In this document: positions 1 through 64,000 of the stretch, piece by piece | Numbering within the stretch: position 1 is the first letter of the stretch | How the letters are laid out: every line of letters starts with the position of its first letter | NCBI RefSeq assembly: GCF_000166355.1 | Contig: NC_014652.1 | Location: 2,144,928-2,208,927 of the forward strand | Direction of reading: 5' to 3' | Source: Caldicellulosiruptor hydrothermalis 108 | GTDB lineage: Bacteria > Bacillota > Thermoanaerobacteria > Caldicellulosiruptorales > Caldicellulosiruptoraceae | DNA length: 64,000 nt | Notes under the pieces: generated by a model | Databases searched by the model: none | What the model saw: the letters and a program-made list of their open reading frames with translations, nothing else | What the model was told of the DNA's origin: nothing | Program-made: the position numbers and the translations under genes

Positions 1-1
1 T

Positions 2-778
2 TGCAGAATCTCAAAGCTTTTTCCTGCTGCAGTGATGATTGAAATCTTAGACGAAAAAGGAGACAGTCATAACAAAGAGTATGTAAAAAGCTTGGCAAAG
101 AGGTTTTCAATACCTGTTACCACAATTGATGAGATTGAAAAATATATTCTATTAAGCCACTCCACAGTCCAAAAAGAAGCTGAGGCAGACCTTCCCACAC
201 AGTATGGAAAGTTTAAAATTTTTGCTTTCAAAAACTATTTTTCTCAAAAAGAACATGCTGTGCTAATAAATGAGACCTTTAATCCAAGCCAGCCGGTAAA
301 TGTAAGAATACACTCTTCGTGCAAAACGGGAGATGTTTTTCACAGTTTAAGGTGCGACTGTCATCAGCAGCTTGAATTTTTCTTGCAGTTTATGGCAGAG
401 AACAAAAACTGCATGCTCATTTATCTTGACCAGGAAGGAAGAGGAATTGGATTTGCCAATAAAATAAAGGCATATGCACTTCAACAGCAAGGTTTTGATA
501 CCTATGAGGCAAACAATCTACTGGGCTTTGACGATGATTTAAGAGATTACTTCGATGCTCTGCATATTTTAAGGTTCTTTGGTATAAGCAAAATTAATCT
601 TGCAACATCCAATCCTGAAAAGGTTTCTTTTTTGCAGGATTGCGGAATTGAGATTTTAAAGAGAATATCTATTCCGATTGTTATAAATCCATATAATAGG
701 AAATATATACATTCGAAAATATTAAAGAAAAAGCATGAAATCTTAATAAAAGGAGAGGATGGCTTTGAGAACTTTTGA
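2..778 (+). CDS. ribBA: Bifunctional riboflavin protein RibBA, 3' part (GTP cyclohydrolase II domain); 5' end outside the window
   Basis: The reading frame is open from the left edge. Its first residues match the C-terminal end of DHBP synthase (RibB). GTP cyclohydrolase II follows; it turns GTP into the pyrimidine precursor of riboflavin. Visible motifs are the zinc-binding SSCKTGD...LRCDC cysteines, the DQEGRGIG loop and the downstream [11 protein letters not shown] segment. An ATG at 32 is internal, so I treat the CDS as partial and fused to ribB rather than as a stand-alone ribA. It overlaps ribH by 20 bases, as expected for an operon with translational coupling. The function is sure; the fusion is inferred from the residues before position 32. 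Confidence 0.92.
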
Positions 779-1232
779 AGGTAGCTTTCAAGGAAAAGAT
801 TTGAAATTTGCAATTGTCATTTCAAGGTTTAACTCATTTATCACAGATGAGCTTTTAAAAGGATGCTTAGATGGTCTTAAGCGGCATGATGTGGACAGTG
901 AAAATATCGACGTATATTATGTACCAGGTGCTTTTGAAATACCACTTGTTGCTAAAAAGCTTGCAAAGTCAAAAAAATACAATGCAATAATTGTACTTGG
1001 TGCAGTGATTCGCGGCAGCACACCACATTTTGAGTATGTAAGCGCAGAAGTATCAAAAGGCATTGCAAACGTCTCCTTAGAACAAGAAGTTCCAGTCATA
1101 TTTGGTGTTCTGACATGCGACACAGTTGACCAGGCAATCGAAAGAGCGGGCACGAAAGCAGGAAACAAAGGATTTGACGCAGCTCTGTCTGCCCTGGAGA
1201 TGGCAAATTTGATGAAAAATATTTCTTTTTAG
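759..1232 (+). CDS. ribH: 6,7-dimethyl-8-ribityllumazine synthase
   Basis: A 157-residue protein of normal length for RibH, the penultimate step of riboflavin synthesis. It condenses the ribityl-aminouracil with DHBP to form lumazine. Seen motifs are ISRFN near residue 22, the PGAFEIP loop near 56-62, [14 protein letters not shown] near 82 with the catalytic histidine, and [11 protein letters not shown] near 111. The ATG at 759 has an AGGAGAGG Shine-Dalgarno starting at 751 and lies inside the end of ribBA. It is the last gene of the operon, since a hairpin terminator follows within 10 bases. Confidence 0.97.
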
Positions 1233-1236
1233 AGAA

Positions 1237-1268
1237 AAAGTTGGCTCAATAAAAGAGCCAACTTTTCT
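1237..1268 (+). terminator. Rho-independent terminator after ribH
   Basis: Inverted repeat AGTTGGCTC / GAGCCAACT with a short AATAAAA loop, followed by a T-rich tract (TTTTCTTTT). It ends the rib operon. Confidence 0.85.
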
Positions 1269-1315
1269 TTTATACTTTTAAAAATGACATTTGGTCACTT
1301 TGGAAAGTATTTCAT

Positions 1316-1345
1316 TTGAGCTGAATAAAAACCTGGCTTTATAAT
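1316..1345 (+). promoter_or_regulatory. Predicted sigma-A promoter for the LysM protein
   Basis: TTGAGC at 1316-1321 and a perfect TATAAT at 1340-1345 are separated by 18 bases and lie 38 bases upstream of the ATG at 1384. Only the pattern supports it. Confidence 0.5.
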
Positions 1346-1383
1346 GAAAATATATTAAAACTTTTGAAAGAGGCGGGGTTTTT

Positions 1384-2907
1384 ATGAAAAGATTATTGAG
1401 ACTTTGGCTGTTTGTTACTACTGCTATAGTCTTATCTTTAGTCATAGTTTCTCCTTCGTTTGCCTCTGATATTCAAAAAGAAGAAGCTCTATTTTTTGAT
1501 GCAAATGGCAACCCATCTTATATCACCATTATTAACAAAAGTTCAGTAGCATATCTCTCTCCTTATGAACTTTCAAGGATACTGGGTGGAAGTTTTGCTT
1601 TCGATCCAAAAGACTATAACTTTCTTCAGTCAAAGCTTATCGTTGACCAAAATGAACTTATATTCAAGCTCGATAGCAATGTGGTGACATTCAATGGAAA
1701 AAACTTTTATATGGACGGACCAATGCAAATCATACAAAATAGAATTTGTGTACCTTATTCTACTTTCAAAACTTACTTGAATTTATTTGAATATCGTCAT
1801 TATACATCAGGAAAACGAATGATATTCAAGCCAAACGGAAACTACATAGTCTACAGTGTTCAAAGCGGTGACTCTCTCTGGATATTGTCTCAAACTTTCG
1901 GAACATCTATTGAAACTATTAAAAGCCTCAATAGCCTTACAAGCGACACACTCTATGTTGGACAAAAGCTAATTGTAAAAAAGGTAAGTATTAACCCTGT
2001 CCAAATTACTGGAATAATAAAGTGGTGGACATATGTAAAAGCTTTTCCATCTTCGTCAGCACAAAATCTATTTTATCTTACCCAAGGACAAACTGTAAAC
2101 ATCATTGGAAAGCAATCAGAATTCTATAAAATTTCATCAGCAAAAGGAACTGGCTTTGTTTCAATCTGGGCAGTAGATATAAAACAAGATATTTCTGACG
2201 TCTCAAAACCAAGTAGCTATTTTTATTCTTATATACCTGTTGATACTTCAGGTGACTATGTAAGCTATACATACTACAAGGTGCAAAGTGGAGATACAAT
2301 ATGGTCGATTGCAGTAAAATTTGGAATACCCGACTATGAACTTATGTCGGCAAATAATTTGAATGAAAACTCATACATCTATGCAGGACAAACCTTAAAA
2401 GTGCCTGTTCACACAGTTGCTGTGCATTTAAATGAGTACGGAGTTGAAATGCTCGACTGGTTTTCGCAGGGAAATTATGTATTCCCAATCGGCAGCGTTG
2501 GCAAGTTTATTGACATCCAGACAGGAAAATATTTCTTTGCAAAAAGGACAATGGGTGCAAGCCATGCCGATGTAGAAACCTTGAGCTTTAAAGACACTCA
2601 AATCATGAAAGAGATATTTGGTGGCAGCTGGACATGGGAAAGACGTCCGTTCATACTTGAAGTAAAAGGAAGAAGAATAGCCGTGTCAGTTTCTGGCATG
2701 CCACACGCAGGGGTGGACGGCGTTCCTTACAATCAAAATGTTGCAAACAGAAGCGGTGGATATGGCTACGGTCCAAACCTTGATACAATTGTAAATGGAA
2801 TGGATGGACATTTTGATGTGTATACATTCAATGGACTTCGCCACAAAGACAATCAAATTGACCCTCAGCATCAGCTGACAGTTTCGGTTGCAGCAGGCTT
2901 AAGATAA
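1384..2907 (+). CDS. Secreted protein with copper-amine-oxidase-N-like domain, two LysM repeats and a conserved C-terminal domain
   Basis: 507 residues. A signal peptide ends near ASPSFAS (about residue 28). Residues about 30-150 resemble a Cu-amine-oxidase N-terminal-like domain, common on clostridial surface proteins. LysM repeats lie near 155-200 (YSVQSGDSLW) and 297-342 (YKVQSGDTIW), with an SH3-like stretch between them. LysM binds peptidoglycan, so the protein should sit in the wall. The last 150 residues form a separate domain rich in conserved-looking His and Asp (SHADVE, GMPHAG, MDGHFD, LRHKDN); I have seen this type in clostridial LysM/SH3 proteins but know no activity for it. It is monocistronic, with its own promoter and terminator. 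Confidence 0.8.
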   Translation: MKRLLRLWLFVTTAIVLSLVIVSPSFASDIQKEEALFFDANGNPSYITIINKSSVAYLSPYELSRILGGSFAFDPKDYNFLQSKLIVDQNELIFKLDSNVVTFNGKNFYMDGPMQIIQNRICVPYSTFKTYLNLFEYRHYTSGKRMIFKPNGNYIVYSVQSGDSLWILSQTFGTSIETIKSLNSLTSDTLYVGQKLIVKKVSINPVQITGIIKWWTYVKAFPSSSAQNLFYLTQGQTVNIIGKQSEFYKISSAKGTGFVSIWAVDIKQDISDVSKPSSYFYSYIPVDTSGDYVSYTYYKVQSGDTIWSIAVKFGIPDYELMSANNLNENSYIYAGQTLKVPVHTVAVHLNEYGVEMLDWFSQGNYVFPIGSVGKFIDIQTGKYFFAKRTMGASHADVETLSFKDTQIMKEIFGGSWTWERRPFILEVKGRRIAVSVSGMPHAGVDGVPYNQNVANRSGGYGYGPNLDTIVNGMDGHFDVYTFNGLRHKDNQIDPQHQLTVSVAAGLR

Positions 2908-2942
2908 AGAAGGAACGAGTAATACTATTAAACAAAATTAAA

Positions 2943-2975
2943 AGGGATTAGTAACTTCTTGTCATTACTAATCCC
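2943..2975. terminator. Hairpin between convergent genes
   Basis: Inverted repeat GGGATTAGTAA / TTACTAATCCC with a 10-base loop lies between the LysM gene and the convergent GGDEF pseudogene. The T-tracts are weak on both sides, so it may serve either direction. Confidence 0.6.
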
Positions 2976-3040
2976 TTACTCTTTATATTAAAATACACTA
3001 AAACAGTAGTTTTTGTTAAAAAATCTTGCACTGCATCGCC

Positions 3041-4260
3041 CTATATGGTCTCATACTTTATTTTCTCACTTTCACTCTTCACACAATTTCTCCCTGCTTT
3101 CTTAGCTTCATAGAGCAGATCATCTACACGTACAAGAATACTATCAATTGTATCTTGCTCTTTGAATCCTGCTACACCAAAGCTCGCAGTCACATGCCCA
3201 ACCACTGGTAGTTTCATACTGCTTATATGTTCACGAAGCTCTTCGGCCACTTTTACAGCATTATTCACCGAAGTCTCTGGCAATAGAATTATAAACTCTT
3301 CACCTCCCCACCGTGCAAAATAGTCGGTTTTGCGTATCCTTCTCTTTACCGTCTCAGCAACTCTCTTGAGCACTACATCTCCCATGGCATGTCCAAAATT
3401 ATCATTTATTTTTTTAAAGTGGTCTAAGTCAAACATAATAAGAGAAAATGACTTCCCATTTCTCTTCGTTCGCTCTATCTCTTTTTCTAACATTTGCATA
3501 AAAAATCGACGATTGTAAATGTTCGTTAATGAGTCAGTAATAGATTGCTTATAAATTAGTTTTTCGAATTTCTTTCGTTCAGTTATATCACGCAAAATTC
3601 CTATTGCATGCCATGCATTATTAATCTTCACAGCAGAAAGAGAAAGTTCAACATAGATTTCATGACCTTTTTTGTGTTTCGCCTTCAATTCTATTGTTTT
3701 CCCTAAAACAGCTCCTTTGCCAGTTTGTTGAAATTTCTTAAAACCCTCTTTATAAAGGTGGTACACTTTTTCGTCATTTATAACTAATCTATGTAACTCA
3801 GCCCCCATTACTTCCTCTTTGGAATAGCCTAATAGTCTTTCTGCCGCAGGATTCCAAAATGTTATACACCCTTCACTATCAAGCATTATAATAGCATCGT
3901 GAACATATTCGGTGATGATACTTAAGATCTTGTTTTGTTCCCTTAGCTCTTTCTCCATCTGGATGCGTTCACTTATATCAATTATAAAGGCTATACATAA
4001 CTTTTTACCCATATATTGTACAAGTTGGAGATGGACTTCTACTGGATAAAGAGAGCCATCTTTCCGGCGGTGAACAGTAGTGAAAACAATGTGGTTGTTT
4101 TCACTATAAGTTAAGTCAGAAAGCAATTTTTTGAAACTTTCCAAATCAAATTCAGGTTTTAAATCAAGTGGAGTGAGAGCTTTTAGTTCCTCCTCAGTAT
4201 ATCCTAAATTTTTTCGTGCTCCACGATTTACAGCGAGAAACTTTAGGGTTTCAGGAGAAA
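3041..4260 (-). pseudogene. GGDEF signalling gene, 3' fragment (end of PAS2, PAS3, GGDEF)
   Basis: This is the C-terminal half of a broken receiver-PAS-PAS-PAS-GGDEF protein. In the frame that is open after the (AT)6 tract it reads FSPETLKFLAVNRGARKNLGY, a typical PAS core, then a second PAS (VNRGAR... and FWNPAAERLLGYS) and a diguanylate cyclase domain with the active GGEEF signature (ARWGGEEF). An internal ATG at 4144 could allow a shorter product of 367 residues containing PAS and GGDEF. Diguanylate cyclases make c-di-GMP from two GTP. The catalytic half is intact, so residual activity is possible if it is translated from an internal start. Confidence 0.85.
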
Positions 4261-4826
4261 ATATATATATATTTCGTTGAGTGAATCTTCAAATAAACGT
4301 TTGTAAAGCATCAGTTCTTCTTCAACTCTCCAGCGCTCAGTAATGTCAAATATTATTAAATATAACACCACCTTATTTTCATGATGTATATAAGATGGAT
4401 AAACTTCTACTATTCGCTCTTCTCCATTTGCCAATCGATGAATACAAATCAGTGAATTATTACCATTCCTTAAGGTTTCTTCGTATTTCTTCAAAGCTTC
4501 TACTCTGGTAGAACAAAGAATTGCTTCTACATTCATTTGCAAAAATACTTCCTTAGGATAACCATAAAAATTGCAAGCTGCTCTATTTGCACCCATAATC
4601 TTTCCTGTTTCAGGATCAATAATCAGCATAATTGCATCACTTGAGTCAAATAAACTATGAAAAAGCTCCTGTTCTTTTTTTACTCTCTTGTTTGTCTCAT
4701 ACAATTTAAAAGCCATTTCTATAATAGAGATAAGTATATGCTCATCCATTCCTTTTACTACATAGCCATACCCCGTAATTGAGCGGATTTTTTCCATAAT
4801 CTCTCTACTTGTGTTAGCAGTAAGAA
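4243..4826 (-). pseudogene. GGDEF signalling gene, middle fragment (end of receiver, PAS1, start of PAS2)
   Basis: The reading frame carries the end of a receiver domain (LTANTSREIMEKI...GYVVKGMDE) and one PAS domain (residues around DSSDAIMLIIDPETG and RAACNFYGYPKEV). It runs out of frame in the (AT)6 repeat at 4261-4272 and stops at 4243. Five AT units instead of six would continue the frame into the PAS2 core and on into the downstream GGDEF fragment. The upstream part of the receiver lies across the inserted element. Confidence 0.85.
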
Positions 4827-6185
4827 GTGAACTACCGCCCACCTATAGAGGTGGTGGCTTTGTGAGAAGTTTGGTAGGCTTTCAAGCTACCCTTATTCTC
4901 ACAGGGTGGTTCACACACCCACTACTGGTTATCTGCTTCTTCACAGACTCACCAGCTACTTTCTCAACTATATTTATTGCCCCATTTATATCTGCATTAA
5001 CTACATGCCCACATCTTCTGCATACGTACAATCCCCTGTGTTTCCTATTGCTCTTATCTACTATCCCACATCTGCTGCATCTTTGTGATGTATAGCTCTC
5101 ATCTATTTCCATGTACCTTATACCATAGTGCTTGCATTTTGCTTCCAATTTTCTCTTGAACTTGTCATATGGTATACTCACAAAATTTTGATTATTCACC
5201 CTACCAAGATTTATCCCCTGTTTGATATCTTCTAACTGCCCTACCACTATATTACCTATCCTCTTTTCTAAACAGTGCTTAATTACAAAATTCACAGTCT
5301 GATTTAAAAAATTGTCAATTATATGCTGTCTTTTTAGAGAAATCTTTGCAAGTTTTGAGCCCATTTTGATTCCCTGTTTTGAGTATACACTTTGAAGTCT
5401 TGCCCTTTGTTTGTTGTACCATCGGTTGACTGATTTTAAAAACCTACCCTCTATCAAAAAGGCAGTCCCAATGGTATCAACAATAGCAGCAAAATTGTTT
5501 ACTCCTAAATCTATCGCTAAATATCTGCTCGGGTCAAGAATGTTCATCTGTTCTTTTTCCTCATACACATACTCAATCTCAAACCATCTGCCACAAAACT
5601 TCGGTATTATCCTGACTTCACTGAGCTTTTTGTCTGAAATAATTTGTGGCAGTTCAAAATACAAGTATCTTACACCAAACTCTTTCGCAAAACCCCTACC
5701 AAGACTCAATCGTACTTTTTTGCCTTCCATTTTGAACTGATCCTTAGGAAAAACAATTTGGTACATCCCGTCCTTTGGCAGATATTTTGGTATTGAAACT
5801 TTTTTATCTGTTTTCTCTTCTTTTTTGGCTTTCAAAAGACCTAAAAAGGATTTAAATGTTTCATCTACAGAAATAAGTGTTTGCTGAGCAACCTGTGATG
5901 GCAAAAGTCTGTAATTTTCGTTTTCTTTCACAAGATGATATACACTTTCATATCGCAGATATTCCTGAGTTTTAAAATAGTGTTGCCTTACTTGATACAA
6001 AGCATAATTGTACAAGTTTTTTGAAAAATGGCAAAGCATTCGCAGTAGTCTGTATGTTTGTTTATCACATCTTATATGATTTTTCTGAGTTTTGTACATT
6101 TAACATCACCTGAAGAATATTGTACCATATTTTTAGCAATTCATCTCCATCTTTTAGAAGATGGAGTCTTCTTGCTTAATTCTCG
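4827..6185 (-). mobile_element. IS1341-type (IS200/IS605 superfamily) TnpB element, copy 1
   Basis: 1359-bp element, the same length as the copy at 19437-20795. Left end (in tnpB orientation) is CGAGAATTAAGC at 6185, next to a subterminal hairpin CTCCATCTT/AAGATGGAG. Right end is GTAGTTCAC at 4827, preceded by a CCACC/GGTGG hairpin. It is flanked by TTTAT on the left-end side and has no target duplication, as is usual for this superfamily. It carries only tnpB and no tnpA, so movement would need a transposase from elsewhere. It sits within the receiver domain of a signalling gene. Removing exactly these bases restores ...DIPILFLTAN... in frame, which confirms the boundaries. Confidence 0.93.
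4882..6099 (-). CDS. tnpB: TnpB RNA-guided nuclease (IS1341 type), copy 1
   Basis: 405 residues. The RuvC-like catalytic residues are visible as Asp197 (LAIDLGVNN), Glu290 (VVGQLED) and Asp370 (NADINGAIN). A zinc ribbon has Cys341, 344, 360 and 363 (CSRCG...CRRCG). Family knowledge: TnpB is an RNA-guided DNA nuclease that uses an omega-RNA from its own 3' end and right end, and helps keep the element at its site. The ATG follows AGGTGATGTTAA. The protein is identical to copy 2 except Glu379 here versus Gly in copy 2. All catalytic residues are present, so it should be active. Confidence 0.93.
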   Translation of the reverse strand: MYKTQKNHIRCDKQTYRLLRMLCHFSKNLYNYALYQVRQHYFKTQEYLRYESVYHLVKENENYRLLPSQVAQQTLISVDETFKSFLGLLKAKKEEKTDKKVSIPKYLPKDGMYQIVFPKDQFKMEGKKVRLSLGRGFAKEFGVRYLYFELPQIISDKKLSEVRIIPKFCGRWFEIEYVYEEKEQMNILDPSRYLAIDLGVNNFAAIVDTIGTAFLIEGRFLKSVNRWYNKQRARLQSVYSKQGIKMGSKLAKISLKRQHIIDNFLNQTVNFVIKHCLEKRIGNIVVGQLEDIKQGINLGRVNNQNFVSIPYDKFKRKLEAKCKHYGIRYMEIDESYTSQRCSRCGIVDKSNRKHRGLYVCRRCGHVVNADINGAINIVEKVAGESVKKQITSSGCVNHPVRIRVA

Positions 6186-6459
6186 ATAAAATAGGAATAT
6201 CCGAAAACTGTTGAATTAAGTAAGTAGTTTCTATCCCGTCAATCTTCCCTTCAAGTTCAATATCCGTAAGAATTAGATCAATATCATTGCGGCTCTTCAG
6301 TCTCTCAATAGCATCTTCCCCTGTAGTTACTATCTCTGCACAATAACCGTACTTGCCTAAAATTTCTGCGGTAATCTGGGCACTTAGTCTACTGTCCTCT
6401 ACAATTAAAATCTTTTTACAGCTAACTCCATCCATCAGTAGTGCTACCTCTCTCCTCAT
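6186..6459 (-). pseudogene. GGDEF signalling gene, 5' fragment (receiver domain, N-terminal part)
   Basis: The fragment encodes the first 90 or so residues of a response-regulator receiver: KKILIVEDSRLSAQ at the start with the acidic pair, and the phosphoacceptor Asp in LILTDIELEG. It breaks after DIPIL, where the TnpB element enters; reading on gives ten foreign residues and a stop at 6154. The start may be the ATG at 6459 or the downstream ATG that begins MDGVSCKK. The gene lies 24 bases after the HD-GYP gene, so synthesis and breakdown of c-di-GMP were probably co-transcribed. A free truncated receiver lacking its last strand and helix is unlikely to fold. Confidence 0.85.
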
Positions 6460-6483
6460 ACCCCACTTTTAATGACTTAAAAT

Positions 6484-7602
6484 TTAATACTTACAATTTA
6501 ATTTATTTTCTTCTTTTGTATCAGCAATTGAATTTGACTTTTCATTTGTAAAGTCGTTAAGTGAAGATAAAATGGTTATGTTCAGGTTTTTTGTCAACTC
6601 TAATAAATATGGTTCATCAACAAAATCATCTTTTATTTTTAATACCTTTACATCTGGCCTCAAAGGAAAACTTCTATGGTTCCTAACTACTATTCCAACC
6701 ATCCCATTACTCAGTTGCACAATCGTCCCTACAGGATAAGGGAAAACTCGATGCATAAATCCATTGACTACTTCATTATCAAAATGAATTCCTGCCTGAG
6801 AGATTATGTATTCAAAAGCCTCATGGGGTGGAAAAGCCTTTCTGTAAGTTCTGGTAGATATTAAAGCGTCATACACATCTGCTACAGAAATAATTCTGCC
6901 ATAAAGGCTAATCTGCTTTCCTTTTTTCTTATTAGGATAACCTTCTCCATTGTATTTTTCATGATGGTCTATTATCCCACTACATACCAACAGGGAAAAA
7001 CCCATATCCTTTGCATATTTATAACCCCATATAGGATGCATCTTTACCTTCTCAAACTCTTCTTCTGTTAACTTTCCTGGTTTATTTAGTATTTCTTGAC
7101 CTATAAATTTTTTGCCAATATCATGTAATAATGCCGACATTCCTAAATTGTATAACTCGTTCTTATTTAACTTCATTTCGATACCTATCAATAATGAAAT
7201 TAACGTAGTATTCACAGAATGAGAGTATAAATATTCATCAATTGATTTTAATTCAACAATATTAAGATAGGCATCAGTTCTTGTTAATTCTTCCACTACA
7301 TCAATTATAACCTTTTTAATCTCTTCAATACTCGAGTCGTAAGATAATTCCTTTTCAGCAATAAGATGTAATATTTTCATCATTTTCAACTTTAACTGCT
7401 GAGGAATCACATCTGAAGGAATTATCCCATAGGAGATTTCATCTTCGATATATATACCATTAAATTTTTTCTCCTTTAATCTTTCTATGTAGAAATCATT
7501 GAGCACCACACCAGCTCTGAGAAGAATATTTCCATTTAAATCTACAATATCTTTTCCAACAATCATTCCTTCTTCTAAATGGTCGATGTCAACAAACCTC
7601 AT
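6484..7602 (-). CDS. HD-GYP domain c-di-GMP phosphodiesterase
   Basis: 372 residues with an N-terminal region of about 110 residues (MIVGKDIVDLNGNILLRAG, a common DUF3391-like lead), then an HD-GYP domain: His128, the HD pair His160-Asp161 in LLHDIGK, His213-His214 in DHHEKYNGEGYP with GYP at 221-223. The family hydrolyses c-di-GMP using a two- or three-metal site, and all these ligands are present. A tail of about 80 residues follows. The ATG has GAGGAGACAGCAA before it. It is the gene just upstream of the broken GGDEF gene and likely formed a matched make/break pair with it. Confidence 0.9.
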   Translation of the reverse strand: MRFVDIDHLEEGMIVGKDIVDLNGNILLRAGVVLNDFYIERLKEKKFNGIYIEDEISYGIIPSDVIPQQLKLKMMKILHLIAEKELSYDSSIEEIKKVIIDVVEELTRTDAYLNIVELKSIDEYLYSHSVNTTLISLLIGIEMKLNKNELYNLGMSALLHDIGKKFIGQEILNKPGKLTEEEFEKVKMHPIWGYKYAKDMGFSLLVCSGIIDHHEKYNGEGYPNKKKGKQISLYGRIISVADVYDALISTRTYRKAFPPHEAFEYIISQAGIHFDNEVVNGFMHRVFPYPVGTIVQLSNGMVGIVVRNHRSFPLRPDVKVLKIKDDFVDEPYLLELTKNLNITILSSLNDFTNEKSNSIADTKEENKLNCKY

Positions 7603-7642
7603 TTGCTGTCTCCTCTTTTTCTAAAATCTAAGGTAAACGTTT

Positions 7643-7656
7643 TGTACCACGGTACA
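7643..7656. promoter_or_regulatory. 14-base perfect palindrome upstream of the HD-GYP gene
   Basis: TGTACC AC GGTACA sits 41 bases upstream of the HD-GYP start, beside a TATAAA-like hexamer on the minus strand (about 7658-7663). A transcription-factor operator is possible. I do not recognise the regulator. Confidence 0.35.
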
Positions 7657-7683
7657 CTTTTATACTTTACCCGTTTTTAGAAA

Positions 7684-8199
7684 TTATACTATACTTTCAA
7701 GTACACTAACAATCTCTTTATTGAACAGTTCAGTATCTTTTAGAATCCTCAAAGCTGCTTTTTTGCTCTTTGGAAAACGATAAGGTCTGTAGCTCGTAGT
7801 TGCTTCAAACACATCCACCACAGCAACTATTTGTACAACTATTGGTAGTTCATCTTTTTTCTTCTTCCAATATCCTGTTCCGTTTAATCTCTCATGATGA
7901 TATAAAGCTGATAAACATACTAATTCATTAACATTTGATTCTTTTAATAAATCATATCCATATTGAGTATGTTGCTTCATAATTTCAAATTCAGTTTTGG
8001 TTAAGCAACTTCTTTTGTTAAGGATTCTCTCATCAATATAAAGTTTCCCAATATCGTGAAACAAACCACAAGTGAAAAGAAGCCTTCTATCGAGGTCAAA
8101 AGGTTCTGCAAATTTTTGACACAATTTGGCTACATTGATTGAATGTGTCATAACACTGTTGGGCAGGGAAAAGAATGCCCACATTACATTTTTATCCAT
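7684..8199 (-). CDS. Small HD domain protein, HD-GYP-like
   Basis: 171 residues, almost only an HD domain. HD pair in FHDIGKLY, then HTQYGYDLL and HHERLNGTGYW, which corresponds to the GYP motif but with Trp in place of Pro. Metal ligands appear present, so phosphohydrolase activity is plausible; c-di-GMP as substrate is less certain than for its neighbour. I choose the ATG at 8199 because AGGGTG lies seven bases before it; the upstream ATG at 8223 has no ribosome-binding site. It lies between radC and the HD-GYP gene on the same strand. Confidence 0.75.
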   Translation of the reverse strand: MDKNVMWAFFSLPNSVMTHSINVAKLCQKFAEPFDLDRRLLFTCGLFHDIGKLYIDERILNKRSCLTKTEFEIMKQHTQYGYDLLKESNVNELVCLSALYHHERLNGTGYWKKKKDELPIVVQIVAVVDVFEATTSYRPYRFPKSKKAALRILKDTELFNKEIVSVLESIV

Positions 8200-8234
8200 T
8201 AAAAAACACCCTACATGTGACATAAAATATTTCT

Positions 8235-8927
8235 TTAGAGCTGCGGCTGGGGCAGCATCCCATTTTGCGCAAAGCTGTAATACTCATCTTTGGCCACTAT
8301 AAAATGGTCATTTACGGCAACACCTATTGTAGAAAGAGCATTAACAATCTTCTGAGTTGTCTTAATGTCATCCATTGAAGGTCTTACCGACCCACCTGGA
8401 TGATTATGAGCCAAAATTACACTGCTTGCATTGTAGCGAATAGCACATTCAACAACTTTTCGCGGATATACCACTGCTTCTTTAACTGTACCCTCAAAAA
8501 GTGGCACAGAATATATCACATTTAACTGGGTATCAAGGCAAATAACGTAAAACACCTCATTTTTCCTGCCAACAAACAAACTCTTTATGTACTCTGCTGC
8601 TACTTCTACATTCCTCAGCTGAAAGGTTTTTCTATTTTTATCAACAAGATACCTTCTTGATATTTGAGAAATAAGAGATATCAAAATAGCAGAATTTTCT
8701 CCAACGCCTTTTACCTTTTGAAGTTCTTTTGGGTGAGCTTCAAATACATTTGATATGCTTCCAAAAGTTGAAATTAACCTGTGTGCAATCTCATTTGTGT
8801 CTTTCCTTGGAATGCTGAAAAATAAAAGAAGCTCCAACACCTGATGATCTTCAAAACCATCAAGCCCTTGTTCGATAAATCTTCTTTTGAGCCTTTCTCT
8901 GTGCCCTTCATGCACGTTTTGAGACAT
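8235..8927 (-). CDS. radC: RadC/UPF0758 JAB-domain protein
   Basis: 230 residues. A helix-hairpin-helix region (VKGVGENSA) precedes a JAB/MPN-like metalloprotease fold with the HNHPGG motif and the downstream Asp in RPSMDD. Members are named RadC from an early and doubtful link with DNA repair; the true role is unknown. The length is normal. It begins the minus-strand run that continues into the HD genes. A TATAAT-like -10 is visible at 8975-8980 on the minus strand, without a clear -35. Confidence 0.9.
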   Translation of the reverse strand: MSQNVHEGHRERLKRRFIEQGLDGFEDHQVLELLLFFSIPRKDTNEIAHRLISTFGSISNVFEAHPKELQKVKGVGENSAILISLISQISRRYLVDKNRKTFQLRNVEVAAEYIKSLFVGRKNEVFYVICLDTQLNVIYSVPLFEGTVKEAVVYPRKVVECAIRYNASSVILAHNHPGGSVRPSMDDIKTTQKIVNALSTIGVAVNDHFIVAKDEYYSFAQNGMLPQPQL

Positions 8928-9056
8928 TCTTATGCACTCTCCATAAAATGGGTTCTTTTTGAAATTTTAATCTTATTATATCATCTTTGATTTGAGGAAA
9001 AAATAATCAAAATCTTTATTTTTGGGTAATAATCATTATGAGAAAAAAATTTCTGA

Positions 9057-9085
9057 TTGCTTTAATTTTACAATAATGTTATAAT
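9057..9085 (+). promoter_or_regulatory. Predicted sigma-A promoter of the glycogen operon
   Basis: TTGCTT at 9057-9062 and a perfect TATAAT at 9080-9085 with a 17-base spacer, about 145 bases upstream of glgB. The remaining bases of the 8928-9231 gap are AT-rich leader; I see no riboswitch in them. Confidence 0.6.
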
Positions 9086-9231
9086 CAAAATTAGTTTTGT
9101 CTGTTTTATATAATCAGACTCAAATTGTTTTAATTAATTTGCTTATTATATTTTGCATTAAATCTGTTACTACACTGTGCACATTCAACCCATAACATTT
9201 CAAAATCTATTTGATGGAGGGGTATGTGTTA

Positions 9232-11184
9232 ATGATAAAAAAAGTGAAATCTACCATTTACCTGTCTGACATAAAAAAATTTGAATCAGGAGAGCACTTC
9301 GAAAGTTACAAGTTCTTGGGGAGCAGGGTTGTAAACTATAGAGGCAAGGTTGGAACAGTTTTCTGTGTGTGGGCACCAAATGCTAAAAGCGTGTCTGTTG
9401 TTGGAAATTTTAATAATTGGTGCGGCGAAAATCACAAGATGATGAGAGTTTATGGCAGTGGACTTTGGTGGCTGTTTGTAGAAGGCATTGGTGAAGGAGA
9501 GCTCTACAAATATGAGATTATTGGTGCTGATGGGAAAAGGGTTTTAAAAGCTGACCCGTATGCAATCTACTCTGAGCTTCGTCCCAACACAGCATCAATC
9601 GTAAGGAATATCCCGGACTATGAGTGGCATGACCAGGAATGGATGGAAAAAAGAAAAACAACTCCACCATATGACAAGCCAATCAACATTTATGAGGTGC
9701 ATCTTGCATCATGGAAAATGAAAAAGGATGGAAGTTTAGAGAAGGCCGGTGAGTTTTATAATTACCGCGAACTTGCCCACATGCTGGTAGACTACATAAA
9801 AGAAATGAACTATACACACATAGAACTTCTGCCAGTTTTAGAACACCCTCTTGACATGTCATGGGGTTACCAGCCAACAGGTTACTTTTCTCTCACATCA
9901 CGCTACGGTAGTATTGAGGATTTTATGTATTTTGTAGATATTATGCACCAAAATGGAATTGGAGTAATAGTTGACTGGGTACCAGCTCATTTTTGCAAAG
10001 ATGAGCATGGACTTTATAGGTTTGACGGAACATTTTTATATGAATATGAGGATGAGCTTTTGAGAGAAAACTACACATGGGGTACTGCCACATTTGACTT
10101 TTCAAAACCACAGGTGCAAAGCTTTCTTGTCTCAAGCGCCATGTTTTGGTTTGATGTTTATCACATTGACGGAATAAGGGTAGATGCTGTTTCTCACATC
10201 ATCTACATGAACAACAACCAGAAAAATAGATATGGCGGACATGAAAACATAGAAGGAATTGAATTTATAAAAAAGCTCAACAAGGCAATATTCTCAAAAT
10301 ATCCAAATGTCCTGATGATTGCCGAAGAGTCAACTGCATTTCCTCTGGTCACATATCCAACATACGACGGAGGGCTTGGCTTTAATTACAAGTGGAACAT
10401 GGGATGGATGAACGACACTTTAAAGTACTTGCAAAAACATCCCAACGAGAGAAAACATCATCACAATCTTTTGACATTTTCCATAATGTACGCATTTTCT
10501 GAAAACTTTATTCTGCCGTTTTCACACGATGAGGTTGTTCATGGAAAAAAATCTTTGCTTGACAAGATGCCAGGTGATTACAACCAGAAATTTGCAAACA
10601 TAAGACTTCTTTATGGCTATATGTACACACATCCGGGCAAAAAGCTCCTTTTCATGGGTGGTGAGTTTGGTCAGTTCATTGAATGGAGATTTTATGCATC
10701 GCTTGACTGGCTACTTTTGGACTACCCCATGCACCGCATGCTTCAGCAGTATGTTAAAAGCTTAAATAGATTCTATTTAGAAAACAAAGCTCTATGGGAG
10801 CTTGATAACAAAATGGATGGTTTTAGATGGATAGACGTTCACAACTGGCAACAGAGTGTCATATCATACCTGAGATTTTCAAAAGACCCTGATGATTTCC
10901 TTGTTGTCATTTGTAACTTTGGTCTTGCTTCATATGAAAATTACAAAATAGGCGTGCCAAGAAAGGGTATGTATTTGGAAGTATTTAACAGTGATAAAGC
11001 TGAATTTGGTGGTAATAATATAGTAAACACAGAAAAACTTAAAACAATTGATGAAGTATGGCATGGATATAACCAGTGCATAGAATTTAGGCTTCCTGCG
11101 CTTTCGTGTTTGATTTTCAAACCAATTGAATTTTTCAATACTCAAGAAGAAAAGAATCAAAATGACAACAATATTCAGACATAG
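9232..11184 (+). CDS. glgB: 1,4-alpha-glucan branching enzyme
   Basis: 650 residues, GH13. An N-terminal CBM48-like region ([19 protein letters not shown]) is followed by the catalytic barrel with DWVPAHF, the nucleophile Asp in [10 protein letters not shown], the acid Glu in AEEST and FSHDEVVHG. It makes alpha-1,6 branches in glycogen. The ATG at 9232 has GGAGGGG nine bases before it; the upstream TTG at 9211 lies before that site and is rejected. First gene of glgB-glgC-glgD-glgA-glgP; only 13 bases separate it from glgC. Confidence 0.96.
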
Positions 11185-11197
11185 GGTGGTGATTAAA

Positions 11198-12376
11198 ATG
11201 AACGGTCCCAAGCGTGAGATTATAGCAATGATTTTAGCTGGCGGGCAAGGAAGTAGGCTTAAAGAGCTTACCAAAACAAATGCAAAGCCTGCTGTGGAGT
11301 TTGGGGGAAAGTATCGGATAATTGACTTTACACTAAGCAACTGTACAAACTCATCAATTGACGTTGTTGGAGTTTTGACTCAGTACCAGCCTTTTACATT
11401 ACACTGTCACATTGGAATCGGGACTGCATGGGATTTGGACCGCACAAAAGGCGGTGTTTACATCCTGCCACCTCACACAAATGACAGTGGCGGAAATTGG
11501 TACAAAGGCACTGCTGATGCTATCTACCAAAATATGAACTTTGTGGAGTTGTTCTCACCTGAGTATCTTTTAGTACTGTCTGGCGACCACATCTATACCA
11601 TGGACTATCAAGAGATGTTTAAATTCCACAAGGAAAAGAAAGCTGATGTGACAATTGCATGCATTGAAGTACCTATCCAAGAGGCTTCAAGATTTGGAAT
11701 CATGAATACAAAAGAAGATGGTAGAATATACGAGTTTGAAGAAAAGCCAAAACATCCAAAAAACAATCTTGCGTCAATGGGAATCTATATTTTTAACTGG
11801 GAAAAATTAAAAAAATACCTAAAAGAAGATGCTAAGGATGAGGAATCTGCCCATGACTTTGGAAAAAATATAATTCCAAAAATGCTAAAAAGCGGCGAAA
11901 AGTTATATGCATATAAATTTAGAGGATACTGGAAAGATGTAGGAACAGTTGAGTCTTACTGGGAGGCGAACATGGACCTTTTGAATGAAGAGTGTCTTTT
12001 GGATGCGCCAAGTTGCACTTTAGACCTTTATAACCAAGAAACAAAAGTTTATACCTCATCAATTGCATATCCACCTCAATACATAGCCCCTTGTGCAAAG
12101 GTCAAAAAGTCGATGGTAGTAGAAGGTTGTAGCATATGGGGTGAGGTTTACAATTCAGTTTTGTCATACAACGTGTACGTAGGACAAAATGCCAGAGTTA
12201 TAAACTCTGTTTTACTTAGCAGCGCCTCAATCGAAGATGGTGCCATTGTTGAAAATGCAATTGTGTGCTCAGGGGCAAGAGTTACAAAAGGTTGCAAAGT
12301 TATTGGAAAACCGGGGGAAATTGCAGTTGTTCCTGAAAACAAAAAGGTGACTTCTGACATCATAATTTCAGAATAA
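11198..12376 (+). CDS. glgC: Glucose-1-phosphate adenylyltransferase, catalytic subunit
   Basis: 392 residues from the ATG at 11198, which follows GGGTGGTG by six bases. Makes ADP-glucose from ATP and glucose 1-phosphate. The nucleotide-binding loop is intact ([13 protein letters not shown]), as are [19 protein letters not shown], the SGDHIY metal-binding Asp and EEKPKHP. The C-terminal half is a left-handed beta-helix with hexapeptide repeats. The longer reading frame from 11126 would overlap glgB by 59 bases and lacks a ribosome-binding site. Pairs with GlgD encoded next. Confidence 0.96.
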
Positions 12377-12395
12377 TCGAGTGGAGGAGATTAAA

Positions 12396-13538
12396 ATGCT
12401 TACAAATTACTTAGGTATTGTGAGCCTTACAGAAAATGAAAGTAAACTCAAAAGCCTCACAGCAACAAGGCCTTTAGCGTCAATTCCTATATTTGGCAGA
12501 TACAGGGTTATTGATTTTGTGCTTTCAAATCTTGTCAATGCAGGCATCACAAACGTTGGGATTCTGGCTCCAACCAAGTCAAGGTCTTTGATAGACCATG
12601 TTGGAACAGGCAAGCCCTGGGATTTGAACCGCAAGGTTGATGGCCTTTACATTTTCAACTATTCGTATGAACCGCCTTCCATAAGTGATATAAAACTTTT
12701 AAAAAGCAATATGGAATTCTTACTTCGCAGTAGAAAAGAAATGGTAATTTTTACTTCATCTTATATGATTTGTAATATAGATTTTGAAGATGTAGCAAAA
12801 TTCCATGAAGAAAGCGGGGCTGATGTGACAGTTGTGTACAAAAAGATTTCCAATGAAGATGACCTTTTTTTAGACCTTCCTACCCTGATGATTGACCAGA
12901 ACTCAAATGTAATGGGAGTTGGGAAAAACATAGGAAGGCGCACAACTGTAAACATATCTTTGGATATGTTTGTACTCAGCAAAGAATTCTTGATTGACTG
13001 TATTTTGACATGTCTTGAAAATGGCAACTGTACAACATTCAGAGATTTTATATACAAAAATGTCCAGAATATTAACTTAAAAGCTTATGAGTTTAAAGGA
13101 TATGTAGGATGTATAAACTCTATCTCCTCATACTTTAAAGTATCAATGGACATGTTAAATGTTGATATCCAGCGTGAACTTTTTTCAGAGGAAAGACCCA
13201 TTTACACAAAGTCCAATGATTCACCACCAACAAGGTATTTTTCCACATGTGAGGTTGAAAACTCATTTGTGTCAAACGGATGCCTTATTGCAGGCAAGGT
13301 AAAAAATAGCATAATCTCAAGAGGAGTTGTAATAGAAAAAGATGCAATTGTTGAAAACAGTATAATATTTTCAAAATGCATTATTAAAAGCGGTGCTATA
13401 TTGAAAAATGTCATTTTAGACAAAAACGTGGTAATAGATGAAAATGCCACATTGATCGGGCATAACAAAAATCCTCTTGTGATGGAAAAGCAAAGTTTTA
13501 TAAATTTAAGCCAGTTAAAAGAGGTGAAAAGGGTATGA
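12396..13538 (+). CDS. glgD: GlgD, regulatory paralogue of glucose-1-phosphate adenylyltransferase
   Basis: 380 residues, same fold as GlgC, but the signature loop is lost: it reads YLGIVSLTENESKLK where GlgC has GGQGSRL. YRVIDFVLSN and the C-terminal beta-helix remain. In Firmicutes GlgD alone is inactive and stimulates GlgC in a heteromer. GGAGGAG sits six bases before the ATG at 12396. It overlaps glgA by four bases (ATGA), indicating coupled translation. Confidence 0.93.
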   Translation: MLTNYLGIVSLTENESKLKSLTATRPLASIPIFGRYRVIDFVLSNLVNAGITNVGILAPTKSRSLIDHVGTGKPWDLNRKVDGLYIFNYSYEPPSISDIKLLKSNMEFLLRSRKEMVIFTSSYMICNIDFEDVAKFHEESGADVTVVYKKISNEDDLFLDLPTLMIDQNSNVMGVGKNIGRRTTVNISLDMFVLSKEFLIDCILTCLENGNCTTFRDFIYKNVQNINLKAYEFKGYVGCINSISSYFKVSMDMLNVDIQRELFSEERPIYTKSNDSPPTRYFSTCEVENSFVSNGCLIAGKVKNSIISRGVVIEKDAIVENSIIFSKCIIKSGAILKNVILDKNVVIDENATLIGHNKNPLVMEKQSFINLSQLKEVKRV

Positions 13539-14971
13539 AAGTTCTGTTTGCAGTGTCTGAAGCATTCCCTTTTGCTAAAAGTGGGGGACTTGCAGATGTG
13601 GCATATTCTCTGCCAAAAGCGCTAAGAAAACTGGGAATTGATGTCAGAGTCATTATGCCCAAGTACGGTGATATTAGCTCCGACTTTTCCACAAAGATGA
13701 AACATCTGTGTCACTTTACAGTCCCTGTTGGCTGGCGAAACCAGTACTGTGGTATTGAGTATTTAAACTTAGATGACGTTCCATTCTATTTTATAGACAA
13801 TGAATATTACTTCAAAAGACCGGGATATTACGGCTACTATGATGATGGAGAAAGGTTTTCATTCTTTTCAAGAGCTGTATGTGAAGCTGTGTATCATCTT
13901 GACTTTGACGTGGATATCATTCACGTAAACGATTGGCACACAAGCATAATCCCGGTTTTATTGAAAGCTCATTATATGCATTCTGAAAAGCATCGGAAAA
14001 TAAAGACAGTTCTCACGATACACAATTTGAAATATCAGGGTGTCTTCCCAAAAGAAGTTATGCATGATCTCCTTTCCCTTCCTGATGAATACTTTGATGA
14101 AAACAGGCTCAAATTCTATGATGCAATTTCATTCTTAAAAGGAGGCATAATCTACTCTGACAAGGTTGTAACTGTGAGCAAAACATATGCAAACGAAATC
14201 AGAACACTTTCTCACGGCGAAGGACTACATGGGCTTTTGTCTGGGATTGGAGAAAAATTAATAGGCATTGTTAACGGAATTGACTATGAAGTTTACAACC
14301 CTGCAACGGACAAATTTATCTTTGTAAATTATGATGCAAATACATTTGAAAGCCGTAAAAAGGAAAACAAATTTAGACTCCAGCAAATGTTAAATTTACC
14401 TGTTACAGATGAAATTGTAGTCATTGGTATGGTCTCAAGACTGACAAAGGAAAAGGGAATTGATCTTATAGAAAAAATTTTAAGCAGGCTTTTGACACTA
14501 CCAGTTCAGCTTGTTATCTTAGGGGCTGGTGATTACCATTATGAGCAGATGTTCAGACACTATGCTGCAGCATACCCCTCTGAAGTGTCTGTGAACATAT
14601 GTTATAGCGAAGAACTCGCACGAAAAATTTATGCCGGCTCTGACATGTATCTTATGCCATCTTTGACAGAGCCTTGCGGAATATCCCAGCTGATTGCCAT
14701 GAGGTATGGAAGTGTGCCGATTGTCAGAGAGACAGGTGGACTTAAAGATACAGTAAAACCTTATAATCAGTTTACAGGTGAGGGCTGGGGATTCTCTTTT
14801 GCAAACTATGATCCTGCAGAACTTTTTGCTATCATAAAATATGCACTTTCCATATATCCCGACAAAGCTCAGTGGAGATCTATTGTTTATCAGGCAATGA
14901 CAAGAGACAATTCGTGGAATGCTTCAGCCTACGAATATCAAAAGGTTTATGAAAGCCTTTTAAACTCATAA
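13535..14971 (+). CDS. glgA: Glycogen synthase (ADP-glucose)
   Basis: 478 residues, GT5. The KxGG motif is KSGGLADV near residue 15. HVNDWHT near 129 and the C-terminal SLTEPCGISQLIAM with RETGG are the donor-site motifs. It elongates alpha-1,4-glucan with ADP-glucose made by GlgCD. Length is typical. Confidence 0.97.
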   Translation: MKVLFAVSEAFPFAKSGGLADVAYSLPKALRKLGIDVRVIMPKYGDISSDFSTKMKHLCHFTVPVGWRNQYCGIEYLNLDDVPFYFIDNEYYFKRPGYYGYYDDGERFSFFSRAVCEAVYHLDFDVDIIHVNDWHTSIIPVLLKAHYMHSEKHRKIKTVLTIHNLKYQGVFPKEVMHDLLSLPDEYFDENRLKFYDAISFLKGGIIYSDKVVTVSKTYANEIRTLSHGEGLHGLLSGIGEKLIGIVNGIDYEVYNPATDKFIFVNYDANTFESRKKENKFRLQQMLNLPVTDEIVVIGMVSRLTKEKGIDLIEKILSRLLTLPVQLVILGAGDYHYEQMFRHYAAAYPSEVSVNICYSEELARKIYAGSDMYLMPSLTEPCGISQLIAMRYGSVPIVRETGGLKDTVKPYNQFTGEGWGFSFANYDPAELFAIIKYALSIYPDKAQWRSIVYQAMTRDNSWNASAYEYQKVYESLLNS

Positions 14972-14999
14972 AAATTCAGACTCAGGAGGAAAATTTTTG

Positions 15000-17462
15000 A
15001 TGATAGGTGGAATTAAGGGTCTTTCAAAAGAAGAACTCAAAGAAAAGATAAAGCAGGATTTTCAGCGAAAGATTATATCCCTCTTTGCAATTGACCCAAA
15101 AGAAGCAACAACTTATCAGCAATACCTTGCTCTTGGCGAGGTTATAAAGGAATACTCTTTTGAGAGATGGCTTCAGACAAACAAGTACTACAAGCAAAAC
15201 GATGTAAAACAGGTGTATTACTTTTCGATAGAGTTCCTTCTTGGGAAACTTCTTGTTAACAATCTCATAAACTTGGGAATACGTGATGTCTGCAGAGAAG
15301 CTTTAAACGAACTTGGCATAACTCTTGAAGACATTGAAGAGGCAGAAAGAGAACCAGGACTTGGCAACGGCGGACTTGGAAGGCTTGCTGCATGTTTTCT
15401 GGACTCTATGGCATCAATGGGTCTTCCCGGTCATGGAAACGGGATAAGATATCGATACGGTCTTTTTGAACAAAAAATTCAAAACGGGTATCAGGTTGAG
15501 GTGCCTGACAACTGGCTTTCTGAAGAGTATGTATGGGAGGTAAAAAGAAGCGATAGAGCCTGCATTGTAAAGTTTGGTGGAACAGTGCGTTTTGACATTG
15601 TTGATGGAAAACTGAAAGCCTTCCACGAAAACTATGAACCTGTTTGGGCAATACCTTATGATATTCCTATAATTGGATATGGCTGTAACACTGTAAACAC
15701 CCTGAGACTTTGGAGTGCAGAACCGTTCGAAAATGTATTTGATTTTGCTTCGTTTTCAAGAGGTGACTATATTAAAGCTGTGGAATACAGGTATATGGTG
15801 CAGTCTATCACCCAAGTTTTGTATCCAGATGACACAAACGAACAAAACAGGATTTTGAGACTCAAACAGGAATACTTTTTTGTATCAGCCGGTGTTCAGA
15901 GCATAATAAGGACATTTAAAAAACGTGGAAAATCCATACACCAGCTTCCAGATTATGTAATGATTCAAATAAATGATACCCATCCAACACTTGTAATACC
16001 CGAACTTATGAGAATACTCATTGACGAGGAAGGTCTTTCTTGGGAAGAAGCCTGGGATATAACAACAAAAACTGTTGCATACACAAACCATACTATAATG
16101 GTGGAAGCTCTTGAAAAGTGGCCGATTGATATGGTAAAAACTCTTCTTCCAAGGATATATACGATAATCGAAGAGATAAATAGAAGATTCTGCAGCGAGA
16201 TGCTTGAACGCACTGGTGGTGATTGGCAAAGAGTATGCAACGTAGCTATTATCCAAGATGGTCAAATAAACATGGCACACTTGGCTGTTATTGGTAGCAG
16301 CTCTGTAAATGGGGTTTCAAAACTTCACACAGAGATTTTAAAAAATGAAGTTTTGAAATGTTTTTACAGCCTTTATCCTGAAAAGTTTAACAGCAAGACA
16401 AATGGTATTACCCACAGAAGATGGCTTGTTGAAGCAAACCCGGATTTAGCAAGGCTCATCTCTGAAACTTTACAGACAGACAGGTGGATAAAAGAGCCTA
16501 TGCTGATGTTAAAATTCAAAGATTTTGCAGAAGATAAGCTTACACAGGAGCTTGTTGCTAATATTAAATTTAATAACAAGGTCAAACTTGCCAAGTATAT
16601 AAAAGAAAAATACAACATTGTGGTTGACCCGCGCTCAATATTTGATGTGCAGGCAAAAAGGCTTCATGCATACAAGCGCCAACTTCTGAACGCTCTTCAT
16701 ATTTTGCATCTTTACAATATGCTAAAAGAAAATCCCAGCTTGGATATTTATCCGCGAACCTTTATCTTTGCAGCAAAAGCAGCGCCGGGTTATATCCTTG
16801 CAAAAAAGATTATAAAACTCATAAATTCTATTGCTGAAAAGGTCAACAAAGACCCAGATGTAAAAGACAAACTCAAAGTAGTGTTCCTGGAAAACTATTG
16901 TGTATCTTTAGCAGAGAAAATTATCCCTGCTGCTGATGTGTCAGAGCAAATCTCAACAGCCTCAAAAGAAGCATCTGGCACAGGCAACATGAAGTTTATG
17001 ATGAACGGCGCAATTACCATTGGAACTTTGGACGGTGCAAATGTGGAGATAAAAGAGGCAGTGGGTGATGAGAACATAGTCATTTTTGGCCTTTTGGCTG
17101 AAGAGGTCTTGGACTACTACAAAAATGGCGGGTACAGTAGTAGCCAGCTTTACCAGAAAGATTTGAGAATCAGAAGGCTCATTGACCAGTTAATCGGAAA
17201 CTTTTTTGACGTGCCACCTGGTGAGTTTATGGATATTTATAATCACTTGATAACATATAACGATGAGTACTTTGTATTGAAAGATTTTGACTCTTACCAT
17301 GAAGCTCAAATGAAAATTGATAAGCTCTACCGAGACACCAAACGCTGGCGAAAAATGATGATAATCAACATAGGAGCATCTGGAATTTTTTCAAGTGACA
17401 ATACCATTCAAAAGTATGCTGATGAAATTTGGCATATAAAAAGGGTTGAAATTCCAGACTAA
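15000..17462 (+). CDS. glgP: Glycogen/maltodextrin phosphorylase
   Basis: 820 residues, GT35. Phosphorolysis of glycogen to glucose 1-phosphate. The pyridoxal-phosphate lysine is in SGTGNMKFMMNG; EPGLGNGGLGRLAACFLDSMA and the RRWL region are also intact. The ATG at 15000 follows AGGAGGA by nine bases; a TTG three bases upstream is less likely. Last gene of the operon, 28 bases after glgA, with a strong terminator behind it. The operon thus holds both synthesis and breakdown. Confidence 0.97.
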   Translation: MIGGIKGLSKEELKEKIKQDFQRKIISLFAIDPKEATTYQQYLALGEVIKEYSFERWLQTNKYYKQNDVKQVYYFSIEFLLGKLLVNNLINLGIRDVCREALNELGITLEDIEEAEREPGLGNGGLGRLAACFLDSMASMGLPGHGNGIRYRYGLFEQKIQNGYQVEVPDNWLSEEYVWEVKRSDRACIVKFGGTVRFDIVDGKLKAFHENYEPVWAIPYDIPIIGYGCNTVNTLRLWSAEPFENVFDFASFSRGDYIKAVEYRYMVQSITQVLYPDDTNEQNRILRLKQEYFFVSAGVQSIIRTFKKRGKSIHQLPDYVMIQINDTHPTLVIPELMRILIDEEGLSWEEAWDITTKTVAYTNHTIMVEALEKWPIDMVKTLLPRIYTIIEEINRRFCSEMLERTGGDWQRVCNVAIIQDGQINMAHLAVIGSSSVNGVSKLHTEILKNEVLKCFYSLYPEKFNSKTNGITHRRWLVEANPDLARLISETLQTDRWIKEPMLMLKFKDFAEDKLTQELVANIKFNNKVKLAKYIKEKYNIVVDPRSIFDVQAKRLHAYKRQLLNALHILHLYNMLKENPSLDIYPRTFIFAAKAAPGYILAKKIIKLINSIAEKVNKDPDVKDKLKVVFLENYCVSLAEKIIPAADVSEQISTASKEASGTGNMKFMMNGAITIGTLDGANVEIKEAVGDENIVIFGLLAEEVLDYYKNGGYSSSQLYQKDLRIRRLIDQLIGNFFDVPPGEFMDIYNHLITYNDEYFVLKDFDSYHEAQMKIDKLYRDTKRWRKMMIINIGASGIFSSDNTIQKYADEIWHIKRVEIPD

Positions 17463-17479
17463 ACTTGCATAAAAACTTA

Positions 17480-17527
17480 AAAAAAGGCAGGCAAAAAATT
17501 CAAAGTTCTAATGGGCCTGCCTTTTTT
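17480..17527. terminator. Bidirectional terminator between glgP and the SGNH gene
   Basis: AAAAAAGGCAGGC / GCCTGCCTTTTTT inverted repeat with a 22-base loop. T-runs lie on both strands, and the flanking genes converge. Confidence 0.85.
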
Positions 17528-17533
17528 GTTTAT

Positions 17534-18178
17534 TTAAAACTCTATAGCTTTTAAAAACGCATTGGCTATAATCATATGGCCTGTGAGATTTGGATGGATT
17601 CTGTCAAGCGCAAGCGCATATGAATGATAATGTTTTAAGAAATTATCAAACTCTTCCTGAACATCTACGAATATAGCACCATGTTTTTGAGCTACTTCTT
17701 TCATTGCAAATCGGTACTCATCCATCTTTTTCCTCATAGCATCATTCTTGTTGTCATCAATTATAAATGGCGACATCAGAACAAGCCCTTTGAGAGTCGG
17801 CTTTGTTTCTTCTATCAATTGGTTTAATGTTGAAACATACTCATCTAAATACACGTGACACTCATAAATCAAAGGATTGTCAAACTGTCTCCAAACATCA
17901 TTTATACCTATCATGATAGAAAGCCAGTCAGGTTTTAAATCTAAAACATCTGTCTGCCAACGCGCTTTGAGATGCCTTACAGTATCTCCTCCAACACCCA
18001 TATTGATAACTCTTATCCTGCTTTCTGGGTACTTTGCAAGAAGCTGAGCTGAAACAAGAGAAACATATCCGTTGCCAAGGTTATTCCAGTGAAGACCTTC
18101 TCCAACAGGTCTTGCCCTTCCGCAGTCGGTTATTGAATCGCCTATGAAAAGAAGTTTGCTTCCATTTTCAATCTTCAT
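17534..18178 (-). CDS. SGNH/GDSL-type hydrolase (probable esterase)
   Basis: 214 residues, no signal peptide. The four SGNH blocks are visible: FIGDSITDCGR (nucleophile Ser), GVGGDTVRHL (Gly), GINDVWRQ (Asn) and DRIHPN near the end (catalytic Asp/His). Such enzymes are often carbohydrate acetylesterases; here it should act in the cytosol. It follows the ROK kinase by 33 bases on the same strand, suggesting work on imported sugars, but the substrate cannot be read from sequence. Confidence 0.88.
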   Translation of the reverse strand: MKIENGSKLLFIGDSITDCGRARPVGEGLHWNNLGNGYVSLVSAQLLAKYPESRIRVINMGVGGDTVRHLKARWQTDVLDLKPDWLSIMIGINDVWRQFDNPLIYECHVYLDEYVSTLNQLIEETKPTLKGLVLMSPFIIDDNKNDAMRKKMDEYRFAMKEVAQKHGAIFVDVQEEFDNFLKHYHSYALALDRIHPNLTGHMIIANAFLKAIEF

Positions 18179-18211
18179 TTTTGCTGCCCACCTTCTTTTT
18201 AATTTTACATT

Positions 18212-19162
18212 TCACAGCTGCTTTGCTAAAAGCGCAGCCCCAATTATACCAGCATCATTTCCCAAAACGGCAGGAATGATTTTGGGCATTGGAACCTGTT
18301 TGCAGTAGAATTTTTCATACACAAGCTTTCTCACAGGTTCTAAAAGATACTCTCCTTCTTTGCTAACTCCTCCGCCAATGCAAATTACCTCTGGTTCAAA
18401 TATATTGCAAACATTTACAAGACCTTCTGCTAAATATTTTACATACTTATCAACAATTGCTGCCCCAACGCTATCTCCCATTCGCTTTGCATCAAAAGCT
18501 GTTTTGGCATCAATCTTTGAAATATCACCATTTACAAGCTTCATGATAGTGCCGTTTATATCCCTTGCAGCAGCCTCTCTTGTCATTCGAATAAGAGCTG
18601 TTGCTGAAGCATAAGCCTCCCAGCAACCTCTTCTGCCACATGTGCACTGCTCACCATCAACACAAATTACCATATGCCCCAGCTCTGCACCTGCATGGTG
18701 TGCCCCGGTGTATATTTTGCCATCGATTATAATTCCCCCGCCAATGCCAGTTCCCAATGTAATTGTAACAGAAATCTTTGTGCCTTTTGCACCGCCTGCT
18801 ATATACTCGCCATATGCTGCACAGTTTGCATCGTTTTCTATGTTTACAGGCTTTGGAATGTATTTTTGTATCTCTTCTCTCATAGGAACGTTCAAAAAAG
18901 CAATGTTGTTGCTGTAAAGAATCATGCCCTTTTCATTGTCAGGTGTACCAGGACTTCCAATTCCAACTGAGTGAATATCGTCAAGTGTAAGACCACATTC
19001 CTTTACAAGGTCAAGGCTTAGCTGTGCCATGTCTTTCATAATCTCTGTGTAGTGCCTGTGCGCACCTGTTGGAACAGAACCTTTTTTTAAAATTTTGCCT
19101 TCCTCATCAACAATTCCTGCTGCAATGTTTGTTCCTCCCAAGTCAATTCCTATGTAATACAC
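18212..19162 (-). CDS. glcK: ROK-family glucokinase
   Basis: 316 residues. ATP-binding IGIDLGGTNIAAG at the N-terminus, catalytic ENDANCAAYGE, TLGTGIGGGII, the substrate His in GAELGHM and the ROK zinc cluster CTCGRRGCWEAYAS. It phosphorylates glucose with ATP; related members act on other hexoses. The cysteine cluster is complete. It shares the region with the glycogen operon, which it would feed with glucose 6-phosphate. Confidence 0.93.
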   Translation of the reverse strand: MYYIGIDLGGTNIAAGIVDEEGKILKKGSVPTGAHRHYTEIMKDMAQLSLDLVKECGLTLDDIHSVGIGSPGTPDNEKGMILYSNNIAFLNVPMREEIQKYIPKPVNIENDANCAAYGEYIAGGAKGTKISVTITLGTGIGGGIIIDGKIYTGAHHAGAELGHMVICVDGEQCTCGRRGCWEAYASATALIRMTREAAARDINGTIMKLVNGDISKIDAKTAFDAKRMGDSVGAAIVDKYVKYLAEGLVNVCNIFEPEVICIGGGVSKEGEYLLEPVRKLVYEKFYCKQVPMPKIIPAVLGNDAGIIGAALLAKQL

Positions 19163-19436
19163 CTTCTCTCTCCTTTCTAATTCTTAAGATTTTGATTTTA
19201 TTATATCAACAAAAAGAGATTAAGTAAAATAGACTTTTTAGTCTTTATTTTTAGATATTTTGCATAATAAGTTTGCATAAAAATTAGATATTTATTGTTA
19301 GCTACAAGAATTGTTTTTTTGATATTATGAAAAAAAATTTGCAACATAATAGAGGAGAAGCTATGAAGTTAATAGGTAAAATATTTGAGGTCTTTTTTAA
19401 ATATTTCGTTTTAGTCCCTGCCTTTATTGGCTTTAT

Positions 19437-20795
19437 CGAGAATTAAGCAAGAAGACTCCATCTTCTAAAAGATGGAGATGAATTGCTAAAAATATGGTAC
19501 AATATTCTTCAGGTGATGTTAAATGTACAAAACTCAGAAAAATCATATAAGATGTGATAAACAAACATACAGACTACTGCGAATGCTTTGCCATTTTTCA
19601 AAAAACTTGTACAATTATGCTTTGTATCAAGTAAGGCAACACTATTTTAAAACTCAGGAATATCTGCGATATGAAAGTGTATATCATCTTGTGAAAGAAA
19701 ACGAAAATTACAGACTTTTGCCATCACAGGTTGCTCAGCAAACACTTATTTCTGTAGATGAAACATTTAAATCCTTTTTAGGTCTTTTGAAAGCCAAAAA
19801 AGAAGAGAAAACAGATAAAAAAGTTTCAATACCAAAATATCTGCCAAAGGACGGGATGTACCAAATTGTTTTTCCTAAGGATCAGTTCAAAATGGAAGGC
19901 AAAAAAGTACGATTGAGTCTTGGTAGGGGTTTTGCGAAAGAGTTTGGTGTAAGATACTTGTATTTTGAACTGCCACAAATTATTTCAGACAAAAAGCTCA
20001 GTGAAGTCAGGATAATACCGAAGTTTTGTGGCAGATGGTTTGAGATTGAGTATGTGTATGAGGAAAAAGAACAGATGAACATTCTTGACCCGAGCAGATA
20101 TTTAGCGATAGATTTAGGAGTAAACAATTTTGCTGCTATTGTTGATACCATTGGGACTGCCTTTTTGATAGAGGGTAGGTTTTTAAAATCAGTCAACCGA
20201 TGGTACAACAAACAAAGGGCAAGACTTCAAAGTGTATACTCAAAACAGGGAATCAAAATGGGCTCAAAACTTGCAAAGATTTCTCTAAAAAGACAGCATA
20301 TAATTGACAATTTTTTAAATCAGACTGTGAATTTTGTAATTAAGCACTGTTTAGAAAAGAGGATAGGTAATATAGTGGTAGGGCAGTTAGAAGATATCAA
20401 ACAGGGGATAAATCTTGGTAGGGTGAATAATCAAAATTTTGTGAGTATACCATATGACAAGTTCAAGAGAAAATTGGAAGCAAAATGCAAGCACTATGGT
20501 ATAAGGTACATGGAAATAGATGAGAGCTATACATCACAAAGATGCAGCAGATGTGGGATAGTAGATAAGAGCAATAGGAAACACAGGGGATTGTACGTAT
20601 GCAGAAGATGTGGGCATGTAGTTAATGCAGATATAAATGGGGCAATAAATATAGTTGGGAAAGTAGCTGGTGAGTCTGTGAAGAAGCAGATAACCAGTAG
20701 TGGGTGTGTGAACCACCCTGTGAGAATAAGGGTAGCTTGAAAGCCTACCAAACTTCTCACAAAGCCACCACCTCTATAGGTGGGCGGTAGTTCAC
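19437..20795 (+). mobile_element. IS1341-type TnpB element, copy 2
   Basis: 1359 bp, same length and ends as copy 1: TTTAT at 19432-19436 precedes the left end CGAGAATTAAGC; the hairpin CTCCATCTT/AAGATGGAG is at 19456-19477; the right-end hairpin CCACC/GGTGG is at 20768-20783; the element ends GTAGTTCAC at 20795. No tnpA and no target duplication. Near identity with copy 1 points to recent movement. Confidence 0.93.
19523..20740 (+). CDS. tnpB: TnpB RNA-guided nuclease (IS1341 type), copy 2
   Basis: 405 residues with Asp197, Glu290, Asp370 and the four zinc cysteines as in copy 1. The single difference I find is Gly379 in place of Glu, just after the last catalytic block. The ATG follows AGGTGATGTTAA and a TACAAT hexamer in the left end, so the gene may carry its own promoter. 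The 3' end of the gene plus the right end should also encode the omega-RNA scaffold, with the guide taken from the flank beginning at 20796. Confidence 0.93.
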   Translation: MYKTQKNHIRCDKQTYRLLRMLCHFSKNLYNYALYQVRQHYFKTQEYLRYESVYHLVKENENYRLLPSQVAQQTLISVDETFKSFLGLLKAKKEEKTDKKVSIPKYLPKDGMYQIVFPKDQFKMEGKKVRLSLGRGFAKEFGVRYLYFELPQIISDKKLSEVRIIPKFCGRWFEIEYVYEEKEQMNILDPSRYLAIDLGVNNFAAIVDTIGTAFLIEGRFLKSVNRWYNKQRARLQSVYSKQGIKMGSKLAKISLKRQHIIDNFLNQTVNFVIKHCLEKRIGNIVVGQLEDIKQGINLGRVNNQNFVSIPYDKFKRKLEAKCKHYGIRYMEIDESYTSQRCSRCGIVDKSNRKHRGLYVCRRCGHVVNADINGAINIVGKVAGESVKKQITSSGCVNHPVRIRVA

Positions 20796-21153
20796 TGGGA
20801 GTACTATTCTTTCCATTATTAACAAATCATTTGGCGGTCTGCTATTAATGCTAAGTGTTATAATTGTCTATTTGTTTCTACCTGAATTAGCATTGCTTGT
20901 AGGAAGGTATGGATTTGAAGAGGTATGGAAACAATTTGGAGTCCAAACAAAACCTGACTTTATAAGGCCGTGGAAATTAACTAAAATAGTATTATTTACA
21001 TCCTGTTGCACTGCAGTAATAATTTCCATTTTAAAAATGATTGAAACAAAAAATTTCTTCTACCTTTTTGGCATTCCAATCAGCGGTTTGGTGTTTTATC
21101 TAGTATTAATAGTAGATAAATTAATCCACAAATCAATATTTAAAACCTTCTAA

Positions 21154-21733
21154 AATAAACATCTTGTAAGAATGAGAAACCTCAGAAATCAAAAGCACTA
21201 TCAATTGTAGTAATTTCACCATTGTTAAAAAATTAAAGAACAAATAACTAATAAAGGAAATATAAAACTTTTACTATTTCTTTTATTTATTGCTTATCTT
21301 AATTTACCTTATTAATTTAGAACAATATTTAAAAAGTAGAATTTAGTATAAATTTATTTTCAAAGAAATCTCACGTCAATATTTTTATATAATTGAAACT
21401 ATATCTTTTGCTGTATGTTCTTTGTGGTATACAAACTGTACAATAAGCTAAGTCATGTTAAAAAACAGAATTAAAAATGAGAATATAATCTTCAATATTA
21501 ATTGAAATTAATGGAAGATATTCTTGTTCAATCAGAAAAAAGACAGTACAGATGATGTAAGATTTGCAAATATAATATAACAAAGTAACTGCCTATATAA
21601 AATTTTAAAATTATTCTGCCTATAATTTTAAATAAAGTAATCGTATGTATCAACTACAATAATGTTAAAAAAGTATTCCACAAATCGATACTGTTGCATG
21701 AGGTAAAATAATTTAAAATAGTAATGTTTTTCT
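21154..21733. other. AT-rich intergenic stretch without recognised features
   Basis: About 580 bases of very AT-rich sequence between the split membrane gene and the terminator at 21734. No long reading frame, tRNA, repeat array or hairpin with a T-tract was seen. It may be decayed sequence. Confidence 0.5.
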
Positions 21734-21767
21734 AAAACAGGGTTGTTTTATCAAACAGCCCTGTTTT
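21734..21767. terminator. Hairpin terminator downstream of the WG-repeat gene
   Basis: AAAACAGGGTTGTTT / AAACAGCCCTGTTTT with a four-base loop and T-rich flanks on the plus side. It lies 29 bases beyond the stop of the minus-strand WG-repeat gene. Confidence 0.75.
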
Positions 21768-21795
21768 ACATTTTTTATTTACCAACCAGTAATAT

Positions 21796-23028
21796 TTAAT
21801 TGTAAAACTTGAGATTTTTATAGTATAACTTTATATTGTTATTATCAATTCTTTTATTACTTAGCTCTCTAAATATATAAAACCCTTTTAACTTTCTATT
21901 ATTCTCTACAACCGCTATCCCTTCAGAAATATTTAAAAAGAAGTAAGGTTTTTTAACTTTAACCTTTGTATCATTTTTCCTATCAATAACCATCGAGTAA
22001 TCTCCCTTTTGAACAATTGCCAAACCATTATTAAAATCAGTTGCATAATCATACTCAAATGGAATTATTTCTTTTCCTTGTGAATTAATATATCCAAATT
22101 TGGTTCCTTTTTGCGCAAGTGCTAAGTTATCAAAAAAATATCCTATAGAATCATATTCAAACTTAACTACAATATTCCCATTTATGTCTAATACTCCAAA
22201 TTTATTACTAATACTTGCTGGAAAAAGTTTGTTTATTGGAAACCCTAACCATGAGTAAATTGGTTTAATAACAATTTTACCGCTTTTATCAACAACTCCA
22301 TATTTACCATCTTTATTAATAATTCCTCTTCCCATATAAAATGAAGATACACTACTGAAAAACACTCCTCTGGTTACAAGACTTCCTCTTGTGTTAATAT
22401 AAGTCCATTGGCCATTTATTTTAACAGGAGCAATTCCTTCTAAAAAATCTCCTGCATCATCAAACTTTAGAGGAATAACAAGTTCTCCTTTAGAATTTAT
22501 ATAACCCCATTTTGATCCTTTTTTAACAGCAGAAAAACCTTCACTCATAGCTCTTATGACATCATAATTACCTTTAAACACACTTACCCATTTTTTGTTA
22601 GGTTGTACAAAATACCACTTATTACCTTTCTTTTGAAGAAAACCATTTCCAAACTTGACCCCTAAACTATCAAATCTACAAGAAATCAACTCATTGCCTT
22701 TTTCATCAATATATCCCCATTTACCACCTTTACAAACATTAGCAACACCATTGTTATAGGGAAGAGCCTTATCATATACAAAATCTGTAACCTTCTTTCC
22801 ACTGGAGTCAATATAACCGTACTTTCCATTATATTTTGTTATAATCTTTCCTTCAGAAAAATAAGAAAAATCATCAACATTATATTCTTCTTCTATTTTT
22901 ACGAAGCGAATGTCAATTTTTTCACAGCGAGAAACTGTATTAATTGTAAGAAATAAAAATACTATCAATACTGTAATAAAAGAGAAAAAAACTTTTTTTG
23001 GGAATTGAATATTTTTTACATATATCAT
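21796..23028 (-). CDS. Exported WG-repeat protein
   Basis: 410 residues. An N-terminal hydrophobic segment (FFSFITVLIVFLFLTIN, about residues 14-30) acts as a signal peptide or anchor. At least seven WG-type repeats follow (KYGYID, KWGYID, KWGYIN, QWTYIN, KYGVVD, KFGVLD, KFGYIN), each about 45-50 residues, predicted to form a beta-propeller-like or solenoid surface. WG repeats are known as bacterial extracellular or periplasmic binding modules without defined chemistry. It lies 14 bases after an unknown secreted protein and probably works with it. Confidence 0.85.
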   Translation of the reverse strand: MIYVKNIQFPKKVFFSFITVLIVFLFLTINTVSRCEKIDIRFVKIEEEYNVDDFSYFSEGKIITKYNGKYGYIDSSGKKVTDFVYDKALPYNNGVANVCKGGKWGYIDEKGNELISCRFDSLGVKFGNGFLQKKGNKWYFVQPNKKWVSVFKGNYDVIRAMSEGFSAVKKGSKWGYINSKGELVIPLKFDDAGDFLEGIAPVKINGQWTYINTRGSLVTRGVFFSSVSSFYMGRGIINKDGKYGVVDKSGKIVIKPIYSWLGFPINKLFPASISNKFGVLDINGNIVVKFEYDSIGYFFDNLALAQKGTKFGYINSQGKEIIPFEYDYATDFNNGLAIVQKGDYSMVIDRKNDTKVKVKKPYFFLNISEGIAVVENNRKLKGFYIFRELSNKRIDNNNIKLYYKNLKFYN

Positions 23029-23042
23029 TAAAACTCACTCCA

Positions 23043-23924
23043 TTATCTATAAAGCTGAACATGAGTATTAGGCGCTTTTATTAAATTTGTAGTTGGTGTT
23101 ATATCTATGGAAGCACCATTTATACTAAATGAAATACTTGGTGTTACACTCTTCGTATACTTTGCATAATGTCCATATGCGTCGACTACAGTCGTATTTG
23201 ATACATTTGCTTTAATTCCTAAAGCCATAAAAGCCCTATTATTAATTTGTGTTTCGTACGTTTGGATAACAAATGCATATCCTTGCGCACTTTTCTCATA
23301 AGCCGTCCAGTAATAATCATATTGACCCGGTTCATAAATACCTAAATTAGAAGAGTATAATGTATATTCGTGTCTTAAATACTCACTATCTTTAATTACA
23401 GAATAATTAGCACCTACTCCTATTCCTATAATATGAGTATTTACTGGTTGTAAAAAACCATTTGATTCAAAATATGATATATCATTTGTCACAACATATT
23501 CATCACCCTCAATTAGTGCAATTTTTGTGGTCATCTTAACCCATGATAAATTAATACTATCAGTATTACTTGCGTTAATATTAACATTTACTTTTTTATT
23601 TAATTGAAAAACTTGTTTCTCAAAATCAGATTTTGTAATTTCAATAATTTTTGTTTCATACTCATTATTCTGATTCTTGTTCTTTCTCTCTTCACTTTCA
23701 GAGTTACTTTTCCTTACTTCTATTTGATAGTACTTTGTCTCTTCTTTGATATTCAGAATTTTCAGATTGTTATAAAAACTCTTCTTTTCATCACTCATAT
23801 TTTTTATATCTATATCTACAATACCTAAATCACTTAACGTCAGATTATCGCTCGCAAAAGTGTATAATTGAGATATCATAATTAAAACCATTAAAACTGT
23901 TGAAACTATTGACTTTCTTAACAT
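23043..23924 (-). CDS. Unknown secreted protein
   Basis: 293 residues with a signal peptide (STVLMVLIMISQLYTFAS, cleavage near residue 25). The mature protein has a charged linker near residues 80-95 (SNSESEERKNKNQNNE) and then a beta-rich domain with many aromatic residues (DYYWTAYEKSAQGYAF). I do not recognise the family. GGAGAGG sits six bases before the ATG. It is the first gene of a two-gene unit with the WG-repeat protein. Its AT content resembles the surrounding accessory region. Confidence 0.6.
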   Translation of the reverse strand: MLRKSIVSTVLMVLIMISQLYTFASDNLTLSDLGIVDIDIKNMSDEKKSFYNNLKILNIKEETKYYQIEVRKSNSESEERKNKNQNNEYETKIIEITKSDFEKQVFQLNKKVNVNINASNTDSINLSWVKMTTKIALIEGDEYVVTNDISYFESNGFLQPVNTHIIGIGVGANYSVIKDSEYLRHEYTLYSSNLGIYEPGQYDYYWTAYEKSAQGYAFVIQTYETQINNRAFMALGIKANVSNTTVVDAYGHYAKYTKSVTPSISFSINGASIDITPTTNLIKAPNTHVQLYR

Positions 23925-24087
23925 TGTTTTCCTCTCCTTTCTGGTATTTTTAAATATTAATAATTACTTAAATACATATTTATACCAGACTATTTTGTTT
24001 GCGTTATTAGCTCATTTAAAACACCTCCTCATTTTCGTTCATTACAGGAATGCTCATATACCTTAAATTCTCTACTTATTCTCAAGA

Positions 24088-24346
24088 GTGGCCATTTTCA
24101 GATATCTTCGTAAGGCATCTTGCGCTATCATCGAAAACTTTACACCTGACGATATCGCTTCTATGCCTTTAGAGGATTTAATTAAGTTTGTGTCCGATAA
24201 CGGCAACAACAGACTCCCAGACGTCAACAAAATCGCTGAAATACTTAAAACCGAGACTCAAGCGTTTATACAAATTACATCCATCATTAGCTCAGGCAAA
24301 TGACTTGGCTTTGTCTATGACTCTTGAAAACATTAAATTTATATAA
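24088..24346 (+). pseudogene. IS110-family transposase remnant (C-terminal end, frameshifted)
   Basis: One frame reads ENFTPDDIASMPLEDLIKFV and NGNNRLPDVNKIAEILK, resembling the region of IS110-type transposases before the C-terminus. The similarity then jumps to another frame, LKRLYKLHPSLAQANDLALS and MTLENIKFI, which matches the usual IS110 C-terminal end (...LSMTLENIKF). A single frameshift near 24255 separates the two. There is no N-terminal DEDD domain upstream, so it is inactive. The family call is from recognition only. Confidence 0.6.
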
Positions 24347-24604
24347 AAAAAGAGGTGATATTTGCATCAATTATTTTTTATTTTAATAGTTTTTTCAAAC
24401 AAGATGTCAGTTAAATTTTTCCTTGCTGAGCAGCCCGGTATTTTATTATCTTTTTTGGCATGATTATCTAAAAAATTCTCTCTAAAACTCCTTGACATTA
24501 TACCTTTTGTTTTTCATTTAATCTTTATTTTTATTTTACTCTACAAAAGTAAATATGTCAACATTTTTTAAAATTACATCTACAACAATATTTTGTAATA
24601 TAAA
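24347..24604. other. AT-rich intergenic stretch
   Basis: No gene or RNA was seen between the IS110 remnant and the nrdD terminator. Confidence 0.5.
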
Positions 24605-24606
24605 TA

Positions 24607-24648
24607 AAAAAGGAACTGCCTTCATTAGCTAAAAAGACAGTTCCTTTC
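24607..24648 (-). terminator. Terminator after nrdD
   Basis: AAGGAACTG / CAGTTCCTT hairpin; on the minus strand it is followed by TTTTTTATTT. Located 33 bases beyond the nrdD stop. Confidence 0.8.
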
Positions 24649-24680
24649 TTTATTAAACTTTAAACTAATAATAAACGCCA

Positions 24681-26768
24681 TTATCTTCTCACCGCAATCT
24701 TATACTCTTTTCTAAACTTAAACTCTTCCTGCTTGCCTTTGTTCCAGCACTGAACAGGTCTGTAGTAGCCAACAACTCTGCTGTAAACCTCACACTCTTT
24801 GCCACAGGTTGGACAGCTAAAGTGCTCACCTGCAACATATCCATGGTCTGGGCATACAGAGAATGTCGGCGTTATTGTATAGTAAGGAATTCTATAGTTG
24901 TACGCAATCTTTTTGACTATCTCTTTGCAAACCTCAATATCGTCAATCTTCTCACCAACAAAGCCGTGTAAAACAGTTCCGCCTGTGTAGCGAATCTGGA
25001 GCTCTTCTTGATGGTCCAAAGCTGTGAATATATCATCTGTGTAGTCAACAGGAAGCTGGGTTGAGTTTGTGTAAAATGGCTCGTCTTTTCCTGATGTAAT
25101 TATGTCCGGGAACATCTGCTTGTCTTTTCTTGCAAGCCTATATGATGTTCCTTCTGCAGGTGTTGCCTCAAGGTTGTAAAGAATTCCTGTCTCTTCCTGG
25201 TACTTTCTTATTCTTTCTCTCATAAAGTCAAGCACTTTTATAGCAAACTCTCTTCCCTCTTTTGTATCAATACCAACGCCCATGAAGTTAAGCAGGCTTT
25301 CGTGCATTCCAACAATTCCAATTGTATTGAAGTGGTTCTTCCAATACTCACCATAGCGTGCATAGATGTCGCGCAGGTAAAATCTTGAATATGGATACAA
25401 ACCTTTCTTGGTAAGATCTTCTAATACCTCTCTTTTTATCTCAAGGCTTGTCTTTGCAATGTCCATGAGCCTTGCTAATCTTTCAAAATATTCATCTTCG
25501 GACTTTGACAGGTACCCTATTCTTGGAAGGTTGATTGTAACAACTCCAATTGAGCCTGTCAGTGGATTTGCACCAAAAAGACCTCCGCCACGTTTTCTGA
25601 GCTCACGATTATCCAATCTTAACCTGCAACACATACTTCTGGCATCTTCGGGTTTCATATCCGAATTTATAAAATTACTGAAATAAGGAAGGCCATACTT
25701 TGCTGTCATCTCCATTATCTTGTTTACAACCGGGCTGTCCCAGTCGAAGTCCTTTGTGATGTTGTATGTGGGTATTGGGAATGAGAATATTCTTCCCTTT
25801 GCATCTCCTTCCATCATAACCTCTGCAAATGCCATGTTGAACATATCCATCTCGCGCTGAAATTCTTTATAGGTCCTATCCATAATCTGCCCGCCAATAA
25901 TCACTGGCTCATCTTTTAAGGTGGAAGGAGGCACCAAGTCCAAGGTTATATTTGTAAATGGACTCTGGAAACCCACCCTTGTTGGCACGTTTGTATTGAA
26001 CACGAACTCTTGCAGAGCCTGTTTTACATCAGAGTATGTGAGCTTGTCGTAGTATATAAAAGGTGCAAGGTATGTGTCAAAGTTAGAAAAAGCCTGTGCA
26101 CCTGCTGCCTCACCTTGAAGTGTATAGAAGAAGTTTACAATCTGACCAAGAGCACTTCTAAAATGTTTTGCCGGCTTTGATGCAACCTTTCCTTCAACCC
26201 CAGTAAAACCGTTTAAAAGAAGGTCTCTCAAATCCCAGCCACAGCAGTATACTCCAAGCACACCCAAATCATGAAGATGGAAATCGCCATTTATATGAGC
26301 CTCTGCAACCTCTTTTGGGTATATCTTGTTTAGCCAGTACTTTGAAATAACTGCTGTTGATATGTGGTTATTGAGCCCCTGAAGAGAATAGCTCATGTTG
26401 CTGTTTTCATTGACTCTCCAGTCCATCTTGCCAATGTACTGGTCAACTGTGTTTTCAATGTCCAAAAACAGGTTTTTGAACTCTCTCATATCCTGATGCT
26501 GTTTTCTGTAGAGAATGTAAGCCTTTGCTGTCTTTGCATGACCGTTTTCTATCAAAACCTTTTCCACTATATCCTGAATATCCTCTACATGCGGAATTGA
26601 ATAGCCGAATTTTTGCTCTAAGATTTCAATAACTTGGTCTGTGAGCTTTTCAGCAATTGAGTAGTCAGAACCACCAACGGCCTTTGCTGCCTTAAAGATT
26701 GCATTTTCTATCTTTTTGCGGTCAAAGTCAACAATTGTCCCATCCCTTTTCATAACCTTTGTAATCAT
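24681..26768 (-). CDS. nrdD: Anaerobic (class III) ribonucleoside-triphosphate reductase
   Basis: 695 residues. An N-terminal ATP-cone (KVMKRDGTIVDFDRKKIENAI) is the allosteric domain. The catalytic barrel follows, then a zinc site CPDHGY...CPTCGKEC and the glycyl-radical motif RVVGYYRPV near residue 670. It makes dNTPs from NTPs in anaerobes after activation by the radical-SAM protein NrdG, which is not encoded next to it here. The upstream region has two NrdR-like boxes. Confidence 0.96.
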   Translation of the reverse strand: MITKVMKRDGTIVDFDRKKIENAIFKAAKAVGGSDYSIAEKLTDQVIEILEQKFGYSIPHVEDIQDIVEKVLIENGHAKTAKAYILYRKQHQDMREFKNLFLDIENTVDQYIGKMDWRVNENSNMSYSLQGLNNHISTAVISKYWLNKIYPKEVAEAHINGDFHLHDLGVLGVYCCGWDLRDLLLNGFTGVEGKVASKPAKHFRSALGQIVNFFYTLQGEAAGAQAFSNFDTYLAPFIYYDKLTYSDVKQALQEFVFNTNVPTRVGFQSPFTNITLDLVPPSTLKDEPVIIGGQIMDRTYKEFQREMDMFNMAFAEVMMEGDAKGRIFSFPIPTYNITKDFDWDSPVVNKIMEMTAKYGLPYFSNFINSDMKPEDARSMCCRLRLDNRELRKRGGGLFGANPLTGSIGVVTINLPRIGYLSKSEDEYFERLARLMDIAKTSLEIKREVLEDLTKKGLYPYSRFYLRDIYARYGEYWKNHFNTIGIVGMHESLLNFMGVGIDTKEGREFAIKVLDFMRERIRKYQEETGILYNLEATPAEGTSYRLARKDKQMFPDIITSGKDEPFYTNSTQLPVDYTDDIFTALDHQEELQIRYTGGTVLHGFVGEKIDDIEVCKEIVKKIAYNYRIPYYTITPTFSVCPDHGYVAGEHFSCPTCGKECEVYSRVVGYYRPVQCWNKGKQEEFKFRKEYKIAVRR

Positions 26769-26847
26769 CGGTATCTTTCTCCCTTCACCTGCCTTTTCAA
26801 AATTTAAAAGTTTCTAAAAACATAAAAGTCTTTTAATGAATCAATAA

Positions 26848-26895
26848 CCACTATATATTGTGTCGTTATTTTTCATCCAGCACAATATATTATAT
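26848..26895. promoter_or_regulatory. Tandem NrdR boxes upstream of nrdD
   Basis: Two 16-base sites resembling the NrdR consensus (ACACWATATATWGTGT): CCACTATATATTGTGT at 26848-26863 and GCACAATATATTATAT at 26880-26895. Their starts are 32 bases apart, about three helical turns, the usual arrangement for NrdR repression of ribonucleotide reductase genes. Confidence 0.8.
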
Positions 26896-26945
26896 TCCAA
26901 CCTCATTTCCAAATCAATGGGGAACAAAAAATTTTTTAAAAAACA

Positions 26946-26984
26946 AAAGGCAGGCATATTCTAAAAAATTGGTGCCCGCCTTTT
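26946..26984 (-). terminator. Terminator after the polyferredoxin gene
   Basis: AAAAGGCAGGC / GCCCGCCTTTT hairpin; on the minus strand it is followed by a T-rich run. It lies at the end of the minus-strand polyferredoxin gene and upstream of the nrdD control region. Confidence 0.75.
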
Positions 26985-26986
26985 AC

Positions 26987-27661
26987 TCAAGCTATTTCAA
27001 TTGCGTTTTTAGGACATACCACTTTGCAGCTTTCGCATTTTATACAGTTTACACTTTCAATGTTTCCATTTTCTTTGAAATAACAAACTTCTACTTCCAT
27101 CGGACAATTTTTGTTGCAAAGCTTGCAGCTCACACATTTTTGGGCATCTATCTTGAGCGTCCCTCTTTTTTTGCCCACAACTCCGCTAACTGTCCCCATC
27201 GGACATAAAACACACCATGTTCTTGCTCTAAACAAAATTCCCAAAATTATTGCAATCAAAGTTGTAACCCATAAAAGCATCACAACACCTTTTCCGAATC
27301 TCTCTAAATCTCCCCCGCTTAAAATAGCATTCGCACTCATCATCACAACAAAAAATGTAAGCATAAATGCTTTTGCAACCTTTGATTTTAAAACTGCAGG
27401 AATATTTTTATTAAAGCTTGCTTTTGCAACAAACTCATCTAAAAACGCTCCTCTCGGACAAAACCTGTAGCACCAGTACCTTCCTTTATACAAGCTCAGC
27501 AAAACGCTACCTATCATGCACACAAATGCAAACAAACCTACTTTCGGATAAAAAAGTCCGCCTATTAAAACTCCAAAAAATACAAAAGTCAAAAATATCT
27601 TTGCAATGTGACTTTTGTCCATCTTCAATCTTTTTTCATTTTTTCTTTCCAGTACTTCCAT
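26987..27661 (-). CDS. Membrane polyferredoxin, NapH/NosR-like
   Basis: 224 residues. Hydrophobic segments lie near residues 20-37, 42-58, 95-112 and 124-142. Two CxxxCP/CxxCP motifs (CYRFCPRG and CVLCPMG) mark the membrane part of this family. Two 4Fe-4S ferredoxin clusters follow: CVSCKLCNKNCP and CIKCESCKVVCP. Such proteins carry electrons between membrane quinol or cytosolic ferredoxin and partner enzymes. No partner oxidoreductase is encoded beside it, so its substrate is open. Confidence 0.85.
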   Translation of the reverse strand: MEVLERKNEKRLKMDKSHIAKIFLTFVFFGVLIGGLFYPKVGLFAFVCMIGSVLLSLYKGRYWCYRFCPRGAFLDEFVAKASFNKNIPAVLKSKVAKAFMLTFFVVMMSANAILSGGDLERFGKGVVMLLWVTTLIAIILGILFRARTWCVLCPMGTVSGVVGKKRGTLKIDAQKCVSCKLCNKNCPMEVEVCYFKENGNIESVNCIKCESCKVVCPKNAIEIA

Positions 27662-27921
27662 GTCAGATACCCCCTTACCTTTTTCTTTTGTGTCATATGC
27701 AATCCAGGTATTTTTTATACCATGGGTAGGTATTGTATGTCAATTAGAAAGCCTTTATGAAATTTGCTAATAAATGTGAAAAATAAATTTTCTAAATTGC
27801 ACAATCAGTTTAGTTTTGCTGTAAATTTCGAAACTAAATTACCCTTTCATAAATCTGATGTTTTATGTTAAAATATCACTAACCACATATTTGACCTTAT
27901 CGACTTGGATCAGCAATCAAA

Positions 27922-27951
27922 TTGTGAATAACCATATCAGAATACTATAAA
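27922..27951 (+). promoter_or_regulatory. Predicted promoter of dapL
   Basis: TTGTGA at 27922-27927 and TATAAA at 27946-27951 with an 18-base spacer, 36 bases before the GTG start. The rest of the 27662-27987 gap holds an 8-base inverted repeat (TTTAGTTT/AAACTAAA, 27809-27838) without a T-tract and no lysine riboswitch that I can see. Confidence 0.5.
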
Positions 27952-27987
27952 ACAATGCTATACCAAATTTTGAAGGAGGGGTTTTTG

Positions 27988-29223
27988 GTGGAAAGCTTTA
28001 TTCAGAACATGTTTGCAGAGAGAATTGGCGGAAGCAAATTTGGTAAAGAAACCATTCTTTACAAGTTTGAAAAGATTAAAAGGGCAAAGGCAAAAGCAAA
28101 AGAGCTTCACCCTGACATGGAACTCATTGATATGGGGGTTGGTGAACCTGATGAAAAAGCTGACATGGGTATAATTGGAACACTTGCCTATGAAGCAGGA
28201 AAAGATGAAAACAGAGGGTATGCTGACAATGGTATATATGAATTTAAAGTAGCAGCTGCCAAATACTTAGAAAGAGTGTACGGCGTCAAGGGTATTAACC
28301 CTGATACAGAGGTAAACCACGCGATTGGTTCAAAGTCAGCCTTAGCACTTTTGCCCTATGCATTTATAAACCCTGGTGATGTAACAATAATGACTGTGCC
28401 AGGCTACCCTGTTTTAGGAACAATCACAAAATGGCTTGGTGGTGAGGTATACAATGTCCCACTTTTGAAAGAGAATAATTTCCTGCCAGATTTGTCATCA
28501 ATCCCGGCTGACATAAGAAAAAGGGCAAAACTTATGTATTTGAACTATCCTAACAATCCATGTGGTGCCGTTGCAACAAAAGAGTTTTTTGAAGAGGTCG
28601 TAAAATTCGCAATGGAAAACAACATCATAGTTGTGCACGATGCAGCATATGCAGCTTTGGTGTTTGACGGTTACAAGCCACTATCCTTCTTGTCAGTTGA
28701 AGGGGCAAAAGAAGTTGGTGTTGAGATTCATTCTCTATCTAAAGCGTACAATATGACCGGGTGGCGACTTGCATTTGTTGCAGGAAATGAGCTTGTTGTA
28801 AAGGCATTTGCAGCTGTCAAAGACAACAACGATTCTGGTCAGTTCAAGGCTATACAAAAAGCAGGAATTTATGCACTGGAGCATCCTGAGATCACTGAGA
28901 AAATCAATGAAAAATATTCACGCCGTCATGACCTTCTTGTAAAAACATTAAGAGATCTTGGTTTTGATGCTCAAAAGCCAAAGGGGTCTTTCTATTTGTA
29001 CGTTGAGATTCCAAAGGGCATTAAAAATGGCCGAAGGTTTGAGACAGCTGAAGAGTTTTCGGAATACTTAATCACAGAAAAGTGCATCTCAACAGTTCCA
29101 TGGGACGACGCAGGACATTTTGTGAGGTTCTCTGTCACATTTGAAGCAAAGACACCTGAGGACGAAATAAGAGTTACGGAAGAACTCAAAAGAAGACTTT
29201 CTGATGTGGAATTTGAATTTTAG
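27988..29223 (+). CDS. dapL: LL-diaminopimelate aminotransferase
   Basis: 411 residues from a GTG start at 27988, six bases after GGAGGGG; the reading frame upstream would place the start before the ribosome-binding site. PLP-dependent class I fold. DapL features: [16 protein letters not shown] at the N-terminus, the [10 protein letters not shown] block, and the PLP lysine in [12 protein letters not shown]. It converts tetrahydrodipicolinate directly to LL-diaminopimelate with glutamate as amino donor, for lysine and peptidoglycan. First gene of a set with a YbjQ protein and coaX. Confidence 0.92.
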
Positions 29224-29234
29224 GAGGTTTTCTG

Positions 29235-29555
29235 ATGATTGTTACAACAACTCCCTCTATTGAGGGCAAAAAAATTGTGGAATACAAAGGAATTGTGAGC
29301 AGTGAAGTAATTGTTGGCGTTAACATAGTAAAAGACTTTTTTGCATCAATCACAGACATATTTGGTGGAAGGTCTGGAACATATGAAAATGAGCTTATAA
29401 GGGCAAGAGAAGAAGCTCTGCAAGAACTTCAAAATAGGGCTGCAATGCTTGGTGCAAATGCAGTTGTTGGGATTGATATTGATTATGAGGTTTTGGGTGC
29501 AAATGGAAGTATGCTCATGGTTTCTGTTACAGGAACTGCTGTTGTAGTTGAATAA
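29235..29555 (+). CDS. YbjQ/UPF0145 family protein
   Basis: 106 residues, the normal family size. The typical start [18 protein letters not shown], the central [17 protein letters not shown], and [17 protein letters not shown] are visible. The family forms a pentameric ring and was once called a heavy-metal binding domain; a cellular role is not known. Starts 11 bases after dapL. Confidence 0.9.
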
Positions 29556-29579
29556 ACTCTTTAATAGGTGAGAGAAAAA

Positions 29580-30368
29580 ATGAAAGATAAACTTTTAGTG
29601 GTTGATATTGGCAATACTAATATTGTGTTCGGTGTTTACAAAGGGAAAGATTTGATGGCAAGTTACAGGATGAAGACTGACAAAGAAAAGGCTGCAGATG
29701 AGTTTGGAATACTTATGACACAGATGCTTCTGTACAGTGGTATAAATCCAGCTGAAATAATGGATGTTATCATCTCATCTGTGGTACCACCAATTATGTA
29801 TTCGTTCGAAAGGGCAATACAAAAGTATTTTGGAACAAATCCTATGGTGGTGGGTCCAGGCATCAAGACGGGACTGAACATCAAAACTGAAAACCCGAAA
29901 GAAGTTGGTTCAGATAGAATTGTCAATGCTGTTGCAGTAAACGAACTTTATGGAGGCCCTGCAGTAATAATTGATTTCGGAACGGCAACAACCTTCTGTG
30001 CACTCTCAAGAAAATCAGAATACTTAGGTGGTGCAATTGCACCAGGCATTAAAATCTCGGCAGAGGCACTTTTCTCTCATGCAAGCAGGCTTCACAGAAT
30101 AGAACTTCAAAAGCCACCAAGTGTAATTGGCAAAAATACAGTACATGCCATGCAGTCTGGTATCCTCTATGGTTATGTCGGTCTTGTGGATTACATGGTA
30201 AGCAGGATAAAAGAAGAAATGGGTGAGATAAACGCAAAGGTTATTGCAACAGGTGGTCTTGCAAGGCTTATTGCTGAAGAGTCAAAAACAATTCAGATTG
30301 TAAATCCTACCTTGACATTAGAAGGACTCAGGATAATATACTATAAAAACAAACAGATGTCAATTTAA
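29580..30368 (+). CDS. coaX: Type III pantothenate kinase
   Basis: 262 residues from the ATG at 29580, which follows GGTGAGAG; the GTG at 29568 belongs to that ribosome-binding region. Acetate/sugar-kinase fold: [16 protein letters not shown] at the N-terminus, [11 protein letters not shown] near 110, [13 protein letters not shown] near 130 and GGAIAPGI. It phosphorylates pantothenate, the first step of CoA synthesis, and unlike CoaA it is not feedback-inhibited by CoA. Confidence 0.95.
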
Positions 30369-30387
30369 AAATGCTAAAATAAACACG

Positions 30388-30430
30388 GGGCAATAAAACC
30401 TTAAAAAAAACAGCAGGTTTTGTTGCCCCT
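30388..30430. terminator. Bidirectional terminator between coaX and a CotS-like gene
   Basis: GGGGCAATAAAACCT / AGGTTTTGTTGCCCC with a 13-base loop, then TTCTTTTTAT on the plus strand. The flanking genes converge. Confidence 0.85.
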
Positions 30431-30435
30431 TCTTT

Positions 30436-31428
30436 TTATATCTGTTTTTCAAGCCACCTAATAAAATCATAGTGAAATTCTTTTTCTGCAATAACTTCAT
30501 GAAGCTTGTTTGTAAATGCTTTTTCAGACCAGCTCTTTTTACCATTATAATATCTGTTGCATGTTTTCCAATATCTGTAGGGAAAAAGCAGGATTATATA
30601 GACAAGTTCAAGCTCGTCTTTGTTCAGCGGCGATACATTTGAATACCAGTTCAAGATGCTCTCACCTGTTTTTATATCCCAGTGAATCCTTTTTAACACC
30701 TTTTGCATAAAGCTTGTGAGGTCAACTATTCGAAGGTCATAGGTAAGATAATCAAAGTCTATAATATATACATCACCATCGTGAGTGTAGAGAATATTGT
30801 GGTAAGAGTAATCTCGGTGAATAAAACCTCTTTTTTCTCTTGCCTCATCACAAAGTTTTAAGTAATTTGAATTTTTAAGTTTTTCAAGCGCTTCCTTTGC
30901 AAGGTCAAAATAATATGAGTATGTAAATAGATACTCGTAATCAAACATGCTCTTTTTTTTCTCTGCCATCTTTCTCATACGCAAAAATTCGTTGCAGCGC
31001 TTTTCAAACCTTGTAAGAAGTTTTCCCAAATCATCTCTGACCCTTGCACCTTCGGGAACATTTGTATAACCTATTGATGCTTCGTGCAGCATGGCAAGTT
31101 TTTCTGTCGCAGCTTTCAGTTCTATCGGGTTTTCAAGTTCACACTCTCTCGCGTCAATCCAGTCTGTCAACACATAGATTTCATCACCCAACATAACATA
31201 AGGCAAGCCTTCCTTGCTTAAGTTAAACCTGTCAATGTCTATAAACCCTCTTGAAACAAGGTGTTCTTTGCCCCCGTGAATAAACAAAAGCGTTTCCACC
31301 GAATAGTCTACTCTTTTAAAACATTTAAGACCACTGCCGGTGGAGAGAACTAAAATGTCACGGATAGGCATAAAATAAAAAACCTCTATATCAAAAAATT
31401 GAGTTATTTCCTCTCTCAGAGCAATCAT
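30436..31428 (-). CDS. CotS-family protein kinase-like (APH fold), copy 1
   Basis: 330 residues. Start chosen at the ATG at 31428, nine bases after GGGAGGTG. Aminoglycoside-phosphotransferase fold of the CotS spore-coat family: catalytic loop FIHRDYSYHNIL near residue 214 and metal-binding IIDFDYL near 234. The residues needed for phosphotransfer are present. In spore formers these proteins bind spore coats or phosphorylate cell-surface molecules; the substrate here is unknown. Third gene of a minus-strand run of related proteins. Confidence 0.8.
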   Translation of the reverse strand: MIALREEITQFFDIEVFYFMPIRDILVLSTGSGLKCFKRVDYSVETLLFIHGGKEHLVSRGFIDIDRFNLSKEGLPYVMLGDEIYVLTDWIDARECELENPIELKAATEKLAMLHEASIGYTNVPEGARVRDDLGKLLTRFEKRCNEFLRMRKMAEKKKSMFDYEYLFTYSYYFDLAKEALEKLKNSNYLKLCDEAREKRGFIHRDYSYHNILYTHDGDVYIIDFDYLTYDLRIVDLTSFMQKVLKRIHWDIKTGESILNWYSNVSPLNKDELELVYIILLFPYRYWKTCNRYYNGKKSWSEKAFTNKLHEVIAEKEFHYDFIRWLEKQI

Positions 31429-31474
31429 AACAAAAAACACCTCCCACTAAAAACTATATGAGCAAACACCTTTT

Positions 31475-32443
31475 TTAATGCAGGGAGGCTAAAATTTTGT
31501 CTTTGTACTGGTCTTTTTCACATATCCTTTTAAACTTTTCTTCAAATCCTTCAGATGCCCAGTCCAAATCTCTAAACCTGATGATTTTCTTGAGAAGAGA
31601 GAAATACTCATACGGCAGAAGTATCATAGCTAAGACTAACCATTTTTTGTAATTGTCATATGAGGTAACATAAAATTTGCTTATGCAATCTTCAAAATCA
31701 AAATTTTTATCTATTTTGAGCAGGCTTTTCACAAACGTGGCTATGTCCTTTTCACGGACATTTAGCTCTAAGTCAAACATATTGGCAAGTCTTAATTTAC
31801 CGTAACATTTGTGGATGTTGTAAATAGCAAGTTTGCCATGTATAAATCTATTTTCCTGCATGCTGCGCGATATTACCTCAAGATACCTATCATCTTCTAA
31901 AATTTCTAATGCTTTTTTTACGTATTCGATGTTTGGGTCAATTGTGCTTAAAATAATATTCCTAAGCCTTTCATTTTTTATTAGCTGAGGATTTTCTTTT
32001 AGTTTGGTGAACATCGAATACATATTTCGTGCAGCAATCCTATCTTTTCCATATTGAACCTTGTATCGTGCACCTACAGCCGATTTTAAGTTAGCAGAGG
32101 CTGAATGAAAAGCATTTATAAACTCTACTAAACTTGCCAGTTGTTTTTCAGAAAATTCAATAGGCTCTTTTTTAAAATGTTCTATGAGCACATATGTGTT
32201 TCTGTTAAATATCAGGTAAGGACAACCATCTTTTGTGGGAACAATCTTCTCAAAATTAACAAATTTGTTGTCTTTCAGATGCTGATGACAGTGAAATATA
32301 AAGACAATTTCTGCAGGCGACATTTTGGTCTTTTTCAAAAGGTATTCTGCTTTGCTTGTCTTGAAAAGATATCCATCTTTGAACTTCTTGAGCTCTTTTA
32401 TGTCAAAGCCATAGTGAAGCTTAAATTTTTGCTTCAATGCCAT
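31475..32443 (-). CDS. CotS-family protein, probable pseudokinase
   Basis: 322 residues, same fold and length as its neighbours on both sides. The catalytic loop HxDxxxxN is replaced by IHGKLAIYNIH, with Gly-Lys where the catalytic Asp is expected, and the DFDY metal motif by FDLELNV. I infer loss of catalysis with a structural or regulatory role. It starts 10 bases inside the end of the upstream kinase gene, so the two are translationally coupled. Confidence 0.72.
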   Translation of the reverse strand: MALKQKFKLHYGFDIKELKKFKDGYLFKTSKAEYLLKKTKMSPAEIVFIFHCHQHLKDNKFVNFEKIVPTKDGCPYLIFNRNTYVLIEHFKKEPIEFSEKQLASLVEFINAFHSASANLKSAVGARYKVQYGKDRIAARNMYSMFTKLKENPQLIKNERLRNIILSTIDPNIEYVKKALEILEDDRYLEVISRSMQENRFIHGKLAIYNIHKCYGKLRLANMFDLELNVREKDIATFVKSLLKIDKNFDFEDCISKFYVTSYDNYKKWLVLAMILLPYEYFSLLKKIIRFRDLDWASEGFEEKFKRICEKDQYKDKILASLH

Positions 32444-33435
32444 TTAAAAATCCCCCCTGCAATCTTCTTTATTATCATCTCCTTTCCTGCTTGTATTCTT
32501 TCTGCTCCTTTAAGTCTTTTGAGAAAGTACTCTTCTGTCCACGGCTGTTTTTCGAAATAGTACTGAAGTCCTACCTGCCAAATCTCCTGGGGGAAATACA
32601 TCAAAATCCAAAATGTTTGCAACCAGAATTTCTTTATAATATTTTTATCATCCAGACATTTTAAATAAATCCGAAATACATTGATGTCCCAATCATTTGT
32701 TTTCAACACTCTCACGCCAAGGTTCACAAAGTCATGCACGTCATAGTCTACCATCGCATAATCGAAATCTATGAGATACACCCCTGTCTCAGAAAATATA
32801 AAATTGTGATGAGCAGGATCATGATGAATTAATACTCTCTGATTCTCTTCTTTGAAGTAGTCTTCTACTTTTTTCATCATATGTATGCTTTCCACAAACC
32901 TGTCTTCAAATCTGCTTAGAACATTCAAGAATATCTCATCAAAATAGCCAAGATTATCTTTTTGATGTATAATATTCTTCATTTGGATAACTTGTGAATA
33001 CTTTCTCCGAAACACTTCCTGATAAGATGGATAAAAACTGCCTTCCATTTCCTCAGCAAAAGAAAGTGAGGCTAAATGAAGGTGATGCAAGATTGAAACT
33101 GCTACTTTTAAGTCAAAAACATTTCTAAAATCTGCACTCCTGCCATCTATCCACTTACATAGAAGATAAACCCTTTTGTGCCCATCTAAAAAATAAAAGC
33201 CACCATCAACGGTCTTTTGGAAATCAATCAGGTGGCTTTTGAAATTTGTATTTTTCAGGTGTGAAAAAATCTTGAGAATAAAATCAACATGTTCTTTGTC
33301 AACCCTGCTGATCTTTAAAAAATATTCTTTACCATCTTTTGTCTTTACAAAATAGGCGTTGGATTTTATTTGTTTTATTCTTTCTATTCTTATAGAATAA
33401 TTCTCTTCAACCAACTTCAGTTCGAGTCTTCCCAT
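32434..33435 (-). CDS. CotS-family protein kinase-like (APH fold), copy 2
   Basis: 333 residues. Catalytic loop LIHHDPAHHNFIF and metal motif LIDFDYAMVD are intact, and an N-terminal lysine candidate is in GKEYFLKISR. Typical CotS length. First of three tandem paralogues and overlaps the pseudokinase by 10 bases. A DUF2156 protein precedes it by 56 bases, so all four are probably co-transcribed. Confidence 0.8.
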   Translation of the reverse strand: MGRLELKLVEENYSIRIERIKQIKSNAYFVKTKDGKEYFLKISRVDKEHVDFILKIFSHLKNTNFKSHLIDFQKTVDGGFYFLDGHKRVYLLCKWIDGRSADFRNVFDLKVAVSILHHLHLASLSFAEEMEGSFYPSYQEVFRRKYSQVIQMKNIIHQKDNLGYFDEIFLNVLSRFEDRFVESIHMMKKVEDYFKEENQRVLIHHDPAHHNFIFSETGVYLIDFDYAMVDYDVHDFVNLGVRVLKTNDWDINVFRIYLKCLDDKNIIKKFWLQTFWILMYFPQEIWQVGLQYYFEKQPWTEEYFLKRLKGAERIQAGKEMIIKKIAGGIFKWH

Positions 33436-33491
33436 GAAAATCTATCTTTTTCAAAGCTCAATTTCATTATATGGTAAACCTGTATTGAGTG

Positions 33492-34388
33492 TTAATCAAA
33501 AAGAATAGTAAACTTTTCTGCAAACTTGAAGGGATGGTAAGACATCTTTGCCTTTCTTATTCCCTCCTTACCCAAATCTTCTTCACGGTTTACAAACTCA
33601 AAATCCTGCCAAAACTCTGCTAAAAATTTTTGGTTAATAAAAGCATAAAGCCCTTCAACATCCGGGTCTGCCTTTTCTATATGTATGACCACTGTATTTT
33701 TATTTAAAGGTTCTCCAAACGTGAAGGCTTTTATTCTGCCATCAATAAAAATTACCATACCTTCATAAGAAAGTTTATCAAAATTTCTTATCGCCCTTTC
33801 TATAGCCATTTTCTCAAATGTAAGCCCTATATCCTCCTTCCCATTTCTCTTTTCGTACCATTCACATTCAAAGTCCCAGCAAAGCTTTACAATTTCTTCA
33901 TCTATTTTTTTCCACTCATATCTCTCTGAATAGAGTCTTAAAAACTTGTTAATATGATTCTTTTTGGGATGATATTTTTTTCCTTTTAGCTGAACCAAAT
34001 CTTCAACCCTGTAAACATAGTCAGAAAGGTCTCTCTCAAAAATACTTTCAAACTTCAATCCACACTCAGAAAGCATGTCTACCGTCTTTTTAGAAGCTCT
34101 TTTTATCATGAAACTATATCCCTCAGATTCAAAATATCTCCTGGCTTTTTCAATAACAATGGGAAGTTTGTCTAAATCTTTGCCCACAGGTCCATGTAAA
34201 AAAGGTGGCTGGTTGTACGGCTTTGCCATGATGAGCAGAAAGCCATCTTCTTCGGTAAAATGAATGTCGTAAAACGGGTCCCACATAAAGAGGTTTGTAA
34301 ATGTCAGGTCAGCAATCTCAGGCTCAAATTCGGCAAAATACTGGTCAAAAATGCTTTTGTGTGAAATGTCTATTTTGTAAAATTTCAT
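33492..34388 (-). CDS. DUF2156 protein (GNAT-like, phosphatidylglycerol lysyltransferase-C-like)
   Basis: 298 residues from the ATG at 34388, which follows GGGGGTAG. Two GNAT-like halves typical of the family: TFTNLFMWDPFYD near residue 30 and the C-terminal INQKFLAEFW, FVNREEDLGKEGIRKAKMS. KKNHINKF near 140 is the conserved link. Family members resemble the acyltransferase domain that moves aminoacyl groups from aminoacyl-tRNA to lipids, but this short soluble form has no defined substrate. Precedes the CotS cluster. Confidence 0.8.
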   Translation of the reverse strand: MKFYKIDISHKSIFDQYFAEFEPEIADLTFTNLFMWDPFYDIHFTEEDGFLLIMAKPYNQPPFLHGPVGKDLDKLPIVIEKARRYFESEGYSFMIKRASKKTVDMLSECGLKFESIFERDLSDYVYRVEDLVQLKGKKYHPKKNHINKFLRLYSERYEWKKIDEEIVKLCWDFECEWYEKRNGKEDIGLTFEKMAIERAIRNFDKLSYEGMVIFIDGRIKAFTFGEPLNKNTVVIHIEKADPDVEGLYAFINQKFLAEFWQDFEFVNREEDLGKEGIRKAKMSYHPFKFAEKFTILFD

Positions 34389-34495
34389 ACTTTCTACCCC
34401 CATATCGATACAAAAGTTTTGAATAAAACACAAATAAAATATATAATATCATATAGAAGGTTTCTGCAATCCATAAAAATAAAGGATGGTAGACA

Positions 34496-35002
34496 ATGGC
34501 TACATATGTAGTGTTGTATTGTTTGTACTTCTTCAAAGTATTTTTTCTTGTAAGCCTGATTTTAAGTTTGTTTGGCATATGTTACAGCATAAAAAAAGTT
34601 GTGGTTGTGAGTTTTATTCAAGCTTTCTGGGATACCATTGTATTTGGCAACCATATAAATCTTATGCTGGGACTTATACTTATGACACTGTGCTTGATAC
34701 TTTTGTATATCTTATACCTCAGACTTCTACCCTTATATGGTATCATTTTGGGACTTATTTCGCAATCCTTATGTCTGACATTGAAATTTGGGGGTTACTC
34801 AATAATAAGTACAATTGCCAACAATCTCTCTCTCTCACCATCGGTGTTTGTGTGTGATATCACAACCCTTGTAATTGAGATAGCCATCATGAGTGTACTT
34901 CTTGCCGTTATAAAAAGTAGAAACTATCTGGTATTTGAAATTTGCAAAATACTACCTTCTTATTCTGATAAAGGGAATGAGGTCAAGTATGAAGAAAAAT
35001 GA
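34496..35002 (+). CDS. Unknown polytopic membrane protein, partner of the downstream kinase
   Basis: 168 residues with about five hydrophobic segments (near 5-25, 30-50, 55-75, 78-95, 115-140). I do not recognise the family. The last 14 bases overlap the start of the Spo0B-type kinase gene, so the two are made together; a signal-binding or signal-relay role is an inference from that arrangement. AGGATGG lies before the ATG. Confidence 0.55.
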   Translation: MATYVVLYCLYFFKVFFLVSLILSLFGICYSIKKVVVVSFIQAFWDTIVFGNHINLMLGLILMTLCLILLYILYLRLLPLYGIILGLISQSLCLTLKFGGYSIISTIANNLSLSPSVFVCDITTLVIEIAIMSVLLAVIKSRNYLVFEICKILPSYSDKGNEVKYEEK

Positions 35003-35861
35003 GCATATAAAGCTTTTGATATCAATGCTTTTTTTGCTTGCCCTTATTATGTTTTTGCTCATCTATTCGATATACTTTATAAACACAGAATTCATAAAAC
35101 ATCAAAAGATACCTCAGTGGCAAAGAACACTTGTCATATATTCTTTCACTCTGCTTGCAATCTTAAATTTATATACTGTCAAAAACCTTTTTTCAGCACT
35201 AAGTATACTAAAGACAACGCAAGTTTATAAAGATAATATAAAATCATTGGACAATTTTATAAACATCTTAAGAGCTCAAAGACATGAGTTTAACAACCAC
35301 CTTCAAATTATATGGGGACTTATTTGTGTTGGAAAATACAATGACGCTGTACGTTATATTGAGCAAATCAGCGAAAATCTCAAAAATACATCAAAATTTT
35401 ACGGGCTTGGGTGTGCAGAACTTTCTGCTTTGATATTTGCAAAAAGTGCTTTGGCTGAGAAGTACGATATAAATTTTGAATTTCATTACAGTGTAGATTT
35501 TAGCAATCTCAAGTTTGATTCAATGGACCTTATAAACATCTGTGGCAATCTAATTGACAACGCATTTTACTACGCCAAATCTTCATTTTCAAAATATGTC
35601 GGACTTAATATAGAAGATGAAGGTAATCAAATTGAAATCACGGTAACAAATTCGGGGTCATATATAGACAAATGTAAAAAGGATAAAATATTTGAACTCG
35701 GATACTCCACAAAAAATTCAAGCGGTCTGGGTCTTTTCATTGTAAAATCAACAGTAGAGAAATATAAAGGTAAAATTGATGTTTTTTCGGAATACAGAAC
35801 TCTTGACAAAATGGAAGAAGGATATACAACCTTTAGAGTAAGCCTGCCAAAAAAAATATAA
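34989..35861 (+). CDS. Spo0B-type sensor histidine kinase (GHKL)
   Basis: 290 residues from the ATG at 34989 (GAGGT before it). Two N-terminal membrane segments (LLISMLFLLALIMFLLIYSIYF and LVIYSFTLLAILNLY). A Spo0B-like dimerisation helix carries the phosphoacceptor His in RAQRHEFNNHLQ (about residue 100). The GHKL ATPase part has the N-box ICGNLIDNAF and GLGLFIVKST. The order matches citrate/malate-type (CitA-like) kinases but without a PAS domain. No response regulator is next to it. Confidence 0.85.
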   Translation: MKKNEHIKLLISMLFLLALIMFLLIYSIYFINTEFIKHQKIPQWQRTLVIYSFTLLAILNLYTVKNLFSALSILKTTQVYKDNIKSLDNFINILRAQRHEFNNHLQIIWGLICVGKYNDAVRYIEQISENLKNTSKFYGLGCAELSALIFAKSALAEKYDINFEFHYSVDFSNLKFDSMDLINICGNLIDNAFYYAKSSFSKYVGLNIEDEGNQIEITVTNSGSYIDKCKKDKIFELGYSTKNSSGLGLFIVKSTVEKYKGKIDVFSEYRTLDKMEEGYTTFRVSLPKKI

Positions 35862-35892
35862 CCTCTTCAGCTTTTCACTTGAAGAGGTTATA
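35857..35892 (+). terminator. Terminator after the Spo0B-type kinase
   Basis: TATAACCTCTTCA / TGAAGAGGTTATA hairpin overlapping the stop codon, then TTTTTATTT. Confidence 0.85.
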
Positions 35893-35924
35893 TTTTTATT
35901 TCAACTAATCTATCTTTCATTTCC

Positions 35925-36016
35925 TGGCGGAGAAGGAGGGACTCGAACCCTCGCGCCGGTTTTACCCGACCTACGCCCTTAGCAGGGGCGCCTCTTCACC
36001 ACTTGAGTACTTCTCC
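35925..36016 (-). tRNA. tRNA-Ser (anticodon GCT)
   Basis: 92 bases. Acceptor GGAGAAG pairs with CTTCTCC, discriminator G, CCA encoded. The anticodon loop reads CTGCTAA with GCT; a long variable arm (about 19 bases, TAGGTCGGG...) is as expected for serine; the T-loop has GGTTCGAGTCC. It decodes AGC/AGU. Confidence 0.95.
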
Positions 36017-36066
36017 GCATACTTCAAATGACACATTATTTATTATACCCAAAGCTTTTGAGCTTG

Positions 36067-37044
36067 TCAAGGTTGGACAATCACTTTTAGTTGATTCTCA
36101 AATTTTCTTGAAAGTGCCTCAGGAAGCTTATCAAGCGAAATTTTGTGGGTTATTATATGCTTTAAATTTATTTTCCCCTCCTGTAAAAGATCAATTGCAA
36201 GCTTTTGGGTAAACGGGTTCACAAATGACCAAAAAATCTGGGCTTCTTTTTTGAACATCTCAAACGGACAAATTTCAGTAGCAACAAGCGGTGACGGTAC
36301 TGAAAACACCAAAATTCTGCCACCTTTCCCTATCTTCTTAAATGCCATTTCGATACTTTCTTTTGTCCCTGCACACTCAATTACAACATCAAAGCTTTCT
36401 TCTCTGCAATCTTCATCAACAATATCTTTAACTCCATAATCTTTAGCAACATTTTTTCTAAAATCATCAACTTCATAGCCAAAGATATTGTCAGCCCCAT
36501 ACATTTTTACAAGCTCAAGCATTATAAGACCAATCGGACCAAAGCCTATTATTAAAACTTTGTCGGTGGGAAAAATCTTTATTCTATCAAGACCATGAAG
36601 ACAGCAAGCCAGAGGCTCTGCCAGTGCCGCCTCAGCAAAATCTATATTATCAAATTTTATCGCCTGTTTTTCTGGCACAGCGGCATACTGTGCAAACCCA
36701 CCGTTTATGTTCACACCAAGCGCTGTTAAATTTTCGCAAAGCTGAGGCCTTCCACTTCTACAAAACTTGCACACTCCACAGTAGATGTTAGGGTCAATGC
36801 TCACCTTGTCTCCTACATTGAAAAGCTTAGATTTTGTCTCAACAACAGTGCCACAAAACTCATGACCCAACACTATCGGCGGTGTGACCTTTGCAGACCC
36901 TTCTTCTCCATTGAATATATGCACATCTGTACCACATATGCCACACGCCTCAACCTTGACTAAAATCTCTCCTTCTTTTATTGCAGGCAAGCTAACATCT
37001 TCTACTTTTAAGTTTCTCTTACCATAAAATATGGCTGCTTTCAT
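36067..37044 (-). CDS. Zinc-dependent medium-chain alcohol/polyol dehydrogenase
   Basis: 325 residues. Catalytic zinc region ACGICGTDVH and GHEF; structural zinc cysteines CGVCKFCRSGRPQLC all present; Rossmann motif GFGPIGL near 170. Shape and length are those of the sorbitol/threonine dehydrogenase group. It follows the GH130 gene on the same strand by 74 bases, so a sugar or polyol substrate linked to that enzyme is likely, but not proven by sequence. Confidence 0.88.
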   Translation of the reverse strand: MKAAIFYGKRNLKVEDVSLPAIKEGEILVKVEACGICGTDVHIFNGEEGSAKVTPPIVLGHEFCGTVVETKSKLFNVGDKVSIDPNIYCGVCKFCRSGRPQLCENLTALGVNINGGFAQYAAVPEKQAIKFDNIDFAEAALAEPLACCLHGLDRIKIFPTDKVLIIGFGPIGLIMLELVKMYGADNIFGYEVDDFRKNVAKDYGVKDIVDEDCREESFDVVIECAGTKESIEMAFKKIGKGGRILVFSVPSPLVATEICPFEMFKKEAQIFWSFVNPFTQKLAIDLLQEGKINLKHIITHKISLDKLPEALSRKFENQLKVIVQP

Positions 37045-37118
37045 TGTCTTTTTTAAACCCTCTTTGATGAAGTTTTTGATTTTCTATTATAAAGTTTATC
37101 ACTAACTTGAAAGCTACT

Positions 37119-38012
37119 TCAATCAAATTTTATCTTCTCTTTATTAAATTTTGCAACACCAATTACAGTGTCAGCACCTCCATAATATACCCAGACCTCA
37201 TCGCCAACCTCTGCATGACCACAGCTGAAAACCACATTAGGTATGTAACCATCAACTTCCCAGGAAAGCTCGGGTTCCAAAATTGGTTCTGAAAAACGAG
37301 ACAGAATCTTTGTTGGGTCTTTTGCATCCAAAAGTACTGCTCCGAGTCTGTACACATTCTTATGGTCTGCTGCGTGGTATATCACAAGCCAGCCAAACTT
37401 GACCTTTATTGGTGGTCCTGCAATACCTATGCGGCTACTTTCCCATGAATTTTCTCTTACAGTCATTATCTCAACATGGTCTGTCCAGTTTATCATGTCA
37501 TCAGAAAAAGCAAGCCACATGTTAGGATATCTTCGGTGAAACATAACATACCTGCCATTTATCTTCTCTGGAAAAAGAGCTGCATCTTTGTTAGGTTCAT
37601 CAAGCGCTACTCCCATTCTCTCCCATTTTATTAGATTCTTTGATTTTGCTATCATTATTCTAAAGTCACCATCATATCTTCCGCCAAAACCTGTGTATGT
37701 CATGTAAAACGTCCCATCAATCTCAACTATGCGCGGGTCTTCTATTCCTCTTCTTTCCTGATCGTTTTCTGCCACCATTACAGGCTTGTCAAGTCTGTAA
37801 AAGTTAATGCCATCTGGTGATACAGCGTATCCTATGGTAGATACATACTCACCATAATCCTTGTGTGGTGGGATGTTTGTTGCTCTGTAAATCAAATGAA
37901 AAAGTCCTCTGTGATATATTGCTGCAGCGTTGAAAACTGCTGCTCTCTCCCATTCATTTTCCTGTTTTGGCTTTAAAACTGGCTTGTCTGTCACCCTTTG
38001 AAGTTTAAACAT
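37119..38012 (-). CDS. GH130 family glycoside phosphorylase/hydrolase (mannoside type)
   Basis: 297 residues from the ATG at 38012; a longer frame begins with TTG at 38105 but has no good ribosome-binding site. Five-bladed propeller enzyme: RGIEDPRIVEIDG carries the catalytic Asp; YRATN, DKDAALFPEKI-like NKDAALFPEKI and HRRYPNMW are family blocks. GH130 enzymes phosphorolyse beta-mannosides such as mannosyl-glucose or beta-1,4/1,2-mannobiose. The exact linkage cannot be stated. Likely operon with the zinc dehydrogenase downstream. Confidence 0.88.
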   Translation of the reverse strand: MFKLQRVTDKPVLKPKQENEWERAAVFNAAAIYHRGLFHLIYRATNIPPHKDYGEYVSTIGYAVSPDGINFYRLDKPVMVAENDQERRGIEDPRIVEIDGTFYMTYTGFGGRYDGDFRIMIAKSKNLIKWERMGVALDEPNKDAALFPEKINGRYVMFHRRYPNMWLAFSDDMINWTDHVEIMTVRENSWESSRIGIAGPPIKVKFGWLVIYHAADHKNVYRLGAVLLDAKDPTKILSRFSEPILEPELSWEVDGYIPNVVFSCGHAEVGDEVWVYYGGADTVIGVAKFNKEKIKFD

Positions 38013-38177
38013 AAAAGTATCTTGCGCCCCCTTTTGTTTTTGCTCACATAAATTTTCTTTCGAAACTTCAACACATAATTTTAATTTAACTTTTGAAAAT
38101 TTCAATTGAAAAAATAACCTGCACTTTTCTTTCCTTAAATTTTAGAAAATGATATGTTATATTTCTACAACAAAAGA

Positions 38178-38199
38178 GCCTCCTTTTTGTCAAGGAGGC
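38178..38199 (-). terminator. Terminator after the YabE-like gene
   Basis: GCCTCCTT / AAGGAGGC hairpin; on the minus strand followed by TCTTTTGTTG. On the plus strand it is followed by TTGTTTTTTT, so it could work both ways. Confidence 0.75.
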
Positions 38200-38220
38200 C
38201 TTGTTTTTTTCTCCAATTTT

Positions 38221-39249
38221 TTAGTTTGCAAGCACATAAACTTTTACACGCCGCACACCAAATTTATACGCATCCTTTTCAACAAACACATCTATTCTGT
38301 TCCCTTTGATAGCAGAACCTGTGTCAAGGGCTGTTGCAAAACCATATCCTTCCACATAAAGCCTTGTTCCAAGCGGAATCACCCGCGGGTCAACCGCAAC
38401 AACACCGCGCCGAACTCTGTGACCTGTTGCAGTCCTGCCATAGTCGGGGTGAGATGGACTTTTTCCCGTATCACTCGGGGTCAAAGAATATGCAGTTGCT
38501 ATCATTGTATAAACTTTTCTGTATCTGACCACTTCTCCTCTTGATGTCTTGAACCACCTTATTGCTCCAACTTCAACAATCCTCGGCTTCGGAGCTTTGA
38601 CAACTCTTTCCTCAATCAACTTCCTCTCAACTTCTTTACCATCTTCCAAGACAACTTTGTATCTTCTTTCTTTGATACCATCCTGCCCTTGCTGGACAAC
38701 CTTTTGCTTTCCGTAGTCCATATTGTAGTTCATCTTTGTAACTGTACTGAAAGGTATCTTTTGTTTTTCCACGACCACCTTCTCTGTTACCTTAGTAATT
38801 TTAATGACAGTAGGCTTATCAAGAAGCTGAGAAAGAGGAAGATTTACCTTGTCCAACTTTCCAAGAACAACCCCTGCTTTTTTTATTGCATCCTCAACAG
38901 TACCGCTTGGAATATACACAACTTTTTCCTCGTCGCCAACAAGTATTTTCACTTCAAAAGCTCTTTTTATTATTATCTGGGTATTTTCATTTATTTTTGA
39001 GTCCAAAGAAGGCGAGACATAGTCATCTTTTGTCAAGTAAATTTGATTTTCTTCTAAAACCTCTCTTACTGTGGACTTAATTGTTTTATAATAAAATGTC
39101 TTGCCGTCAATTGTTATGCTAACTTCTTTCACCAGTGCCTGTGCAGTCATGGCGCCAAGCAGGACTGACAAAACAAATACAATGACAAAAGCCAGGATAA
39201 GCTTCTTCATATCCCTTGGCCTTGCCACAAGGCACTTGAATTTATTCAT
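38221..39249 (-). CDS. Secreted G5/3D-domain cell-wall protein (YabE/RpfB-like)
   Basis: 342 residues from the ATG at 39249, five bases after AGGAGGT. Signal anchor around residues 16-40. Two DUF348 (YabE) domains (about 45-140), a G5 domain (about 145-235: KVVVEKQKIPFSTV) and a C-terminal 3D domain with the three Asp: TAYSLTPSDTG, RRGVVAVDPRVIPLGTRLYV and ATALDTGSAIKGNRIDVF. The 3D fold resembles lytic transglycosylases, so it probably trims peptidoglycan. A strong promoter and a palindrome lie upstream. Confidence 0.92.
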   Translation of the reverse strand: MNKFKCLVARPRDMKKLILAFVIVFVLSVLLGAMTAQALVKEVSITIDGKTFYYKTIKSTVREVLEENQIYLTKDDYVSPSLDSKINENTQIIIKRAFEVKILVGDEEKVVYIPSGTVEDAIKKAGVVLGKLDKVNLPLSQLLDKPTVIKITKVTEKVVVEKQKIPFSTVTKMNYNMDYGKQKVVQQGQDGIKERRYKVVLEDGKEVERKLIEERVVKAPKPRIVEVGAIRWFKTSRGEVVRYRKVYTMIATAYSLTPSDTGKSPSHPDYGRTATGHRVRRGVVAVDPRVIPLGTRLYVEGYGFATALDTGSAIKGNRIDVFVEKDAYKFGVRRVKVYVLAN

Positions 39250-39296
39250 AATCAACCTCCTACAAAATGGATTTGTTTAGCAAAAACTTCTTTGTT

Positions 39297-39325
39297 ATTT
39301 TAATTTAAAAAAAATTTTTTGTCAA
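39297..39325 (-). promoter_or_regulatory. Strong sigma-A promoter of the YabE-like gene
   Basis: Read on the minus strand: a perfect TTGACA (39320-39325), 17-base spacer, TAAAAT (39297-39302), and about 47 bases of leader to the ATG. Confidence 0.75.
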
Positions 39326-39335
39326 ATCACCTTAA

Positions 39336-39358
39336 AAGTCAAGAAATTTTCTTGACTT
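39336..39358. promoter_or_regulatory. 23-base perfect palindrome upstream of the YabE-like promoter
   Basis: AAGTCAAGAAA T TTTCTTGACTT, 10 bases upstream of the -35. Candidate regulator-binding site; a hairpin of another RNA is the alternative. The rest of 39250-39608 shows no other feature. Confidence 0.4.
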
Positions 39359-39608
39359 GCAACACCTTTCATATATGAATTTTATACCTTTTGCCCATAC
39401 TCTATACAAAAATTTTATCAACTTTAAACTAATTTTTATGCCATTTATGTGTCTTAAGAGTATTTCATTGGTTTGAATGCCCTTTTTTGTATTTAACAAA
39501 ATTTTGAAAAGTCATATTAGCAAATCCATAGTTTATCTTTCTGTTTATTCTATGAAAAAAAGAGTAAAATAGATAGTGTAAAAACTTGTTTTAAGAGATG
39601 ATGGAAAT

Positions 39609-40214
39609 ATGATTGAATTTTTGAAATACATGGTTGACAATTTCGGACTTTGGGGAATATTTTTGATATTGGCTGTGGAAGGGCTTGGAATTCCATTCCC
39701 CACCCAGATTGCTTACCTTGGCGCAGTAGCACTTTTAAACTTTCACAAATTTACACCTTTTACATTGATAATGGTGATATCTCTGGGAAATCTTTGTGGA
39801 AATGTGGTTGTGAACCTTCTTCTCAGAAGTGGAAGAAAGAAAATAATAAGTTTTTTTGAAAGGCTTTTGAGGATAAAAAAAGAGACGCTTGAGAGCGTCA
39901 ACAGCTTTTTTGTAAAATATGGAATATTTGCTGTGCCGGTAGCAAGAATAATAGGAGTTCCGCGCACCCCCGTTATTTTCTTGGCAGGAATTAGTAAAAT
40001 GAATTTCTATGAATATGTCATATCCTCATTTATTGGCAATACCATCTGGGCAACATTTTATGTGTATTTTTATTGGTATGGGTTTAGCTTTTTCAAATTT
40101 CTTTATAAAAAAGACACACATCTTTTCTGGCTTGCCATCTTAGTGTTGGTTTTTATTGTAATATTAGCATGGACCATATTTTTAAAGCTATGGAGAAGAA
40201 GGAGAAGAATTTGA
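39609..40214 (+). CDS. DedA family membrane protein
   Basis: 201 residues with four or five membrane segments. DedA/SNARE-associated signature: EGLGIPFPTQIAYLGAVALL near residue 25 and ARIIGVPRTPVIFLAGISKMN near 115. The family is thought to scramble or flip lipids, including undecaprenyl phosphate. It converges with the CoA-disulfide reductase and shares 27 bases with its 3' end. Confidence 0.9.
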   Translation: MIEFLKYMVDNFGLWGIFLILAVEGLGIPFPTQIAYLGAVALLNFHKFTPFTLIMVISLGNLCGNVVVNLLLRSGRKKIISFFERLLRIKKETLESVNSFFVKYGIFAVPVARIIGVPRTPVIFLAGISKMNFYEYVISSFIGNTIWATFYVYFYWYGFSFFKFLYKKDTHLFWLAILVLVFIVILAWTIFLKLWRRRRRI

Positions 40215-41876
40215 GGTACTTCTTTCAAGCAGCTGCTCTAAAGTCACGTTCGAAATACCGCCTGAAAGGTTATAAACCTTTCTAAATCCGTTTTGCTGCA
40301 GAATGTTCTGGGCGATATTTGAACTTACCCCGCTGTTACAGTATACAATTATCTGCTTGTCTTTTGGAAGCAGATTCATTTTATTTTGCAGCATCTCAAG
40401 AGGAATATTTACAGCACCCTTTATGTGCTTGATTTTATACTGCTCAGGCGTCCTAACATCCAGAACAACAAAATCTTCACCTTTTTGCATCTTTTCCAAA
40501 AGCTTTTCCTGCGTACAATTAAATTTTCTCTTGTCAAGAAAGTTTGACATAACCATGCCAACATAGTGAACAGGGTCTTTTGCAGACGAAAATGGCGGTG
40601 CATAAGCTAAATCAAGCTGGAAAAGATCATCTGTTGTGAGCCCTGCCCAGATGGCTGTTGCCAAAACGTCTATCCTTTTGTCAACTCCTTTTGTGCCAAC
40701 AATTTGGGCACCTATAATTTTTCGCGAGGAAAGTTCGGCTAAAGCTTTTATTGTCATCTTTTCAGACCCAGGATACGCCGTTGTTATATGCGGTTTTGTA
40801 ATGTGCCCTACATCATACTCAATTCCATCCTGCTGTGCCATCTTTTCTGTATAGCCTGTTTGTGCAACTGTAAGGTCAAACACTTTGAAAATTGATGTTG
40901 CCAAAATGCCACTGAACTTCATGCTACCACCTGTTGCATTTTCACCTGCTATTCTTCCCATCTTGTTAGCCGTTGAGCCAAGTGGCACGTACATGGTTTT
41001 GCCATTTAGCTTGAAATACACAGCAGCACAGTCACCTGCTGCAAAGATTCCTTCAATGTTTGTTCTCATATACTCATCAACCTTGATAGCTCCATTTGGC
41101 AAAAGCTGTATACCACTTCCTTCTAAAAATTGGGTAGAAGGTCTTACTCCCACTGCAAGCAAAACAAAGTCTGCCTCCACTTTGCTACCGTCGCTCAAAA
41201 TGGCTCTTTTTACTCTCTTGTCTCCTTCAAACCTCAAAACGGAGGTGCTGGTTTTTATCCTAACACCTTTTTGTTCAAGATAGCTCTCAACAAGCCTTGC
41301 CATGTCACTATCCAAGTTTGGAAGAATATTTTCCTGTTTTTCCACAATGCATACATCCATCCCCAAAACCTTCAAAGCTTCTGCCATTTCAAGTCCAATG
41401 TACCCACCACCAACTATCAAGGCTTTCTTGGGAAAATAGGTATTTATAAACTCTTTTATTCTATCTGCATCCTTGACATTTCGAAGGACAAATATGCCCT
41501 CAAGCTCTATGCCATCAATCTGGGGTATCACAGGATGTGCTCCTGTTGCTATAATTAACTTGTCAAAACTATTTTCAAAGGTATTACCAGTATTTAAATC
41601 CTTGACAATCACCTTTTTGTTTTGTACATCAACTTTTAAAACCTCATGAGCTGTTCTCACATCAACATTAAACTTTTTGAAATATTGGCTATCTCTTGGA
41701 ACAATGCTTTTCCTGTTATCTATCACACCCGAAATATAGTATGCAAGAGAACAACCAGAGTATGATATGTCAGTGTCTTTGTCATATACAATGATTTCAG
41801 CTTTGTCATCATTTCGTCTTATTTTCATCGCAGCTGTCATCCCACCTGCAACAGCACCAATCACTATATACTTCAT
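40188..41876 (-). CDS. CoA-disulfide reductase fused to rhodanese (CoADR-RHD)
   Basis: 562 residues. FAD motif at the N-terminus (GAVAGGMTAAM), the active Cys42 in SYSGCSLAYYI, NAD-binding GGGYIGLEMAEAL, then a dimerisation domain and a C-terminal rhodanese domain of about 100 residues with the loop Cys in VYCNSGVSS (near 520). This family reduces CoA disulfide or persulfide with NAD(P)H, and with the rhodanese part may handle polysulfide. Role: thiol and sulfur balance or peroxide defence in an anaerobe. A Ser/Pro tail (SNSSPSSP) ends the protein. Confidence 0.9.
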   Translation of the reverse strand: MKYIVIGAVAGGMTAAMKIRRNDDKAEIIVYDKDTDISYSGCSLAYYISGVIDNRKSIVPRDSQYFKKFNVDVRTAHEVLKVDVQNKKVIVKDLNTGNTFENSFDKLIIATGAHPVIPQIDGIELEGIFVLRNVKDADRIKEFINTYFPKKALIVGGGYIGLEMAEALKVLGMDVCIVEKQENILPNLDSDMARLVESYLEQKGVRIKTSTSVLRFEGDKRVKRAILSDGSKVEADFVLLAVGVRPSTQFLEGSGIQLLPNGAIKVDEYMRTNIEGIFAAGDCAAVYFKLNGKTMYVPLGSTANKMGRIAGENATGGSMKFSGILATSIFKVFDLTVAQTGYTEKMAQQDGIEYDVGHITKPHITTAYPGSEKMTIKALAELSSRKIIGAQIVGTKGVDKRIDVLATAIWAGLTTDDLFQLDLAYAPPFSSAKDPVHYVGMVMSNFLDKRKFNCTQEKLLEKMQKGEDFVVLDVRTPEQYKIKHIKGAVNIPLEMLQNKMNLLPKDKQIIVYCNSGVSSNIAQNILQQNGFRKVYNLSGGISNVTLEQLLERSTSNSSPSSP

Positions 41877-42069
41877 CTTTTATTTTCACCATCCTTTTTA
41901 AAAGTCTTTTTTCGATTCTAATATACCCTTTTGCTATCCATTTAAAAACACATCTTTGTGTAAAAATTTTCCTTAAAAATATTTTTACAATTGCGAAACA
42001 CAAAACCCAATTTTATGTGGGATAATATAATTGAAAGAAAAATTCAAAATGAAAAGAGGTGATTTTTCA

Positions 42070-42960
42070 GTGAAAAGGATAAAGACAATAATTGGTATAG
42101 GACTTATTGCAATCCTGATTTTAAGTGTAAGCCTTGCATTTGCAGGTTCTTCAAAGGCAAGCCTTCCGGTAGCTTTCAAGGGCAATCTTACAAAGCTCTG
42201 TTTTGGAAAATTTGGAAAAGACGCTGCAGGTATAAACCTTGACATCGCTGGCACAATTGAAAATATCCTTGGCATGAAAAAAGAGGATATTCAAAAACAG
42301 ATTCAAAGTGGAAAGTCTTTCACAGACATCTTAAAGGATAAAGGTCTGACACTTGACCAGTTCAAATCAAAACTTTTAGAAAGTCTTTATGCAAAGATTG
42401 ATGATGCTGTTAAAAACAACAAAATAACAAGCGACAAAGCAACGCAGTTAAAACAGAGCTTAAAACAGAAAATAGACAGCTGGGACGGAAAGCTTCCTTT
42501 CTTTGGTTTTAAAGTCAAAGCATTCTCAAAAGACTTTTACAACCTTGACATGTTAAGCGATATTGCAACAATCCTTGGTATGACAAAAGATAGCCTTTTA
42601 AACGAGCTGAAAAATGGAAAGACCATTGCAGACCTAATCAAGTCCAAGAATATTCTTGAGGCGGACTTCAAAAACAAATTAATCTCAATGCAGACTGCAA
42701 AAATTGATAAACTCTTGCAGGAAGGTAAAATAACAAAAGACCAGGCAGACAAAATGAAAGAAGCTGTTAAGACAAAAATCTCAAACTGGGACCTTTCAAA
42801 GGGATTTGCTCCACGAGGATTTGGCAGAAAATTCAAAGGTGCAGCAGGAATGGACGGCACCATGATGCGCGGATTTGGTACAAAAATGAGAGGATTTTGG
42901 CCAAATCAGGGAACAAACCAGAACACAAATAGCTTTTCAACAAATAATGTAGCATTTTAA
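42070..42960 (+). CDS. Secreted helical repeat protein (DUF2680/YckD-like)
   Basis: 296 residues from a GTG start at 42070, seven bases after AGAGGTG. A signal peptide runs to about AFAGSSKA. Two similar blocks follow, roughly residues 50-130 and 160-235, each with IATILGMTKDSLLNELKNGK-like helix, a KLISMQTAKIDKLLQEGKIT-like helix and a WD... end. The C-terminal 55 residues are rich in Gly, Arg, Asn and Thr. The pattern resembles DUF2680 secreted proteins; no biochemical role is known. Confidence 0.7.
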   Translation: MKRIKTIIGIGLIAILILSVSLAFAGSSKASLPVAFKGNLTKLCFGKFGKDAAGINLDIAGTIENILGMKKEDIQKQIQSGKSFTDILKDKGLTLDQFKSKLLESLYAKIDDAVKNNKITSDKATQLKQSLKQKIDSWDGKLPFFGFKVKAFSKDFYNLDMLSDIATILGMTKDSLLNELKNGKTIADLIKSKNILEADFKNKLISMQTAKIDKLLQEGKITKDQADKMKEAVKTKISNWDLSKGFAPRGFGRKFKGAAGMDGTMMRGFGTKMRGFWPNQGTNQNTNSFSTNNVAF

Positions 42961-42966
42961 AAACAT

Positions 42967-43012
42967 AAGGGGCTTTGAGGGATATTTTCCCAAAAAGCCC
43001 CTTTTCTTTTTT
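42967..43012. terminator. Bidirectional terminator
   Basis: AAGGGGCTTT / AAAGCCCCTT hairpin with a long T-tract (TTTTCTTTTTTTT) on the plus strand, between two convergent genes. Confidence 0.85.
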
Positions 43013-44680
43013 TTAGAAGTCATAAAAGCAAGACCCTCCAATGAACTCTCTTATGATAGATTGTGGTGGGATTTCTCTTTCGTCCTCAATTGTGAGGATA
43101 AAGCTCAAAAAATGCAAAAGCCTCTGTGCTTCGCTATATTCCTCATCTTCTCTTGTGATTGTCCTAAGTAGCGGTACGGCATATTTTTTCAAAACAGCAA
43201 GCTCATAAATTAGTGCTGAATTGAACATGGCATCTGCCATCTCCTGGTATGGAAAAATGTTTTTCTCCTCGCCGTTTCTAACAGACGGCCACATAGAAAT
43301 TGTTCTTTTAGCAGTTGCACCCCTTGTTCTTGCATCCCTTACAATCCTTCTCAGTATTCTATAATCTGTTGTCTGTATTCTGTTGTGTTTGTCAAGATTT
43401 AAATGTGTCAAGGCACTTACATATATTCTGAACTTATTTTCATCAGGTATCATTGGGGTAAGTCTGTTGTTTAGTCCATGTATCCCCTCGATTATTATTA
43501 TGTCGTTCTTTTCAAGCTTGACAGGTCTTTCAAACGTCCTTTTTCGCTCTATGAAATTAAACCGTGGCAGAACAACCTCCTTGCCATCTATTAAATCTTT
43601 CAGCTGTTTGTTAAAAAGCTCAACATCAATAGCTTCAATCGATTCATAGTCAGGCTTGCCGTTTTCGTCAAGTGGAACTTTATCTTCAAAAAAGTAATCG
43701 TCAAGACCTATATAAACAGGATTTTTGCCATTTACTTTAAGCTGGATAGAAAGCCTCTGTGCAAAGGTTGTTTTTCCAGATGATGATGGTCCGGATATCA
43801 AAACAACTTTTATCAGCGGATTTTGCGAAATCTGGTCAGCTAAGTATGCTATCTTTTTTTCGTGCAGGGCTTCCGAGACTCTTATAAATTCTCTTATCTT
43901 TCCGCTTGCTATCACCTCATTGAGCTCACCGATGCTGCTTACCCCAAGTATCTTGCCCCAGTTTTTGTACTCGTGGTATACTGCAAACAGTTTCTTGTTC
44001 TCAACAAACTCTTGAAGTTTAAACGGGTCTGACTTGTCTGGGTACAAAAGCACCATACCATCGTGGTATTGAATTAAGTCAAAAATTTTTAGATATCCTG
44101 TGGAGGGCACAAGATGACCATAAAAATAATCAACATAATCCCCACAGTAGTAAATGTAAACATAGTCGTTTTCTGAAAACTTTATTGTTCTTGCTTTATC
44201 GTAAAAGCCTTTTTCTTCAAAAAGTTTAACTGCATCCTCTTTTGACACCTTTTCTCTTCTAAATTGAAAATCCTGCTCCACTATCCATTTCATCTTTTGT
44301 TTTATAAGCTCTATGTCCTGGCTGCTTAGCTTTCTGTTTTCAACCTCACAGTAAAGCCCTTTTGAAAGAGAATGCTGAACATTCACAGCTTCTTTAAAAA
44401 GCATCCTTGTTGCAACAATCAAAACAAAAATGAGGCTTCTTCTGTAAATCCTCATACCATCTTCCTGTGTCATGTCAATAAACTTTACTTTGCAATTCTT
44501 AGAGATTACATATTTTAACTCTTTTATCTCATTGTCAACCTTTGCAGCAACTATAGGAGATTTAAAATAACTTTCAAACCTTGGAACAAAGCTCAAAAGA
44601 TTTGTCCCAACCTCTACATCTTCATATACATTTACATCTTCAAAAAATACCCTGACAGTGCTACTGCCTTTCTGCACCAA
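43013..44680 (-). CDS. Uridine kinase-like P-loop protein with TGS and ThrRS-editing-like domain
   Basis: 555 residues. An N-terminal TGS-like part (FEDVNVYEDVEVGTNLL), then a region like the second additional domain of threonyl-tRNA synthetase (residues about 60-240), then a nucleoside kinase domain with P-loop SGPSSSGKTTFAQRL (about 298) and GLDDYFF, IIEGIHGLN. Clostridia and thermophiles carry this fused protein; its substrate is not established. It overlaps the upstream diguanylate cyclase by 20 bases. Confidence 0.85.
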   Translation of the reverse strand: MVQKGSSTVRVFFEDVNVYEDVEVGTNLLSFVPRFESYFKSPIVAAKVDNEIKELKYVISKNCKVKFIDMTQEDGMRIYRRSLIFVLIVATRMLFKEAVNVQHSLSKGLYCEVENRKLSSQDIELIKQKMKWIVEQDFQFRREKVSKEDAVKLFEEKGFYDKARTIKFSENDYVYIYYCGDYVDYFYGHLVPSTGYLKIFDLIQYHDGMVLLYPDKSDPFKLQEFVENKKLFAVYHEYKNWGKILGVSSIGELNEVIASGKIREFIRVSEALHEKKIAYLADQISQNPLIKVVLISGPSSSGKTTFAQRLSIQLKVNGKNPVYIGLDDYFFEDKVPLDENGKPDYESIEAIDVELFNKQLKDLIDGKEVVLPRFNFIERKRTFERPVKLEKNDIIIIEGIHGLNNRLTPMIPDENKFRIYVSALTHLNLDKHNRIQTTDYRILRRIVRDARTRGATAKRTISMWPSVRNGEEKNIFPYQEMADAMFNSALIYELAVLKKYAVPLLRTITREDEEYSEAQRLLHFLSFILTIEDEREIPPQSIIREFIGGSCFYDF

Positions 44681-46337
44681 AGTCGCCCCCTTTGCTTTTT
44701 AGTTTTTCGTCGTACATTCTCATATCAGCAATCTTAAGAAGCTCATCAAGGCTGGTTGTATCGTCTGGATACACAGCAACTCCACAGCTTACTCTTATCT
44801 TTTTGGGAAGCTGAAGTTCTGATTCCTTTTCTATCAATTGTTTTATATTTTTAATTCTATCTTCTATAGCATCTTTGCTGCAATTTTTGAATATAACTGC
44901 AAATTCATCTCCTCCAAGCCTTGCTGGAATATCTGTTTTTCGGATATTGTCTCTTATAATCCTACCAATCATCCTTATAGCTTTGTCTCCCACGCTATGT
45001 CCGTAAAAATCGTTCAAAAGCTTTAGATTATCCATATCGAAAAAAGCTACACAAAACTTGTTTTTGTACCTATCTGCAGCTATTGACTCTAAAATCAACT
45101 CCTTTATAAAGTACCTTCTGTTGTAAAGACCTGTAAGCTCATCCTCTGTGGATAAATTCCTTATCTTCTCAATTCTCTCAATCTGAGAAAGAAGAGCTTG
45201 AGAAAAATTCATAAAGATTGTAAGACCATCTTTGAGTTCATCAGTTATGTTAAAGTTTTTAATCTTCGAATAGCAAATCAGAAAACCTACAAGCCTGTTA
45301 TATCTGTGAACAGGGACATATACTACACTCTGAAAGGCCTGAGATATTTTATTTTTCAGAACCTTACAATCAAAAAGGTTTTCGAATTCGTTTATATCAA
45401 ATATACTAATTTGCATTATCTGTGAAAGCTTTTGTGTAATTTTTATTTCTACATCAATACCCTCAAATTCATCTTGTGCACTTTCATCTCTGAATACAAC
45501 AAGTTTATAATTCTCATCCTCTTGATGGTAATAAAAGCAAATTCTTGGAAACGTCTTTGAATACGCTTCATAGATGAACTCAACAAGAAGTTCAAAGCTC
45601 TTTTGTATATCAAGCCTCTCTTTCAAGACTTCTGTGCTGAATTTTGCCAGGCTGTGTAAAAATTTGACTCTTTGCATTGCTATCGCAAGAAAGATTGCAA
45701 CAAAGAGATAAAGCATAGCTCCATTTTGGACTGCTTCTGAAAAAAGAACCCCTTTCCTCTTAAAGAGTGCCAGAACTATTTCTCCAACTGCAAAAGCTAA
45801 GACAAAGACTCTAAAGCTTTTTGTTTGCTTGAAATAAAAGTTAGTAAAGCTCATATATATCAGCACTAAAATACCAAATGCTATAAGAACTTCGCTGAAA
45901 ATGTACAAACTACTTGCAGAGGTTTGAGAATGTAAAAAAATAGGAAACTTCTGACCCTTTATTTTTTCAAATATCAACAAAACAATAAATATCAGTGTTA
46001 CATTTATCCACAGTGAGGCTTTTGACAGGAAATCTTTTAATTTTTCTTTGCATAAAACAGAAAACACAAGCGCATATATTATAAGAAGCTTTGAAAAGAT
46101 GTTCAAAAAGACAATCGCTTGAATACCTTCCAAGCTATTTATTGTTTCTTTCTCCAAATTTAGTACATATAAGAATTTGAAAACCACAAGTGACAAAAAA
46201 ACTTTTCCAAAGCTATAAATTAGCGTATTTTTTATTTCTTTACCAAGAAATGCTGACACAATAAATATTCCACTTACTGCAACAACTCCAACTATTTCAA
46301 ACAGTTTGTAAAAGCAAAATTCTAATTGAGCACTCAC
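44661..46337 (-). CDS. Membrane-bound diguanylate cyclase with GAF-like sensor
   Basis: 558 residues, GTG start with AAGGAATGAG before it. Seven or so N-terminal membrane segments (about 1-225, a 7TM sensor type), a GAF-like middle, and a GGDEF domain near 400-540 with intact LGGDEFAVIF. It makes c-di-GMP. Translational overlap with the uridine-kinase-like gene suggests a shared operon. An IS1341-type element lies 97 bases upstream of its start. Confidence 0.88.
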   Translation of the reverse strand: MSAQLEFCFYKLFEIVGVVAVSGIFIVSAFLGKEIKNTLIYSFGKVFLSLVVFKFLYVLNLEKETINSLEGIQAIVFLNIFSKLLIIYALVFSVLCKEKLKDFLSKASLWINVTLIFIVLLIFEKIKGQKFPIFLHSQTSASSLYIFSEVLIAFGILVLIYMSFTNFYFKQTKSFRVFVLAFAVGEIVLALFKRKGVLFSEAVQNGAMLYLFVAIFLAIAMQRVKFLHSLAKFSTEVLKERLDIQKSFELLVEFIYEAYSKTFPRICFYYHQEDENYKLVVFRDESAQDEFEGIDVEIKITQKLSQIMQISIFDINEFENLFDCKVLKNKISQAFQSVVYVPVHRYNRLVGFLICYSKIKNFNITDELKDGLTIFMNFSQALLSQIERIEKIRNLSTEDELTGLYNRRYFIKELILESIAADRYKNKFCVAFFDMDNLKLLNDFYGHSVGDKAIRMIGRIIRDNIRKTDIPARLGGDEFAVIFKNCSKDAIEDRIKNIKQLIEKESELQLPKKIRVSCGVAVYPDDTTSLDELLKIADMRMYDEKLKSKGGDFGAERQ

Positions 46338-46434
46338 AATATCTCATTCCTTTATTTTTGTTTTCTATATTCAAACAGCCTATATTTAATATATTCCCGA
46401 AAAAGGGGGATTGATTTTTATTATACTCTACTTT

Positions 46435-47146
46435 GTGAACTACCAACCACCTATAGAGGTGGTGGCTTCGCGAGAAGTTTGGTAGCTTTATGCTACCCTT
46501 ATTCTCACAGGGTGGTTCACATACCCACTACTGACTATCTGCACCAAAGCAGATTCGCCAGCTACTTTTTTCAATATGTTTATTGCACCGTTTATATCTG
46601 CATTTGCTACATATCCACACTCCCTGCATACATATAATCCCCTATACTTTCTGTTGCTTTTCTTTACTATCCCACACTTGCTACACATCTGTGAAGTGTA
46701 ACTCTCATCTACTTCTACGTACCCTACACCATAGAAACGACATTTTGCTTCAAGCTTTCTCTTAAATTTCTCATGCGGAATACTCACAAAGTTTTGATTA
46801 CTCACTTTGCCAAGTTCTATCTCTTGTTTTATGTTCTTCATTTCTCCAACTACTACTGTGCCAATTTGATTGTTTAGGCAATGCTTAACTATATGATACA
46901 CTCTTTCATAAGCAAGTCTCTTATGATTTTCAAAATAATACTGTCGAACGTGATAGAGAGCATAGTTGTACAGATTCTTTGAAAGATGGCATAGGATTCT
47001 TAGTAACCTGTACGTTTGTTTATAGCATCTTATATGATTCTTCTGAGTTTTATACACTTAACATCACCTGAAGAATATTGTATCATATTTTCAGCAATTT
47101 ATCTCCATCTTACAGAAGATGTCTTCTTGCTGGATTTGAATTTTTG
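46435..47146 (-). mobile_element. IS1341-type TnpB element, copy 3 (internally deleted)
   Basis: 712 bp. It keeps both ends: right end GTAGTTCAC at 46435 with the CCACC/GGTGG hairpin, and a left end with CAAAAATT...GCAAGAAGAC close to the copies at 4.8 and 19.4 kb (a six-base insertion). It is preceded by TTTAT (47147-47151 on the minus strand). A deletion inside tnpB removes 216 codons in frame. It is more diverged from copies 1 and 2 than they are from each other, so it is older. Confidence 0.85.
46488..47057 (-). pseudogene. TnpB with large in-frame internal deletion
   Basis: 189 residues: residues 1-55 of TnpB joined to the region from about residue 272. RuvC-I Asp197 is lost, as are the REC and wedge parts; RuvC-II Glu (VVGEMKN) and RuvC-III Asp (NADINGAIN) and the four zinc cysteines (CSKCG...CREC) remain. 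The product cannot cleave DNA. The frame stays open although the sequence has many substitutions relative to copies 1 and 2. Same promoter-like left end and AGGTGATGTTAA ribosome-binding region. Confidence 0.85.
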
Positions 47147-47159
47147 ATAAAAAATTTAA

Positions 47160-47185
47160 AAGGGAGACTTTTGAAAATCTCCCTT
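47160..47185 (-). terminator. Terminator after the 47.2-kb unknown gene
   Basis: AAGGGAGA / TCTCCCTT with inner TTTT/AAAA pairing; on the minus strand it is followed by a T-rich tract that leads into the TTTAT target of element copy 3. Confidence 0.7.
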
Positions 47186-47202
47186 GGTTTTCGACCAATT
47201 CT

Positions 47203-47610
47203 TTATGATTCTACTCTGAATATCTCATCAGCAATTAAAATAAAGTTGCTCAGGTCAAAGAGTAAACTTCCTTCCGCGAAAAGTTCATAGAGCAAGATTT
47301 TTTTGTTTGCATGCAAAGCCTCAATCCAAGCTTTGAAATGTCCTAAATCTACAAAGTGTTTTTTTATAGCAGTAACATCGATAAACACAACTTCAAGAGA
47401 TTCCTGCCAGAACTCAACGCAAACGTTTGGAAAAAGAAGTTTTTTGAGTCGCTGGTAAACCTTTTCAGAGCCAAAAAAAGAAAACCTCTCAAGTTCAAGA
47501 AGGCGTGCAAGAACAAGAATACTTGAGATAAGATGGGCTTCGCCTACATAGGGTTTTAGAACTGTCAGAGCGTGGGAGGTCACAAGTTCATGTCCTTCAA
47601 GTACTATCAT
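47203..47610 (-). CDS. Unknown 135-residue protein
   Basis: ATG at 47610 follows GGGAGGATAAG. The frame is open far upstream to 47892, but that part runs through the SRP RNA gene and is not coding. The protein has mixed alpha/beta character, two hydrophobic helices (LISSILVLARLLELERF, LFDLSNFILIADEIF) and no signal peptide. No family recognised. Confidence 0.55.
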   Translation of the reverse strand: MIVLEGHELVTSHALTVLKPYVGEAHLISSILVLARLLELERFSFFGSEKVYQRLKKLLFPNVCVEFWQESLEVVFIDVTAIKKHFVDLGHFKAWIEALHANKKILLYELFAEGSLLFDLSNFILIADEIFRVES

Positions 47611-47737
47611 TTGTATCTTATCCTCCCTTTGTAAACCTCTGTTATACTTTTCTATATTATATTCTAAATCTAAGTACCTGTCAATAAAATTATTTACTTT
47701 TAGATTTTTATTCCTGGAAAAAGACGAAAAATAAAAT

Positions 47738-48012
47738 GGCTGTGCGACCAGCTTCGATATAACCCTCCTGGTGAAATAGCAGACCCGACAGGCTCCTGTC
47801 ATGCACCCCTGCGGCACACGCAAAAAACTGCTTACCGTTGCTTCCTTCCGGACCTGGCGGGGTTCACAGCCCTCGCGTTGCGCAGGACACAACCATCCTC
47901 ACCCCGGCCTGCCCTCAATGCCAAAAGGGTTATACCTCAGTCTGGCTATTCGACCCCGCTATAGCGGATTGCGGGTTACAGGGCACCGCTACCTCCCCGT
48001 CATAGCACAGCC
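47738..48012 (-). ncRNA. ffs: Signal recognition particle RNA, large bacterial type
   Basis: 275 bases. The 5' and 3' ends pair (GGCTGTGC / GCACAGCC). The conserved helix-8 loop GGTCCGGAAGGAAGCA lies in the middle, and the Alu-domain stems are at both ends, so it is the long form found in Firmicutes. It binds Ffh and targets proteins to the membrane. Confidence 0.95.
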
Positions 48013-48018
48013 AATTCT

Positions 48019-48047
48019 ATTATACTCTTAAAACCTCCTAAAATCAA
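48019..48047 (-). promoter_or_regulatory. Promoter of SRP RNA
   Basis: Minus strand: TTGATT (48042-48047), 17-base spacer, TATAAT (48019-48024), then a six-base lead to the RNA start at about 48012. Confidence 0.75.
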
Positions 48048-48057
48048 CTGCCAAAAT

Positions 48058-48345
48058 TTACTTGCCGTTTGCCTGAACAAGCCATACATGAGCAAGTTCA
48101 AGTGCCTTGTAAAGATTGTCTGCTTCGGCTTTTTTCACAACTCTTTCTCTGACAGTGAGCTTTGGATTGTTTATCTGAAGTTCAACTGAAATAGGTGATG
48201 CTATCTTGTGTCCTTTATATTCTTCAGTCCCCAGCACTACAAACACAGCAACAAATTTGTCGTCTGGATTTCCATAGTGGATGAGATTGTTTCTAATTTT
48301 GTATACTTCTCTCCCTCTATATTTAAACACTTGTGGTAAGCCCAT
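48058..48345 (-). CDS. Unknown conserved-looking 95-residue protein
   Basis: Soluble, beta-rich first part (VFKYRGREVYKIRNNLIHYG; VAVFVVLGTEEY) and a C-terminal helix (ADNLYKALELAHVWLVQAN). No motif recognised. AGGAG lies 11 bases before the ATG. It precedes the SRP RNA gene and its stop is 10 bases from the -35 of that promoter. Confidence 0.6.
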   Translation of the reverse strand: MGLPQVFKYRGREVYKIRNNLIHYGNPDDKFVAVFVVLGTEEYKGHKIASPISVELQINNPKLTVRERVVKKAEADNLYKALELAHVWLVQANGK

Positions 48346-48422
48346 AGCAAAATCAACTCCTAATCACCATAAATTTTTAAAACTTCTTATAGTGGATATG
48401 ATACTAAACTTTATTGTGTTTT

Positions 48423-50648
48423 TCAAGCATTGTTCACAAAATTCTTCTTCCTTTTTGCCAGTGCCTCTCTTATCTCAAACGTAACATCTCTATTTAAAGG
48501 TTCTGGCAGAATGATAAAAACACCATCTCCCTTTTTTGCCTTCTTTATGCCTTCAGACACCATCTCAACCACATCTGAAAACTTTTCTATCTGCTTACAT
48601 ATAATTTTACTTCTGTCCTCTATAAAGTCCAGAATTTGTTCTTGCCTTTTTTCACATACAAAATAAAGATTTTTTATTCCTATTGAGCTGAGGCTCAAAG
48701 CAAGAATTTTCATATGTTCCTTCTTATTAAGGCTGTCAATAATTACTTTTACACCATTTATATCAAATATATTAAATTTTCCTGGATTTTGATGTGAATC
48801 GTTCTTGTACTCAGTCAAAAATTTATATATAATCTCACTGTCAACACCGTAAAAATACAGTGCTGCAATTGTCTGGAGAATATTGTCAACTGCAAACATA
48901 AGCTTGCCTTCGTATGAGTACGGAATTTCCCTGACGTTGCAAAGCGAAAAAACCTGCTGACCATCGAAAATCTTCACAACATCATTCTCAAGATACACAC
49001 AGGGTCTTTTCATCTCTATATGAGCCTTTAAATCTGGATGATGATTTGAAATAGATGTAAATACAATCTTACATCTGGCTTTTGCACTGTATAGGTATTT
49101 ATAAGCATCGTTGATGTTCAAAATTAGATATCCATTTTCCTTAATACTTCTGGAAAACAAAAGGTTTCTTTCTATCTGATTTTGAGAAAATGTATTGGTA
49201 ATAATGCCTACATCGGGTTCTATTTCTATCTCCTCAATACATTTTTCTGGATTGAATTCAACAAGTTTTATGTCCGACAAGTCCCCAAAATTTCTTAGAT
49301 AGAAATTTTCTATTTCACTATCAATGGATGTTTCCAAACCGCATCTTTGTAAAATGTACCTCATTATTTGCAAAATTGTGCTTTTCCCATACGTCCCTGA
49401 CACAGCAATTATCGGCACAGTTGGATTTGGCATCTTTTCAAAATACACATCCAAAATAGTATTGAAAATATCGCAGTTGCATGTCTGTGAAAATATACGA
49501 AGGTCGCAACTTGTCTCAACATCAACAACATATCCTCCTACAACCGAATATGGCAGGGAAATATCTTCTGTAACAAAGTCTAAGATGGTCACTACATATC
49601 CAAACTTTTCTGCAATCTTAATAAAAAGTTGTTGGTTTTCGTATGCTACCTTTTCTGTAACATCTGTGGTTATACATCCTGTTTTAAAACTAGTCGGTTC
49701 CTTTAAAAAAACCTTCATTCCCTTGGGCAAAATATCGTCCAAGGTAAATCCCTGTTTTAAAATATTCTTTTGAATATATTTATTATTTCTCTCACCTTGG
49801 TCTAAAAGTTCTGAAATTCTTCTCTTACCATCGCCTACAATGTATGGAGAGGTTCTTTCAACAGCTGCCACAACTTTCCCATTTACAACCAGGATTTTAT
49901 AGCTTTTACCCGGCACGTATCTTTCAACAATCACTCTGCTATCCAGGCTTTTTACCATATCAAATGCTTCCAATGCCTGTTGATTTGTTCTGATATTCCC
50001 TATATTTGGAGAGTCTTTTCTGCAGCCTTTTATCGAAATTGGAAATCCCAGCTTTTTTATGCCGTCCATCAGCTGGTCAGAAGTAAAGACCACATCAAAC
50101 GGCACAACAGGAAAAGAGTTGAGTTTTAAAAACCTTCGCTGGAGTTCTCTGTCGCTTGACAGACTAACTCTGCTAAAGTCATGCTCACTTATAATGGAAG
50201 CAAAAAGCTTTGCATACTTTCCCTCTCCCAGCATGAATGTATCTGTATATCCAATCCTTGTAAACCTTATACCTCTTTTCATACAGGCATTTTTCAAAAG
50301 TCTTGTATTTGGCGAAAGCTCTGTCTCAATTGTGAGCTTTTTTAACTTTGAAATCTTGTCAGGAAAATGTTCAGGTTCAAACCCTTTTTCTATGCACTCT
50401 AAAGCAAACTCTATGACCTTGTGTACAAGCATTTGATTGTCATGTTCAATCAAAACATCAATATGATCTTCCACGCTCAAGCATTCCCAGTATTCAACCA
50501 AGTTGTATCCTATAAGGTTTTGAATATGGATGCAAAGCTTTGCAAAGTTTCTTGCCTCTTCAATGTCTCCTTTTACCTTTAATACCACAACTTTTTTGTC
50601 TGAGTAAATATTTTTGTGATTGTACACCTTCATACTTTCAATCTTCAT
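48423..50648 (-). CDS. Cyanophycin-synthetase-like ATP-grasp/Mur ligase
   Basis: 741 residues. Residues 1-155 form a CphA-type N-terminal region; about 160-410 is an ATP-grasp domain (FPVVPFDVVF, FPISIKGCRKDSPNIG, VERYVPGKSYKILVVNGKVVAAVER); about 430-740 is a Mur-ligase domain with P-loop SGTYGKST, in which Tyr replaces the usual Asn. Cyanophycin synthetase builds an Asp/Arg storage polymer; this form is shorter than the 870-900 residue classical enzyme and lies without a cyanophycinase. Function as a peptide ligase is probable; the polymer is uncertain. Confidence 0.75.
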   Translation of the reverse strand: MKIESMKVYNHKNIYSDKKVVVLKVKGDIEEARNFAKLCIHIQNLIGYNLVEYWECLSVEDHIDVLIEHDNQMLVHKVIEFALECIEKGFEPEHFPDKISKLKKLTIETELSPNTRLLKNACMKRGIRFTRIGYTDTFMLGEGKYAKLFASIISEHDFSRVSLSSDRELQRRFLKLNSFPVVPFDVVFTSDQLMDGIKKLGFPISIKGCRKDSPNIGNIRTNQQALEAFDMVKSLDSRVIVERYVPGKSYKILVVNGKVVAAVERTSPYIVGDGKRRISELLDQGERNNKYIQKNILKQGFTLDDILPKGMKVFLKEPTSFKTGCITTDVTEKVAYENQQLFIKIAEKFGYVVTILDFVTEDISLPYSVVGGYVVDVETSCDLRIFSQTCNCDIFNTILDVYFEKMPNPTVPIIAVSGTYGKSTILQIMRYILQRCGLETSIDSEIENFYLRNFGDLSDIKLVEFNPEKCIEEIEIEPDVGIITNTFSQNQIERNLLFSRSIKENGYLILNINDAYKYLYSAKARCKIVFTSISNHHPDLKAHIEMKRPCVYLENDVVKIFDGQQVFSLCNVREIPYSYEGKLMFAVDNILQTIAALYFYGVDSEIIYKFLTEYKNDSHQNPGKFNIFDINGVKVIIDSLNKKEHMKILALSLSSIGIKNLYFVCEKRQEQILDFIEDRSKIICKQIEKFSDVVEMVSEGIKKAKKGDGVFIILPEPLNRDVTFEIREALAKRKKNFVNNA

Positions 50649-50719
50649 GCTAGTAAAAGTTTCTCTCCTTTTTTACTTTTTATTTTGTATTCTTCCCCCT
50701 TCAAAAAAGACTAATACCT

Positions 50720-50757
50720 GCAAAAAAAAATAAGCAGGGAAAATGCTATTTCCCTGC
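50720..50757 (-). terminator. Terminator after gntR
   Basis: GCAGGGAAA / TTTCCCTGC hairpin overlapping the gntR stop; the minus-strand tail is a nine-base T-run (TTATTTTTTTTT). Confidence 0.85.
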
Positions 50758-51444
50758 CGCCGTCCTTTCTTCTGTTTTCTTTTGCTCAATCAAGTTTTTT
50801 GCTGCGTTTTTGACATGAAGTTTCATGTACTCTTCCGCTTTGTCAGGGTCTCTGCTGACTATTGCCTCAAATATGAGTTTGTGTTCTTCCATGGCTTCCT
50901 CAAGCCTGCCAGGTGTCTCAAAAGAGGTTGCTCTTGCCCTTATTATATAGCTGTGGAAGGTGGATAAAACATGTTCAAGCGGTTTGCTCTTCGATGCTTT
51001 GTAAATGAGCTGGTGAAACTGCGAATCAGTTTTCATCACCTTTGGAATATCTTTTTTCTTTGTATAGAGCTCCATAAGAGTTATAATTTCAGTAAGCTCA
51101 TCTTCTTCATCTTTTGTAATCTTCTGGGCAGCCCAGCGCGCAGCAAGCCCATCTAAAAGCATCCTGATTGTGTATATATCCTCTATGTCCTGAGCAGTAA
51201 CACCTGCAACAAACGCACCTTTGTGAGGAATAGAATATACAAGCCCTTCAAGCTCAAGCTGGCGCAGCGCCTCTCTTATCGGTGTTCGCGAAACACCAAG
51301 CTCTTCAGCAAGTTTTACCTCAACAAGAGGGTCTCCTGGCTTTAAAATTCCCATTAAAATCTTTTCTTTTATCACTTCAAAAATCTTCTCATACAAGGGG
51401 GAATATCTTGCATCTTTATCATCTGAATGACTATATACCATCAA
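50746..51444 (-). CDS. GntR/FadR-type transcriptional regulator (FCD domain)
   Basis: 232 residues. Winged helix with LAEELGVSRTPIREALRQLELEGLV at 45-70, then an all-helical FCD domain with candidate metal/ligand residues: Asp/His in DSQFHQLIYK, His in EEHKLIFEAI and His in MKLHVKNA. Such regulators bind small carboxylic acids. It is the last gene after acn and icd, so citrate or a related acid is a reasonable guess for the ligand, and a GTATAC repeat lies at the operon promoter. Confidence 0.85.
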   Translation of the reverse strand: MMVYSHSDDKDARYSPLYEKIFEVIKEKILMGILKPGDPLVEVKLAEELGVSRTPIREALRQLELEGLVYSIPHKGAFVAGVTAQDIEDIYTIRMLLDGLAARWAAQKITKDEEDELTEIITLMELYTKKKDIPKVMKTDSQFHQLIYKASKSKPLEHVLSTFHSYIIRARATSFETPGRLEEAMEEHKLIFEAIVSRDPDKAEEYMKLHVKNAAKNLIEQKKTEERTAAGK

Positions 51445-51469
51445 AAACCACCTTCAAACTCTTTATTTT

Positions 51470-52480
51470 TTATATCCTTTCCATCTCGCGGATGACTGCA
51501 TCTGCAAACTCTTTTGTACCTGTTGAGCCTCCAAGGTCGTATGTAACCTCTTTGCCTTCTTTTATAACTTTAGCAACCGCCTTCTCAACTCTATCAGCTG
51601 CTTCAAGCTCGCCCAGGTACCTAAGCATCATAACACCAGAAAGTATGGTTGCGGTTGGGTTTGCCAAGTTCTGTCCTGCTCTTTTTGGTGCAGAGCCGTG
51701 GATTGGCTCAAATACTGCCCCATCTTCGCCAATGTTAGCACCTGGTGCAATACCAAGTCCTCCCACAAGTCCTGCTGCTAAGTCTGACAGAATATCTCCG
51801 TACATGTTTGGCATAACTAAAACGTCGTAGTTTTCTGGACTTTGTACAAGCTTCATGCTCATTGCATCAACAATCATATCTTCAAACTCTATATCTGGAT
51901 AGTCCTGCGCTACCTTTCTTGCGCATTCTAAAAACAACCCATCAGTAAGCTTTTGAATATTTGCTTTATGAACAGCTGTGACCTTTCTTCTCTTTTCTCT
52001 TCTTGCAAGCTCAAATGCGTACCTGACAATCCTTTCGCTTGCCTTTCTTGTTATTATTTTAACACCAACTGCCGCATCATCGCCAGCCATGTATTCAATC
52101 CCTGCATAAAGGTCCTCTGTATTTTCTCTTACAATGATCAAATCCACATTTGTGTATCTTGAAGGAACACCTTCGTAAGACTTGACAGGTCTTACATTTG
52201 CATAGAGGTTAAGAGCTTGTCTGAGCGCAACATTCACACTTCTAAACCCTGTCCCAACCGGTGTTGTGATAGGACCTTTTAGTGCAACCTTATTTCTCTT
52301 TACACTTTCCAAAACATGGTCAGGAAGTGGCGTCCCATACTGCTCCATAACCATTTCGCCAGCTTCCACAACTTCCCACTCTATTTTTACACCCGATGCA
52401 TCCAAAACTCTTCTTGCCGCCTCTGTAACCTCTGGTCCAATACCATCGCCAGGAATAAGTGTAATTCTGTATGACATCAT
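51470..52480 (-). CDS. icd: Isocitrate dehydrogenase (NAD-type, isopropylmalate-dehydrogenase fold)
   Basis: 336 residues. [14 protein letters not shown] at the start, [32 protein letters not shown] for substrate and [31 protein letters not shown] for metal binding. The short length and location beside aconitase point to NAD-isocitrate dehydrogenase, oxidising isocitrate to 2-oxoglutarate, rather than leuB. Either of two ATGs three bases apart (52480, 52477) follows GAGGAGG. Ends 26 bases before gntR. Confidence 0.85.
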
Positions 52481-52518
52481 CTGTCCTCCTCATATCAAGA
52501 TTTGTGATAACCTCAATA

Positions 52519-52542
52519 AAGAGGGGATTTAATTCCCCTCTT
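52519..52542 (-). other. Hairpin between aconitase and isocitrate dehydrogenase genes
   Basis: AAGAGGGGA / TCCCCTCTT stem with a six-base loop, without a strong T-run. It may protect an mRNA end or reduce read-through rather than end transcription. Confidence 0.55.
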
Positions 52543-52548
52543 CATTAT

Positions 52549-54480
52549 TTATTTCACACCCATAGCTTTTGTAAGGTTCAAAAGCCCGCCATGCAAAATC
52601 ATCTGACGCTGTCTGTCTGTCAGGTTTAAAATCATTTTGTATTTTAATCCTTTTGTGACATTTTCAATTATTAAAACATCACTTTTTTCTATCTGTTCTC
52701 TTGCATTTTCAATCTTGAGCTCATCCATCTCTTCAATTGTATCATAATCGCTCGGATTTTCAAACACCATTGGAATAATTCCGTTGTTTATTAAATTTGC
52801 CATGTGAATTCGTGCAAAGCTCTTCGCCAAAACCCCTTTTATACCCAAATAAAGCGGCACAAGTGCTGCATGTTCTCTTGAAGAACCCTGTCCATAGTTT
52901 ACTCCACCTACTATAAACCCGCCGCCATTTTCGCGTGCTCTTTTAGGAAAATCAGGATCGCATGGTGTTAAGCAGTAGTCAGACAAATACGGAATGTTTG
53001 ATCTGTATGGCAAAAGCTTTGCATTTGAAGGCATAATGTGGTCTGTTGTGATATTGTCTCCAAGCTTTATCAGCACTTTCCCCACAACAACATCCGGCAA
53101 AGGCTTTCCTTGCGGGAATGGTTTTATATTCGGTCCTCTTATAACCTCAACCTCGTGGGGATTTTCAGCAGGTGGCACTATTAAATTGTCATTTACCAAA
53201 AAGCTCTTTGGCATCTCCACTTTAGGCTCATCACCCAGGGTCCTTGGGTCTGTGAGATACCCTGTAATAGCTGATGCTGCAGCAGTTTCAGGCGATACAA
53301 GGTAAACTTGGGCAGAAGGTGTTCCACTTCGTCCTTCAAAATTTCTGTTAAAAGTTCTGAGCGAAATACCATTTGTTCTTGGTGCTTGACCCATTCCTAT
53401 ACAAGGACCGCACGCACACTCTAAAATCCTTGCACCAGCTGCAACCATTGATGCCAGCGCACCGTTTTGAGCAAGCATGCTCAAGACCTGTTTTGAACCT
53501 GGAGATATGACAAGCGATACATGCTCTGCAATGGTTTTTCCTTCCAAAATCTTTGCAACCTTCATGAGGTCCTTGTAAGATGAGTTTGTACAGCTTCCAA
53601 TTGCAACCTGGTCAACCTTTATACCTTTTAGCTCGCTCACAGGCACAACATTGTCAGGGCTGTGCGGGCATGCTGCAAGCGGCACCAAGCTCGATAAATC
53701 TATCTCAATCTCCTCATCATACTGTGCATCGGGGTCTGGCAAAATCTCAACAAAGTCAGCCTCTCTTCCCTGTGCCTTCAAAAATTCGTATGTCACTTCA
53801 TCAGATGGGAATATAGAAGTTGTCGCTCCAAGTTCTGCTCCCATATTTGTAATCGTGGCTCTCTCTGGTATAGATAAAGTCTTTACACCCTCACCTGTGT
53901 ACTCAAAAATCTTGCCCACGCCACCCTTAACTGTGAGCCTTCTCAAAAGTTCCAAAATAATATCCTTTGCAGAAACCCAAGGTTGGAGCTTGCCTTTGAG
54001 GTTTACTTTTACAATCTTTGGCATAATTAAGTAATATTCGCCACCACCCATTGCAACTGCAACATCCAAACCACCTGCACCAATTGCAAGCATGCCTATT
54101 CCACCAGCTGTTGGTGTGTGGCTGTCTGAGCCCAAAAGTGTCTGTCCTGGAACTGCAAACCTTTCCAAATGAACCTGGTGGCAGATTCCATTACCAGGTT
54201 TGGAAAAGTAAATGCCATATTTTTTAGCAACAGTTTGTATGTATAGATGATCGTCTGCATTCTCTGGACCTGTCTGGAGTGTGTTGTGGTCAATGTATGC
54301 AACAGACCTTTTAGTTTTTACCCTGTCAATACCCATTGCTTCAAACTGAAGATATGCCATTGTACCAGTTGAGTCTTGAGTAAGTGTCTGATCAATCCTG
54401 ATTGCAATCTCTTTTCCGGGTATCATTTCACCTTTTACCAAGTGCTGCTTTATAATCTTTTGCGCAACTGTCAAACCCAT
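52549..54480 (-). CDS. acnA: Aconitate hydratase
   Basis: 643 residues, the short mitochondrial-like class. Iron-sulfur ligands in GSCTNSSY and CACGPCIGMG; SDSHTPTAGGIG near 118; C-terminal swivel domain with HIMPSNAKLLPYRSN and GVNYGQGSSREHAAL. Converts citrate to isocitrate. It heads the acn-icd-gntR operon. Confidence 0.93.
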   Translation of the reverse strand: MGLTVAQKIIKQHLVKGEMIPGKEIAIRIDQTLTQDSTGTMAYLQFEAMGIDRVKTKRSVAYIDHNTLQTGPENADDHLYIQTVAKKYGIYFSKPGNGICHQVHLERFAVPGQTLLGSDSHTPTAGGIGMLAIGAGGLDVAVAMGGGEYYLIMPKIVKVNLKGKLQPWVSAKDIILELLRRLTVKGGVGKIFEYTGEGVKTLSIPERATITNMGAELGATTSIFPSDEVTYEFLKAQGREADFVEILPDPDAQYDEEIEIDLSSLVPLAACPHSPDNVVPVSELKGIKVDQVAIGSCTNSSYKDLMKVAKILEGKTIAEHVSLVISPGSKQVLSMLAQNGALASMVAAGARILECACGPCIGMGQAPRTNGISLRTFNRNFEGRSGTPSAQVYLVSPETAAASAITGYLTDPRTLGDEPKVEMPKSFLVNDNLIVPPAENPHEVEVIRGPNIKPFPQGKPLPDVVVGKVLIKLGDNITTDHIMPSNAKLLPYRSNIPYLSDYCLTPCDPDFPKRARENGGGFIVGGVNYGQGSSREHAALVPLYLGIKGVLAKSFARIHMANLINNGIIPMVFENPSDYDTIEEMDELKIENAREQIEKSDVLIIENVTKGLKYKMILNLTDRQRQMILHGGLLNLTKAMGVK

Positions 54481-54536
54481 TTCGCTTTTAAACCTCCCAA
54501 AAAACTTTGATTGTGATTGTTAAAAATACCTTTTAT

Positions 54537-54566
54537 ATTATAGCATTAAAGTATACCTGTATACAA
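54537..54566 (-). promoter_or_regulatory. Promoter and candidate GntR operator of the acn operon
   Basis: Minus strand: TATAAT at 54537-54542, with TTGTAT as -35 at 54561-54566 (18-base spacer). The -35 lies in a GTATAC-CT-GTATAC repeat (54551-54564) that matches the TNGTNNNACNA-like pattern of FadR-type regulators. Repression by the operon's own GntR protein is inferred. Confidence 0.55.
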
Positions 54567-54582
54567 GAGCGTGAATTTAAAA

Positions 54583-54614
54583 ATCCCCTTCCTGGCTTTA
54601 TGCTAGAAAGGGGA
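54583..54614 (-). terminator. Terminator after livK
   Basis: TCCCCTTTCT / AGGAAGGGGA hairpin read on the minus strand, then TTTTTAAATT. Confidence 0.75.
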
Positions 54615-54622
54615 CAAAATTT

Positions 54623-55795
54623 TTAAGGATTTAGCTTTTGTTTGAATCTCTGAACACCATTTTTAATCTCGATTATAACCGCAGACTTCTTTGCATTATG
54701 TTTTGCATCTATTGAGATAATTCCAGTAACTCCCACAAAGTTCTTGGTGTTTTCAAGTGCCCTGCGCAGTTTTTCTCTGTCTGTTGTAGAGTTTGCTCTT
54801 TTTATTGCATCTGCTATGAAATAACCCAAATCATAACCCAGTGCTGAAAGTGCGTTTGGTTCAATCTTATACTTTTGCTGGTACCTTTTTCTAAAATCCT
54901 GTACTCTCTTATCTGTGTCCTGGGAGGAATAATGTGTTGAGAAAAAGATATTCGTTGCATATTTGCTTCCTGCTTTCTCAACAACCTTTGGGTCGTCAAA
55001 CCCATCAGAACCCAAAATTGGTATCCACATTCCAAGCTCTCTTGCCTGTTTGATGATAAGTCCTGCCTCATCATAGTATACAGGGGCAAATATAGCTTGC
55101 GGTTTTTTGTCTCTTATCTTTGTTAAGATTCCGTTGAAGTCTTGTTCGCCTTTTACGAAAGCCTCTTCAGCAACTACTTTCCCGCCACCTTTGGTAAATG
55201 TTTCTTTGAAGTTCTTGTAAAGTCCTTTGCTGTAGTCTGATGATGCATCATAGATAATTGCTGCTGTTTTTAGCTTTAATGTTTTTAGTGCAAAGTTTGC
55301 CATAACGCTTCCTTGGAATGAGTCATTAAAGCAGATTCTAAAAACGTATGCCTTTGTCTTACCTGTTCTTTCATCAATTGTAACCGAATCATCAGTAGCA
55401 GTTGCTGATACAAGTGGAACTTTGTATCTTGTAGCGGCAATTGAAGCAGATTTTGTTGCCCCTGATGTCACAGGGCTTAACATTGCTAAAACATTCTCTT
55501 TTGTCGCAAGCCTTGTTGCAATATTTAGCGCTTCTGTCTTATCAGACTTGTTATCATATACAACAAGCTCAATTTTTTTGCCCAAAACTCCACCTTTGCT
55601 ATTGATTTCATCAATTGCCATTCTAAGTCCTTCTAAATTTCTTTGTCCAAACTGTGCAACACTGCCTGATAGCTCAAGATTTACTCCAATTCGTATGGTT
55701 TTTGAGCTGGATGATTGAGCATATGACACAAGTAAGAAGAAAAGTACCAAAACTACCATGATACCCAGAATTTTTTGAAATTTTAGTCTTTTCAT
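54623..55795 (-). CDS. Branched-chain amino-acid-type ABC substrate-binding protein
   Basis: 390 residues. Signal sequence MKRLKFQKILGIMVVLVLFF, then a Peripla_BP_6/LivK fold: IRIGVNLELSGSVAQFGQRN, LVVYDNKSDKTEALN, SPVTSGATKS. After the signal segment no Cys follows (SYAQSSSS), so the usual lipobox is absent although such proteins are normally lipoproteins in Gram-positives. No permease or ATPase gene is next to it. It could serve a transporter encoded elsewhere. Confidence 0.85.
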   Translation of the reverse strand: MKRLKFQKILGIMVVLVLFFLLVSYAQSSSSKTIRIGVNLELSGSVAQFGQRNLEGLRMAIDEINSKGGVLGKKIELVVYDNKSDKTEALNIATRLATKENVLAMLSPVTSGATKSASIAATRYKVPLVSATATDDSVTIDERTGKTKAYVFRICFNDSFQGSVMANFALKTLKLKTAAIIYDASSDYSKGLYKNFKETFTKGGGKVVAEEAFVKGEQDFNGILTKIRDKKPQAIFAPVYYDEAGLIIKQARELGMWIPILGSDGFDDPKVVEKAGSKYATNIFFSTHYSSQDTDKRVQDFRKRYQQKYKIEPNALSALGYDLGYFIADAIKRANSTTDREKLRRALENTKNFVGVTGIISIDAKHNAKKSAVIIEIKNGVQRFKQKLNP

Positions 55796-55835
55796 GCCCT
55801 ACCGTCCTCCTTGTGCGAAATATTTTTTGATAATC

Positions 55836-55883
55836 AAAAAAGGCAAAAGGAATACTCTTTTAAAAGGCCCCTTTGCCTTTTTC
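55836..55883 (-). terminator. Terminator of the nif operon
   Basis: GGCAAAGG / CCTTTTGCC-type hairpin (AAAAAGGCAAAAGG and CCTTTGCCTTTTT arms); the minus-strand tail is TTTTTTGATT. 65 bases after the last nif-linked gene. Confidence 0.8.
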
Positions 55884-55947
55884 GCCTTTATTAATTTGGT
55901 TCTGTGATATTTTAGCATAATACTTATTACTTATCAATACTTTAATT

Positions 55948-56937
55948 TCACAATTCCAATCTTTTTACATATTCTTCAAGCTCACAATACGCTTCAAAAT
56001 TCAGTTTTTTCCCAAGCTCCTCTTTTATCTGAATAAGATCAAGAATCAAGATTTCAAATAAAGCTATGCCTGTTCTCTCACCCACGCCCCTGATACAGCA
56101 ATTTGCAGTTGATGCTCCAAACAGCCATGCACATACTGCGTTTGCCTGGGCTTTATAAAAATCATTGTGACCGTGCCACTCAAGTCTTTGATGGGAAAGA
56201 CCGCAATGTAGCCGCAGGACGTTTATAAGCCTTGGAACACCTCGGGGCAAACTTGCATACTCGTAGGGAACACCCAATCCCAATGTGTCACAAAGTTTAT
56301 AACGAATCTCTATCCCTGTGTTTTTTGTTTTACTTTCAATTAACATAATAAAAGGTATCACAAAGTTTTGGATATCAGCCCTTGTAATATCCTCAATGTG
56401 AATTCTTGGTTTTAAGTTTAAAGCCAGAGCTTCTTCAATTATATCTATATACTCTTTTACAACTTCATACCTTGTCTTGCCAAACTTTTTGTAAATATGA
56501 TAGTCTGATGCTGGCATCAAAATTCCAACCTCATCAAGCCCCAACTCTTTTGCAATCTTTAGCTCTTCCTTTTTAGCTCTCACCCACCCCACCACCCGTG
56601 GAAATTTGAATCCTTTCTTTAAACACTTTTCAACGCATCGTCTGTGATAGTTTGTATAAAGGAAAAATTCTGAGTATTCTATTGTTCCGGTTTCGTTATC
56701 TATATAATGGAAATATTCAAAAATTCTTTCCACGTTATCTTCTCCTATATACGAAATTGCTTGCTGACCTTCTCTGAATGTGCTATCTGAAATGCAAAGA
56801 GTTTCTGGAATATCTAAAGGAACGGGTGTATCTTCAAAAGGTATCTTTGGTATTGAGGTGTACGGAAATATATCTTTAAAATAATTTGGTGCGTTCTTTG
56901 ATAGAACTTCATATTCCTCATTTTCAATTTTGAGCAT
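55948..56937 (-). CDS. HMGL-type condensing enzyme, Re-citrate synthase-like; possible homocitrate/citrate supplier
   Basis: 329 residues from the second ATG (GAGGAG nine bases before it). Metal and active-site motifs of the pyruvate-carboxyltransferase family: ISDSTFREGQQ, HIEDITRAD, EWHGHNDFYKA and GVGERTG. Several blocks recall Re-citrate synthase more than NifV: TIEYSEFFLYT, VVGWVRA, GILMPASDYHIYKKFGKTR, CDTLGLGVPYEYASLPRGVP. It ends about 100 residues earlier than the usual Re-citrate synthase. It follows modB by 30 bases, so it is the last nif-operon gene, and could make homocitrate or citrate. Confidence 0.7.
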   Translation of the reverse strand: MLKIENEEYEVLSKNAPNYFKDIFPYTSIPKIPFEDTPVPLDIPETLCISDSTFREGQQAISYIGEDNVERIFEYFHYIDNETGTIEYSEFFLYTNYHRRCVEKCLKKGFKFPRVVGWVRAKKEELKIAKELGLDEVGILMPASDYHIYKKFGKTRYEVVKEYIDIIEEALALNLKPRIHIEDITRADIQNFVIPFIMLIESKTKNTGIEIRYKLCDTLGLGVPYEYASLPRGVPRLINVLRLHCGLSHQRLEWHGHNDFYKAQANAVCAWLFGASTANCCIRGVGERTGIALFEILILDLIQIKEELGKKLNFEAYCELEEYVKRLEL

Positions 56938-56966
56938 TGTTCCCATCTCCTCTAACTTTTTGAACT

Positions 56967-57755
56967 TTAATAATCAACATTGTTCAAAAGTTTTTTGGTA
57001 ATATAAAGTAGAAGGTATGAGATGGCTATCATAATAAAGCTTACACAGTAAACTTCATCCTGATTTTGAGCATAAAGTTTATAAATATAAAGAGAAACTG
57101 TTTGAGTTTTGCCGTAAACATTCCCCGCAAAAACAACTGTTGCTCCAAACTCACCAAGCGCTCGTGAGAAGGTCCCAAGTATCCCTATCACAATCCCTTT
57201 TTTGCAAACAGGCAAATACACTTTAAACAAAAGCCCCAGTTCATCCAATCCTAAGATGTACCCTTCTTCTTTGAGCTGTCTATCCACTGCTAAAAATGAA
57301 GTATATGAGACTTTTAAATAATATCCCATCGAAACAAATAGCTGGGCAAGGACAACCGCAGATGTAGTAAATGGAATCTCAAAACCAATTTTGCTCAAAT
57401 ACCTGCCTAAAAACCCCATCCTTCCATAAAGTAAAAGAAGTAAAACTCCTGTTACAATTGGTGGTAGAACATTTGGTAAATCAATTAAAATCTCCAGTAA
57501 TTCATTTTTCCTTCTCAAAGATGAAAGTAAATAGGCAAATGGTGTGCACAGAAAAAATGCCAAAACAGAGCAAATCATAGCTGTAAAAAATGAAAGACCA
57601 AATGCAGTCATGGTCTCTTTTTTTGTTATAGCATTTATTAGTGTAGTATATGGTACAACAAAAATAAGATTTATAAAAGGTAAGAGCAAAAACAGCAAAA
57701 ACGGTACTGATAAAAAGAATATCTTTTTCATATCAAGCTCACACACTTTTTGCAT
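56967..57755 (-). CDS. modB: Molybdate ABC transporter permease
   Basis: 262 residues with about six membrane segments. The EAA loop reads GTFSRALGEFGATVVFAGN as in ModB/CysW-type permeases. The start is uncertain: ATG at 57755 lacks a clear ribosome-binding site; an ATG 24 bases later (MKKIFF) is also possible. Modest gap to modA. No modC ATPase is in the window. Confidence 0.88.
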   Translation of the reverse strand: MQKVCELDMKKIFFLSVPFLLFLLLPFINLIFVVPYTTLINAITKKETMTAFGLSFFTAMICSVLAFFLCTPFAYLLSSLRRKNELLEILIDLPNVLPPIVTGVLLLLLYGRMGFLGRYLSKIGFEIPFTTSAVVLAQLFVSMGYYLKVSYTSFLAVDRQLKEEGYILGLDELGLLFKVYLPVCKKGIVIGILGTFSRALGEFGATVVFAGNVYGKTQTVSLYIYKLYAQNQDEVYCVSFIMIAISYLLLYITKKLLNNVDY

Positions 57756-57772
57756 TATTTAAAAAAGACCAA

Positions 57773-58558
57773 TCATTCATACCCCTTTTCTTTTAAGAGC
57801 TTTGCAATGGTTTTGGTCTTAATAAAAGCCATAAAATCTTTTGCAAGCTTTGGATTTTTAGCTTTCTCTATAGCTGCAACATAGTGGCTTGCAACTATAT
57901 TATACTTTTCTGGAATGTTTATTATCTTGAGCTTTGTAAGTTTTGCATCAGTAAAATAAACAATCCCAGCGTCAGCTTCACCAACCTTTACTTTTTGAAT
58001 TACATCAGTGAGCTCAAACTCCTGCGAAATAATGTTGGCTATTATACCGCTGTAAAGACTCTTGTTATCATTTTTTATCTTGTCAATTACCATCTTTGTA
58101 TACATGCCAATGGGAGACACAGGATCAGCTATACAAAGCCTTATCCCCTTTTTTGAAATATCCTCAAACTTTTTTATGCTTGGGGAACTTGATATTACAG
58201 ATAGTTTTGTTTTGGCAAAAATTTCGTATTTATCTATATATTTGGCCTTTTTTAGGCTATCAATATACCTTCTGTCTGCTGAAAAAAATACATCACACCT
58301 TGCTCCATTTTTTAACTGTGTAACAAGCACGTGTGTTCCTGCAACATTGAGAACAACTTTACATGATTTTTGTTTTTCGAACTGTTTAGAAATGTCTTTT
58401 ACAATACTTTCCAACGTATTAGGTACAAAAACAATCAAACTTTCTTTTTTGGTTTTATCTTTGCTAAAAGATACATTAGAAACTGTTGAGAATAAAAAAG
58501 ATGCTATTATAAAAAAATAGACACATCGCATCTTAAAAATAAAAAGTTTTTTTATCAT
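57773..58558 (-). CDS. modA: Molybdate-binding protein
   Basis: 261 residues from the ATG at 58558 (AGGAAG nine bases before it); an earlier ATG at 58585 lies before that site. Signal sequence (CVYFFIIASFLFSTVS), then the ModA fold: VFVPNTLESIVKDISKQFE, GARCDVFFSADRRYID, IADPVSPIGMYTKM, GEADAGIVYFTDA. Delivers molybdate to ModB. No lipobox Cys is seen. The location inside the nif operon fits supply of Mo for nitrogenase. Confidence 0.9.
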   Translation of the reverse strand: MIKKLFIFKMRCVYFFIIASFLFSTVSNVSFSKDKTKKESLIVFVPNTLESIVKDISKQFEKQKSCKVVLNVAGTHVLVTQLKNGARCDVFFSADRRYIDSLKKAKYIDKYEIFAKTKLSVISSSPSIKKFEDISKKGIRLCIADPVSPIGMYTKMVIDKIKNDNKSLYSGIIANIISQEFELTDVIQKVKVGEADAGIVYFTDAKLTKLKIINIPEKYNIVASHYVAAIEKAKNPKLAKDFMAFIKTKTIAKLLKEKGYE

Positions 58559-58604
58559 TTCCTGCATCTTCCTTTCATCTTGCAAAATGCATGACCAGCT
58601 TACT

Positions 58605-58931
58605 TTACATAAAAAGCTCTACAATCTCTTTTAAAGCATCTTTTATAAACCCTTGTCTTTCCAAGACAATTTTGTCTGAAAGTTTTTCCAAGGCACAAAG
58701 CCCAATTCTATTTGCTACAATTACATCACAGTCTTTTAGCATATCCACTCTCTTTTCCATCCTCTGCTCATTAGAACAATCTTCTTTCCAGTCATCAAAT
58801 TCTCTAACACATATGAGTTCACAGCTCCCATCGCTGAAAAGATCAACTATTAGAAAATTTTCGCTATTCCCAAAATGTCTATTTACAAGTCTTCCATCGC
58901 TTGTTGCAATTGCCACTCTCTTTTTCTTCAT
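58605..58931 (-). CDS. NifX/NifB-C-terminal-like FeMo-cofactor carrier
   Basis: 108 residues. N-terminal RVAIATSDGRLVNRHFGNSENFLIVD is the hallmark of the NifX/NafY/NifB-C family, which binds NifB-co or FeMo-co during cofactor assembly. CDVIVANRIGLCALEKL near 70 is the second block. Starts 21 bases after nifB; no NifB C-terminal fusion is present, so this is the separate carrier. Annotated nifX in many genomes. Confidence 0.88.
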   Translation of the reverse strand: MKKKRVAIATSDGRLVNRHFGNSENFLIVDLFSDGSCELICVREFDDWKEDCSNEQRMEKRVDMLKDCDVIVANRIGLCALEKLSDKIVLERQGFIKDALKEIVELFM

Positions 58932-58952
58932 CTTTTTATCACCACCACTTTT

Positions 58953-59753
58953 TCACACAAGCAATCCTGCTTCATCCGACCTGCACTGTCTGCAATGGGT
59001 CACAAGCTGAATTATTTTACTACACTTTTCTCTTACTTGAGCAAGAACACTACAAGAGGGTTTTTCAATATCAGAAAATTTTGCATATGGTATGATCGGC
59101 ATTATATTCATCACCTTAGCACCAAGTTCTTTGACTCTTGCAGCAATCTCTTCAATGTGATGGCTATTTATTCCAGGTATCAAAACTGTATTTACCTTCA
59201 CCACAAGTCCAAGCTTGGATGCTTTGTAGATACCATGTTGCTGTTTATGGACAATAAGCTCAGCCGCCTCTTTGCCAAAATATAGTAGTTCGTTGTACAT
59301 GGCAAATTCATAAATGTTCTGAGCAATATTGCTATCTACTGCGTTGACTGTGACTGTCACATATTTGACATTATAATTTAAAAGTACTTCCGCCAAATCT
59401 TCTAATAAAAGTCCATTTGTGCTTATACAAAACTCTGCTTGAGTATCATAATTTCTTATAAGCTCAAACGTTTCAAATGTTTCTTGATTGAAGAGAGGAT
59501 CGCCAGGTCCAGAAATTCCTACTATCTTTATAGTTTGGTCTTTGCTTGTGATATCCTTGTACCTTAAAAGCGCCTCTTGAGGAGTTAACACTTTTGAGCA
59601 TGCGCCAGGGTGAGAATCGTTTATGCATGAGATGTTCCTGTCACAGTAATTACATTTGATATTGCAAGACTTTGCAACAGGAAGATGTATTCTGCCAATT
59701 TTATATATAACATCTTTGTTGAAACACGGATGACCCAGCAGTCTACTTTCCAT
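58953..59753 (-). CDS. nifB: NifB, nitrogenase cofactor radical-SAM enzyme
   Basis: 266 residues, core-only NifB without the NifX-like tail. HPCF at residue 8-11, radical-SAM cluster CxxxCxxC at Cys30, 34 and 37 (SCNIKCNYC), GISGPGDPLFN, and the C-terminal CRQCRSDEAG. It builds the 8Fe core NifB-co with a central carbide from two 4Fe clusters and SAM. GGAGGT is nine bases before the ATG. It is one base after nifE. Confidence 0.96.
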   Translation of the reverse strand: MESRLLGHPCFNKDVIYKIGRIHLPVAKSCNIKCNYCDRNISCINDSHPGACSKVLTPQEALLRYKDITSKDQTIKIVGISGPGDPLFNQETFETFELIRNYDTQAEFCISTNGLLLEDLAEVLLNYNVKYVTVTVNAVDSNIAQNIYEFAMYNELLYFGKEAAELIVHKQQHGIYKASKLGLVVKVNTVLIPGINSHHIEEIAARVKELGAKVMNIMPIIPYAKFSDIEKPSCSVLAQVREKCSKIIQLVTHCRQCRSDEAGLLV

Positions 59754-59754
59754 C

Positions 59755-61044
59755 TCAAATCAACCTCCATACAGGTGAGAGTATTTCTTTGTACAAATCC
59801 TCACACATGTTTAAAAAACCTTCAAAACATGCATATGGTTTTGTCTCCTGAGGAAGTACCAAAAAGGGTACTCCAAACTTGTGTGCAAGATACCATTCCC
59901 TTGTTCCGCCAATAAATACATCAGGTTTTATCCTCAAGAGAATCTCCTCTATTTCTGCACAGTTAAAATCATCTATAAAAAGTGCAGAAGGAAGCTCAAA
60001 CCGTGCAGCCTCATAATCGATATTGCATCCAAACTGACTTCCACATACACAAATTTCAAGTCCTGCTTCTTTAAATGCACCAGTCATAAAACCTATCCTT
60101 GAACCTCCAAGAAGAATAACCGCTTTTTTGCCAAAAATCTTCTTTTTATACTTCTCAAGCTTATCTTTTATTTTTTCATACTCTTCCGAAATGACCATCT
60201 CTACTTTATGTTCAATACCAAAAAATTTAGAAATCCTTTTAAGGCAATTTATAGTATTGCTAAGTCCATAGAAGGAAACATCCACAAAAGGAATAGAGTA
60301 TTTTTCTCTCATAAACTGAGCAAGTAAAAGTCCAGAGCTTTTACAAACAAGCAAGTTAAGCGCTGCAGATGTGCTTTCTTGCATAAGGTCTGCATCACAA
60401 TTACCTGTATAGCTACATATAACCTTTATTCCTATCTTTTCTAACAGTTTTTTTACAACTATCGTCTCTCCTGCCACATTGTACTCCCCAATTATGTTTA
60501 CAGAAAATGGCTGTGTACTTTCTTTTCTGCAATACTCTGAAAGATAACTTATAATAGCCCTCTGGGCTATGTGGTGCCCGTCTGACTGAGAAAACCCTCC
60601 AAACCCAGGAACCTCAACAGGAATGATAGGTTTTTGTACTTTTTCTTTTACCCTTTCTACAACCCACTTTATGTCTTCTCCAATCTGAGAAGATGTGCAT
60701 GTAGAATATACGAATATCATACTGTGTTCAGGAAAGATTTTTGCTGCTTCTTCAATACACCTTTCAAGCTTTTCATGCGCACCAAAAATAACATCCTTTT
60801 CATTCATATCAGTTGAGAGTATTAAATAATTCTTCTTCCTTACATTCTGACCATAATATGCACAGTCAGCAGGTGCGTGCACAATGTGAGTTGAATTTCT
60901 TACAGGGGCAAGAACCCAGCGCGCCCCATAATAGGTACAAGCGCGCTGGGACATCACACCTGGAATTGTTGGTCTTGAACACTGAGGTATTCCACTCTGT
61001 ACAATGTGCCCCTGTCTTTGCTCCAAAAAAGCTTTTATAGCCAT
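59755..61044 (-). CDS. nifE: NifE-like cofactor scaffold subunit
   Basis: 429 residues of the nitrogenase component 1 family. Cluster cysteines Cys36 (QRACTYYG), Cys61 (ADCAYYG) and Cys116 (STCTSSQIGED) are present. The cofactor Cys site is kept (LNLLVCKSSG), but the His ligand region reads PQETKPY without His, as expected for a scaffold and not a catalytic subunit. NifE with NifN matures FeMo-co. No nifN follows: nifB begins one base downstream. Starts 25 bases after nifK. Confidence 0.9.
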   Translation of the reverse strand: MAIKAFLEQRQGHIVQSGIPQCSRPTIPGVMSQRACTYYGARWVLAPVRNSTHIVHAPADCAYYGQNVRKKNYLILSTDMNEKDVIFGAHEKLERCIEEAAKIFPEHSMIFVYSTCTSSQIGEDIKWVVERVKEKVQKPIIPVEVPGFGGFSQSDGHHIAQRAIISYLSEYCRKESTQPFSVNIIGEYNVAGETIVVKKLLEKIGIKVICSYTGNCDADLMQESTSAALNLLVCKSSGLLLAQFMREKYSIPFVDVSFYGLSNTINCLKRISKFFGIEHKVEMVISEEYEKIKDKLEKYKKKIFGKKAVILLGGSRIGFMTGAFKEAGLEICVCGSQFGCNIDYEAARFELPSALFIDDFNCAEIEEILLRIKPDVFIGGTREWYLAHKFGVPFLVLPQETKPYACFEGFLNMCEDLYKEILSPVWRLI

Positions 61045-61069
61045 TTTAATTCACCACTTTTCATCTTGT

Positions 61070-62449
61070 TTACTGGTGAAGTTTATCATGCGGATAAGAA
61101 TAGTCCAAGATTGTATTTACAATCAAATCCAAAAGCCAGATACTTCCTTTATACCCTGTTATTCCATATCTGAAATATCCAACCCTGTCGTATACAGGGA
61201 AGCCTATTCTCACAACAGGGCATTTTACTGATTTTGCAACTTCAACTGCTTTTGAGTTGCCAAGTATGACTTCAACCCCTGCCTCTTTTGCTAAGTATTC
61301 AAATTCATAAAGGTCGCTGTCTACAAGAATTTCACCTTCAATGTTATACTCATCAAAGATTTTCTTTATCTCATCGGCAAAGGTAGGAGAAGGCGTTGCT
61401 GTCTCCACCACCTTTACATCCATCCCAAGTTCACACAAAAACCTGGTAACAGCTATTACAATGTCAGGGTCGCCAAACACAGCTGCCCTTCTCATCATTG
61501 TATACTGGCAAGTATCTGCCATAGCATCTAAAAGAAGACCTCTTTCAACTTTGACTTCCTCTGGAATTTCAATTCCGCAGACTAAAGCAACATTTTCAAT
61601 AAACTTATCTGTATTTTCTACTCCAACCGGGAACGGACCAAGGATACTTTTTACACCAAACTCACTTTCCAAATAACTTGCACCAGACCCACCTGCATGA
61701 GGACAAAGAGCTAAGACGGCTTTACCGTTTGCACAGTCTTCAAGCTCCTGCCATGGCGTGCCACCTTCTGGATAGAGCGGTTTTGGAGGCATCAGTGGTG
61801 AGTTTAAGGTTTTTGAAATATCAAATAAAACTGAGTATTCTATACCCATTAAATTTAGAAGATATTTTACCTCTTCGATGTCGCCGGGATTAATCATTCC
61901 TGGAATAATATATAGTTTTTGGTTTGGTTCTTTTGATTTTGCAAAGTACTTAATATACGAAATTGTTGCTGTGTCATAGCCTTTGACATGTGTTCCTGCA
62001 TAACTTGGTGTATGAATTGGCACAACAAACACGCTTTGTGCAACCTCATCACCCAGTTCTTCTCTCACCTTTTTATATGCCTCTTTTATAAAAGCTTCTA
62101 TATCGTCTCCTATGGTTTCGCTTGAACATGTTGTAACAACACCTATCACCTTTGGCGCATATCTAAAAATAAGATTTCTTATTCCCTCTATAAGATTTCT
62201 TCTTCCGCCAAACACAGCCGCATCTTCGTGGAAAGATGTCACTGCAATGTTCACAGGTTCTTTGAAGTGCCTGTTGAACTGGTATCGAACATAAGTGCAG
62301 CATCCTTGAGAACCTTGAACAAGGGGCACTGCCTTGTCAATACCAAGCGTTGCATACATTGCACCAATTGGTTGACACATCTTTGGAGGATTTATGGTAA
62401 CATGCCTGTTTGCTTTCGTAATTAGCGGACTGCTAAGTTTTGTTGCCAT
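61070..62449 (-). CDS. nifK: Nitrogenase MoFe protein beta subunit
   Basis: 459 residues; the ATG at 62449 has GGAGGTG nine bases before it and overlaps the end of nifD. P-cluster cysteines Cys25 (PKMCQPIGA), Cys50 (GSQGCCTYVR) and Cys108 (TTCSSETIGDD). It lacks the N-terminal extension of about 50 residues of proteobacterial NifK, a short form typical of clostridial and archaeal enzymes. It pairs with NifD. Confidence 0.96.
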   Translation of the reverse strand: MATKLSSPLITKANRHVTINPPKMCQPIGAMYATLGIDKAVPLVQGSQGCCTYVRYQFNRHFKEPVNIAVTSFHEDAAVFGGRRNLIEGIRNLIFRYAPKVIGVVTTCSSETIGDDIEAFIKEAYKKVREELGDEVAQSVFVVPIHTPSYAGTHVKGYDTATISYIKYFAKSKEPNQKLYIIPGMINPGDIEEVKYLLNLMGIEYSVLFDISKTLNSPLMPPKPLYPEGGTPWQELEDCANGKAVLALCPHAGGSGASYLESEFGVKSILGPFPVGVENTDKFIENVALVCGIEIPEEVKVERGLLLDAMADTCQYTMMRRAAVFGDPDIVIAVTRFLCELGMDVKVVETATPSPTFADEIKKIFDEYNIEGEILVDSDLYEFEYLAKEAGVEVILGNSKAVEVAKSVKCPVVRIGFPVYDRVGYFRYGITGYKGSIWLLDLIVNTILDYSYPHDKLHQ

Positions 62450-63816
62450 TGTGATGCCCACCTCCTGTCAACAAATTTCCAAACTGGAGCATAGAGTGAC
62501 TTGTAAAGGTCTCTTGCAAAATTGACCAAACCTTCAAAAGCTACATATGGCCCATTTTCGTAAGAATGTGAGTTCAAAGATGGAACACCAATCTTGTGTG
62601 CAAGGTATTTCTCTTTCAATCCTGTGAGGAATATATCGGGTTTGTACTTTTCTATAACCTCTTCAAGCTCAAGCTCGTTAGGATTATCGATCACCAAAAC
62701 TCCATCGTCTGCTTTTGCGTTTATCTTTTCATAATCATCCTCATGCCCAAATGTTGTAGCACATGCAACAACTTCTATCCCAAGGTCACGCATTAGCGGT
62801 ATCCAGTGCCAGACTCTCGGTGCTCCAACGTAAATCATTGCACGCTTGCCACGAAGCTTTTCTCTGAAAAACTCAAGCCTTGGCATAATACTTTCGAGCT
62901 CTTCTTCAATCACTTCTTCCACCTTTTTCTCAATTCCAAAAAACTTTCCTATCTCCCTAAGGGAATTAATTGTTTCGGTAATTCCAAAAAGTGTTACCCT
63001 GATAAATGGCGTGCCGTACTTTTCTTTCATAAGCCTTGCAATGTATGTTGCTGACCTCTGGCAGTGGACAATGTTGAGCTTTGCATAGTGCATCTTGCAC
63101 AGATTATCATAAGAAGCGTTTCCAGTAAATGCTGTTATAATCCTCAAGCCAATCTTTGTGAATAGCTTCTCAAGCACCCAATAATCTCCATCAATGTTGT
63201 ACTCGCCTATAATATTAACGTCATACGGTGTTGGGTCTTCAAGTTCTTTTGTCCCAACAATCTTTTCAAAGATTGTGTGATTTGCGATATGATGACCTTT
63301 AGACTGCGACACCCCGCAAAAACCCGGTGAATTGAATGCAATGACTGGTTTTCCTATTGCTTTTGAAGCTTTTTTGGCAACAGCTTCTAAATCATCACCA
63401 ATTAGGGCAGTTGGACATGTTGCATATATAAATACCGCTTTGGCTTCAGGAAACTGCTGGTTTGCTTCAATTATTGCATTGTAAAGCTTCTTTTCCCCAC
63501 CGAAAACTATGTCTTTTTCTTGCATGTCAGTTGAAAAGCAATACTTTCTATGAAATTCACTATCGGATAGGTGTCTTCGTGATGACCACGTATAATATGC
63601 ACAGCCAATTGGCCCATGGACTATCTGAATTACATCTTTAACAGGTCCTCCAACAACACCTCTTGCTCCTGCAAATGCACAACCACGCTCTGTCATGTCA
63701 CCCGGGATGGTTCTTACATTGCACACAGGTACAACAGGATTGTTCCTGTCAGTTATATATGTGTGTTTTCCTCTTTCTTCAATGCACTTGTCACAGTCTA
63801 AAGTCACAAATGGCAT
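62422..63816 (-). CDS. nifD: Nitrogenase catalytic alpha subunit (NifD, basal type)
   Basis: 464 residues from the ATG at 63816 (GGGAGGT eight bases before it). P-cluster Cys46, Cys72 and Cys134; cofactor ligands Cys252 (LNIVHCQRSA) and His417 (LNSHSYENGPY); cofactor-pocket Gly53-Val54, Arg80, Gln171 and His175 are present. Thus a catalytic subunit of a nitrogenase, not a scaffold. The pocket is mixed: GV, HC and Q/H as in Mo enzymes, but GAPRVWHW (331-338) as in V/Fe enzymes. There is no VnfG/AnfG delta gene between nifD and nifK. First gene of this operon segment; nifH is not in the window. Confidence 0.95.
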   Translation of the reverse strand: MPFVTLDCDKCIEERGKHTYITDRNNPVVPVCNVRTIPGDMTERGCAFAGARGVVGGPVKDVIQIVHGPIGCAYYTWSSRRHLSDSEFHRKYCFSTDMQEKDIVFGGEKKLYNAIIEANQQFPEAKAVFIYATCPTALIGDDLEAVAKKASKAIGKPVIAFNSPGFCGVSQSKGHHIANHTIFEKIVGTKELEDPTPYDVNIIGEYNIDGDYWVLEKLFTKIGLRIITAFTGNASYDNLCKMHYAKLNIVHCQRSATYIARLMKEKYGTPFIRVTLFGITETINSLREIGKFFGIEKKVEEVIEEELESIMPRLEFFREKLRGKRAMIYVGAPRVWHWIPLMRDLGIEVVACATTFGHEDDYEKINAKADDGVLVIDNPNELELEEVIEKYKPDIFLTGLKEKYLAHKIGVPSLNSHSYENGPYVAFEGLVNFARDLYKSLYAPVWKFVDRRWASQWQQNLAVR

Positions 63817-63860
63817 AACTGTCAACCTCCCTTGTATAATTATTTTTAGCCTTTTGCAAA

Positions 63861-63879
63861 AACGCTCAAGATGAGCGTT
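63861..63879 (-). other. Hairpin upstream of nifD
   Basis: AACGCTCA / TGAGCGTT stem with a three-base loop, followed on the minus strand by TTTTTG. Terminator- or attenuator-like, 45 bases before the nifD ATG. No clear -10/-35 is seen between 63817 and 63913. Confidence 0.6.
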
Positions 63880-63913
63880 ATCAAGCTTTACATAGAATCA
63901 AAAAAGACTGGTC

Positions 63914-63976
63914 ACCCTCCTCATAATTGTAGTAAAATATGATTATATAAAACAAATTTTCTACTATGAGGAGGGT
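63914..63976 (+). repeat. 12-bp inverted repeat enclosing a promoter-like region and a ribosome-binding site
   Basis: ACCCTCCTCATA (63914-63925) and TATGAGGAGGGT (63965-63976) are perfect inverted copies; inner GTAG/CTAC also pair. The right arm contains the GAGGAGGG ribosome-binding site of the gene at 63983, so read-in mRNA would hide it. Similar ends occur on transposons, which is a possible reading. Confidence 0.7.
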
Positions 63977-63982
63977 TCCAAA

Positions 63983-64000
63983 ATGTTCAACACCAAACCT
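63983..64000 (+). CDS. Start of an unidentified plus-strand gene (cut by the window edge)
   Basis: ATG seven bases after GAGGAGGG; only MFNTKP is seen. Too short to identify. It may be a transposase, judging by the inverted repeat before it, but that is a guess. Confidence 0.4.

Follow-up and report, generated by a model that had tools for sequence, protein, structure and literature searches.

The nif operon of Caldicellulosiruptor hydrothermalis 108 encodes NifE and no NifN, and NifD, NifK and NifE are the only three proteins of family PF00148 in the whole genome. In the reading that we prefer, to which we give roughly an even chance, NifE would pair with a NifK-type beta subunit, in this genome NifK itself. 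As such, nifE without nifN is an already published finding, since the absence of nifN and the readings of NifE as a homomer, as a partner of NifK, or as dispensable to a self-maturing NifDK are all in print. Thermophiles lacking nifN and carrying a distinct NifD of group C were described by Dos Santos 2012 (PMC3464626), and the clade was named F-Mc by Garcia 2020 (PMC7216921), with a NifE homodimer or homotetramer proposed. Chen 2021 (PMC8209448) reported N2-dependent growth and acetylene reduction for three Caldicellulosiruptor strains with nifN missing (YA01, C. hydrothermalis 108 and C. kronotskyensis 2002), and raised two possibilities, NifK in the role of NifN and NifE acting by itself; the same options were listed in the study of Methanocaldococcus FS406-22 by Lie 2022 (PMC8809328). 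Added here are the constraint on NifE and its pocket, at least 19 genomes with the D-K-E set, and an additional NifK-like gene, K', beside nifE in related operons.

The window, i.e. the whole 64,000 bp stretch that was analysed (C1:2144928-2208927), carries the operon on its minus strand in the order nifD, nifK, nifE, nifB, nifX-like, modA, modB and nifV-like (Table 1), and nifH, nifI1 and nifI2 are located just past the window end, with glnK and amt after them. No modC adjoins the molybdate genes modA and modB (56967-58585) of the operon. Between nifHI1I2 and nifDKEB lie 3.8 kb with two transposase genes (L004 4754-8582, from window position 63826); this insertion was found in this genome only, the nifI2-nifD gap being 27 to 31 bp in five other Caldicellulosiruptor. 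At 48423-50648, further downstream by a few kb, a cyanophycin-synthetase-like gene of 741 aa with a possible role in nitrogen storage was identified (325 bits to TIGR02068, cut-off 850).

Table 1. Genes of the nif operon in the window, and related operons with a second NifK-like gene (K').
Feature	Position	Strand	Length	Remarks
nifD	62422..63825	-	467 aa	group C / F-Mc type; C275-Q276, H442, Q191 and H195 equivalents present
nifK	61070..62461	-	463 aa	P-cluster Cys 29, 54, 112; sole beta subunit of the genome
nifE	59755..61044	-	429 aa	Cys36, Cys61, Cys116 (cluster), Cys234 (cofactor); Pro398 at His442 position; Gln153, His157, Arg316 as in NifD
single base (G)	59754	-		between nifE stop TGA (59757-59755) and nifB start ATG (59753-59751)
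nifB	58953..59753	-	266 aa	radical-SAM core alone, without NifX-like C-terminal domain
nifX-like gene	58605..58931	-	108 aa	stand-alone NifX/NifB-C-terminal domain
modA	57773..58585	-		molybdate-binding protein
modB	56967..57755	-		molybdate permease
nifV-like gene	55948..56946	-		homocitrate synthase family; 97.5 bits to TIGR02660, cut-off 462.9
K' operon				G014 (L069)
K' operon				Desulforadius tongensis DSM 29799 (L108, G437)
K' operon				Desulfotomaculum MAG-1144 (L112, G438)
K' operon				Thermodesulfovibrionales MAG-1293 (L149); different phylum; nifE interrupted

The first-pass annotation had described nifE as lacking a neighbouring nifN and as followed directly by nifB, with no further nitrogenase-like subunit, and in these points it was correct: nifN was not found in the window, and the one base between nifE and nifB leaves no room for it. 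The genome-wide search for a NifN homologue that the annotation called for was run on the single contig of the genome (2,770,676 bp, 99.99% complete). A six-frame search with PF00148 returned NifD, NifK and NifE, and the NifN model TIGR01285, searched to E 10, matched NifK (257 bits, below the cut-off of 326.8) and a weak piece of NifE alone. Because both searches gave D, K and E only, nifN does not, at the sensitivity of the two profiles, lie elsewhere in this genome, contrary to one suggestion of the annotation, and the genome is without the gene that a canonical NifEN maturase requires. In Clostridium, nifN is fused to nifB; a fusion of this style was rejected here, NifB being a radical-SAM core only. 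With the complete contig searched in this way, and with the published annotation of the genus also devoid of nifN (PMC8209448), the probability that a divergent nifN resides elsewhere in the genome is practically negligible.

With nifH, nifD, nifK, nifE and nifB present and nifN absent, the gene set is that of the F-Mc type, and NifD carries Gln276 (C-Q after the cofactor Cys), with a gap and no aromatic residue at position 444. At Asp440 of NifD, as numbered in print (PMC3464626), Asn was found in the window and in other F-Mc NifD, where an alignment offset is possible. NifE scored 292.8 bits against PF00148 (cut-off 28.6) and 347 bits against TIGR01283, under the equivalog cut-off of 505.1, the score to TIGR01862 being higher (384). 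The TIGR01283 cut-off appears to shut out the whole F-Mc type; it is a threshold for naming, with no functional meaning of its own.

The three cluster cysteines and the cofactor Cys ascribed to NifE in the first-pass annotation are indeed in place, and are likewise kept in 22/22 F-Mc NifE compared. The lack of the His ligand was also correctly observed, although it is no peculiarity of this protein: the His442 position is Asn in 13/13 canonical NifE and Pro in all 22 F-Mc NifE, and the loss is thus ordinary for NifE. The equivalents of Gln191, His195 and Arg359 were kept in 20-21 of the 22 F-Mc NifE and lost in almost all canonical NifE. NifE of the window retains a NifD-like cofactor pocket, and its structural model (pLDDT 84, pTM 0.84) matched NifD chains in the PDB with TM up to 0.88. 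A NifE 95% identical to that of the window was found in one genome of the same genus. The omega of nifE was 0.11-0.14, indicative of purifying selection at rates like those of NifB, which led to rejection of NifE as a pseudogene.

Exactly three PF00148 proteins were found in eight Caldicellulosiruptor genomes of the family sample (13 genomes), and together with 11 further re-searched genomes the set of D, K and E and no more is present in at least 19. The remaining genomes of the family were a ninth Caldicellulosiruptor with a broken nifK, three without PF00148 proteins, and one of another genus with a canonical set. In the ninth (G004), an in-frame stop or a frameshift interrupts nifK (L083 10884-12295). 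The genome of the other genus (G012) carries the canonical nif genes, with NifN and NifB fused (L080 13479-15761), and nif types therefore vary within the family. In the 398-genome sample of the phylum, F-Mc NifE was identified in 16 genomes outside Caldicellulosiruptor. Named relatives include Moorella, Carboxydothermus, Desulfofundulus, Desulforudis and Desulfovirgula.

The gene order D-K-K'-E, with a second NifK-like gene adjacent to nifE, was found in four related operons, which come from two phyla (Table 1); the sample is limited, with no fewer than two of the four operons taken from MAGs. A K'-NifE fusion in MAG-1144 was rejected, because the 1016-aa open frame contains three stop codons. 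In a NifK/K' tree of 38 rows, K' formed one clade with the NifK of Caldicellulosiruptor and that of L110, each the only NifK present (support 94/97), whereas the own NifK of each K' operon, the partner of NifD, grouped with the Moorella type (100/99). Placement of K' with the Moorella-type NifK was rejected (AU p = 0.006; p < 1e-40 for short-branched K'). Among the 96 sites invariant in F-Mc NifK, 8 to 39 were changed in K' against 0 to 9 in other NifK (jackknifed); the nifE-adjacent K' of L069 and L108 had 14 and 13 of them changed at approximately 50% identity, and NifK of Caldicellulosiruptor 3 to 5. In one K', the third P-cluster Cys is replaced by Ser. We found no description of K' among the papers searched.

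Taken from position, descent and constraint, K' may take the place of NifN as a beta subunit reserved for NifE. It is a tentative proposal, which we hold with somewhat less than even confidence, that the F-Mc clade has its own replacement for NifN in a NifK-derived K', freed from the catalytic constraints of NifK and kin to the sole NifK of Caldicellulosiruptor, where one beta subunit would be shared between the catalytic and scaffold complexes. Owing to the ancestry shared with K', NifK of Caldicellulosiruptor is a good candidate for both jobs. Most F-Mc genomes lack K'. In Ammonifex, K' is located about 5 kb away from nifE, and orphan copies near glnK/amt were found in two genomes of the Ammonifex group without nif genes (L195 3871-5205 and L196 9327-10727), in which no other component-1 protein was found. 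Being distant from nifE or orphaned, K' may have another role in this group, and the orphan copies weaken the Ammonifex K' as a candidate partner of NifE.

On the preferred reading, the operon would encode a functional molybdenum nitrogenase whose cofactor pathway is reduced. NifB would supply the iron-sulfur-carbon precursor, which the small NifX-like protein may carry (a separate gene in the window, whereas several relatives have a NifX-like domain fused to NifE itself, in line with this reading), and NifE, as a true scaffold subunit, would take it up via Cys234; without the His ligand, NifE could let the cofactor go once molybdenum and homocitrate have been added with NifH. The partner of NifE in the place of NifN would be a NifK-type beta subunit, here NifK, which would therefore serve both NifD in catalysis and NifE in assembly. 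Among the options of the first-pass annotation, this pairing is the one best favoured by the comparative evidence, i.e. the K' genes, for which adjacency and shared ancestry are indirect evidence; the NifE-NifK complex, its stoichiometry, and FeMo-co as the finished cofactor are inferred. An AlphaFold model of the NifK-NifE pair of a relative, read through its stop (L103, 8 rows), gave a pTM of 0.49 and no support for pairing.

The main rival, and a serious one in view of the result from Roseiflexus, in which NifDK matures FeMo-co without NifE and NifN (Paya-Tormo 2024, PMC11573651), is that NifDK would likewise mature its cofactor in place, with NifE as an accessory for storage, delivery or efficiency in need of no beta partner. 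It agrees with the Methanocaldococcus FS406-22 strain without hp4 and the nifE ribosome-binding site, which was just partly deficient and continued slow growth on N2 (PMC8809328), so that NifE may be non-essential. We nevertheless regard self-maturation as rather unlikely here, as nifE is under purifying selection at NifB-like rates, almost all complete F-Mc operons found contain it, the Roseiflexus-type nitrogenase belongs to another clade that is without nifE, and K' beside nifE would be left unexplained.

The same adjacency bears on the homodimer or homotetramer of NifE, understood as an ancestral scaffold stage (PMC7216921) and repeated as an option in PMC8209448: NifE has the three cluster cysteines that an iron-sulfur cluster between two subunits would require, but there would then be no need for K' genes beside nifE. 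In addition, the best tree placed F-Mc NifE with canonical NifE, all E being split from all D at 96/94, which favours loss of NifN over a pre-NifN stage; the alternative of joined F-Mc E and F-Mc D, an origin specific to F-Mc, is nevertheless not rejected (AU p = 0.088). The homomer appears improbable. Least credible among the proposed states of NifE, and in our estimate very unlikely, is a partner unrelated to NifN and NifK, such as the NifX-like protein, although NifX-like domains are fused to the NifE C-terminus in several relatives (L105, L108, L112, L113, L120 and L069). In known systems NifX acts as a carrier, and in this operon no unrelated gene intervenes at the nifK/nifE or nifE/nifB junction. 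An analogue of the methanogen Hp4 could take the same part, as in FS406-22 hp4 shares an operon with nifE and aids diazotrophy; however, Hp4 homologues are reported from thermophilic methanogens only (PMC8809328).

How cells that lack NifN build FeMo-co has still to be explained, and needing fewer genes is of value for the transfer of nitrogen fixation into crops. Should K' co-purify with NifE, a NifK-type partner would be probable for NifE across the clade, and genomes with D, K and E only, the present one among them, would then represent a minimal two-in-one arrangement of the beta subunit.

Among known systems, the closest is nifHDKEB as reported for Caldicellulosiruptor (PMC8209448), from the same genus and with the same gene set lacking nifN, from which the present locus differs by the 3.8-kb transposase insertion that splits nifHI1I2 from nifDKEB. 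The nifHDKE cluster of the diazotroph FS406-22 (PMC8809328) is likewise of group C / F-Mc type with nifE and without nifN, but its nifB is located outside the cluster, hp1 to hp4 and a ferredoxin are extra, and nifE and hp4 are in a separate operon. With the nifHBDK of Roseiflexus (PMC11573651) the likeness is FeMo-co made without NifEN; that system, of the Clfx clade, has no nifE, whereas the window has a nifE under purifying selection. With the canonical NifEN maturase, finally, NifE of C. hydrothermalis shares the fold, the three cluster Cys, the cofactor Cys and the lack of His442, and differs in that NifN is missing, the His442 site is Pro and not Asn, and the equivalents of Gln191, His195 and Arg359 are kept.

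Follow-up and report, generated by a model that had tools for sequence, protein, structure and literature searches.

The window, a 64,000-nucleotide stretch of the Caldicellulosiruptor hydrothermalis 108 genome (a single contig of 2,770,676 bases), carries on its minus strand an operon in the order nifD-nifK-nifE-nifB-nifX-like-modA-modB-homocitrate-synthase-like, with nifD first. The nifD gene (62422-63816) encodes 464 amino acids from an ATG at 63816 with GGGAGG upstream, and its profile scores, alignment and tree position assign it to the Group III (Nif-C) type; the only translated plus-strand frame across 62422-63816 is riddled with stops. The nifK gene (61070-62449) starts with an ATG at 62449 and thus overlaps nifD, whose stop lies at 62422, by 28 nt, so that no delta-subunit gene lies between the two, as had been stated in a preliminary description of this DNA. 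NifK keeps three Cys motifs, which we take to be the P-cluster ligands. The nifE-like gene (59755-61044) scored 347 bits, under the nifE cut-off of 505, and a nifN partner was not found, while the nifB-like gene (58953-59753; 266 aa) covers only positions 9-276 of the 441 in the nifB model. Further downstream are genes for a small protein resembling NifX or the NifB C-terminus (58605-58931), the molybdate-binding protein ModA (57773-58585; 121 bits, cut-off 62.5), a ModB-like permease (56967-57755; 179.7 bits, narrowly under the cut-off of 182.6) and a homocitrate/isopropylmalate synthase family protein (55948-56946; nifV score 97.5, cut-off 462.9), a candidate homocitrate supplier. Both modA and modB also belong to the operon in eight other nif-bearing genomes of the genus. 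In the window, modA and modB (56967-58585) have no adjoining modC, and none of the 74 ABC matches in the genome passed the cut-off of the ModC model.

Outside the window, upstream of nifD, are nifH, with a score above its model cut-off, and frames named by inspection as nifI1, nifI2, a PII gene and an ammonium transporter gene. The gap between nifI2 and nifD measures roughly 30-45 bp in the eight other nif-bearing genomes of the genus but ~3.8 kb here (window 63826-64000 and L088:745-4582). The window part of the gap is an insertion-sequence end whose transposase frame begins near 63983 on the plus strand, and the whole gap holds two transposase genes, of the DUF772 and IS110 types, on the strand opposite nif. 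Insertion sequences split the nif operon of this strain; a consensus promoter scan of the 401 bases between the insertion sequence and nifD found none on the nif strand, which says little either way. Poor expression of an operon whose nifDKEB genes are cut from nifHI1I2 would be compatible with the Mo-nitrogenase assignment argued below, and we regard it as rather unlikely: the enlarged gap with its transposase genes agrees with it, as does acetylene reduction without ammonium, reported as the lowest among three strains (107 versus 610 and 363; Chen et al., 2021, PMC8209448), but the nif frames are open and C. hydrothermalis 108 still fixes N2 according to the same study.

When translated from the ATG at 63816, NifD contains Cys252, His417, Gln171, His175, Arg80 and Gly53-Val54 at the numbers given previously, together with the N-terminal CDKCIEERGKH and the loop GAPRVWHW (residues 331-338; 62803-62826), which corresponds to A. 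vinelandii positions 356-363 by alignment. The protein passed the cut-offs of two NCBIfam subfamily models, TIGR01862 (633 bits) and TIGR01284 (618 bits), and a chance origin is not at issue because of the former score. Its score against the nifD equivalog (521 bits, under the 654 cut-off) is nearly equal to that against VNFD (513 bits, under the 823 cut-off), and the ANFD model gave 465 bits, under its cut-off of 874. Matches to this NifD were present in 10 of the 13 family genomes and in 9 of the 12 genus genomes, the source genome being counted, and the NifDs of eight other genus genomes are 95-99% identical to that of the window. The search of viral contigs yielded no relatives.

Our alignment comprised 77 NifD-like proteins, taken from the window and from fetched loci, as well as five PDB chains and six NifE sequences. 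The alignment and tree contain 77 of the 82 unique D-like sequences, as three partial genes (L074, L076, L088) and two NifE-like sequences (L070, L021) were dropped. The loop (GGLR, GGSR, Q355 and the rest) served to name the groups, except for Vnf, Anf, NifE and two Bathyarchaeota rows. VnfD is represented by one sequence, and 0 of the 299 genomes of the phylum reached the VNFD cut-off. The window clade consists of 41 rows, 40 from DNA plus chain 9spz.

Ala65, Gly69 and Arg96 were found in all group I (11/11), group II (15/15), window-clade (41/41), Chloroflexales-type (8/8) and Bathyarchaeota (2/2) rows. VnfD (1/1) and AnfD (4/4) have Cys65, Leu/His69 and Lys96 instead, in agreement with the earlier remark that alternative enzymes usually carry Leu or His at the Gly site. 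Pro358-Arg359 with Trp361-His362-Trp363 occurs in 41/41 window-clade, 8/8 Chloroflexales-type and 2/2 Bathyarchaeota rows, counts that are partly circular since the loop helped to name the groups; the corresponding residues are L358, R361 and V/T363 in group I, and S358, H/N361 and Y/F363 in group II. The preliminary description gave GGLRPRH as the loop of Mo NifD, which is right for group I (GGLRxRH) but not for group II (GGSRxHH or close). The combination of Ala65/Gly69/Arg96 with GxPRxWHW at 356-363 is present in 51/51 rows of the wider lineage, 0/26 group I/II Mo NifDs and 0/5 VnfD/AnfD. In the window NifD, the pocket is Mo-like in A65, G69, R96, CQRS and a Thr rather than Lys at position 380, and has Val355, not the Thr of V enzymes, while Pro358, Trp361, Trp363 and Asn440 are V- or V/Fe-like. 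Position 357 is Ala in the window NifD; within its clade, Ala is found in 15/41 and Gly in 26/41, and Gly is invariant across the 31 rows of Mo I, Mo II, Vnf and Anf. The Mo/V-looking pocket, described earlier as mixed, is a uniform signature of the wider lineage and not peculiar to this protein.

A separate observation concerns the conserved alpha-Cys62 codon, which is TGA in 10 of the 11 shortened frames examined (...MTERG-TGA-AFAG...; L032, L035, L038, L039, L045, L056, L093, L100, L101 and L103), the eleventh, L074, being a partial gene. This TGA probably encodes a putative selenocysteine; selenocysteine at that site was reported for three species (Howard et al., 2013, PMC3760896).

The NifD tree (503 columns, loop columns kept; midpoint-rooted and from a quick search, with long branches flagged) recovered the loop-named groups with one change each. 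The 41 window-clade rows form one clade (SH-aLRT 95), which was tested as the clade of Moorella, Desulforudis and methanogen-type sequences, and the window lies inside it, among nine Caldicellulosiruptor rows (100) adjoining a sequence from another family of the same phylum (G293; 85). One side of the tree (97) holds this clade with the Chloroflexales-type, Bathyarchaeota and Vnf/Anf sequences, and the opposite side (97) holds group I, group II and NifE. The preliminary description inferred a basal or intermediate lineage. A separate nitrogenase lineage is indeed present, but the tree does not establish that it is basal: in AU tests, grouping Caldicellulosiruptor with Mo I/II stayed acceptable (p 0.113), and grouping it with Vnf/Anf was weakly rejected (p 0.045).

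This lineage and its mixed signature have been known since 2013. McGlynn et al. (2013, PMC3578447) listed the loop ixxGxPrxWH of 'uncharacterized' nitrogenases against vGGLRxRH of NifD-A and IWTGGPRLWHW of VnfD in their Table 2, noted that Ala65, Gly69 and Arg96 are kept in the 'uncharacterized' nitrogenases, and concluded that these hold FeMo-co; the models that they name come from members other than Caldicellulosiruptor. Howard et al. (2013, PMC3760896) assigned C. saccharolyticus to Group III as III-01, so that the window NifD falls inside the established groups I-III, and its GxPRxWHW loop is common there (41/41 rows). Garcia et al. (2020, PMC7216921) described an F-Mc clade of thermophilic Firmicutes and methanogens, in most of which nifN is missing, and placed M. 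thermolithotrophicus in it. As Caldicellulosiruptor is not named in the main text of that paper, we only infer that the F-Mc clade is the type of the window NifD. Chen et al. (2021, PMC8209448) reported that Caldicellulosiruptor fixes N2 without nifN and falls in Nif-C. Our literature search found no metal analysis of any Caldicellulosiruptor nitrogenase.

Taken together, the window NifD is very probably the alpha subunit of a Group III (Nif-C, 'uncharacterized') Mo-nitrogenase from Caldicellulosiruptor. The Mo reading is supported by the pocket positions tied to Mo by McGlynn et al. (2013) and Garcia et al. (2020), and by the constancy of the signature in 41/41 rows of a clade with SH-aLRT 95. 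In addition, diazotrophy of M. thermolithotrophicus was reported to be strictly Mo-dependent (PMC9765008, 2022), and reconstitution of Roseiflexus NifDK to be Mo-specific with no need of NifEN (Payá-Tormo et al., 2024, PMC11573651), although the NifDs of these two related nitrogenases were not matched by name to aligned rows. With the Mo-like pocket, modA and modB in the operon, no delta subunit and Mo-dependent relatives, the use of Mo suggested in the preliminary description appears probable. The sub-cut-off nifD score, the near-equal VNFD score and the V/Fe-like residues at 358, 361, 363 and 440 speak against this explanation, as does Ala357, at the site of a glycine that was described as necessary to prevent clashes with FeMo-co (Payá-Tormo et al., 2024).

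The residues at 358, 361, 363 and 440 could also mean that the enzyme is promiscuous, its mixed pocket holding FeV-co, FeFe-co or a proto-cofactor besides FeMo-co. The caution of Howard et al. (2013) that the metal cannot be read strictly from the pocket residues, the 'proto-Mo-cofactor' idea of Garcia et al. (2020) and the missing nifN would agree with such an enzyme. However, Arg96, Ala65 and Gly69 in the pocket, the reported Mo dependence of the two related nitrogenases (PMC11573651; PMC9765008) and the lack of a delta-subunit gene in the genome make it improbable. Neither the vnfG nor the anfG profile found a match in the whole genome, while Methanosarcina acetivorans as a control was positive for both, and the AnfD model matched only NifD, NifE and NifK, none above its cut-off. 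An alternative nitrogenase with its delta subunit encoded elsewhere in the genome is ruled out, since neither vnfG nor anfG was found.

A separate nifN is likewise absent: across the whole genome, the nifN model matched only NifK (257 bits) and NifE (30 bits), both under the cut-off of 327. This cut-off is not sharp, being reached in 0 of the 14 control genomes, and the likely NifNs of two genomes of the same class scored 282 and 280 bits, below their NifKs (326 and 321); the evidence is therefore that the genome holds no third match. The missing nifN and the divergent NifE might suggest a nitrogenase-like enzyme unable to fix N2. We consider this highly improbable, because the cofactor ligands and the NifK Cys motifs are retained and because three Caldicellulosiruptor strains, including C. 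hydrothermalis 108, grew on N2 and reduced acetylene, whereas C. bescii, which is without nif genes, did not grow on N2 (Chen et al., 2021, PMC8209448). The identity of NifE between the two clades of the genus is 66-67%, as against 95% for NifD. NifE nevertheless looks functionally used despite its fast evolution, because dN/dS between the clades is near 0.12 (dN about 0.25; dS about 2, near saturation). The divergence extends over the stretch 55948-61044 of the window, in which nifE, nifB, modA and the homocitrate-synthase-like gene are 53-67% identical between the clades; nifH, nifD and aconitase are 94-99.6% identical, although for aconitase the other clade was represented by a single genome.

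The absence of NifN raises the possibility that the single NifK has two roles, serving as the nitrogenase beta subunit and, in place of NifN, as the partner of NifE in a NifE-NifK scaffold. A partnership of NifK with NifE was proposed before (Howard et al., 2013, PMC3760896; Chen et al., 2021, PMC8209448; Lie et al., 2022, PMC8809328), and NifE appears to be involved in Methanocaldococcus FS406-22, which is also without nifN (Lie et al., 2022). Of the 30 lineage loci that are 6 kb or longer, 23 extend for 6 kb or more downstream of nifD, and in these we examined the neighbours of nifD; the counts refer to these neighbours only. A second NifK-like ORF was absent in 19/23 loci and present in four (L042, L056, L060 and L040, the last being partial at a contig end), and a further NifD/NifE-like ORF was present in 17/23. 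In Desulforadius tongensis (L056:11852-13264) and a Desulfotomaculum MAG (L042:8337-9665), the NifK-like ORF lies directly before nifE; the former keeps the three Cys motifs, while the latter has lost the third.

In a NifK tree of 83 of the 104 sequences (21 were removed by hand, namely near-copies, truncated copies and two sequences from partial-nifD loci), the Desulforadius and Desulfotomaculum second copies stand beside Caldicellulosiruptor NifK (92/88, not starred), the Desulfotomaculum copy being long-branched. A second tree of 53 sequences, which omitted the long-branched second copies in L042 and L060, grouped the Desulforadius copy with Caldicellulosiruptor NifK at moderate support (83), and the AU test gave p 0.03 for grouping it with 30 other lineage NifKs. 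Placing the Desulforadius copy in the NifK family of its own neighbour was rejected (AU p 4e-97), and with it an origin by tandem duplication of that NifK. A second NifK before nifE fits a NifE-NifK partnership, which it does not prove, and the dual role of the single NifK stays a tentative proposal. If it is true, the NifK-like gene before nifE would represent a natural intermediate from NifK to NifN, and the tandem NifK genes of the two relatives may serve as a test system for cofactor assembly without NifN.

Two further loci showed peculiarities of their own. In an Archaeoglobaceae MAG, nifDK is followed downstream by another nifD/nifK-like pair (L060:9321-12028), whose first gene scored 457 bits against the window NifD and 277 against the divergent NifE of the window. 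In L140:8417-9792 (G004, a genome of the same genus as the window), nifK has an apparent frameshift at codon 83/84, which could be a sequencing error.

For the Mo-nitrogenase that we favor, NifD and NifK would form an enzyme in which Cys252 and His417 bind a FeMo-co-type cluster and to which electrons would pass from NifH via the P-cluster. Molybdate would be taken up through ModAB and homocitrate would come from the neighbouring synthase. Cofactor assembly would proceed without NifN, because no NifN was found, and its last step might take place on NifE by itself, on a NifE-NifK pair or directly on NifDK.

Compared with known systems, the window NifD shares with VnfD/AnfD (5n6y, 8oie, 8boq) the WHW part of the loop and an IPERxKH-type N-terminal motif, as the preliminary description had partly noted, but these enzymes differ in Cys65, Leu/His69, Lys96, CAR, Lys380 and the delta subunit. 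Thr355 of V enzymes was tied to their carbonate ligand by Garcia et al. (2020). The window NifD falls short of the nifD equivalog cut-off and lacks the GGLRxRH loop of group I, and the canonical Mo system has both nifE and nifN, the latter being missing here. Chloroflexales-type NifDs (Clfx of Garcia et al., 2020) have GGPRxWHW with Ala65, Gly69 and Arg96 in 8/8 rows, as in the window, but differ in Gln355 and in NGH instead of NSH at 440-442, and no nifE-like ORF occurs in the 3/3 loci that extend for 6 kb or more downstream (L051, L053 and L075). The Mo/V-hybrid look beside Azotobacter is thus a standing condition of the whole known lineage, and the loop at 356-363 alone must not serve to call the metal. 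Nothing was found to set the window NifD apart from Group III (Nif-C, 'uncharacterized') nitrogenases, with which it shares GxPRxWH at 356-362, Ala65, Gly69, Arg96, CQRS, the lack of Lys380 and of a delta subunit, and the missing nifN. Among solved chains, the best match is 9spz_A (PDB 9spz/9sq3; 3.6e-193), for which our literature search found no paper naming 9SPZ or 9SQ3; it has the same type of N-terminus and the loop VGGPRTWHW, and differs from the window NifD in small insertions and in Gly357 and Thr360, where the latter has Ala and Val.
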